A stretch of DNA of 26,305 nt. Origin: a virus. A program made the position numbers and the translations under genes. Where the stretch lies: the IMG/VR virus record IMGVR_UViG_3300020057_000140, positions 1 through 26,305 of that record. One strand, written 5' to 3'. The notes under the pieces are model-generated. The model was given only the letters and a program-made list of their open reading frames with translations. It had not been told where the DNA came from and made no database searches. The stretch's first letter is position 1, and each line of letters opens with the position of its first letter. Below are positions 1 to 26,305 of the stretch, one piece after another.

Positions 1-2
1 GC

Positions 3-332
3 GCTATCTATGGGCTCTCCTACCATCGCGACAGCGCCATCGACGCGACGCTACGTAGGCTCGCCGCGGACGACGCAAGCCCTGGTGTCCGTGAGGCCGC
101 GGCAGAGATTCTTGACGCTGGCGCAGGAGCCGTGAGCGCGCCTCGCCGCTACTGCTGGCGCGTCGGCGGACCTGTGCGCGCAGCCGACGGCGAGCCATGT
201 CCGGAGTGCGGCACCGTCGGCGAGCGCGTGCTCGACGAGCGCCAGTGCGGCGAGTGGACGCCGCACGCGCCGTGCGAGTGGCCCGTCGGCCACCCCGGAC
301 CCCATGCGACCGCGGTGATCGACGACCCCTAG
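3..332 (+). CDS. Cys/His-rich small protein, 5' end outside window
   Basis: The frame is open from the window edge to a TAG at 330-332, so the N-terminus is missing. The first ~43 residues look helical (LRRLAADDASPGVREAAAEILD). The C-terminal 66 residues hold a possible zinc knuckle, CPECG, followed by C-x7-PHAPCEW and a HPGPH ending; such C/H-rich tails are common in small phage proteins. A GTG at 132 could instead start a separate 66-aa gene holding only the Cys/His part, in which case the upstream gene would have to end in another frame, where a TGA lies at 133-135. I favour one continuous ORF because third positions stay G/C-rich across the junction. Function unknown. Confidence 0.55.
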   Translation, partial: AIYGLSYHRDSAIDATLRRLAADDASPGVREAAAEILDAGAGAVSAPRRYCWRVGGPVRAADGEPCPECGTVGERVLDERQCGEWTPHAPCEWPVGHPGPHATAVIDDP

Positions 333-377
333 CCCCGAGGTTGGCCTGGCTCAGGGGGTCGTGTACCGTCGGACCCA

Positions 378-713
378 ATGCCGACGGCCCCCACTACGAT
401 CCTCCACAACAGGCGTACCCCGTCCCGCCGGCCTACCGAGCCGCTCGGCACGCCAGGTACGCCGCGGCTGGTCAACGTGGGCGTCGCCAGCGCAAGCGTC
501 GCTCTGACGACGACGTGCACTCGCGTATCGATTTCGTGCGTGGGAGGCGCGGCGTTCTACACGCACGCGCAGGGCGCGGCGCTGCCGGCGACGGGGCTCA
601 TGCACCGGATCAACGACGGCGAGCGCCTCGAGTTCACGGTGCCTGAGAAGACGATCCTCGCCGCGATCCGTGCAGGCGTCGACTGCGTCCTCTACATCAC
701 CGAGCTGACCTGA
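378..713 (+). CDS. small beta-rich phage protein, possible virion component
   Basis: 111 aa, ending 7 bases before the first fibre gene. After a Pro/Arg/Thr-rich N-terminus (residues 1-30, perhaps non-native if the true start is internal) the sequence alternates hydrophobic and small residues: VNVGVASASVAL, VSISCVGGAAFYTHAQG, and a terminal VDCVLYITEL strand. This resembles small all-beta proteins in phage structural modules of the pattern 'variable strand, x-A-L-P-A-G, F-x-V-P, A-x-I-A-A, L-Y-x-T'. No strong Shine-Dalgarno precedes the ATG, so the start is uncertain. The position immediately upstream of the fibres supports a virion or tail-tip role. Function is inferred. Confidence 0.6.
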   Translation: MPTAPTTILHNRRTPSRRPTEPLGTPGTPRLVNVGVASASVALTTTCTRVSISCVGGAAFYTHAQGAALPATGLMHRINDGERLEFTVPEKTILAAIRAGVDCVLYITELT

Positions 714-720
714 AGCCCTC

Positions 721-2517
721 ATGAGGCTTCGTGCACTACGTCTGCTCGGGATGGGAGTGGGCAAGTCCACGCCTCCTCCGGCCAACACAGTCGCACCTTC
801 CATCTCGCTGCCAGGGCTCTACGAAGTCGGCCAGACCGCCACCGTCAATCCGGGCACGTGGCTCAACGCGACGAGCTACGAGTATCGGTACTACTCCCGC
901 GCTGTGCTCATCGCGGGCGCATCGGCAGTCACCTACCAGCTCCTCGGCGCAGACCTTGGCGGAACCGGCCCCGCGCTCACGGCGACGCTCTTCGGCGATG
1001 CTACGGGCATCGGCCCTCCGCTGACTGCGGAGGTGCGTGCGACCGGACTTGGAGGCACGAGCGCATGGGTCGCGACATCGAACAGCCTGTCGTGCGCGTG
1101 GAGCCAGTACAGCGCGGTGATCCCGTTCATCATGGACGAGCGGGGGCAGACGTACACGGGCGCGAGCCTGGACTCCTGGGCCAGCCAGGGGTCGGTGGCA
1201 GCGACATTCACTGCGGCGGGTGCTGTTCGCCCCGTATCGGGCCGCACGATCAATGGCTGGGTCGCTCCTGACTTCGACGGCTCGGACGATCGGATGGTTG
1301 TAGGGTCCGTTAACACGCAGGCCATTATCGGGACCAACCCCACGAACTTGTACATGTGGCAGGTATCCGAATGGGACGAGTTCAGCGCCGTCGCAACCGT
1401 GGGCTTCCGCCCCGGGTGGCTTCAGAACGTAGGCTCGGGGAGCTTCGCGGGGCTCAACCAGCAAGACAACGCAGGTGTGTTCACGGCGCAGTGCACCCTC
1501 AACGGAGGCTCGTACGTCTCTTCGACGCAGGCCACGGCGGGCGAGACGGGTATCCACGTACAAGAGGCGGCGTTCTCAGGGGGCGAAATCGTCGGGCGCT
1601 GGGATGGTGTGAACATCCCCGCAGCAACGGTCGCCTCGATACCTGCCATCAGTACGATCGGCGGGGCGCTCGGTACACAGATCGGCGCGACCTACGCCTC
1701 CTCTCCGGCTGCCTGGTTCAACGGGGCAACGGCCATGCTGCTCGCCGCAGTCTCCTCAACCCCGCTGACTGCCACGCAACTGAACACGATCCGCGCGATG
1801 GTCGCGGGCAAGTACAACGTCACGACTGGCGTCGAAGATCCCTCACTCTACATCACATCGATCGCGCAGATCTCGAGTGCCAACAGTTTCAACAGCGCGA
1901 CTGCGACCAGGCCCACTGGGTCCACGTCAATGACGATTGCGGCAGTCTGCCGCAATCGCACGACGGCGAACCTCGTGCGCGAGTATCGGATCCGTCGATG
2001 GACGACAGCCACTCGCGGTTGGGTTTTCTACCCGATGCTCGACGGTGTGACGGCGCGGGCTCAAGGTGTAGTCGTCAACGCAGCGCTCGCAAACGTAGCC
2101 GAACCCAACACGTTCTCGCCGACACAGAACCTGCTCCAGCGAGTCGTCCTGGTGCTCGATGCAGACGTGCTTTCGGTGTATCGAAACGGCGCGCTGATGT
2201 CGACAGGAGCAGCCTGCGTAGGCTTCACAGCGCCAACATCCGAGTCGTTCTTCCTCCAAGGATCGGCCGTGCTAAATGACGAGTTCGAGCTTGTCTCGAT
2301 GGCGCTAGCCAACTCGACGGCCATGAGCGCTGCGCAGGTCGCAGCGTGGGACGCAGTCGTCGTAGCTGGCGGCTCGCGCAGCTTCACCGGAGCAACACAC
2401 CACTATGAGGCGGAAGACATCGTTGCGGGGGTGAACTGGACCGATCGCATCGCGGGCAACGTCCTGTCGATGGTGGGCGCGCCACTCAAGCGCATCTTCA
2501 AGCGGGTGTTCGAATGA
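721..2517 (+). CDS. tail fibre-like protein with Ig-like and two LamG-like domains
   Basis: 598 aa, first of two paralogues (with 2948-4819). It opens with a basic tag, MRLRALRLLGM. Next is an Ig-like fold of the type common in phage fibres (about residues 22-125: VGQTATVNPGTW, Y-E-Y-R-Y, LIAGASAVTYQLLGADLG). From W127 comes a concanavalin/LamG-like domain (about 130-370: FDGSDDRM, ending LNTIRAMVAGKYN), then a second beta-jellyroll of similar kind (about 375-585, with RVVLVLDADVLSVYRNGAL and a closing SAAQVAAWDAVV). LamG folds bind sugars or proteins, so host-surface binding is the likely role. The TGA overlaps the next ATG (2514-2517), indicating translational coupling. No membrane segment or protease motif seen. 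The fibre call is by domain style; homology searching was not possible. Confidence 0.75.
   Translation: MRLRALRLLGMGVGKSTPPPANTVAPSISLPGLYEVGQTATVNPGTWLNATSYEYRYYSRAVLIAGASAVTYQLLGADLGGTGPALTATLFGDATGIGPPLTAEVRATGLGGTSAWVATSNSLSCAWSQYSAVIPFIMDERGQTYTGASLDSWASQGSVAATFTAAGAVRPVSGRTINGWVAPDFDGSDDRMVVGSVNTQAIIGTNPTNLYMWQVSEWDEFSAVATVGFRPGWLQNVGSGSFAGLNQQDNAGVFTAQCTLNGGSYVSSTQATAGETGIHVQEAAFSGGEIVGRWDGVNIPAATVASIPAISTIGGALGTQIGATYASSPAAWFNGATAMLLAAVSSTPLTATQLNTIRAMVAGKYNVTTGVEDPSLYITSIAQISSANSFNSATATRPTGSTSMTIAAVCRNRTTANLVREYRIRRWTTATRGWVFYPMLDGVTARAQGVVVNAALANVAEPNTFSPTQNLLQRVVLVLDADVLSVYRNGALMSTGAACVGFTAPTSESFFLQGSAVLNDEFELVSMALANSTAMSAAQVAAWDAVVVAGGSRSFTGATHHYEAEDIVAGVNWTDRIAGNVLSMVGAPLKRIFKRVFE
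733..753 (+). repeat. 21-bp repeat at 5' end of fibre gene, copy 1
   Basis: This 21-base stretch (GCACTACGTCTG then CTCGGGATG) lies in codons 5-11 of the first fibre gene and is identical to 2960-2980 in the second. Flanking bases still encode MRLRALRLLGM in both but differ at synonymous positions, so the identity is higher than coding alone requires. Confidence 0.85.
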
Positions 2518-2951
2518 AAGAGTCCACCGCCGTTGTGCTCGTGCGCGAGTTTGCGACGCGTGAGGGGGCCGATGCCTACGCTCGCGAGCACGAAGGCAAG
2601 ACGTTCACGCGGTATTGGACCGTGGCCGAGATGCGGCAGCGCACCCTGAACTGGGCGCGTGACTACGCGATCGAGCAGGCGACGGGCAAGCCCGAGTGGG
2701 CCACGCGCATGCTCGACCTGTGGCTCACCGACGTGAGCTTCCGCGCGCGAGCAGAAGACCCGATCGAGCCCTACGAGGGCAAGGACGGCAAGTGGTACGC
2801 AGGCGTGCCCGATACGCTCAAGCAGGTGGAGATCTACGACTCTGTCGAGGAGCGGACCGTTACCATCGACGTCAAAGTCGTGGCGACCGACGCGCTGGCC
2901 AAGGCCGTCGATGCAGATGAGGTAGTTCTCGCCGGGGCTCGCCTTCCGTGA
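2514..2951 (+). CDS. uncharacterised protein between paralogous fibres
   Basis: 145 aa. Its ATG overlaps the stop of the first fibre (ATGA), and its TGA overlaps the GTG of the second fibre (GTGA), so all three genes form one coupled unit. The sequence is mixed alpha/beta and charged: an N-terminal strand-helix (AVVLVREFATREGADAYAREHEG), an aromatic/Arg-rich helical centre (W-A-R-D-Y, W-A-T-R-M-L-D-L-W-L), and a C-terminal strand pair (RTVTIDVKVVATDA). No catalytic motif or signal peptide seen. The position suggests an accessory of the fibres, such as a fibre-assembly chaperone or a small virion partner, but that rests only on context. Confidence 0.7.
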   Translation: MKESTAVVLVREFATREGADAYAREHEGKTFTRYWTVAEMRQRTLNWARDYAIEQATGKPEWATRMLDLWLTDVSFRARAEDPIEPYEGKDGKWYAGVPDTLKQVEIYDSVEERTVTIDVKVVATDALAKAVDADEVVLAGARLP

Positions 2952-4819
2952 GGCTGAGGGCACTACGTCTGCTCGGGATGCAGCGAGGGGATATCCGCCT
3001 CCTGGCTCCCTTGCCTACCAACCTCGTCGCGCCGACGGTTTCGATACCCACCTACGAGGTGGGAGCGATCGCAACGGTCGACCCGGGGATCTGGGTCGAC
3101 GCATCCGAGTTCCATGGGCAGTGGCACATCCGAGGGGTGCTGATTCCAGGCGCGGTGGGGCTCACCTACCAGCTCCTGGGCAGTGAGCTTGGGGGCATAG
3201 GCTCGATAGCCACCGAGGCGCTCTTCGCCGATGCGAGCGGCTTTCCTCCACTCACGTGCGCGGTCTACGGGATCGGCACCAACGGCACCAGCGCCGCCTC
3301 CACGATCAGCTCGAACAGCGTGAGCTTTTCATGGAGCCAGTACGCCTCGCAGGTTGTCCTGCGCCTGGACGAGAGCGCCATCGCGTCCTCTGCAGGTAGG
3401 GTCGACTCATGGACCAATCAAGGCGCAGTGGCGGCGGTCTACTCGCACACGGGAGCAAACCGCCCGGCGACGGGCACGCTTGCGGGCTGGGCCGCAGTCG
3501 ACTTCGATAACCCTGCCGATCCTTCGACGCAGGATAAGTTCCTTCGCGCGACCACTGTGCATATGCAGGATCTCGTGGGGGCCAACCCCACGAACGTCAT
3601 CGCTTGGATGGTGGCCGACTGGCGCGCCTTCGACGTGGATTCGAGCGCAAGCGGCAGGCCCGCGATCATTTCTGACGTCGGGGGCTCGAAGTTCATCCTG
3701 GGCACGCAACGCAACAACGCAGGCTCTCTATCGGTCACAAACACCGTCACGGGCGTGACGAACACTGAAACGCAGACCAACAACGTCCTCTCGGAGACGG
3801 GCCTTCACGTGCAGGAGTGCAGGCTCCACCAGTCCCAGCTGATGAATCGCTGGGACGGCGTAGACAATACGGCCAGCCCGGGCGCGCTCACGGCAGTCAC
3901 AAACATCACAGCAGTCAACGGGACGCGTATCGGCGCCGAGACCAACGTCACGGTGAACCATGCGTTGCGCGGGGTCATCGGCACTGTCGTTTTGTGGAAC
4001 AGCGCGGCGGCCATCACGCCTACGCAGATCAACACGATCCGCGCCGTGCTCAAGGGCAAGTACGGCGCGCTGACGGGTATCGAGAATCCCGCGAACTACG
4101 TTGCTGCTGTTGCCCTCATCTCGAGCGCGAACACCTACAGCAGCTCGCTCGCAGGCAGACCCACGGGCAGCGCCTACTTCACGGCTGCGCTCGTGTGGCG
4201 AAAGACGACGGCAGCAGCTACGAGCATGGTGAGGAACTACTCGGCGGCGCGCGGGACCACCCTCACCTCCACCACCAGGACAGGGTTTTTGGCGAGGGTC
4301 AGAGACAACGCTGCTGTTCCAGGTAGCTCGGTTCGCTTCGGCACCGCGATCGGCCGCGCCGATACCACCACGCTTGCTACTGACGCCTTCCCGCTGATCA
4401 CGCAGAACGCGATTCAAAGGACTGTCGTCGTCTACGACAACGGAGTCGTGTACATGTATCTCAACGGCGTGCTCGTGAAGACCGATAACCAAGGCACGCT
4501 GAGCGTCCCCGCAGGGGTTACTGGGTACAACCCTCCCGTGGCGGAGGCATTCCTGCTCGCCTCAGCTTCGGCGAGTGTGACCGATGAGTTCGAGCTGGTC
4601 TCGATGGGATTTGCCGACGACGTCGCGCTCTCAGCAGCCGAGGTCGCCGCGTGGGATGCCGTCGTTGCGGCCAAGGGCAGTCGCGCCTTTGCAGGGGCCG
4701 ACTTCCACTGGGAGGGCGAAGACGCGGGCTCTACGTGGACTGACCGGATCGCAGGCCACGTGCTCACGAGGACGGGCTCGCTCGCTGTGGCGCGCAAGTT
4801 CGTCGGCATCTACAGCTAG
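2948..4819 (+). CDS. tail fibre-like protein, paralogue of the upstream fibre
   Basis: 623 aa from GTG overlapping the previous stop. Same plan as the protein at 721-2517: basic tag MRLRALRLLGM, Ig-like domain (about residues 25-127; EVGAIATVDPGIW, LIPGAVGLTYQLLGSELG), LamG-like domain from W129 (ending LRAVLKGKYGALTG near 375) and a second jellyroll (about 385-600; ending AEVAAWDAVVAAKGSRAFAGADFHWEGEDAGSTWTDRIAG). Signature segments match the first copy (TYQLLG, WSQY, NTIRA, DEFELVSM, WTDRIAG), while loops have diverged strongly. This is what tandem duplication followed by receptor-driven divergence would give. The downstream 56-base gap precedes an unrelated gene, so the third gene of the unit was not duplicated. 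Confidence 0.75.
   Translation: MRLRALRLLGMQRGDIRLLAPLPTNLVAPTVSIPTYEVGAIATVDPGIWVDASEFHGQWHIRGVLIPGAVGLTYQLLGSELGGIGSIATEALFADASGFPPLTCAVYGIGTNGTSAASTISSNSVSFSWSQYASQVVLRLDESAIASSAGRVDSWTNQGAVAAVYSHTGANRPATGTLAGWAAVDFDNPADPSTQDKFLRATTVHMQDLVGANPTNVIAWMVADWRAFDVDSSASGRPAIISDVGGSKFILGTQRNNAGSLSVTNTVTGVTNTETQTNNVLSETGLHVQECRLHQSQLMNRWDGVDNTASPGALTAVTNITAVNGTRIGAETNVTVNHALRGVIGTVVLWNSAAAITPTQINTIRAVLKGKYGALTGIENPANYVAAVALISSANTYSSSLAGRPTGSAYFTAALVWRKTTAAATSMVRNYSAARGTTLTSTTRTGFLARVRDNAAVPGSSVRFGTAIGRADTTTLATDAFPLITQNAIQRTVVVYDNGVVYMYLNGVLVKTDNQGTLSVPAGVTGYNPPVAEAFLLASASASVTDEFELVSMGFADDVALSAAEVAAWDAVVAAKGSRAFAGADFHWEGEDAGSTWTDRIAGHVLTRTGSLAVARKFVGIYS
2960..2980 (+). repeat. 21-bp repeat at 5' end of fibre gene, copy 2
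   Basis: Exact copy of 733-753, at the same codon positions of the second fibre gene. It may be a trace of the duplication, or a conserved nucleic-acid signal at the fibre gene starts. Confidence 0.85.
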
Positions 4820-4875
4820 CCCTGGCCCGACTATCGAGTAGAACTGCCTAGCCAAAAGAGCTGGGAGGCTACGCG

Positions 4876-5322
4876 ATGGAACTGCAGGGGCATTCAGCAG
4901 GGAGAAAGCGCATGGACGGCGGAGCGATTCGAGCAACAGATGTGGAAGCGCACGAGCATATCGCCAAGCTCGAAGCGCGCGTAGTCGCCCTCGAGCAGGA
5001 GGCTCAGCGCCTGGCGCGGAGCGTGGTGGTCGACGAGCGCGTAGGCGCCCTGCCCTATCGGCCCGGCGTGGTGCGACTGGCGACGCCCTGGACGAGCGAA
5101 GAAGCGGCCCTCGCCGACTTCATCCGTAGGGCGACCGGCTACGACCCGACCGCGACCGCGACGCACCTGACGTTCCGCCCGAGCCGCGACGAGGAGACGA
5201 CCATCGAGGTGCCTTTCCTCAAGGACAAGAGGCACCGCATCATCGCGCTGCGGGACGCCATGCTCGACGTCAGGCGGGCGTTCGTGCCTCGCGAGGGGGA
5301 ACCCTTGCAGCTGCCCGAATGA
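4876..5322 (+). CDS. coiled-coil protein, function unknown
   Basis: 148 aa. GGGAGG at 4863-4868, seven bases before the ATG, supports this start; a second ATG at 4912 would remove 12 residues. Residues ~22-50 form a short heptad-like helix (VEAHEHIAKLEARVVALEQEAQRLARS), likely an oligomerisation coil. The rest is a charged alpha/beta region with a WTSEEAALADFIRRATGYDP helix and a C-terminal Arg-rich helix. It lies between the second fibre and the GroES-like gene, all co-directional. No catalytic motif visible. Possibilities include a small structural or regulatory protein; nothing in the sequence decides. Confidence 0.65.
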   Translation: MELQGHSAGRKRMDGGAIRATDVEAHEHIAKLEARVVALEQEAQRLARSVVVDERVGALPYRPGVVRLATPWTSEEAALADFIRRATGYDPTATATHLTFRPSRDEETTIEVPFLKDKRHRIIALRDAMLDVRRAFVPREGEPLQLPE

Positions 5323-5355
5323 ACCGGCAGCGTTTGCCGAACCGAGGAGAAGCAC

Positions 5356-5673
5356 GTGGACGCCAACATCACGCCTATCGCCGATCGAGTCCTTTGCCGA
5401 GCGCTACCCAATCCATCAAGTATCGGAAGCGTCCTGGTGCCCCTGGGCTATGAGGGAAGGCTCACGCGGGCTGAGGTGGTCAAGGTGGGCCTCGGAGGCT
5501 GGCGGGGCAGCGTGCGCGTCCCTCCAGGCGTGAGACCGGGCGACGTGGTCCAGTTCGACGGCTCAGGCATCGATTGGGTGCTCGGCCAGGAGATGGTGGG
5601 CAGCCCCGTACCGCGTGCAGGCGACTACTTCATCATCAGGCAGGAGCGCATCCACGGCGTGGTGACCGGATGA
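5356..5673 (+). CDS. GroES/Cpn10-like co-chaperonin
   Basis: 105 aa from GTG, with GAGGAG at 5344-5349 as ribosome-binding site. Length and pattern fit the Cpn10 fold: an opening ITPIADRVL strand (GroES has IRPLHDRVI), a Ser/Gly-rich segment at about residues 18-31 ending S-V-L-V-P that matches the mobile loop and its hydrophobic GroEL-binding triplet, then RAEVVKVGLG (GroES: RGEVLAVGNG), a PGDVVQFDGSG turn (GroES: VGDIVIFNDGYG), and a terminal DYFIIRQERI strand (GroES: DILAIVE). GroES caps GroEL in ATP-driven folding; phage versions such as T4 gp31 adapt host GroEL to fold capsid protein. No GroEL gene lies in this window. It sits just before a hairpin terminator. Confidence 0.72.
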   Translation: MDANITPIADRVLCRALPNPSSIGSVLVPLGYEGRLTRAEVVKVGLGGWRGSVRVPPGVRPGDVVQFDGSGIDWVLGQEMVGSPVPRAGDYFIIRQERIHGVVTG

Positions 5674-5750
5674 CCTGGGCGCAGGTGCCACGCGCGGTTC
5701 CTTGCGCGCTACGGAAAAGGCTGATAGGATCCCTGTGCGTTTTCCTCGGA

Positions 5751-5796
5751 GCGCACGCTAGATCGCAGTTGGTCTAGCGTGCGCCTCCTTTTCGCG
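5751..5796 (+). terminator. hairpin terminator after the GroES-like gene
   Basis: A perfect 12-bp stem, GCGCACGCTAGA (5751-5762) against TCTAGCGTGCGC (5773-5784), with a 10-base loop, followed by CTCCTTTT. The U-run is short, so termination may be partial. It lies in the largest non-coding gap of the window (5674-5881), between the fibre/chaperonin genes and the accessory genes. A weak promoter-like pair (TTGCGC at 5702, TAGGAT at 5725, 17-base spacer) precedes it and could express a short RNA; I give that little weight. Confidence 0.7.
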
Positions 5797-5881
5797 CGCC
5801 TTAGGCGTCGATGGCTCGCAGCGCCACGACGGCGACGGCGACGAGCGCTGCGCGACTGCTGACTATCGCGTAGAGCAGGGG

Positions 5882-6226
5882 ATGGCCACCAAAGACGTCA
5901 ACCCTGGGATCTGGGACGCGATCGAGTCGCTCCTTTACGAGCTGGGCGACGTCGAGAGGATCGTGATCACCGACGTCTGCTCCGAGGACGGTGGTGAGTA
6001 CCCCGAGCTGCCACGTGGAGATCTTCCTGACGCGTGGTCGGCACGCCGCGGCGAAAGGCAAGGGGGTCCATGTCCAGCTCGGGCAAGCCATGGCAAGGAC
6101 GCCTACGCGAACGCGGAGACCAACTTGCCTCCCGATAGACCGCACAAGAAGCCCAAGCCCAAGCCCAAGCCCAAGCCCAAGACGAAGACGAAGACGAAGA
6201 CGAAGACGAAGAGGAAAAAGTCATGA
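5882..6226 (+). CDS. unknown protein with Lys-Pro/Lys-Thr repeat tail; reading frame doubtful
   Basis: 114 aa as written. Residues 1-37 (MATKDVNPGIWDAIESLLYELG...) look like real helical coding sequence, and the tail is a basic (KP)n(KT)nKRKK run that may bind nucleic acid or act as a flexible linker. In the middle (about 5990-6090) third positions of this frame fall to about half G/C, while the +1 frame is about 80% G/C and reads sensibly (CHVEIFLTRGRHAAAKGKGVHVQL). Then the original frame regains G/C-rich third positions. This pattern suggests two compensating indels or recoding, so the true protein may be a frame mosaic. The stop overlaps the next ATG (ATGA), arguing that the C-terminal frame is right. 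Confidence 0.5.
   Translation: MATKDVNPGIWDAIESLLYELGDVERIVITDVCSEDGGEYPELPRGDLPDAWSARRGERQGGPCPARASHGKDAYANAETNLPPDRPHKKPKPKPKPKPKTKTKTKTKTKRKKS
6152..6211 (+). repeat. two tandem hexanucleotide arrays, (CCCAAG)5 then (ACGAAG)5
   Basis: Five exact CCCAAG units (6152-6181) run directly into five exact ACGAAG units (6182-6211). In frame they encode Pro-Lys and Thr-Lys dipeptides. Perfect short tandem repeats are prone to slippage, so copy number may vary between related phages. Confidence 0.95.
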
Positions 6227-6456
6227 CCGATACCCGCATCCGCAGAGAGTTCGAAGTGCACCTGCTGAACGAGGAGGGGATCCAGGTCGCCGAGTTCGTG
6301 AGCAAGGCCTTCAGCAATCTGCTGGACACGCTTGAGCAGTACGTGGGCAAGGAAGGCCGCGAGATGGCCATCGCGTGCAGCAAGCTCGAAGAGGCCTCGT
6401 TCTACGCCAAGCGAGCCAATGCGCTCAACCCGCACCGGCAAGCAGAGCCGAAGTGA
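6223..6456 (+). CDS. Acb2/Tad1 hairpin-like small protein, candidate anti-CBASS/anti-Thoeris sponge
   Basis: 77 aa, starting in an ATGA overlap. The body is two helices: residues ~18-40 (GIQVAEFVSKAFSNLLDTLEQYV) and ~45-66 with GRE-x-A-x2-x-S-KLEEA-x2-x-AKRA. The GRE...KLEEA...(W/Y)A..A signature is the hallmark of the Acb2/Tad1 helical-hairpin family of phage proteins; the upstream HLLNEEG strand-turn is also typical of that family. Acb2 binds cyclic nucleotides made by CBASS, and Tad1 binds cyclic ADP-ribose signals of Thoeris, preventing abortive death of the infected cell. The family also contains many members with no tested activity, so ligand and function are inference. The gene lies in the accessory region, as expected for anti-defence genes. 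Confidence 0.65.
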   Translation: MTDTRIRREFEVHLLNEEGIQVAEFVSKAFSNLLDTLEQYVGKEGREMAIACSKLEEASFYAKRANALNPHRQAEPK

Positions 6457-6899
6457 GCGACGAAGGAACCGCGGAGTGGAGCGCGACATGCCGTGCGGAG
6501 GAGGCCAGGGCGCGGCGATGCGGAGCGGCAGCGAGCGAGGCGATGTCCGCCCTCGCGAATGGCCCATTCCTTGGCGCCGTTGCCCTGACGGAGGCGGAAT
6601 GGGGAAGGGCCACGCACATGGCCCAGGTGTACGACACGTGGGCGGCGATCGCGTCGGTCTGGGACGAGGCCGCGAGGCATCCGCAGACGACGTCCTGGGC
6701 GAGCGCGGAGATGGAGGCGCTCGACTCGGACGTGTCGCTGCGCCAAAGGGCGCGCGCGCTGCTCGCCGAGCAACCGCTCCATCCGGGGGTCACCGTGCTC
6801 CTGGCGGCCGCGGCAGTCGCGAGAGTGAGGGCGGCCGCATGGCGTGATGTGCTACGCGCCTGCATTCGAAGCGAGGAGCGAGGTCAGAGGGCGCGCTAG
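6453..6899 (+). CDS. helical protein of unknown function
   Basis: 148 aa from GTG in a GTGA overlap with the previous stop; an upstream in-frame ATG at 6375 lies inside the preceding gene and is rejected. The protein is Ala/Arg-rich and helical, with a conserved-looking centre (MAQVYDTWAAIASVWDEAARHP) and a C-terminal Ala-rich helix. The neighbouring 55-aa ORF at 7197 has a somewhat similar patch (MAQELYEAWASEG), which may hint at relationship or be coincidence. Co-transcribed with the Acb2-like gene; no catalytic or metal-binding motif seen. Confidence 0.6.
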   Translation: MSDEGTAEWSATCRAEEARARRCGAAASEAMSALANGPFLGAVALTEAEWGRATHMAQVYDTWAAIASVWDEAARHPQTTSWASAEMEALDSDVSLRQRARALLAEQPLHPGVTVLLAAAAVARVRAAAWRDVLRACIRSEERGQRAR

Positions 6900-6993
6900 C
6901 TCAGCGGCTGCGAGGCGAGGATGGGAAATATGAAGTGGCTGGGACGAGCGAGTCCGAGCGCGCAGCACGCAGTGGCCCGTGCTAGAGCGCGCG

Positions 6994-7200
6994 ATGTTCA
7001 AGGCGCATGTGGCGGCAAGGGCAGAGCGAGAGATGAGCGAAGATGACGCGAAGTTTCTGGAGGCGTGCGAGCGAAAGATGAAGGAGGGCACATCCATCGT
7101 GAACTACGATGAGGCGATCGTCACCATGCCCGCGCGCGTGCTGCGCCGCCTGCTCGCGCTCGCCTCCGCGCAGCGGAAGACGGAGAGCGAGGGCACATGA
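6994..7200 (+). CDS. small helical protein, function unknown
   Basis: 68 aa from ATG 6994; an in-frame GTG at 6979 or a downstream ATG at 7033 (MSEDDAKFLEACERKMKEG, preceded by GAGCGAGAG) are alternative starts. The protein is charged and helical, ending in a Leu/Arg-rich helix (MPARVLRRLLALASAQRKTE). Parts of this gene (7023-7185) occur again in shrunken form at 11516-11585. Its TGA overlaps the ATG of the next small ORF. Function unknown. Confidence 0.5.
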   Translation: MFKAHVAARAEREMSEDDAKFLEACERKMKEGTSIVNYDEAIVTMPARVLRRLLALASAQRKTESEGT

Positions 7201-7364
7201 ACTTCGGCAGAGCTGAAGATGAGCGGGCGATGACAGGTTCGAGAGCGAGCTGCAGCATGGCCCAAGAGCTGTACGAGGCGTGGGCGAGCGAAGGGTTCGG
7301 GCAGTCGACCATGGAGCGCACTGCCGGCCAGCAAGCAGGCCCCGTTGCGGATCGAATCCGATAG
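7197..7364 (+). CDS. 55-aa ORF, function unknown
   Basis: Starts at an ATG in an ATGA overlap with the previous stop, the arrangement used repeatedly in this window, and ends at TAG 7362-7364. The product (MNFGRAEDERAMTG... ending GPVADRIR) is hydrophilic, with a short helix MAQELYEAWASEGFGQ. Support is the overlap and reasonable codon use only. Confidence 0.35.
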   Translation: MNFGRAEDERAMTGSRASCSMAQELYEAWASEGFGQSTMERTAGQQAGPVADRIR

Positions 7365-7581
7365 TCTAGAATCGGATAGCCCAAAATCCATTGCAGACCC
7401 GATCGAGGGTATCGAGACCGATGGCGATGTGAAGATCCTCGAAGGAGCCGCGCATGACTCGCATGATGCTGCGGCCGCGCGCGGCCGCAACGCTTTCCTC
7501 GACAAGAGCGCCCCATGCATCCTGGCGAAGAGGGAGCCAAAGCGCTCGGTCGAGTTCATGGCAGCAGAAGGCACCCGCTAA
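7345..7581 (+). CDS. possible small protein with uncertain start
   Basis: 78 aa if started at TTG 7345; a GTG near 7432 is an alternative. Third positions are poor in G/C before ~7430 and rich from ~7455 to 7570 (AHDSHDAAAARGRNAFLDKSAPCILAKREPKRSVEFMAAEG), so at least the C-terminal half behaves as coding. After the TAA at 7579-7581 the coding signal continues in another frame (see 7582-7692), so this may be the N-terminal part of a longer, frameshifted gene. A competing ATG at 7454 with a good AAGGAG site opens a different frame with a very Arg/Ser-rich product, which I consider less likely. Confidence 0.35.
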   Translation: MRIESDSLESDSPKSIADPIEGIETDGDVKILEGAAHDSHDAAAARGRNAFLDKSAPCILAKREPKRSVEFMAAEGTR

Positions 7582-7692
7582 CCCCGTGCGAGGTGTTCTT
7601 CTACGTGATGAAGCGTCTCGAGGAGCTGAAGCCCGAGGAGCGGAAGGCGCGTACTGCTCGCGCTTGCTGCGCTCTTTCCGCGAGGCCCCGTG
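7582..7692 (+). other. coding-like segment without a clean start
   Basis: In the frame of ORF 7515-7913 this stretch reads LTPCEVFFYVMKRLEELK, then PEERKARTARACCALSARP, with G/C-rich third positions, and looks like a genuine amphipathic protein segment. No ribosome-binding site precedes an in-frame start. Beyond 7690 the gene at 7690-8067 takes over in a different frame. It may be the second half of the gene at 7345, joined by a lost frameshift. Confidence 0.35.
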
Positions 7693-8067
7693 ACCTACGC
7701 GCATCGAGCTGCCCTTGCCACGCGCGCCCACTGCGGCTGCGAATCGAAGCGAAGAGGCCGCAAGGTGCTGATCGCCATCGGCAAGAGGCACGCGGCCGAG
7801 CGCATTGGCAGCCCGGGCGCCGTTGTGGTGACCTACGCGAGAGCCGCGTCCCTCAGCCAACCGAGCCCGGAGACCTGCCCGATGAACCTCGTAGCCGTCC
7901 CTCCCGAACGTGAATGCGATCGCTGCGGCAAGCAGCAGCCGCGCGAGGCCGCGAGCTGCGAGAAGTGTGAGATCGCCCTTTGCGAGGCGTGCGCCGACGA
8001 CCACGACAGCCTGTGCGGCTTCTGCGAGCACCGCGCTTGCCTCAGCCCCACGCCCAGCGGACGCTAA
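7690..8067 (+). CDS. zinc-finger-like Cys-rich protein
   Basis: 125 aa from GTG. Third positions are G/C-rich throughout, supporting the long form; an ATG at 7882 with GGAGA upstream could yield a 61-residue C-terminal product alone. The C-terminal half carries seven or more cysteines in CxxC-like spacing (CDRCG, SCEKCEIALCEACADDHDSLCGFCEHRAC), reminiscent of a treble-clef or B-box-like zinc domain. The N-terminal half (ATRAHCGCESKRRGRKVLIAIGKRHAAERIG) is basic. It could be a small regulator or zinc-dependent adaptor; no enzyme motif is seen. Precise role unknown. Confidence 0.6.
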   Translation: MTYAHRAALATRAHCGCESKRRGRKVLIAIGKRHAAERIGSPGAVVVTYARAASLSQPSPETCPMNLVAVPPERECDRCGKQQPREAASCEKCEIALCEACADDHDSLCGFCEHRACLSPTPSGR

Positions 8068-8073
8068 AGCCCC

Positions 8074-8607
8074 ATGCCCAGCAAGCCCCCTCAGCCCCCC
8101 TCTAAGGCCCGGCCCCGTAAGCCTGGGTCCAACGTCGTCGACCTGGCCACGCGCCGCCTCGCGGTCATGGGAGCCGCGCCCTGGCCCCCTCCCGAGGGCT
8201 CGACCTTGGGCGCTGTGCTCGAAGAGCTGGCCCCGCAGGCCCGCAAGGACATCGGCAAGCGGGTCTCAGCCCGCGCGAAGCCTCGCAAGGAAGTGCACTA
8301 CGAGCAGGTCGTCGCCTGCGGCATGCCCGAGTTCGCCGATGCCCCCGCCGCCTCGCTCGTGCTGGCCGTGGCAGTGGGCTCGCGCTGGCGTGTGAGGGTG
8401 GCGATATTCCGCGACGAGGATTCGCCCTCGACGTTCGTGACGACGGGCTTTGATGGGTACTTCAGACACGGCACGGTCGAGGTCGAGGTCGCCGAGATCT
8501 GCGAAGGCGGCTGCTGCGCTCACGTCGTGATGCCCAATGGCGAGCTGCGCACCTACGAGACGGGCATGCTCAAGCCTTGCGTAAGCTATCGGACCCGAGG
8601 TAGATAG
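8074..8607 (+). CDS. uncharacterised phage protein
   Basis: 177 aa, six bases after the previous stop. A Pro/Lys-rich, probably disordered N-terminus (residues 1-20) leads into a helical part (LGAVLEELAPQARKDIGKRVSARAK) and then a strand-rich domain (SLVLAVAVGSRWRVRVAIFRDED, GTVEVEVAEICEGGCCAHVVMPNG) with a conspicuous CC pair. No catalytic pattern recognised. No clear Shine-Dalgarno before the ATG, so coupling to the upstream gene is likely. Function unknown. Confidence 0.65.
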   Translation: MPSKPPQPPSKARPRKPGSNVVDLATRRLAVMGAAPWPPPEGSTLGAVLEELAPQARKDIGKRVSARAKPRKEVHYEQVVACGMPEFADAPAASLVLAVAVGSRWRVRVAIFRDEDSPSTFVTTGFDGYFRHGTVEVEVAEICEGGCCAHVVMPNGELRTYETGMLKPCVSYRTRGR

Positions 8608-8614
8608 TCGCTCC

Positions 8615-8836
8615 GTGAGTGACGGCAGCGGGGCAACCGGCAAGCACTGGAGCGATAGGGCCGTGCACGCGTCGCACGTTCTTGACTGGGAGGACACGTG
8701 CTGCGGCTGCGGGATGCACGTATCGTGGCCAGGCTCGCGAGACGCCTGTACGATGCGCTACCGACCGAGCCCGCGCTTTCGTGTGCTGCTGGTCATGGAG
8801 GATAGAACATGCCGAGCAGAGCCCGAATCCGAGTAG
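8615..8836 (+). CDS. small Cys-rich protein
   Basis: 73 aa from GTG, in a frame with G/C-rich third positions, overlapping the next gene by 28 bases. A CCGCG...C cluster (DTCCGCGMHVSWPGSRDAC) could bind metal. It resembles in style the other small C-rich proteins of this region (3-332, 7690-8067). No strong ribosome-binding site; function unknown. Confidence 0.5.
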   Translation: MSDGSGATGKHWSDRAVHASHVLDWEDTCCGCGMHVSWPGSRDACTMRYRPSPRFRVLLVMEDRTCRAEPESE

Positions 8837-9282
8837 GAGCATTCGTCGCGTACAGCCCCACGGCGGTTGAGGTCACGGCCAACGGCCTGGGTCCGTGGCC
8901 CGCGCAGATCGTCGAAGTGAAGACCACGGGGCTTTGCGATCTGATCGTCTTCGCCCCCGATGCGACCACGCTCGGCGCGGCAGTGACCGACCCGCTCACG
9001 ACATCGGCAAACGCCACCACGATCGCAGCTCCTGCGACCCTGGCCTTCACCGACCCTCCCAGCGCGGCCGAGATGGGGCTCCTTCGCACGCTCGTGAACG
9101 AGCTGCGCACCAATGCCATCGCGCTCACCACGCTCGCCAACGAGAGCAAGGCCGACACCAACACGCTCGTCACGCGCCTCAACCAGCTCGTCTCGGGCAC
9201 CAGCGGTCTGCGCAAGGCCGATGTGCAGCGAGGCTCGACCGCGGGCACGTTCTCGCTCGTAGCCCTCGCGCGCACTGCCTGA
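8809..9282 (+). CDS. phage protein upstream of terminase, beta domain plus C-terminal coil
   Basis: 157 aa; an excellent GGAGGA at 8797-8802 fixes the start. Residues 1-60 (RVGAFVAYSP, WPAQIVEVK, CDLIVFAPDA) match the style of a small beta-barrel family frequent near phage packaging and tail genes, where a 'W-P-A-x-I/V-x-E-V' strand is typical. Residues ~80-135 form a Leu/Asn/Thr-rich helix with repeated LxTLxNE pattern, a likely short trimeric coil. Only one base separates it from the terminase, so it is cotranscribed. It does not look like a small terminase subunit (no helix-turn-helix seen). A virion or packaging-associated role is inferred from context. Confidence 0.65.
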   Translation: MPSRARIRVGAFVAYSPTAVEVTANGLGPWPAQIVEVKTTGLCDLIVFAPDATTLGAAVTDPLTTSANATTIAAPATLAFTDPPSAAEMGLLRTLVNELRTNAIALTTLANESKADTNTLVTRLNQLVSGTSGLRKADVQRGSTAGTFSLVALARTA

Positions 9283-9283
9283 A

Positions 9284-10930
9284 GTGGCAGGGCGGCCTCA
9301 GCTCCTGATCGATACGGCTGTCGTGGCGCAGCAGGCGGACCTCGAAATCCACCTGCTCGCCCCGAGCCGCGACCCGTACTGGCAGGACATCTACGACCGC
9401 ATGCTGAGAGAAGACCTCTGCTTCTTCGCAAAGGAGATCCTCAAGCTGCAGGTCGGCCCTCACATGGTCGACTGGGGCGAGATGGTGGCCAAGTACAGGC
9501 GCGTGGCCATCAACGCAGCGCGCGATCACAGCAAGTCGACGTTTTTCAGCTACGCGTATCCGATCTGGCGCGCATGGACCGAGCCTGGCGTCGAGATCTA
9601 CATCTTCAGCAAGACGCTCGATCAGGCGTGCGAGTTCCTCGACGCGATCATCTACGGCAAGCCCGGCCTGGCAGGCATGGTCGATATTCCCGAGCTGCAG
9701 CACCTCGTGCCTGGGTCCGAAGACTTCAAGAACAACCCACGCGTGAGGCTCAACAGGGCTGACGTGCGGTTCACCAACGGCTCGCGCATTCGCTGCGTCG
9801 GCTACGGCAAGGCGGTGCGAGGCAGGCACCCGAAGTATATCGTGCTCGACGATCCGCTCAACGACGAGGACATGTACTCGGAGATGGTGCGTCGCAAGAA
9901 CATCGGATACTTCCAGTCGGCCATCTCGAACATGGCCACGCCCGATGGCCAAGTCGTGTGCGTCGGCACGCCGTACCACGCGGGCGACCTCTGGGGGTAC
10001 CTGCGCAAAAACCCCGTCTACGTCTTCAAGCGCTACCCCGCGATCATCCGCGACAAGAAGACCGGGCAAGAGCGCGCGCTGTTTCCATGGCGCTGGTCGC
10101 TTGAAGCGCTCAAGACGAAGAAGCGCGAGATCGGTTCGGTCGCCTTCACGCGCGAGATCCTCGTCCAGCCCATCTCGGATGATTTGTCGATCTTCCCGAG
10201 CCACCTGTTCCCGCCGCTCTACGACTTTACGATGTGCATCCCGATGCGGCCCGCGCAGATCGCAGCGAGGGGCATCACCTCGACGTATATCGGAGTCGAC
10301 CTTGCGCGCTCGGCCAACGTGGGCGCCGACTTCTTCGTCATCTTCGTCATCGGCGTGGACGTCGACGAGAACCACTACATCCTCGACGTGCAGCGCACCA
10401 AGGGGCTGCCGTTCAAGCAGCAGCTGCAGCGCATCGAGATGGCAGGCAAGCGTTACGACCCCTCGCTCATTTTCATCGAAGCCAACTTCATGCAGCAGAT
10501 CTACACCGACGAGATGCGCCGCACGACCGATCTGCCGGTCAAGGGCTTCGTCACGCTCGCCACCAACAAGTACCCGCTCGATAAGGGCATCCCGGGCCTG
10601 CGCATCCTGCTCGAGAACGGCAAGATCATCATCCCTCGTGGCGATGAAGAGTCGCGCCGCATGACCGATGAGTGGATCGAGGAGTGCACGCAGTTCGGCT
10701 TCGTGAACGGCAAGCTCCAAGGCGCTGGGGACCACGATGACTTAGTCATGGCCTGGTGGTTCGCGTGCGAGGCCAAGAAGGCGGGCGGCTTTTCGTTCGC
10801 CATGGGCGACGCCAATGGCGAATCCACGAACGATTGGGGCGAGGAAGACGAAGGGGGCGAGGACTGGCAGGCCGTGATGTTGGGCGACGAGCGCGAGCGC
10901 GAAGGCGACGAGTCCGCGTTCGGCACCTAA
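9284..10930 (+). CDS. terL: terminase large subunit
   Basis: 548 aa from GTG. The ATPase half has a variant Walker A loop (A79-R-D-H-S-K-S-T86), a Walker B strand YIVLDD (185-190) followed by PLNDED, and a coupling motif VCVGTP (225-230). The nuclease half has the RNase H-like acidic set: IGVDLARS (D339), FIEAN (E399) and GDHDDLVMA (D483-D486). Together these define a phage large terminase, which pumps DNA into the prohead and cuts the concatemer; both active sites look intact. The tail after ~500 is acidic and likely disordered. The small subunit is not obvious among upstream genes. The start is near-contiguous with the preceding gene. Confidence 0.96.
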   Translation: MAGRPQLLIDTAVVAQQADLEIHLLAPSRDPYWQDIYDRMLREDLCFFAKEILKLQVGPHMVDWGEMVAKYRRVAINAARDHSKSTFFSYAYPIWRAWTEPGVEIYIFSKTLDQACEFLDAIIYGKPGLAGMVDIPELQHLVPGSEDFKNNPRVRLNRADVRFTNGSRIRCVGYGKAVRGRHPKYIVLDDPLNDEDMYSEMVRRKNIGYFQSAISNMATPDGQVVCVGTPYHAGDLWGYLRKNPVYVFKRYPAIIRDKKTGQERALFPWRWSLEALKTKKREIGSVAFTREILVQPISDDLSIFPSHLFPPLYDFTMCIPMRPAQIAARGITSTYIGVDLARSANVGADFFVIFVIGVDVDENHYILDVQRTKGLPFKQQLQRIEMAGKRYDPSLIFIEANFMQQIYTDEMRRTTDLPVKGFVTLATNKYPLDKGIPGLRILLENGKIIIPRGDEESRRMTDEWIEECTQFGFVNGKLQGAGDHDDLVMAWWFACEAKKAGGFSFAMGDANGESTNDWGEEDEGGEDWQAVMLGDEREREGDESAFGT

Positions 10931-10974
10931 AAACAGGTTGCGCGGCATAACGTCACCTACCATGGTCACGCGCA

Positions 10975-11424
10975 ATGAATCTCGCCGCGCGCTTTTGGTC
11001 GAAGGTTGTGAAGGGCTCCCGCAACGAGTGCTGGCTCTGGAAGGCCGGGAGAGTCCAGGGGTACGGTGCGTTTTGGTACAAGGTAGGGCCCGCACGCGCG
11101 CATCAGGTGTCATGGGAGCTGACGAACAAACGAGCGATCCCCAAGGGGCTGATCATCATGCACTCCTGCGATACGCCCCTCTGCGTGAACCCGAAGCACC
11201 TCATCCTCGGCACCCATCAACAGAACATCAGCGACCGGGACCAGAAGGGCCGCCAGCGCACGACCCACGGCACTGAGCACCCGCTCGCGAAGCTTAACGA
11301 CGACGACGTGCGCTTCATCAGGGCATCGCCCCTGGGGCAGCGAAAGCTCGCAGCGCAGTACGGCGTCTCGCAGTCCCTCATTCACCGGATACGCGCGCGG
11401 CTCTCCTGGGCTCACGTCGCCTGA
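10975..11424 (+). CDS. HNH homing-type endonuclease
   Basis: 149 aa. N-terminal ECWLWKAGR-x-QGYGAF, then RAHQVSWELTNKRAIPKGLIIMHSCDTPLCVNPKHLILGTHQQNISDRDQKGR: the classic small HNH nuclease with zinc cysteines (C65, C70) and catalytic His/Asn residues (H63, N72, H75). The C-terminal part (EHPLAKLNDDDVRFIRA...LAAQYGVSQSLIHRIR) is a helix-turn-helix DNA-reading module usual in free-standing phage homing endonucleases. Placement directly after the terminase gene is a common insertion site for such elements. All key residues are present, so it is probably active. The sequence just downstream (11425-11599) is a patchwork of short repeats, which fits a mobile insertion. Confidence 0.92.
   Translation: MNLAARFWSKVVKGSRNECWLWKAGRVQGYGAFWYKVGPARAHQVSWELTNKRAIPKGLIIMHSCDTPLCVNPKHLILGTHQQNISDRDQKGRQRTTHGTEHPLAKLNDDDVRFIRASPLGQRKLAAQYGVSQSLIHRIRARLSWAHVA
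11341..11357 (+). repeat. 17-bp direct repeat, copy 1 (inside HNH gene)
   Basis: CGAAAGCTCGCAGCGCA occurs here, near the end of the HNH gene, and again at 11492-11508. The copies are 151 bases apart and enclose the end of the HNH gene. Confidence 0.8.
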
Positions 11425-11491
11425 GAGCCGCGCAGCTAGCTGCACTGCCCAAGGCGCTCGCTCAGGGCTATAACGTCCGCTATAGGTACCG

Positions 11492-11508
11492 CGAAAGCTC
11501 GCAGCGCA
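11492..11508 (+). repeat. 17-bp direct repeat, copy 2
   Basis: Exact second copy of 11341-11357, eight bases before the gene remnant at 11516. The gap between the HNH stop and this copy also holds a 12-bp palindrome, GCAGCTAGCTGC (11432-11443). Confidence 0.8.
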
Positions 11509-11515
11509 AGTAGGG

Positions 11516-11585
11516 AGAGCGAGAGATGAGCGAAGATGACCAGAAGCGATCGTCACCATGCCCGCGCGCGCAGCGGAAGACGGAG
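11516..11585 (+). pseudogene. internally deleted copy of the gene at 6994-7200
   Basis: Three blocks match the upstream gene in order: 11516-11540 equals 7023-7047 (25/25), 11546-11570 equals 7114-7138 (25/25), and 11567-11585 equals 7167-7185 (19/19). About 65 and 30 bases of the original are missing between blocks. The second junction lies in a shared CGCG run, which suggests microhomology deletion. The remnant still has the ATG and could encode only a 20-residue product. It supplies the AGGAG just before the next gene's start. Confidence 0.8.
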
Positions 11586-11599
11586 TAGGAGCGCGCGGG

Positions 11600-12220
11600 A
11601 TGGATCGCGTGATCGCAGCGCTCTATGTGCAGCGCGGAGGCGCGTACTACGGACTCGAGGGCGTCGAGCCGTGGGACGAACAGCGCGATGCGCGCCTCTA
11701 CGCAGGCCCACATCCGGTGATCGCACATCCGCCATGCGCGCGGTGGTGTCGCCTAGCAGGTCTGGTAGAGGCGCGATGGGGTCACCGACGGGGGGACGAC
11801 GGCGGATGTTTTGCGTCCGCGCTGGCGGCCGTGCGGACGTACGGAGGAGTGCTCGAGCACCCCGCGTATAGCGACGCATGGCGCGCGTACGATCTGCCGC
11901 GTCCACCGCGGCATGGCGGATGGGTGCGAGGGCTTTTTTGTGGTGGCTGGGCTTGTCACGTAGAACAGGGGCGGTACGGCCATGCGGCCAAAAAAAGCAC
12001 ATGGCTCTACGCGCATGGGACGGAGCTGCCAACGTTGCGATGGGGCGCAGTGTCCGACAGGAGACTCGAGCTCGTGAGCTGGTGCGGCAATCTCGCACGA
12101 AGACCGGAGAGAAGCGGCCGCGCGTTGGCGAGGCAGAGGCCTCGCGCACCCCCCGGGCGCGTTTCGGGCCGAGCTCGTCGCGATCGCGCGGAGCGCCCGT
12201 TGAAATACTACAGCCAGTAA
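11600..12220 (+). CDS. uncharacterised phage protein, apparently frameshifted near its 3' end
   Basis: AGGAG at 11587-11591 supports the ATG at 11600 over an earlier in-frame start at 11558. The product begins MDRVIAALYVQRGGAYYGLEGVEPWDEQRDARLYAGPHPVIAHPPCARWCRLAG, with a W/C-rich core (GGWACHVEQGRYGHAAKKSTWLYAHG, LVSWCG). I recognise this as the style of a widespread phage protein of unknown function; the HPPC segment is reminiscent of methyltransferase motif IV but no SAM-binding loop is evident. After SWCGN (~12095) the frame degenerates into Arg-rich sequence, while frame +1 reads KTGEKRPRVGEAEASRTP and the third frame then reads PPGAFRAELVAIARSAR and stops at 12203. That looks like the original C-terminus broken by two one-base losses, the second at a C6G3 run (12149-12157). 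Confidence 0.7.
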   Translation: MDRVIAALYVQRGGAYYGLEGVEPWDEQRDARLYAGPHPVIAHPPCARWCRLAGLVEARWGHRRGDDGGCFASALAAVRTYGGVLEHPAYSDAWRAYDLPRPPRHGGWVRGLFCGGWACHVEQGRYGHAAKKSTWLYAHGTELPTLRWGAVSDRRLELVSWCGNLARRPERSGRALARQRPRAPPGRVSGRARRDRAERPLKYYSQ

Positions 12221-12238
12221 CAGTCACGGCAAAACCGC

Positions 12239-12427
12239 ATGAGCAAGCAGTCGGCAGATCTGGAAGCACCGTTTAAGAGCCTCGGTAAGAGGAAGCTCCA
12301 AGCGCTGAAGCTTCCGTCGCGGGGCGAGATCCGGGCCGCCCTTCAGCGAAGTCGCGAGCTGTTCAAGAAGGCCGCGAGCGCGCCGCGTGCGCGTTTTTGG
12401 CGGCGTGCGCTCAGGGCTATCGAGTAA
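12239..12427 (+). CDS. small basic helical protein
   Basis: 62 aa, starting at ATG 12239 after a short gap. Highly basic and helical (LGKRKLQALKLPSRGEIRAALQRSRELFKKAAS, ending RARFWRRALRAIE). Could bind nucleic acid or membrane. No clear Shine-Dalgarno. Support is composition and co-directional placement; function unknown. Confidence 0.45.
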   Translation: MSKQSADLEAPFKSLGKRKLQALKLPSRGEIRAALQRSRELFKKAASAPRARFWRRALRAIE

Positions 12428-12510
12428 GACCCCTCATGAGCGAGAGCTGAGTGAGCTGCACGGCCCCGGTCCTGCGGCTCGCTCAGCCTTCGCCGGAAGG
12501 AGCTACCTCG

Positions 12511-13773
12511 ATGACCAAGAACGTGGACCACACCGCATTCCTGAGTCGGCTCCAGCAAGGGTCGGGCGCTGGCCCGCAGCGCCTCTCACGCATGGTCCTC
12601 GACTACATCGAGGAGGGTCTCCCAGGTACGGGGCGCTGGATCGAGGCTGATGTCATCTCGTTTCTCGAGCAGCTTCAGACCGTCTTCCGAAATCACGGGT
12701 GGAGCCACGAAAACATAGCTGCCTTCCACGATGAGTGCCTGGCCAGGCTCACTCAGCTCCGCGACGTGCAGCAGGTGCTCGCGCTCGATAAACACATCGC
12801 TCGCTTCGACACCGGCGCCTACCTGATGCGCGTGGCGCGGGGTCTCGATCCTCTGCCTATGTGGGACTACGAGAAGGCCGCGCGAGCGCAGCACACTAGG
12901 GTCATCGCCCAGCAATACGAGGCGCGCAGCGAGGCTCTCCAGCACTTGTTCGCAGTCGATAGCCGCGTGGCCGAGGGCATGATCGATCGCTACGGTGACC
13001 TGCTGCCTGCCCCGCCTGCCCAAGTGCCCCCTCGCCCGTTCGAGATGATGACGGTCTACCTCGGGGCGGGACTGGCCCTGGCAGAGCGCGGGGACGAAGG
13101 CAACAGGCAAGCCATCGTGACCGTCGTGGCCCTCGTCTACTCGGGCCACGACGTGCTTTCGTTCGGCAACAAGACCGAGTGGTGCGAAGATCAAACGGGG
13201 CCCCTCACGAGCCCCGTCACGCGGTCGATTGTATCGAACGGAGTGTGGGAGCCCGACCTTGGGGTCCTCTCGTACGTCACGTGCGACGTGCTCGACTACC
13301 TGAACGACCACCACACGCGCAGGAAGGTCAGCAGGCCTACGCCGGGCATGCAGCTCGAAGCCAACCTGGCGTCGAAGAAGACGGGCATCTTCGTGCCCCC
13401 GCCGAGGCTCTACACGGTGCGCCTGCCCGAGGGCGAGCTATCGAGCTACCTCGCGCGCCCTCGCCCTGCTGCCCTTCGAGGTCCCCTCGAGTTCAGGCAT
13501 GACCGGCGAGGGCACGAGCGCGCGTATATCCACCGAGGCCCTCAGCCGCTGAGCGAGAAGGACCGCATGAAGTACGCGAGCCGCGGCTACACGATCTGCG
13601 AAGAGCGACCGCACGATCAGATAAGGCATGCGATGGCAGCGCGCGGCATGGAGCCTCGCAAGCCAGGCGAGTGGCTCGCGATCAAGACCCGCTGGATCGA
13701 CGAACAGGTCGTCGGGCCCAGGGACGCGCCGTACGTGCCGGCGATGCGTATCGGAACCAAAGCCGCCACGTAA
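12511..13773 (+). CDS. uncharacterised phage protein of 420 aa
   Basis: GGAAGGAG at 12495-12502 points to the ATG at 12511 (MTKNVDHTAFLSRLQQG) rather than an in-frame ATG 60 bases earlier. The N-terminal half is helical (FLEQLQTVFRNHGWSHENIAAFHDECLARLTQLRDVQQVL). The centre has a hydrophobic helix-strand stretch (IVTVVALVYSGHDVLSF) followed by KTEWCEDQTG and DLGVLSYVTCDVLDYLNDHHTRRKV. The C-terminus (GEWLAIKTRWIDEQVVGPRDAPYVPAMRIG) resembles endings of uncharacterised phage proteins encoded near terminases, in which a basic/aromatic 'W-x-G-P-x-D-A-P' tail is frequent. No Walker, nuclease or helicase motif was found. Role unknown. Confidence 0.7.
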   Translation: MTKNVDHTAFLSRLQQGSGAGPQRLSRMVLDYIEEGLPGTGRWIEADVISFLEQLQTVFRNHGWSHENIAAFHDECLARLTQLRDVQQVLALDKHIARFDTGAYLMRVARGLDPLPMWDYEKAARAQHTRVIAQQYEARSEALQHLFAVDSRVAEGMIDRYGDLLPAPPAQVPPRPFEMMTVYLGAGLALAERGDEGNRQAIVTVVALVYSGHDVLSFGNKTEWCEDQTGPLTSPVTRSIVSNGVWEPDLGVLSYVTCDVLDYLNDHHTRRKVSRPTPGMQLEANLASKKTGIFVPPPRLYTVRLPEGELSSYLARPRPAALRGPLEFRHDRRGHERAYIHRGPQPLSEKDRMKYASRGYTICEERPHDQIRHAMAARGMEPRKPGEWLAIKTRWIDEQVVGPRDAPYVPAMRIGTKAAT

Positions 13774-13876
13774 AGCCTCGGCGGTGCGCTCCCACGGCGC
13801 TCGCTGCCCGGCCCCGAGGGCTGGCGCGCGCTGCCCGAGCGCGGCCTCTCATGCGCTGACCCACAGAGCGCCTCGC

Positions 13877-13904
13877 TTGACCCCACAGGCAGCACGGGCA
13901 GAAT
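13877..13904 (+). promoter_or_regulatory. candidate sigma-70-type promoter
   Basis: TTGACC (13877-13882; 5 of 6 to consensus) and CAGAAT (13899-13904; 4 of 6) with a 16-base spacer. It lies in a 186-base gap and 56 bases before the ATG at 13960, so it could start transcription of the head-gene block. No other feature is seen in that gap. Weak evidence by pattern alone. Confidence 0.3.
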
Positions 13905-13959
13905 GGGCGGGCATATCGCTCTTGTCGGCGATGACCCCAGCATTCTCCCAGGAGATCCG

Positions 13960-14364
13960 ATGCCCAGAGACACCTCAGCCTCTCTTTTGGTTCCGACCGC
14001 AGTTGCCTCGATCCCTCACCCCGACTTCAGGGCGCTGATCAACGGCGTCTTCAAGCACAGCGGCGAGTGGTTCTTCGGCACCATGACGGGCACGGGCGCC
14101 ACGCTCGATTCGCCGACCCTGCCCTTCGACCCGGCAATGGTCATTCTCCTCAACGAGACCGATGGATCGGTCCACATCGCGACCCCGACGACCGGCACAG
14201 CCAAGGGCATGTCGATCAAGCTCGCGGCGGCGTGGATGTCGACCGTCGGCATCACGATCGGCGTGAAGAAGTTCACCCTCGGCACCGACGCGGACCTCAA
14301 TGGGGCGGCCGACGTGATCCACTTCGCAGCTCTCGGCGTGCGCGACCTCGGCGGCTCGAGCTAG
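13960..14364 (+). CDS. probable small virion protein, beta-rich
   Basis: 134 aa. AGGAG at 13950-13954 supports ATG 13960 (MPRDTSASLLVPTAVASIPHPDF) over an in-frame ATG 57 bases upstream. The sequence is Gly/Thr/Ala-rich with regular short strands: FFGTMTGTGATLDSPTLPFDPAMVILLNET, VHIATPTTGTAKGMSIKLAA, VGITIGVKKFTLGTDADLNGAADVIHFAALG. The closing I-T-x-G-x-K-x-F-T-L-G-T-D-A-D-x-N pattern is common in small phage structural proteins. It has its own possible promoter and is followed by a hairpin, so it may be expressed to high level as a decoration or head/tail surface protein. Assignment is by style and context. Confidence 0.65.
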   Translation: MPRDTSASLLVPTAVASIPHPDFRALINGVFKHSGEWFFGTMTGTGATLDSPTLPFDPAMVILLNETDGSVHIATPTTGTAKGMSIKLAAAWMSTVGITIGVKKFTLGTDADLNGAADVIHFAALGVRDLGGSS

Positions 14365-14384
14365 ACGGTCCTTTTGGGGAGAAA

Positions 14385-14412
14385 CGCCCTGCAGGCGAGA
14401 TCCTGCAGGGCG
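14385..14412. terminator. perfect hairpin after the beta-rich protein gene
   Basis: CGCCCTGCAGG (14385-14395) and CCTGCAGGGCG (14402-14412) form an 11-bp perfect stem with a 6-base loop. No U-run follows on the + strand, so it may be a weak terminator, an mRNA-stabilising 3' end, or a processing site. Read on the - strand it is followed by TTTCTCC. Confidence 0.5.
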
Positions 14413-14444
14413 CATGCTGACGAAAAAGGAAGCGCGTCCGGGTA

Positions 14445-15065
14445 ATGCACAAGGGGCCGATCGCAGCGGAGCCGTCACGCTGGGGTCCAGGGGAGCCCGG
14501 CCATTACCCGTCCATGTCGACGCACAAGATGCGCTTTGTTGCATCGCGCGGCATGGGTGAGCTGAACGCGCAGATCGCCGAAGCGAGCAGGCTCTTCAGG
14601 CTCGACGAAGAAGGCGCTCGCATCGCGCCTCACGTCGTGACTATCGAAGACGTGACCAAGGGCATCGTCGGCAGCTACGCCGACCAGCAGTCCATCCAGC
14701 GCCTGGTGCTCGATACCAACGCTGAGTACACCAAGGGCGGGACGGTGCGCCTCACGCATGCTGTCGGCCGCTTCATCAGCTGCTTGCGCTCATACAAGCA
14801 CATCGATTCCGATACCCGCAGCGAGCTGACGCGGCGGGCTCAGGCCTACTGGAAAAAGGTCGCGCCCGTCGGCTACGACCGGCAGCCCACTGTGCGCAAG
14901 AGCGAGGAGCGCGCAGGGCGCGGCCGGCACGGGGCGCTTGTTGGTAGAGCGGAGAAGAGCCTGCGATTCACGATCCCGAGCGGCCTCATGAAGTCGGCTG
15001 GGGCTCCTCCTGCGCCAGGCAGGGCGCAGGACTGGAGCGACTACGTTCGGACGCGTGGCCGATGA
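14445..15065 (+). CDS. uncharacterised protein
   Basis: 206 aa from ATG 14445; ATG 14514 (MSTHKMRFVASRGMGELNAQIAEAS) is an alternative since neither has a well-placed ribosome-binding site. The centre is helical (IEDVTKGIVGSYADQQSIQRLVLDTNAEYTKGGTVRLTHAVGRFISCLRSYKHIDSDTRSELTRRAQAYWKKV), and the last ~50 residues are basic and Gly/Pro-rich. The stop overlaps the next ATG (ATGA). No recognised domain; its place ahead of the head-associated block suggests a virion-assembly or regulatory role but nothing proves it. Confidence 0.65.
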   Translation: MHKGPIAAEPSRWGPGEPGHYPSMSTHKMRFVASRGMGELNAQIAEASRLFRLDEEGARIAPHVVTIEDVTKGIVGSYADQQSIQRLVLDTNAEYTKGGTVRLTHAVGRFISCLRSYKHIDSDTRSELTRRAQAYWKKVAPVGYDRQPTVRKSEERAGRGRHGALVGRAEKSLRFTIPSGLMKSAGAPPAPGRAQDWSDYVRTRGR

Positions 15066-15469
15066 GCGACGGAGTCAAAGCGATCGCCCGAGCCCTGCAT
15101 CGGAAGATCATGCTCTCGATGCGGGCAGTCGCCGACAGCGAAGAGGACCCGATCGCGCAGGAGGCCACCGAGCAGCTCGCCAACCTCTACGACGCGTCCG
15201 AGAGCTGGCTCGATACACGGGACCTCGACGACGCGATCATCATCTCGCGCACCGTCGCGCTCAACGGATACAGGCAGGTGAGCGAGTCACGCCACGTGGC
15301 CCGCACGGTCGCCGAGTGCCTCGCAAACTACGCGCTCGGCGAGGCCAAGCTCTCGCGCGAAGTAGGCGGCGAGTTCGCATTGGCGCAAGCTTGCGCCTTC
15401 GACGCCTGCGCCAAAGAGGCCAGGCGCTACGCCGATGGGGAAAGAGACCATGCGCTTCGTAGTGGATAG
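15062..15469 (+). CDS. helical protein of unknown function, upstream of the RelA-like gene
   Basis: 135 aa, starting in an ATGA overlap. Almost wholly alpha-helical: KAIARALHRKIMLSMRAVADSEEDPIAQEATEQLANLYDASESWL, then TVALNGYRQVSESRHVARTVAECLANYALGEAKL and a Cys-containing helix AQACAFDACAKEARRYADG. It overlaps the ParB-like/RelA-like gene by 20-35 bases, so the two are coupled. If the downstream product is toxic in the producing cell, this gene would be the first place to look for a neutralising partner; that is pure context inference. Confidence 0.65.
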   Translation: MSDGVKAIARALHRKIMLSMRAVADSEEDPIAQEATEQLANLYDASESWLDTRDLDDAIIISRTVALNGYRQVSESRHVARTVAECLANYALGEAKLSREVGGEFALAQACAFDACAKEARRYADGERDHALRSG

Positions 15470-16613
15470 GCAGACGCTCGAAAAGGGCGTGGCTCGCGGC
15501 GGCAAGTACTATCGGCGCACGCCGACGGGCAACCCGAAGCGGCCGTGGCGCTACTACTACACGCGAGCAGACTACGAGCAGGCGCACGGCGAGCAGGCCC
15601 ACGTATCGGGATCCGAGGTCAAGCAGTCGAGGCAGAAGCTCCCCGATAGCCCGTGGCGCTACTTCCACAAGACTCCTGGCGCCCAGCTCATCCCGGTCAG
15701 CAAGCTCCTGGCGGCCCGCGCACGGCCCGAGGGCATCGCGAACGCCGCGGCGCACATGCAGAACGCGTTCGAGGGCAAAGGCGAGAAGCGAAAGCCGATA
15801 TCTCTTCGCGCCAACGGCGACGGCACCTTCACAGTGCTCGACGGCAACTCGACGACAGCGATGGCCCGAGCGGCCGACTGGAAGCACATCGTCGGCCGCG
15901 TCGAGCCCGCTCACACGCCCGCGCAGGAAAAGCGACACGCCTACCTCGAGAAGATGAAGGGCACCGTGCAGTCGTTCCGCGCAGCTCTCGCCTCGGGCAA
16001 GCTACAGGGCACCCTCGGCGAGCACGTGCGCACCGCGAAAAAGACTCTCGCCAAGCACCACGCGACGCTGCCCAAGCTCATATCGGACCTGCAGTCGCAC
16101 GCTCCCAAAGGGGCGAAAATCAAAGCTCGTGTCAAAGCGCTCGAGAGCGCGCTCGGCAAGCTCGACCGAAAGCCCAAGTACGGCACCGCGGCGAACCTGC
16201 AGGACTCGACGGGAGGACGCGTCGTCTGCGACTCGATCGCCGAAGTCGAGGCGACCGTCGCCAACCTGAAGAAGGCATACAAGGTCGTTACCGAGGACGA
16301 CTACATCTCCTCGCACCTCGATGGTTACAGGTCCTACCACCTCATTATCGAGCACGAGGGCCTCCAAAAGGAGATCCAGGTGCGAACGAAGAATCAGGAT
16401 ACGTGGGCAGACTTCGCGCACGACATCTACAAGCCGATGACCCCGAAGCAGGAGAAGGCCCTCGCCCAATCGAAGGCGGAGATCAAGGAATACTCGGCGA
16501 AGCTATCCGAATACATCTACGCCAAGGACCTCGGCAAAAAGCCTCCGCCCCCCATCCTACCCAAGTGCCCTGACGTCATCCCCGCCGCGTTCGGCGGATG
16601 CCCGAGCGTGTAA
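15435..16613 (+). CDS. ParB-like domain fused to RelA/SpoT-type (p)ppGpp synthetase-like domain
   Basis: 392 aa; ATG 15450 (after GGGGAAAGAG) is an alternative start. Residues 23-47 hold the K-Y-x2-R...W-x-Y-x-Y module also found in three neighbours (GGKYYRRTP...RPWRYYYTRADY). Residues ~85-158 match the ParB/sulfiredoxin-like domain (IPVSKLLAARARPEGI, VLDGNSTTAMARAADW). Residues ~228-335 match the RelA/SpoT synthetase core: R232-V-K234, K242, LQDSTGGRVV with the Mg-ligand position D257, an EDDYISSHLDGYRSYH loop with the nucleotide-stacking tyrosine position Y298, and E313-I-Q315-V-R-T. No HD hydrolase is present. Such synthetase-only proteins make (p)ppGpp or, in toxic forms, ppApp or modified tRNA. 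Product and role here are unknown. Confidence 0.78.
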   Translation: MGKETMRFVVDRQTLEKGVARGGKYYRRTPTGNPKRPWRYYYTRADYEQAHGEQAHVSGSEVKQSRQKLPDSPWRYFHKTPGAQLIPVSKLLAARARPEGIANAAAHMQNAFEGKGEKRKPISLRANGDGTFTVLDGNSTTAMARAADWKHIVGRVEPAHTPAQEKRHAYLEKMKGTVQSFRAALASGKLQGTLGEHVRTAKKTLAKHHATLPKLISDLQSHAPKGAKIKARVKALESALGKLDRKPKYGTAANLQDSTGGRVVCDSIAEVEATVANLKKAYKVVTEDDYISSHLDGYRSYHLIIEHEGLQKEIQVRTKNQDTWADFAHDIYKPMTPKQEKALAQSKAEIKEYSAKLSEYIYAKDLGKKPPPPILPKCPDVIPAAFGGCPSV

Positions 16614-16614
16614 A

Positions 16615-17418
16615 ATGGATTTCGATAAGCGAATGAAGGCAAAGAAGGCCATGACCCCGAAGGCGGGGCAGGGCTTCAATGTCGTTGGCATCGACACCTT
16701 CGAAGATCCAGGCGAAGAGCTGTACCTCATCGCGAACGTCAAGACGCGCGCCGAGGCTGAGAAGAAGCTCGCTGCGTGGAAGAAGAAGCACTTGGGCGAG
16801 CCCGCACACATCTACGGGCCCGAAGGCGGTGGCGGCGAGCCCGAAGAGGAGAACGTCGAGAAGTCGTTCGGCCACAAGTACAAGACCCGCACGCGCGATG
16901 CCTCCGGCAACTACAGGTACACGTACGAGGAGGAGCACCCGCTTCTTCGAGGCAACCTCGGCATCAAGCGGCAGGACATGCCTCAGATATTCCAGGAGCA
17001 CCTGCCTGCGTTCGTAGGCGCGATGAAGGGGCGCGGCATCAAGGTCGACGAGAGCGAAATCGCCGTCGGCAAGCTGAAGGCGACGCAGAGCGAGCTGCAC
17101 ATGCCCATCGTGCACAAGCTCGCCCAAGGGCACACCGAGGGCGCGCGCAAAAACCTGCGCATGCCGGTCATCACATCGAGCGATGGGTACGTGCTCGACG
17201 GCCACCACCGCTGGGCGGCCCTCCACGCGCAGGACCCGAAAAGCACCATCCGGCAGGTCCGCATCGATCTGCCCATAACAGCGCTCCTCAAGGAAGCCGG
17301 CTCGTTTCAAAAGGTCGGGTACTCCAAGTCGATGCTCCACCCGAAGTTCGCGGGGCTCGTGAAGAGTCGCTTTGTCTTCACCGATCCCAAGCACCGGCGT
17401 ATCGGTCTCGAGTGGTAG
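16615..17418 (+). CDS. ParB/sulfiredoxin-like domain protein with shared KY-R-YxY module
   Basis: 267 aa, starting just after the previous stop. Residues ~20-68 (FNVVGIDTFEDPGEELYLIANVKTRAEAEKKL...PAHIYGP) are a small alpha/beta domain seen in phage head-associated proteins. Residues 86-105 carry the module G-H-K-Y-x2-R-x-R-x3-G-x-Y-x-Y-x-Y-E. Residues ~145-230 are a ParB-like domain: I-x-V-G-KLKATQSEL, MPVITSSDGYVLDGHHRWAAL and IRQVRIDLPITALLKEA. The DGHHRWAA loop is the usual signature of phage and plasmid ParB-like nuclease proteins, which act as nucleases, CTPases or adaptors. The C-terminus (VGYSKSMLHPKFAGLVKSRFVFTDPKH) is unassigned. Coupled to the RelA-like gene, likely as part of one virion-linked set. 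Confidence 0.8.
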   Translation: MDFDKRMKAKKAMTPKAGQGFNVVGIDTFEDPGEELYLIANVKTRAEAEKKLAAWKKKHLGEPAHIYGPEGGGGEPEEENVEKSFGHKYKTRTRDASGNYRYTYEEEHPLLRGNLGIKRQDMPQIFQEHLPAFVGAMKGRGIKVDESEIAVGKLKATQSELHMPIVHKLAQGHTEGARKNLRMPVITSSDGYVLDGHHRWAALHAQDPKSTIRQVRIDLPITALLKEAGSFQKVGYSKSMLHPKFAGLVKSRFVFTDPKHRRIGLEW

Positions 17419-17429
17419 GCGCGGGCCAC

Positions 17430-17864
17430 GTGAAGCGGATCACCGTCCAAGAGCTGAGAGCAGCCAGCGAGCTGCTGATCAAGGCCTGCGCCTGCGACAA
17501 GCCCAAGCCCAAGCGCAAAAAACGTCGCAACGCGCGGGCCGAGCTGGTCGCGTTCTACGAGGCGGCCGCGCAGGGTGCAGCAGGCGATACGCCCCATCAG
17601 GCGATCCCCGACTTCGGTGCGCTCTACTTCGCGCCCGAGGACGACGAGAAGCGAGCCCGCGAGTCAGAGGCTTCGCTCAACCGCAGGCGCTCGATGGCGC
17701 CAGGCTTTCACGGGTACAACGAGCCCGAGGACAAGCCCGAGCTGCGTTTCATCGCTCCCGATAACATTCACGGGAGCCCCTTGGTCGGCCTGGCCGAGCC
17801 GGTCATCCGCTCACCTCGCCTCGTATCGTCGAAAGTCAGGCTGAAGAGTAAGCTCGGCCGCTAG
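17430..17864 (+). CDS. uncharacterised small basic protein
   Basis: 144 aa from GTG 17430 (MKRITVQELRAASELL); a GTG at 17412 that overlaps the previous stop is an equally possible start. It has a basic stretch (DKPKPKRKKRRNARAELVAFYEAAAQ), a loop region with DFGALYFAPEDDEKRARESEASLNRRRSMAPGF, and a C-terminal RSPRLVSSKVRLKSKLGR. No domain recognised. It lies between a ParB-like gene and the 890-aa acidic gene and is likely cotranscribed with both. Confidence 0.6.
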   Translation: MKRITVQELRAASELLIKACACDKPKPKRKKRRNARAELVAFYEAAAQGAAGDTPHQAIPDFGALYFAPEDDEKRARESEASLNRRRSMAPGFHGYNEPEDKPELRFIAPDNIHGSPLVGLAEPVIRSPRLVSSKVRLKSKLGR

Positions 17865-17875
17865 GAGAACACCCA

Positions 17876-20548
17876 ATGGACGCGCTCGATAGCCTGATGC
17901 TCCTCATGAAGGGCGACAAGAAGAAGGGCAAGTTCCCTGCCCCCAACGCCGACAAAGACTCGGACGGCGTGCCCGATAAGCCGCAAGGCGACCCCGAGGG
18001 CGACGGCGATGCGCAGGCCATGGCCGACGCGTACAACGGCGTGGTCGACAAGGACGACTCGGCTGACGTGGGCGACGAGGCTGCGGCCGGCGACGACAGC
18101 TTCGATGCCGCTGGCGGCGAGGGCGGCGACGAAGACGACGACAGCTTCGATGCCGCTGGCGGCGAGGGCGACGAAGGCGGCGACACCGACGGCGACGGCA
18201 TCGCGGACGACGAGGATGACGATCACGACGGCGACGGCATGAGCGACGACGAGGAGCTTGCCGACGTGGCCGATGGCGCAGGCGAGGGCGACTTCCCGGG
18301 CGGCGAGGACGAGCAGGGCGGAGGCAGCCCCGAGGTCGCGCAGCTGGTCATGAAGATCGCCGCGGCCGAGAAAGACTTCTACGCGGCCAAGGGCATGCAC
18401 GGCGCAGGGCACCACAAGGCCGAGGGCGCGATGGACGTGATGCACAAGCTCGTCCGCAAGCTCGTGCGGTCTATCGCGGGAGCGCACGGCGTCGACCCGA
18501 GCGCCAAGCCCGGCGAAGAGGGCGACGACTCGGGCAAGGCGCCTCCCTTCGGCAAGAAGCCTGGCGGCGAGGGCGATGAGGGCGCGCCGTCCAAGGCGCG
18601 CCCCTTCAAGGGCAAGAAGGACCGCAAGAGCAACCCCTTCGCCCGAGGCGATGATGGCGGCGACGGACCCGATGATCAGGACGAGCCCTCGGACGACAGC
18701 GACAGCGACAGCGACAGCGGCGACGAGGGCGACTCCGAGAAGAAGAAAAAGACCCCGTTCGGCAAGGCCGTCACGGGCGTCATGCAGATGCTCGGTCCCG
18801 TGGCACAGGACGTCCTGTGTAAGGCGGCGGGCCTGCCGCCCAAGCGCCCGACCCTGACGCATTCGCCTCGCCCTGCGGGACCCGCTGCGGGCGGCGGCTT
18901 CATCGACTGGGGCGCGGTCGTCTCAGCCAACGCGGACGGCAGCCCCGGCCACATGACCAAGAGCGAAGCGCCGGCCGCGCCGGCCATGGCGCGAGCAAGC
19001 GGAGGCAGCAGCGCGCAGGGCCCCGCGTCCCGCCGCATCACGATGCCCGGACTCGATAGCAACGGCTCGCCCCTGCGGCAGGCGGCGAGGGAGAAGCGAA
19101 TGAACGAAATCAATCACCCCGCTATCGAGCAGCCCATGCGCAAAGCAGCGCGCGTGGTAGTGACCGATGTGCCGAGGCTCGACGCGATCGACATGCTCAA
19201 GGCTGTGCTCGAGGGCGATAGGCAGGGCCAGCTCCGCAAGTCGGCTGGCCACAAGTACATCAGCCGCAAGCGCAACGTGCACGGCGGGTACGACTACGTC
19301 TACGAGCACCCGAAGACCAAGCAGAAGCACAAGTTCTCGACGTCACACCGCTCGTGGTCTACGGGCGAAGGCGACGCCCACCTCGAGCCCGGCTCGAAGT
19401 TTCACAACGTGACCAGCCGTGAAAAAGGCTCGGACTATCCTGATTCACAGGGGGGAGCCTCCGAATGGACCGAGCCTGGCGGCAAGAAGAAGAACAACAG
19501 CCACGCCCACGGTCATATCGGGGACGACCACATCAAGGCGATGCACGAGCACGCCTCGCGAGACACGCTGCGTCTCAAGGCCAAGAAGGACCGCTCGGGC
19601 GAGCGCGACAAGGCGCAGTACGGGCAAGTCGATGAGCAGGGCTCATTCCATGGCTCGGCCGTCGAGCACAAGGTTGCCTACGATCAGATGAAGAGCCCCC
19701 TCGGCTCGACGGTACCGGGCAAGTCGCGCGCTCACATGCTCAGCCCCTTGGGGCTGCATCACGCAGCCAAGCACGCGGCCAAGGTCGGAGACCGAAAAGC
19801 GCTCGATATGATCGGCAACGCGCTCCCTCGCGCTTCCTTCAGGCGGCCCTCTCAGTACACAGCACAATCAGAGCACGAGAGCGGCGCACGTGCGCTCGTC
19901 GAGAAGTACGGCACGGGAGGTTCGCGCGCGGAAAAGAGCATGGGCCGCGATGGCTCGGGCCGCGCGCTCCGCAAGGGATTCGATACGTACGAGCAGCAGT
20001 CGTCGAACCTGCCGGACGATCTGCTCTACGAGTACCTGATCGGCGCGATCGAGGAGTCGCTTCATTCGTCGATCCGCAAGAGCGACACGCAGCCGACCGG
20101 CCACATCATGGCCGACCTGCTCAAGGCAGCCCGCACCAACGGCGACCTCAAGCGCGCGCTCGGCACCTTCAGGGTCACCCAGTCGTCTATCGACTCGGTG
20201 CTCGCCGAGCGTGGCCTGCTCAAGTCGCAGGGGCAGTCCCTGAGCAACGGGCTCATCCCGGACGAGCGCCACTACACCCCGCAGGCGCCGTGGATGCGTC
20301 CCGGCGAGTACGTCGGCGTGGTGGTCGCGCCTCCTGCCGATAACAACGTCGCGCACCTGATCCGCGACGACAGGCTCGACCCTTGCCGCTCGCTCGCAGT
20401 GGCCCGAGCGGAGCAGCACCAGTCCCTCTGGAGGGGCGGTGACTCTCGGGCGCGCGTGAACTACGATGCCGCGTGTGCAGTGCACGGACGCGATATCTCG
20501 AAGTCGCAGAACCTCCACAACCCGTACGTGACCTGCAGCTGTAGCTGA
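17876..20548 (+). CDS. 890-aa acidic protein with Ca-binding-like repeats and KY-R-YxY module
   Basis: AGGAG at 17863-17867 fixes the start. Residues ~20-145 are very acidic with DxDxDG-type loops (DKDSDGVPD; DTDGDGIADDEDDDHDGDGMSDDEE), like thrombospondin type-3 calcium loops; within them a DDSFDAAGGEG unit occurs twice. A helical patch with many His and Lys follows (~155-200), then more acidic, low-complexity sequence (DSDSDSDSGDEGD). Residues 458-477 are the shared module G-H-K-Y-x2-R-x-R-x3-G-x-Y-x-Y-x-Y-E. The C-terminal third is more ordered (LPDDLLYEYLIGAIEESLH; RPGEYVGVVVAPPAD) and ends CAVHGRDISKSQNLHNPYVTCSC, a Cys/His tail I have seen in phage proteins. The gene lies just before portal, so a head or ejection role is likely. 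Function unknown. Confidence 0.7.
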   Translation: MDALDSLMLLMKGDKKKGKFPAPNADKDSDGVPDKPQGDPEGDGDAQAMADAYNGVVDKDDSADVGDEAAAGDDSFDAAGGEGGDEDDDSFDAAGGEGDEGGDTDGDGIADDEDDDHDGDGMSDDEELADVADGAGEGDFPGGEDEQGGGSPEVAQLVMKIAAAEKDFYAAKGMHGAGHHKAEGAMDVMHKLVRKLVRSIAGAHGVDPSAKPGEEGDDSGKAPPFGKKPGGEGDEGAPSKARPFKGKKDRKSNPFARGDDGGDGPDDQDEPSDDSDSDSDSGDEGDSEKKKKTPFGKAVTGVMQMLGPVAQDVLCKAAGLPPKRPTLTHSPRPAGPAAGGGFIDWGAVVSANADGSPGHMTKSEAPAAPAMARASGGSSAQGPASRRITMPGLDSNGSPLRQAAREKRMNEINHPAIEQPMRKAARVVVTDVPRLDAIDMLKAVLEGDRQGQLRKSAGHKYISRKRNVHGGYDYVYEHPKTKQKHKFSTSHRSWSTGEGDAHLEPGSKFHNVTSREKGSDYPDSQGGASEWTEPGGKKKNNSHAHGHIGDDHIKAMHEHASRDTLRLKAKKDRSGERDKAQYGQVDEQGSFHGSAVEHKVAYDQMKSPLGSTVPGKSRAHMLSPLGLHHAAKHAAKVGDRKALDMIGNALPRASFRRPSQYTAQSEHESGARALVEKYGTGGSRAEKSMGRDGSGRALRKGFDTYEQQSSNLPDDLLYEYLIGAIEESLHSSIRKSDTQPTGHIMADLLKAARTNGDLKRALGTFRVTQSSIDSVLAERGLLKSQGQSLSNGLIPDERHYTPQAPWMRPGEYVGVVVAPPADNNVAHLIRDDRLDPCRSLAVARAEQHQSLWRGGDSRARVNYDAACAVHGRDISKSQNLHNPYVTCSCS

Positions 20549-22290
20549 TGGCCCTCCGCGACGACCTCCGCGCTCTCGCCTCTACCTCGCTCTCGAAGGC
20601 GAGCGCGTGGGCGCGTGGGTCTGACGACGACGTCAGCCCCTCGATGATGAACGAGGTCCTCCGCAAGGCGGGCATGGGGCTGCCCGAGGCCACTGGCGAG
20701 CGCCCTCGCGCCATGTTCCACGACCCCTATGCGTCGATGGACTGGGGAGGCTGGCGCCAGCGCCCAAGCTCGATGACCTACGAGACGCTGCGCGTCATGA
20801 GCGTGCAGAACACCGTCATCGCCGCGATCATCAACCTACGCGTCCACCAGGTCTCCGCGTTCTGCAGGCCTCAGCAGGGGCGCTACGACCGAGGTTACCG
20901 GCTCATCCTGCGCGACCGACGCGACACCAAAAAGGGCATGAGCCCGGGCGAGCAGAAGGAAGCGCAGCGCATCGAGCGCATAATCGAGATGACGGGCGTG
21001 CTCCTGCCCGGCGAGAAGCCCTCGGACCGCGACAACTTCCGCAGCTTCATCAAAAAGAGCGTTCGCGACGTCCTGACGTACGACCAGATGTGCTTCGAGA
21101 AGATCCGCGATCGCGCCGGCCGCGTGAGTCGCTTCATCTCGCTGCCGTCCGAGACGATCCGCCCTGCGGTCACGGACATGGAGCACATGGAGCCTGCCGA
21201 GCTGCGCAGCCGCGTCTCGCACCTGCAGGTCTACGAGAGCACGATCATCGCTGAGTTCGGCCCTGACGATATCGCGTGGTGCATCATGAACCCGCGCTCG
21301 GACCTGCGAACCAACGGCTTTGGCTTCTCGCCTATCGAGCAGATCGTGTCCCTCGTGACGGCGTGGCTCTTCGGCTTTCAATACAACCAGAAGTTCTTCA
21401 CGCAGGGCTCGGCCATCAAGGGCCTGCTCAACATCAAGGGCGCGATTCCCGATAGGCAGATGCGCGCGTTCCGCCGCATGTGGTACGCGATGGTCTCGGG
21501 CGTCAACAACGCCTGGAAGACGCCCATCCTCAACAGCGAGGACGTGCAGTGGGTGCCCATGCACTCCACCAATCGCGAGATGGAGTACACGGCGTGGATG
21601 GACTGGCTGACCAAGCTGATCTGCGCGGTCTACGGCGTCGACCCGGTCGAGATCAACTTCATCTTCGGCAGCAACGGCACTGGCGGCGGCTCGACGCTCA
21701 ACAGCTCGAGGCCGAACGCGACCGAGGTCACCGAGAGCAAGGACAAGGGCCTGCGCCCGATCGTTTCGCACCTCGAAGATCACATCAACATGCACATCGT
21801 CTGGGAGATGAACCCCGACTTCGAGTTCGCCTTCACGGGGCTCGACGCCAAGGCCGAGGACAAGGAGCGCGATGGGCGCCTGGCCGAGGTCAAGGGGATC
21901 AAGACCGTCAACGAGGTGCGCGCTGAGATGGATCTCGAGCCGCTCCCGGACGGCCTCGGCGACGTCATCCTCGACAGCAACTGGATCCAGAACAAGTCGT
22001 CGGCCGAGCAGCCCCAAGAGGGCGGTGGCGGCGAGATGGGCGGGCCTCCTGGCGGCGCTCCCCCTGGACCGGATAACGGGGACATGCTCGAGGGCTCGGC
22101 CGAGAGCGAGCCTGAGGGCGACGGCGACGGCGACATGCTGGGCGGCTCGACCAAGCTCACCGGCGACGAGGACGACGATCAGCTGCTGGCGGCGTCAGAG
22201 ACCATGATGGGCAGCGTGCACGAGCTGCTCCGCAAGTCGGTCCGCCTCGAAGGTGGTCGGCAGTACATCGACATCGAGCTGAAGGAATAA
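20548..22290 (+). CDS. portal protein
   Basis: 580 aa; its ATG overlaps the previous TGA (TGATG). It shows the portal pattern: N-terminal SVQNTVIAAIINLRVHQVSAFC, a connector region (FRSFIKKSVRDVLTYDQMCFEKIRDRAGRVSRFISLPSETIRP), GPDDIAWCIMNPRSDLRTNGFGFSPIEQIVSLVTAWLFGFQYNQKFFTQGSAIKGLLNIKG, and NREMEYTAWMDWLTKLICAVYGVDPVEINF, which is the classic crown/stem stretch of HK97-type phage portals. The dodecameric portal sits at one head vertex, is the channel for DNA, and binds the terminase. Residues ~490-560 are acidic Gly/Pro-rich and likely disordered, followed by a conserved-looking end (SVHELLRKSVRLEGGRQYIDIEL). The MuF-type gene follows one gene later, as expected. Confidence 0.9.
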   Translation: MALRDDLRALASTSLSKASAWARGSDDDVSPSMMNEVLRKAGMGLPEATGERPRAMFHDPYASMDWGGWRQRPSSMTYETLRVMSVQNTVIAAIINLRVHQVSAFCRPQQGRYDRGYRLILRDRRDTKKGMSPGEQKEAQRIERIIEMTGVLLPGEKPSDRDNFRSFIKKSVRDVLTYDQMCFEKIRDRAGRVSRFISLPSETIRPAVTDMEHMEPAELRSRVSHLQVYESTIIAEFGPDDIAWCIMNPRSDLRTNGFGFSPIEQIVSLVTAWLFGFQYNQKFFTQGSAIKGLLNIKGAIPDRQMRAFRRMWYAMVSGVNNAWKTPILNSEDVQWVPMHSTNREMEYTAWMDWLTKLICAVYGVDPVEINFIFGSNGTGGGSTLNSSRPNATEVTESKDKGLRPIVSHLEDHINMHIVWEMNPDFEFAFTGLDAKAEDKERDGRLAEVKGIKTVNEVRAEMDLEPLPDGLGDVILDSNWIQNKSSAEQPQEGGGGEMGGPPGGAPPGPDNGDMLEGSAESEPEGDGDGDMLGGSTKLTGDEDDDQLLAASETMMGSVHELLRKSVRLEGGRQYIDIELKE

Positions 22291-22293
22291 CCC

Positions 22294-23055
22294 ATGGGCC
22301 TCCGAACAAACATCGACCTCTCCGTGCAGTTCGGGCAGGACAACACCCTCACCGATCTGCTCTTCAGCCGCGACATGCAGTCGCTGCTCGATACGCTCGA
22401 CCATGGCGTCTCACACGTCGTGACGCTCGACGCAGGCGAGTCGAACTACGTCGTGTCCATGGGCGACGTCGAGCTGGCGCGCCTCATCTATATCGAGTCA
22501 GACGGCGAGTTCACCCTCACGCTCGGCGGCGGCGTCTCGACGCAGGCCATCATGAGCGCTGCGGGCGGGAGCTACCCGACCGGCTTCACCGGCGTCGATA
22601 CCCTCGCCCTCAAGATCGACGCCGTGACGATCTCGGTAACGTTCGATCTGCTCGACCAGACGGTCCAGCAGGTCATCAACCGCCTCAACGCGGAGGCGGC
22701 CCTCCTCAGCTTTCAGGCGGTCGCGTATCTGAACGGCGCTCAGCTGCGCCTCAAGAGCCCGACCTTCGGCGTGAACAGCAAGGTCGAGATCGTCTCGGCG
22801 TCTGCGGGCGTGCTCACGGCGCTTGGCCTGACGGTCAGCTCGATAGCGGGAGATGCCGCAGTGAGCGGCACCGGACCCATCCAGGTGCGTCGCCCTGCGA
22901 GCACCAACTCGGCCACGCTCGCCGAGGGCGTCAAAGCGTTCTTTCTCGGCACGGTGCAGACGGGCGCGCTGACGATCGACAACCCCGACCCCGATAACGA
23001 GATCCAGCTCCGCATCGCCATCGCGGGTGACCTGTCTCCGACCATCCCGTGCTAA
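22294..23055 (+). CDS. beta-rich protein between portal and MuF gene
   Basis: 253 aa; AAGGA at 22282-22286 precedes the ATG by seven bases. The sequence is Thr/Ser/Val-rich. Residues ~105-175 (KIDAVTISVTFDLLDQTVQQVINRLNAEAALLSFQAVAYLNGAQLRLKSPTFGVNSKVEIVSASAGVLTALGLT) match the 'F...DT..Q.I..IN.......A....G..L.L.S...G..S.I.V.......LG' pattern seen in phage sheath-like proteins and flagellar hook-type insertions. The last part (TGALTIDNPDPDNEIQLRIAIAG) is a further strand pair. The product is therefore a plausible virion protein, possibly a head-tail or surface component. Position between portal and MuF genes is unusual for a tail protein. Precise role unknown. Confidence 0.6.
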   Translation: MGLRTNIDLSVQFGQDNTLTDLLFSRDMQSLLDTLDHGVSHVVTLDAGESNYVVSMGDVELARLIYIESDGEFTLTLGGGVSTQAIMSAAGGSYPTGFTGVDTLALKIDAVTISVTFDLLDQTVQQVINRLNAEAALLSFQAVAYLNGAQLRLKSPTFGVNSKVEIVSASAGVLTALGLTVSSIAGDAAVSGTGPIQVRRPASTNSATLAEGVKAFFLGTVQTGALTIDNPDPDNEIQLRIAIAGDLSPTIPC

Positions 23056-23065
23056 AACCTCGGGC

Positions 23066-24679
23066 GTGACGGACAAGGTCCATATCGAGGCGCCTGCCAG
23101 CCTCGACGCGCTCGATCTCGCACAAGCGGTCGCAGGGCCTCACTTCCTCCTCAAGGCCGAGCACCGCGCGGGCAAGAGCCTCGGGCGCTGGCTCGCCATG
23201 GACCAGCTGCAGGAGGCGTTGCAGCGCACGTACTCGACGCAGATCAAGCGCCTGCTCAGCGCCGTGCGCGATCAGATCATGGTGGCCGCAGGGCCTCTTC
23301 TGCCCAGCATGCTGGCTCAGGTCCAGCAGCTCATCCGCGACTACCACGCGCTCTTCGCCATCCACACGATCCATCCCGATATCGTGCCCGACCACGAGCA
23401 GCGCGCGATCGATCAGAGAGGCACGTCCTACCTCGCCTCGCCCAGCTTCAAGTTCGTCGACATGGCCTACCACTACGGCCGCTCGCTGCTGCCGGTCAGA
23501 ACAGTCGAGCCCGGACCCGACCCTGCGAAGGTCACGCTCCCTCAGTTCCTCGGCTACGAGATCCCCACCCTCTCGCGCGAGGAGAAGCACGCAGTCGAGT
23601 GGGCTAGGCAGAACGCGGCCACCTACGTGCGCAACCTCGGCGACAGGGCAGCGCACGACGCAGCCGTTGCGCTCATCCGCGACAAGGTCGCCGAGAACAT
23701 CAGCGGGCGCGAGACGTGGCGCAAAGCAGGCAGCGACATCGGCCATGCCTCAGGCGACTGGTCGCGCGACATGGGACGTATCGGCGCGACCGAAAAGCAG
23801 CGCGCCATGCAGGAGGGCGCGGTCGCAGGGCTCAAGGCTCGGCGAAAGAAGCCCGGCAAGAGTATCCGCGTCGCCAAGCAGCCCACGCCTGACGCGTGCC
23901 CTGACTGCAAAAGGCTCCACCTGGACGGCGGCGTGCCGATCATCTTCCCGCTCTCGCTGCTCGAGGCCAACGGCACCAACGTCGGCCGCAAGCGCGCGAG
24001 CTGGAAAGCCGTCGTCGGGCCCGTGCATCCATGGTGCGCGTGTGAGCTTATCGAGGTCCCCGACGGCTGGGGCTTCGACGCTGATGGCAACCTCTCGCCC
24101 GAGTCGCTCACGCGCGCCGGCTACCTCGATGGCGATCTGCGCAAGGGACAGAACGGGCACATGACCTACGGCGACAGCGTGCCCGATACTGGCATCACGC
24201 TGCGCATCCAGGACCCTCGCCTGCGCGTTGCAGTCGAAGCCGTGCTCGCGCGCACCCCGAGCGAGATCTTCGACAAGAAGGTCGGCATCACGCTCATCAC
24301 GACCGATATGCCTCGAGCGCAGAACCCGCTCGAGGATCACGACTACGCGTACTGGACCGGCAACGAGATCCGCCTGATGCACAACTTGGATCCAGCGAGG
24401 ATCGATCGCGTGCTCCCGCATGAGATCGGCCATTCGCTGAACGTCCATCTGGTGCGTAAGCTAGGCAGTGCAGAGGCGGTACGCAGGTGGCACGACGAAC
24501 TATGGAAGATCTCGGAGGCGGAGGGCTTTGTATCGAACTACGCCCGCAAGATGCCTATCGAGAACGCAGCCGAGGTCTCGATGAAGTACATCTACGACCG
24601 CAAGCGGCTCATGCTCGGCAGCCCGAGGCAGTTCGCGTTCTGCCACAAAGACTATCGAGAAGTGCTTCGCCCCAGATGA
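23066..24679 (+). CDS. MuF-type minor head protein with C-terminal HEIGH metallopeptidase-like domain
   Basis: 537 aa from GTG 23066; an in-frame upstream start at 23027 overlaps the previous gene and is less likely. The N-terminal ~250 residues are helical. C278-P-D-C281 and H321-P-W-C324-A-C326, around a GGVPIIFPLSLLEANG stretch, form the zinc-binding Cys motif of phage Mu gpF-like (SPP1 gp7-type) head proteins, which bind the portal and enter or line the head. The C-terminal ~170 residues contain HEIGH (452-456) in RVLPHEIGHSLNVHL, and later FVSNYARKMPIENAAEVSMKYIY with a candidate third ligand E503. This is the layout of zincins such as anthrax lethal factor-like domains (S-x-Y-A...N/D-x-x-E). 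Polymorphic toxin domains at MuF C-termini are known. Target unknown. Confidence 0.8.
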   Translation: MTDKVHIEAPASLDALDLAQAVAGPHFLLKAEHRAGKSLGRWLAMDQLQEALQRTYSTQIKRLLSAVRDQIMVAAGPLLPSMLAQVQQLIRDYHALFAIHTIHPDIVPDHEQRAIDQRGTSYLASPSFKFVDMAYHYGRSLLPVRTVEPGPDPAKVTLPQFLGYEIPTLSREEKHAVEWARQNAATYVRNLGDRAAHDAAVALIRDKVAENISGRETWRKAGSDIGHASGDWSRDMGRIGATEKQRAMQEGAVAGLKARRKKPGKSIRVAKQPTPDACPDCKRLHLDGGVPIIFPLSLLEANGTNVGRKRASWKAVVGPVHPWCACELIEVPDGWGFDADGNLSPESLTRAGYLDGDLRKGQNGHMTYGDSVPDTGITLRIQDPRLRVAVEAVLARTPSEIFDKKVGITLITTDMPRAQNPLEDHDYAYWTGNEIRLMHNLDPARIDRVLPHEIGHSLNVHLVRKLGSAEAVRRWHDELWKISEAEGFVSNYARKMPIENAAEVSMKYIYDRKRLMLGSPRQFAFCHKDYREVLRPR

Positions 24680-26305
24680 CCGCGCACCCGAGGCCCCCTG
24701 TGATCATCGTCGACCCCCAGAGCCTCGCGAAGGGCAAAAAGCTCCACTACAAGACGTTCTTCCAGGGCCTGCCCATCTCGATCGAAAACCGCGCGGGCTC
24801 GCTTCGCCGCTGGTTCGACCCGAAAAAGCAGAAGCACGGCGAGACGAAGATGGTGCACCCCTACGGCTATATTCGGGGGACGATCGGCGCCGACGACGAC
24901 CACCTCGACTGCTTCATCGGGCCCCACAGAGGCAGCCAGCTCGTCTTCATCGTCAACCAGCGGTTCACAGCCCACCTCGGCAAGTTCGACGAGCACAAGG
25001 TCTTCCTCGGCTGGCGCTCCCTCGAGGAAGCCAAGGCGGCGTTCCTCGACAACTACGACGCCAAGGGGCCCGAGCTGCTCGGCTCGATAAGGGAGTGGAC
25101 GATGCCCCGCTTCAAACGCTGGCTCGCAGGCGGCGACCTCAGCGAGCCCGCGCAGAAGAGCACGCCGAGTGATCTGCTCAAGGCCGGAGGTCCCTACCTC
25201 GGTCCGCGCGGCGGCCTTTGGGCCGACCCGAAACACACGGTTCCTTGGAAAGCCGACTACCACAACCAGGCACGCAACGAAGGTCACATCGAAGCACTAG
25301 GTCGGCACTTCGATCGTGCGATGAGCGCGAGCAGCGAGGGTGACAAGCGTTACGCGGCATCTTCACTCCACGAACACGGAGTCGACATCACGCCCCACAA
25401 AAAGCTCGTGAGGCCCACGAAGGTCGTGAAGGAGAAAAAGGCGCTCTATCACGCGACCCCCGCGTTCGCGATGGACTCGATCCGCGAGCACGGCCTGAGG
25501 CCCCGGCAAGGCGCGGGCCTCTTTCAGCACGGCGGCTACGACCCCCATTCGCAGGGGAAGGTCTTTTTCGCGAGCGACGAGATCGCTGCCCAGCAGTGGC
25601 ACCACAAGGTGCAGATGCAGCTCGAACACCACCACGATGAGCCGGAGAAACACCAAGTCGTGCAGCTCCGCATCAAGCACCGCCGCTCGGTCGTCGACCC
25701 TGTCGGCGATCGCGACGTGTACGGGTCTCGATACGTCAAACAAGTCGTGCCCCCCGAGCACATCGAGTTCAAGCACGACGGCTCGTGGAAGCCGATCGCG
25801 GAGTGGGGAATGAAAAAGAGCCTCTTCACCGTCTCGCGCGCGCTGTTCAAGGGCGAGGCGGGCGGCCAGCACTCGGACCACAAGTACGTGCGCCGCTGGC
25901 GAGAGCGCGGCCGCTGGAAGTACGACTATCCGGGCGACACCCGGCGCGTGAAGTTCACCTTCACCGAGCGCTACGAGAAGAGCCCCCACCTTTGGGAGTA
26001 CGTGCGCTCAGGCGACAAGGACCCGCGCGCCTGGACCAAGGGCGGTATCGTCCCAACGAGCGCGCACCCGGTGAAGGAAGCGGGCGTCCCGCATCGCCTC
26101 TACCAGATCGTCGCCCCGGGCGAGCAGCCCGGCTGGGCGCGTCTCAAGGACATGGCGACGGGCGAGACCAAGCTCGTCCAGCACAACCGCATCTGGCCCG
26201 TGCGCCGCGTGAAGGCCAAGGTCGCGCCCCCGCCTCCTGTGGCCCCGCCCAAGGCGCCGAGCAAACCGTGGAAGCTCGGAGACGGCATCGGCAAGCCCCC
26301 GAGCC
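24676..26305 (+). CDS. polyvalent protein: inorganic-pyrophosphatase-like and ART-like domains, 3' end outside window
   Basis: At least 543 aa, open to the window edge, starting in an ATGA overlap with the MuF gene. Residues ~30-150 match the inorganic-pyrophosphatase-like 'InPase' domain of phage polyvalent proteins: Y63-GYIRGT, D73-DDHLDCFIGP, F104-DEHKVFLGW. Residues 171-191 are a G-G-P-Y-x-G-P-x-G-G-x-W-A-D-P loop module. Residues ~255-370 resemble an ADP-ribosyltransferase-like fold (LYHATPAFAMDSIREHGLRP, GKVFFASDEIAAQQW, HQVVQLRIKH, VVPPEHIEF). Residues 402-418 are the shared H-K-Y-x2-R...G-x-W-x-Y-x-Y module. After ~430 a further unassigned region (SPHLWEYVRSGDKDPRAW) leads to a Pro-rich linker. 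Domain calls are by motif; catalytic competence is unproven. Confidence 0.72.
   Translation, partial: MTAHPRPPVIIVDPQSLAKGKKLHYKTFFQGLPISIENRAGSLRRWFDPKKQKHGETKMVHPYGYIRGTIGADDDHLDCFIGPHRGSQLVFIVNQRFTAHLGKFDEHKVFLGWRSLEEAKAAFLDNYDAKGPELLGSIREWTMPRFKRWLAGGDLSEPAQKSTPSDLLKAGGPYLGPRGGLWADPKHTVPWKADYHNQARNEGHIEALGRHFDRAMSASSEGDKRYAASSLHEHGVDITPHKKLVRPTKVVKEKKALYHATPAFAMDSIREHGLRPRQGAGLFQHGGYDPHSQGKVFFASDEIAAQQWHHKVQMQLEHHHDEPEKHQVVQLRIKHRRSVVDPVGDRDVYGSRYVKQVVPPEHIEFKHDGSWKPIAEWGMKKSLFTVSRALFKGEAGGQHSDHKYVRRWRERGRWKYDYPGDTRRVKFTFTERYEKSPHLWEYVRSGDKDPRAWTKGGIVPTSAHPVKEAGVPHRLYQIVAPGEQPGWARLKDMATGETKLVQHNRIWPVRRVKAKVAPPPPVAPPKAPSKPWKLGDGIGKPPS

What the first reader, a model, noticed from the sequence alone, without database searches (positions are those of the whole stretch)
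6223..6456. Candidate anti-CBASS or anti-Thoeris sponge of the Acb2/Tad1 hairpin type
The GRE-x8-KLEEA-x4-AKRA signature and the short two-helix size match that family. If correct the phage may neutralise cyclic-nucleotide-based defence, useful alongside an injected effector set.
Basis: partly seen in the sequence, partly recalled or inferred. Interest (0 to 1): 0.58.

Follow-up and report, generated by a model that had tools for sequence, protein, structure and literature searches.

The report
Phage sponge protein, Acb2/Tad1 hairpin family
This small phage gene encodes a member of a known family of proteins that soak up the alarm molecules bacteria use against viruses, so it most likely helps the phage escape bacterial immunity; it is a good catch but an ordinary member of that family.

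Summary
The 77-aa ORF at 6223-6456 (+) is a real gene and a genuine member of Pfam PF24729 (Acb2/Tad1 hairpin domain). Its Pfam score only just passes the curated cut-off (28.2 vs 27 bits), but a profile built without it gives 69.1 bits against 3.5 for the next window ORF and 12.6 for the best of 20,000 shuffles. AlphaFold2 gives a short N-terminal helix plus a two-helix hairpin (pLDDT 93.4). The best solved match, by sequence and by fold (Z 8.8, rmsd 1.9 over 67 residues), is PDB 9ptq, 'Acb2 homolog 43 in complex with 3'cADPR', a Thoeris signal. In a 96-sequence tree the gene lies in a 61-member, mostly metagenomic branch with 9ptq, apart from T4 Acb2 and the actinophage branch. I therefore favour an anti-Thoeris or dual sponge over a purely anti-CBASS one; the ligand and the hexamer were not tested. 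The gene sits in a variable region upstream of the terminase of an SPO1-like-portal phage fragment. New member of a known kind; interest modest.

The parts
6223..6456 (+). Acb2/Tad1-hairpin sponge gene, 77 aa
   Evidence: PF24729 28.2 bits over cut-off 27; held-out profile 69.1 bits; 57% identical relatives L012/L013; AlphaFold2 pLDDT 93.4
6210..6215 (+). Shine-Dalgarno-like AGAGGA, 7 bases before the ATG
   Evidence: read directly from the sequence
6250..6279 (+). N-terminal motif F10-x2-H13-x2-N16-x2-G19; F10 and G19 are invariant in the 61-member branch
   Evidence: column counts
6271..6345 (+). helix 1 of the hairpin (residues 17-41)
   Evidence: AlphaFold2 model
6358..6426 (+). helix 2 of the hairpin (residues 46-68), with R46 E47, S53, K54 L55 E56 E57 A58 and F60
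   Evidence: AlphaFold2 model; column counts
5882..6226 (+). upstream ORF, 114 aa with a KP/KT-repeat tail; its stop overlaps the sponge ATG (ATGA), suggesting translational coupling
   Evidence: no family match
6453..6899 (+). downstream ORF, 148 aa from a GTG that overlaps the sponge stop (GTGA)
   Evidence: read from the sequence and the frame; no family match

Best explanation
The gene makes a small stand-alone nucleotide sponge of the Acb2/Tad1 hairpin family, in the branch that holds 'Acb2 homolog 43'. Shown: gene, family, hairpin monomer, branch. Inferred from the family: the protein assembles into an oligomer, probably a hexamer, whose subunit interfaces form pockets that hold an immune second messenger tightly without cutting it. 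That keeps the messenger from the host's suicide effectors long enough for the phage to replicate. The most likely captured signal is a cyclic ADP-ribose of Thoeris (3'cADPR), possibly with cyclic di- or trinucleotides of CBASS as well. In a host with Panoptes the same protein could be a liability, because draining decoy nucleotides triggers that system.
For: Pfam PF24729 over cut-off, with none of the 14 control genomes over the cut-off. phmmer against PDB: 9ptq Acb2 homolog 43, E 1.2e-4. Family profile against PDB: 9ptq 4.9e-14, five Tad1 sequences at about 3e-5, T4 Vs.4/Acb2 0.087 (that profile includes the window row). Held-out profile and shuffles. Purifying selection. Model with a short N-helix and two long helices, the Acb2 protomer as described in passages of PMC10419184. 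VIA rows 1, 4, 6 and 8 of 50 are Acb2 entries, the first being 9ptq with 3'cADPR. In BFVD, 13 of the first 15 rows are named Acb2/Tad1 hairpin proteins. The 61-member branch including 9ptq has support 0.895. R46, K54, E56, E57, A58 and F60 are each present in 61 of 61 branch members.
Against: The Pfam margin is thin (28.2 vs 27 bits). Foldseek E-values are weak (best 0.73 in PDB, 0.013 in BFVD), and the tool warns that Z under about 13 can be mere resemblance for helical bundles. No ligand, oligomer or phage assay of this protein was found or could be run here. The T4 Acb2 ligand residues Y8 and F82 (PMC12657218 passages) align with H13 and A67 here, and T68 (PMC12657230 passages) with S53; this is the only branch member with Ser rather than Thr there (60 T, 1 S), so T4's specificity cannot be transferred. 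The 9ptq pocket residues were not available to me.
Confidence: 0.78

Rival explanations
1. It is a sponge whose main target is a CBASS cyclic di- or trinucleotide, as with T4/Pseudomonas phage Acb2, and it does not bind cADPR.
For: Same Pfam family; Acb2 entries 7uq2, 8h2x and 8h2j are among the VIA rows (Z 6.6, 6.2, 6.1).
Against: The closest solved relative by sequence and fold is the 3'cADPR complex; T4 residues Y8 and F82 are not kept.
Confidence: 0.3
2. It keeps the hairpin fold but has another job (for example regulator or scaffold) and binds no immune signal.
For: Direct data on this branch that I could see amount to one structure title (9ptq); sequence divergence from it is high (27% identity over 67 aligned residues).
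Against: The family's most conserved positions are kept (R46 E47, KLEEA, F60), and this branch contains the 3'cADPR-bound homologue.
Confidence: 0.1
3. The ORF is a chance reading frame in GC-rich DNA.
For: GC 65% gives many spurious ORFs: 215 of 40 aa or more in the window; the upstream part of the frame is a hexanucleotide repeat.
Against: Held-out profile 69.1 bits, shuffles at most 12.6; dN below dS and third-position differences in excess; 57% identical relatives in other contigs.
Confidence: 0.01

Closest known systems
Acb2 homolog 43 (PDB 9ptq, in complex with 3'cADPR)
   Same: Closest solved relative by phmmer (E 1.2e-4) and by fold (Z 8.8, rmsd 1.9 over 67); shares F10, H13, N16, G19, GRE and KLEEA and lies in the same tree branch.
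   Different: About 27% identity over the structural alignment; it sits in its own 0.993-supported twig with L125, L128, L131, L132 and L138. The paper I take to be its source was not held, so its ligand panel is unknown to me.
T4 Vs.4 / Acb2 (PDB 7uq2) and Pseudomonas phage Acb2 (8h2x, 8h2j)
   Same: Same hairpin family and protomer fold.
   Different: T4 has an insertion after the start of helix 1 and lacks GRE; T4 Y8 and F82 are H13 and A67 here; it lies outside the branch.
Tad1 (7uav, 8kbe-8kbh)
   Same: The C-terminal hairpin is homologous (family profile about 3e-5).
   Different: Those Tad1 chains are 123-138 aa with an extra N-terminal beta part (PMC12043709 passages); this protein is hairpin only.
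Actinophage 'cyclic nucleotide sequestering protein' (e.g. Mycobacterium phage StellaBean gp101)
   Same: Same family and similar small stand-alone size.
   Different: Separate branch with a PATT/PP-type N-terminal motif and mostly W at the position of Y61.

Membership tests
Acb2/Tad1 hairpin (PF24729) | profile match over the curated cut-off | tested here: met
   28.2 bits vs 27; 27.7 bits from six-frame DNA
Acb2/Tad1 hairpin (PF24729) | conserved GRE...T/S-KLEEA core | tested here: met
   R46, K54, E56, E57, A58, F60 present in 61 of 61 branch members; S53 replaces the usual T
[quoted passage not shown]
   helices 4-9, 17-41, 46-68, pLDDT 93.4; description of Acb2 from PMC10419184 passages
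Acb2 | compact homohexamer | not testable with these tools
   only single chains could be predicted
Acb2 | T4-type cyclic-dinucleotide residues Y8, T68 and F82 | tested here: not met
   they align with H13, S53 and A67; 9ptq has H, T and A there, so this marks a T4-type pocket, not the whole family
Acb2 | binds cyclic di-/trinucleotides and blocks CBASS | not testable with these tools
   needs binding and phage assays
Tad1 | N-terminal beta-sheet domain before the hairpin | tested here: not met
   the ORF has only 16 residues before helix 1 and no strand of 3 or more residues; no ATG/GTG/TTG lies in the open frame upstream
Acb2 homolog 43 branch (9ptq) | same clade and F-x2-H-x2-N-x2-G motif | tested here: met
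   61-member branch, support 0.895; motif shared
Acb2 homolog 43 branch (9ptq) | binds 3'cADPR | not testable with these tools
   inferred from the title of 9ptq only

The most novel reading that the evidence does not exclude
The 61-member, mostly metagenomic branch (F-x2-H-x2-N-x2-G plus KLEEA-[CS]-FFAKK) is a distinct sponge class in which the aromatic stacking residues of T4 Acb2 are lost and the pocket has been retuned from cyclic oligonucleotides to TIR-made ADP-ribose signals, possibly including some not yet assigned to any sponge.
Probability: 0.25. Interest if true: 0.5.

Novelty: new member of a known kind. Interest (0 to 1): 0.27.

Why it matters
It places a nucleotide-signal sponge in a GC-rich phage lineage with an SPO1-like portal, and shows that the branch containing the 3'cADPR-bound Acb2 homologue is widespread in uncultured viruses. 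If it binds cADPR, it shows which defence (Thoeris or CBASS) weighs on these phages' unknown hosts. It would also be a ready probe for Panoptes-like traps.

Tried and rejected
tblastn of the protein in 50,697 phage records gave nothing at E 0.1, and one weak plasmid hit, so the cultured-phage collection alone would have missed it. A single-sequence scan of IMG/VR found no relative; alignments did. NCBIfam and PADLOC have no model that matches it. A hairpin in L040 (17082-17270) scored E 0.049 with my profile but had no Pfam match at 0.01; not counted. I considered calling it Acb2 in the T4 sense and rejected that because the tested T4 ligand residues are not kept. I considered Tad1 and rejected that because the N-terminal beta domain is absent. 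Operon neighbours of the sponge (4876-5322, 5356-5673, 5882-6226, 6453-6899) have no homologue at E 1e-3 in the other loci held at that point, so context could not be used to infer function. The genome-contig scan found only 2 relatives (Herbidospora, Streptomyces) and does not give a host. Primary Acb2/Tad1 papers, and the Hadary preprint that I take (inference) to be the source of 'homolog 43', were not held; of the Hadary preprint I saw only its title in reference lists.

Full report
What is there. The ORF at 6223-6456 (+) is 77 aa, MTDTRIRREFEVHLL...GREMAIACSKLEEASFYAKRANALN.... An AGAGGA lies 7 bases upstream of the ATG, the ATG overlaps the stop of the ORF before it (ATGA), and the stop overlaps a GTG that opens the ORF after it (GTGA), as in a translationally coupled cluster. 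The window is a 26,305-base virus record of IMG/VR.

It is a gene and a family member. Pfam PF24729 'Acb2/Tad1, hairpin domain' matches residues 15-67 at 28.2 bits, cut-off 27; the 14 control genomes give no match over the cut-off, though weak matches below it do occur in 10 of 14 at E 10 and 2 of 14 at E 0.1. PHROG 1454 also matches (E 1e-5) but has no function. Because the Pfam margin is thin I made a profile from 17 relatives without the window: this ORF scores 69.1 bits, the next six-frame ORF of the window 3.5, and the best of 20,000 shuffles 12.6. Against the relative in L012, dN is 0.45 and dS 1.70, with codon-position differences 19/20/33 over 58 codons.

Relatives. Cultured phages give nothing directly. 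An alignment-based IMG/VR scan gave 20 loci and a second, built on window + L012 + L014 + the 9ptq stretch, 84 relatives of which 80 were kept. From all loci held, 117 ORFs matched at E 1e-4, 94 of them distinct. In a FastTree of these plus 9ptq and T4 Vs.4 (96 sequences) the window falls in a 61-member branch with 9ptq (support 0.895, midpoint-rooted), without T4 and without the actinophage group. F10, G19, R46, K54, E56, E57, A58 and F60 are invariant in that branch (61 of 61); N16 is N in 52 of 61. The 9ptq row is only the 57 residues that one search printed, and the sequences are short, so the support is indicative.

Structure. AlphaFold2 on an 18-sequence alignment: pLDDT 93.4, pTM 0.76, helices 4-9, 17-41, 46-68. 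This is the Acb2 protomer as described in the literature (PMC10419184, passages). VIA-align ranks 9ptq first (Z 8.8, rmsd 1.9, 67 aligned), with 7uq2, 8h2x and 8h2j at rows 4, 6 and 8; unrelated helical proteins reach Z 7.0, so the fold match alone would not convince. Foldseek in PDB puts T4 Vs.4 first but with E 0.73. In the BFVD library 13 of the first 15 rows are named Acb2/Tad1 hairpin proteins, best E 0.013.

Ligand. 9ptq is titled 'Structure of Acb2 homolog 43 in complex with 3'cADPR'. It is the closest solved relative by sequence too, which points to a Thoeris signal. Residues known from T4 Acb2 (Y8, F82, and T68, whose change lowers affinity; PMC12657218 and PMC12657230, passages) align with H13, A67 and S53. 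9ptq has H, A and T there, so the branch has a pocket that differs from T4's. I cannot say from sequence which signals are bound. Some sponge families bind several classes of signal (PMC12043709, passages).

Context. The window carries an SPO1-like portal (20548-22290), a terminase large subunit (9284-10930), an HNH endonuclease (10975-11424), a Cpn10/GroES-like gene (5356-5673) and a RelA/SpoT-domain protein (15435-16613). Portal relatives share the structural genes, but none of the loci matches the nine ORFs tested between 721 and 9282, other than the sponge itself, so the sponge lies in a variable region. Of 17 records taken from the 24 portal-relative loci, 1 has a PF24729 match (G013, L059); the 3 records added because of their sponge match as expected. 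All are treated as possible fragments, so absence means little.

Mechanism, shown and inferred. Shown: gene, family, hairpin monomer, branch. Inferred: oligomer, pocket, sequestration without cleavage, block of Thoeris and/or CBASS effectors. A possible cost is that sponges trigger Panoptes (PMC12657218, passages).

Verdict. The gene is a new member of a known family in a branch best linked to 3'cADPR. Whether this very gene has been reported was not searched for; my literature searches looked for the family and for 9ptq.

Noticed in passing
window 15435-16613 (+): 392-aa protein with a RelA/SpoT domain (PF04607, E 2.9e-17, residues 232-332), like small (p)ppGpp synthetases in PDB (6fgk, YjbM) and PADLOC PDC-S33. 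It lies upstream of the portal and has matches in 7 other loci, so an alarmone-type enzyme or toxin belongs to this phage lineage.
   Followed up: partly
window 5356-5673 (+): GroES/Cpn10-like co-chaperonin gene (Pfam 31.6 bits over cut-off 21.1) close upstream of the sponge.
   Followed up: partly
window 6149-6216: Two adjoining hexanucleotide arrays, (AAGCCC)5.5 and (AAGACG)6.3, encode a KPKP...KTKT tail of the ORF before the sponge and end at its ribosome-binding site.
   Followed up: no
L063:4407-5213 (+): The top-scoring relative (59% identity) is the C-terminal domain of a 268-aa ORF; its N-terminal part matches PHROG 38666 of unknown function and the next gene is a calcineurin-like phosphoesterase: a possible sponge fusion.
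   Followed up: partly
L015:2563-2772 and 2769-2999 (+): Two overlapping, diverged hairpin sponge genes side by side, as if for two signals.
   Followed up: no
L059:1459-1689 (+): Hairpin protein over the Pfam cut-off (40.2 bits) with the GRE and KLEEA core changed (GPD, KVREA), on a contig with a related portal: a degenerate or retuned sponge.
   Followed up: no
L121 stop-to-stop ORF at 4916: Hairpin domain at the start of a 286-residue open frame with a long C-terminal extension; possible fusion.
   Followed up: no
L053:8624-10765 and L055:1587-3694: Portal matches span over 2,100 bases for 564 residues, suggesting an insertion such as an intein or intron in the portal gene.
   Followed up: no
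window 721-2517, 2948-4819, 17876-20548 (+): Large ORFs (598, 623, 890 aa) without any Pfam, PHROG or PADLOC match.
   Followed up: no

Follow-up and report, generated by a model that had tools for sequence, protein, structure and literature searches.

The ParB-RelA gene and its neighbours

The window (the whole stretch of DNA analysed here, 26,305 nucleotides) is a 26-kb fragment of a viral genome. It was found that one of its ORFs, P0001, encodes a protein in which a phage-specific module, a ParB-like domain, and a RelA/SpoT-type domain follow one another. The features of the window to which the text refers are as follows.

9284..10930, + strand: terminase large subunit, upstream border (phrog_38, E=2.2e-64)
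15435..16613, + strand: P0001, ParB-RelA polyvalent protein, 392 aa (ORF and translation, coding signal, domains)
15447..15644, + strand: N-terminal mobile module of P0001, residues ~5-70, GGKYYRRxPTGNPKxPWRYxYT (63-67% identity to sister phages)
15669..15917, + strand: ParB/sulfiredoxin-fold domain of the 'DGNST' type, residues 79-161 (AlphaFold model, Noc profile, viral and rhizobial plasmid relatives)
16002..16610, + strand: RelA/SpoT synthetase domain with a clade-specific C-terminal tail, residues 190-392 (PF04607, SAS structures, clade alignment, tree)
16128..16394, + strand: catalytic residues R232, K234, D257, R262, Y298, R299, H302, E313, Q315, and R317 (alignment with YwaC and YjbM)
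16615..17418, + strand: 267-aa protein consisting of the partner domain, a GHKY module, and a ParBc_2/phrog_2859-type domain (phrog_2859, E=1.6e-25; ParBc_2 weak)
16615..16827, + strand: small partner domain, residues 1-70 of that protein, candidate immunity protein or antitoxin (homologues at L002, Pro-Nvie1, L038/L039, L040, and L042)
17876..20548, + strand: 890-aa acidic protein with a GHKY module (C-terminus common to the zeta-toxin protein of the sister phage L033)
20548..22290, + strand: portal protein, downstream border (PF04860, E=8.6e-25)
23027..24679, + strand: MuF-like head protein with a C-terminal HEIGH metallopeptidase-like motif (alignment with the MuF-InPase protein of L038)

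P0001 begins with an ATG codon and occupies exactly 392 codons, and the G+C contents of its three codon positions are 62, 45, and 84%, which is a strong coding signal. With exact ORF coordinates and this third-position value, the gene is genuine, as the initial annotation had it. It lies inside a block of genes on one strand, with the terminase gene upstream and the portal gene downstream. P0001 thus has what characterizes a polyvalent protein, namely several effector-type domains (module, ParB, and RelA) in a late-gene context, here the terminase-to-portal interval. Neither of the two genes upstream of it (14445-15065 and 15062-15469) matches any family.

Several other genes of the record deserve mention in their own right. 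Two large proteins without a Pfam match (721-2517 and 2948-4819) start alike (xRLRALRLLGM..., then YEVG..ATVxPG.W) and resemble tandem paralogues; they are perhaps tail or receptor-binding proteins. A GroES-type co-chaperonin is encoded at 5356-5673 (Cpn10, E=1.7e-7), and an HNH endonuclease, possibly a homing enzyme, directly after the terminase gene (10975-11424; HNH_3, E=8e-9). From 14445 to 17864, consecutive genes have a [LMS]RF[VTI] motif near an end of the product (MRFVASR, LRFTIPS, MRFVVDR, SRFVFTD, and LRFIAPD), which may serve as a tag for sorting or packaging or may have arisen by chance. The 23027-24679 product aligns with the MuF-InPase protein of the viral locus L038 with a score of 449, the shuffle maximum being 62. 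The PF04233 match of the L038 protein is weak, and the HEIGH motif of the window protein was read from the sequence. It is possible that this protein is another head-delivered effector or a maturation protease.

A synthetase-only RelA/SpoT domain

The RelA_SpoT family (PF04607) matches residues 232-332 of P0001 with E=2.9e-17 and 63.4 bits, the curated cut-off being 27. In a single-sequence PDB search, the best solved relatives were SAS2/YwaC and SAS1/YjbM; in a profile search, SAS1 and SAS2 appeared at 1e-20 to 1e-22, and the toxSAS enzymes FaRel2 (2e-7) and CapRel (1e-6) were more distant. The catalytic positions align with those of YwaC and YjbM and are invariant in all of six divergent clade members. 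The AlphaFold model of this part is only moderate (pLDDT about 35-84), yet Rel and SAS structures were still matched. Thus, the residue numbers that had been read from the sequence (R232/K234, D257, Y298, and E313/Q315) are all correct, and the RelA-type fold that had been proposed holds up against RelA, SAS, and toxSAS profiles and structures, with SAS and Rel structures matched and the active site aligned. The reported lack of a hydrolase was also borne out; no HD domain (PF13328) of the sort that a bifunctional Rel/SpoT has exists anywhere in the 26-kb record. In summary, the C-terminal domain is a synthetase-only RelA/SpoT domain, apparently intact, with every catalytic position conserved. 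P0001 shares the synthetase-only fold and the same catalytic residues with SAS1/SAS2 (YjbM/RelQ and YwaC/RelP). In contrast to these enzymes, it is fused to a ParB domain and a module, is encoded among phage head genes, and has the clade-specific C-terminal tail.

Might P0001 be a structural head protein whose enzymatic domains are vestigial? Its location among head genes would suit such a role, and the C-terminal domain of the MuF protein of phage Mu is reported to be inactive (PMC5512222). However, the invariance of all catalytic positions in six divergent members makes this very improbable.

Which product is formed? By the motifs defined in PMC12226406, the syn3 SxH (S300/H302) and the syn4 V/I-R of P0001 are those of a guanosine-type RSH. 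Most probably, the enzyme would use ATP to pyrophosphorylate a guanosine nucleotide and so make a product of the (p)ppGpp type. This assignment is tentative, because motif swaps did not convert the specificity of Apk2 (PMC12226406), a group of MuF toxins which make (p)ppApp and have GxN (syn3) and YH (syn4). The domain might instead act on tRNA 3′ ends or adenosine nucleotides. Phage-linked relatives do both, since Apk2 makes (p)ppApp while PhRel and CapRel modify tRNA (PMC12691689, PMC12226406), and the related synthetase of the provirus Pro-Nvie1 has GxH in place of SxH. I regard these alternative substrates as rather improbable in view of the SxH and V/I-R motifs and of SAS1/SAS2 being the most similar enzymes.

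With P0001 as the query, matches were found in only 29 of 50,697 phage records, and RelA domains are thus uncommon in phages. A RelA-only scan of genome contigs yielded nothing useful. The RelA protein of Streptococcus Javan576 was considered as a head-block relative and rejected, as it has a lysis-end/flank setting beside host genes.

The mobile module and the DGNST ParB domain

I scanned viral contigs with a DNA pattern of the module core (GKYYRRxPTGNP), and three contigs, L031, L032, and L033, were found. Their copies are 63-67% identical to the N-terminus of P0001. In L031 and L033, the module runs on into a zeta-toxin kinase (PF06414), while its continuation in L032 is a protein of 1573 aa in which an LPD1 polyvalent-protein domain is found. 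Since the terminase is 65% identical in L032 and the portal is 68% identical in L033, these are sister phages of the window. Homologues of the window genes at 13903, 14445, 16615, and 17876 surround the module in the sister phages, and therefore this is one head-block neighbourhood with a constant module and exchangeable effectors. Such an arrangement is the logic of polymorphic toxins. The swapping of this module between effectors was not found described in the literature searched.

The GHKY modules of the two genes following P0001 were considered as a source of its N-terminus, and rejected, as neither pairwise shuffles nor a two-copy profile gave a significant similarity. Thus, the initial annotation was right about the N-terminal module and about the domains in general, while the likeness of the module to those of the next two genes is not significant, and both the module swap and the small downstream partner described below had been missed. 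The GHKY module itself, about 29 residues in length (GHKYxxRxR..GxYxYxYxxEHP), is common to 16615-17418, 17876-20548, and the sister phages, and none of 500 shuffles reached its score. In L031 (5253-7202) and L033 (1011-3197), a polyvalent protein encoded just before the portal gene combines a GHKY module, a ParB-like domain, the N-terminal module of P0001, and the zeta-toxin kinase.

The middle domain of P0001 matches ParB families only weakly by its own sequence (E=0.05). Viral relatives sharing a DGNST motif are about 50% identical to it, and one of them, L018, matches ParB families at E=2.6e-4 to 7e-4. A profile of the DGNST relatives matches Noc with E=0.0044, with GNST opposite the GERR motif. 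AlphaFold models residues ~71-160 with high confidence (pLDDT mostly 77-94 in 79-161), and the model of residues 79-161 matches SerK, SbnI, Noc, ParB (ParB-CTP), and Srx with VIA-align Z scores of 7-9, of which values under 8 count as middling. The GERR motif of the CTP-binding partition proteins ParB and Noc is not present in P0001, where the position reads GNST, and the ddrB-like ParB family (PF18763) has no match in P0001 up to E=0.1, while L038 matches it at 5e-19. Because the relatives match ParB families, their profile matches Noc, and the confident model matches proteins of this fold, residues 79-161 form a ParB/Srx-fold domain lacking both GERR and a PF18763 match. The ParB-like assignment made at first sight is thereby supported.

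The initial annotation also knew of no described ParB-synthetase fusion. However, this kind of protein has already been described. Iyer et al. 2017 (PMC5512222) report RelA-SpoT domains in phage polyvalent proteins, including MuF-RelA fusions, and polyvalent proteins of Helicobacter prophages in which RelA-SpoT occurs together with a DdrB-like ParB. The same authors predict that such phages trigger an alarmone-like response and that polyvalent proteins are packaged and injected. RelA/SpoT was likewise listed among polymorphic toxin domains, MuF fusions included, by Zhang et al. 2012 (PMC3482391). Since RelA polyvalent proteins and Apk2 toxins have been described, P0001 belongs to a known kind. 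Like the former, it is a multi-domain protein of a phage head/late block with a RelA-SpoT domain and a ParB beside it. In contrast to those proteins, the ParB of P0001 is of the DGNST type, the N-terminal module is another one, and the clade of its synthetase includes members from archaeal viruses. A fusion of a DGNST ParB with RelA was not found described in the literature searched.

Is the DGNST-RelA combination found elsewhere? WP_209185999, encoded on a plasmid of Rhizobium sp., resembles P0001 in that a RelA/SpoT domain comes after a ParB-like domain of the DGNST type. In contrast to P0001, its RelA domain is divergent, a long extra C-terminal region follows, no head genes lie near, and no partner was identified. 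In the viral record G754 (L018), the gene preceding the DGNST gene encodes a RelA-like domain of a divergent kind, and in G756 (L021), such a domain lies about 4.4 kb from the DGNST domain. L024 has a RelA-like region and DGNST in one protein; a profile built from L018 and L021 matches this region with E=7.5e-7 (the best of 200 shuffles gave 2.6), whereas the window-clade profile missed it. No RelA link was seen for the viral loci L017 and L019 or for solo DGNST proteins of Ensifer. DGNST ParB domains thus recurrently accompany RelA-like domains, and because RelA domains are so uncommon in phages, chance is an unlikely explanation. A DGNST model was positive in two of 385 genomes from the class of the Caulobacter genome, one of the two being the centre genome, and the domain is therefore rare in this class. 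A ParB-only scan of genome contigs gave one short match. The Rhizobium conjugative-plasmid protein at L011 (7932-9719), which consists of a DGNST ParB, a RelA/SpoT domain, and a long further region, has a Ser/Thr kinase gene near it and is possibly a defence protein, while solo DGNST ParB-like proteins of about 125 aa occur in several copies on Ensifer/Sinorhizobium plasmids (L012, L013, L015, and L016).

The small partner and a reading of the cassette

Residues 7-59 of the protein encoded directly downstream of P0001 are 47% identical to a 62-aa ORF which directly follows the synthetase gene of L002, and they also match nvie-Pro1-7, located after the synthetase gene of Pro-Nvie1, a Nitrososphaera provirus. 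I then scanned viral contigs with partner sequences only, and five loci were found: the L002 contig itself, the near-duplicates L038 and L039, L040, and L042. At each of the new loci, a member of the same synthetase clade forms the C-terminal part of the product encoded immediately before the partner (profile E=1e-31 to 2e-57). The partner of L040, searched against the 50,697 phage records, gave one match, gene 7 of Pro-Nvie1. Partner-only searches therefore returned to the same synthetase clade in every case. The distance from the synthetase stop to the partner start is -16 to +11 nt, and the partners are 62-147 aa in size. The three sister-phage records without RelA, which may be incomplete, also lack the partner; in this co-occurrence comparison, the positives are so by construction and the absences are informative. 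The RelA and partner segments have 59-61% G+C versus 65-67% elsewhere (65% in the window), as would be expected of a toxin-immunity cassette moving as a unit.

In the tree, the six synthetases group together with support of 99/98, and this clade splits into window/L038/L040 on one side and Pro-Nvie1/L002/L042 on the other. What precedes the synthetase differs among them. In L040, a MuF-like end and an InPase belong to the same protein as the synthetase; in L038, a helicase (SNF2), a ddrB-ParB, and a zeta toxin precede it, with the MuF-InPase gene right after; L002 and L042 have zinc-motif proteins; and the window has the module and ParB. In Pro-Nvie1 (FR725450), gene 6, annotated by its depositors as 'Rel_Spo-like', directly follows the portal gene and has the same small partner behind it (gene 7); compared with P0001, this synthetase stands alone without module or ParB, and its host on record is an archaeon. 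L002 and L042 may also have archaeal hosts. The clade is thus associated with head genes, lying after the portal gene in Pro-Nvie1, joined to InPase and a MuF-like end in L040, and preceding MuF-InPase in L038.

The partner family is recognized by neither Pfam nor PHROGs, and its profile has no solved relative. No other relatives were found in phages, plasmids (searched with a query other than the partner itself), Pfam, or PHROGs, nor in any of 398 genomes drawn from the phylum of Caulobacter. Since all homologues found are in one narrow similarity range, distant relatives unlinked to a synthetase could exist. A conserved partner in bacterial and archaeal viruses was not found described in the literature searched, nor was a dedicated small partner like that of the P0001 clade found in the passages of PMC5512222 that were consulted. 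Besides the partner, no antitoxin-like or hydrolase gene was recognized in the record.

A toxin-immunity pair has a cognate antitoxin or immunity gene next to the toxin gene, and the conserved gene seen beside this synthetase clade is a candidate for that role. Judging from this linkage, the partner is probably the cognate immunity (or silencing) protein of the synthetase. There are precedents; MuF-fused alarmone synthetases have adjacent immunity proteins, both hydrolases and inhibitors, one of which is a non-enzymatic inhibitor (PMC11699363). Apk2 resembles P0001 in having a synthetase-only C-terminal domain, a place in the head morphogenesis region, and small adjacent immunity genes, that of P0001 being a candidate. 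In contrast to Apk2, P0001 lacks a MuF domain (a separate gene encodes the MuF-like protein), retains guanosine-type motifs (SxH rather than GxN), and has no hydrolase-type immunity gene on its record but a partner without a Pfam or PHROGs match.

In the window, the partner is not free but is the N-terminal part of another protein of the head block, an arrangement that one would not expect of a classical immunity protein. It might thus be an activator, a chaperone, or a packaging adaptor which obligatorily travels with the synthetase clade. This is a serious rival, especially as the fusion to a second head-block protein of the ParBc_2/GHKY type means that the partner may be co-packaged. The small size and the coupled position of the partner, however, fit toxin-immunity pairs, and the partner is not linked to the other effectors of the sister phages and so is not a general packaging factor. 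On balance, I consider such a role unlikely, although it is the strongest of the alternatives.

I consider P0001 to be a head-delivered (p)ppGpp-type synthetase with a cognate immunity or silencing protein encoded downstream, with a probability of about 0.6. The N-terminal ~70 residues, a phage-specific module, would probably tether effectors to the head or to packaging, and the middle ParB/Srx-fold domain, with GNST for the classical GERR, is predicted to be of a nucleotide-binding or nuclease type. P0001 would be packaged via the module and injected with the DNA at infection, where its (p)ppGpp-type product may starve competitors or bring down transcription and translation in the host. The small partner would restrain the synthetase in the producing cell. 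The virion-delivered shut-off enzyme or anti-competitor toxin suggested initially thus appears to be the best-supported class of explanation.

Alternatively, the synthetase may be a toxin of lysogeny or superinfection exclusion (abortive infection) of the CapRel/toxSAS kind, made in the prophage or late, held by an antitoxin, and not injected. The synthetase domain matches the PADLOC candidate defence family PDC-S33 (E=2e-20), the pairing with the partner is tight, and the related ParB-RelA fusion of the Rhizobium plasmid lies outside phage genes. In contrast, the consistent head-gene location, the fusions to MuF/InPase and SNF2/zeta, and the shared N-terminal module point to a virion-linked use, and the profile of P0001 is nearer to ordinary SAS (1e-22) than to CapRel and FaRel2 (1e-6 to 2e-7). 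I consider an abortive-infection role unlikely.

Going beyond head delivery of P0001 itself, the clade and its partner may constitute a new virion-borne toxin-immunity family of bacterial and ammonia-oxidising archaeal tailed viruses, a cassette on carrier modules in which the DGNST ParB would serve RelA-type enzymes as a switch or a nucleotide sensor. I offer this only tentatively, at somewhat less than even odds.

Alarmone synthetases are already known as weapons in secretion systems, toxin-antitoxin pairs, and MuF prophage toxins. If true, the finding that viruses of bacteria and of archaea share a conserved synthetase-partner cassette among their head genes would extend the list of immunity families by a new one, and the partner is the one readily testable new element of the P0001 system. 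It would also become possible to test directly the old prediction that head proteins of the polyvalent kind are injected effectors. The recurrent link of DGNST ParB with RelA provides a concrete hypothesis on what this ParB family may do. In archaea, (p)ppGpp signalling is mostly absent, and the cassette, if true, would raise the question of how such an enzyme acts in an archaeon.
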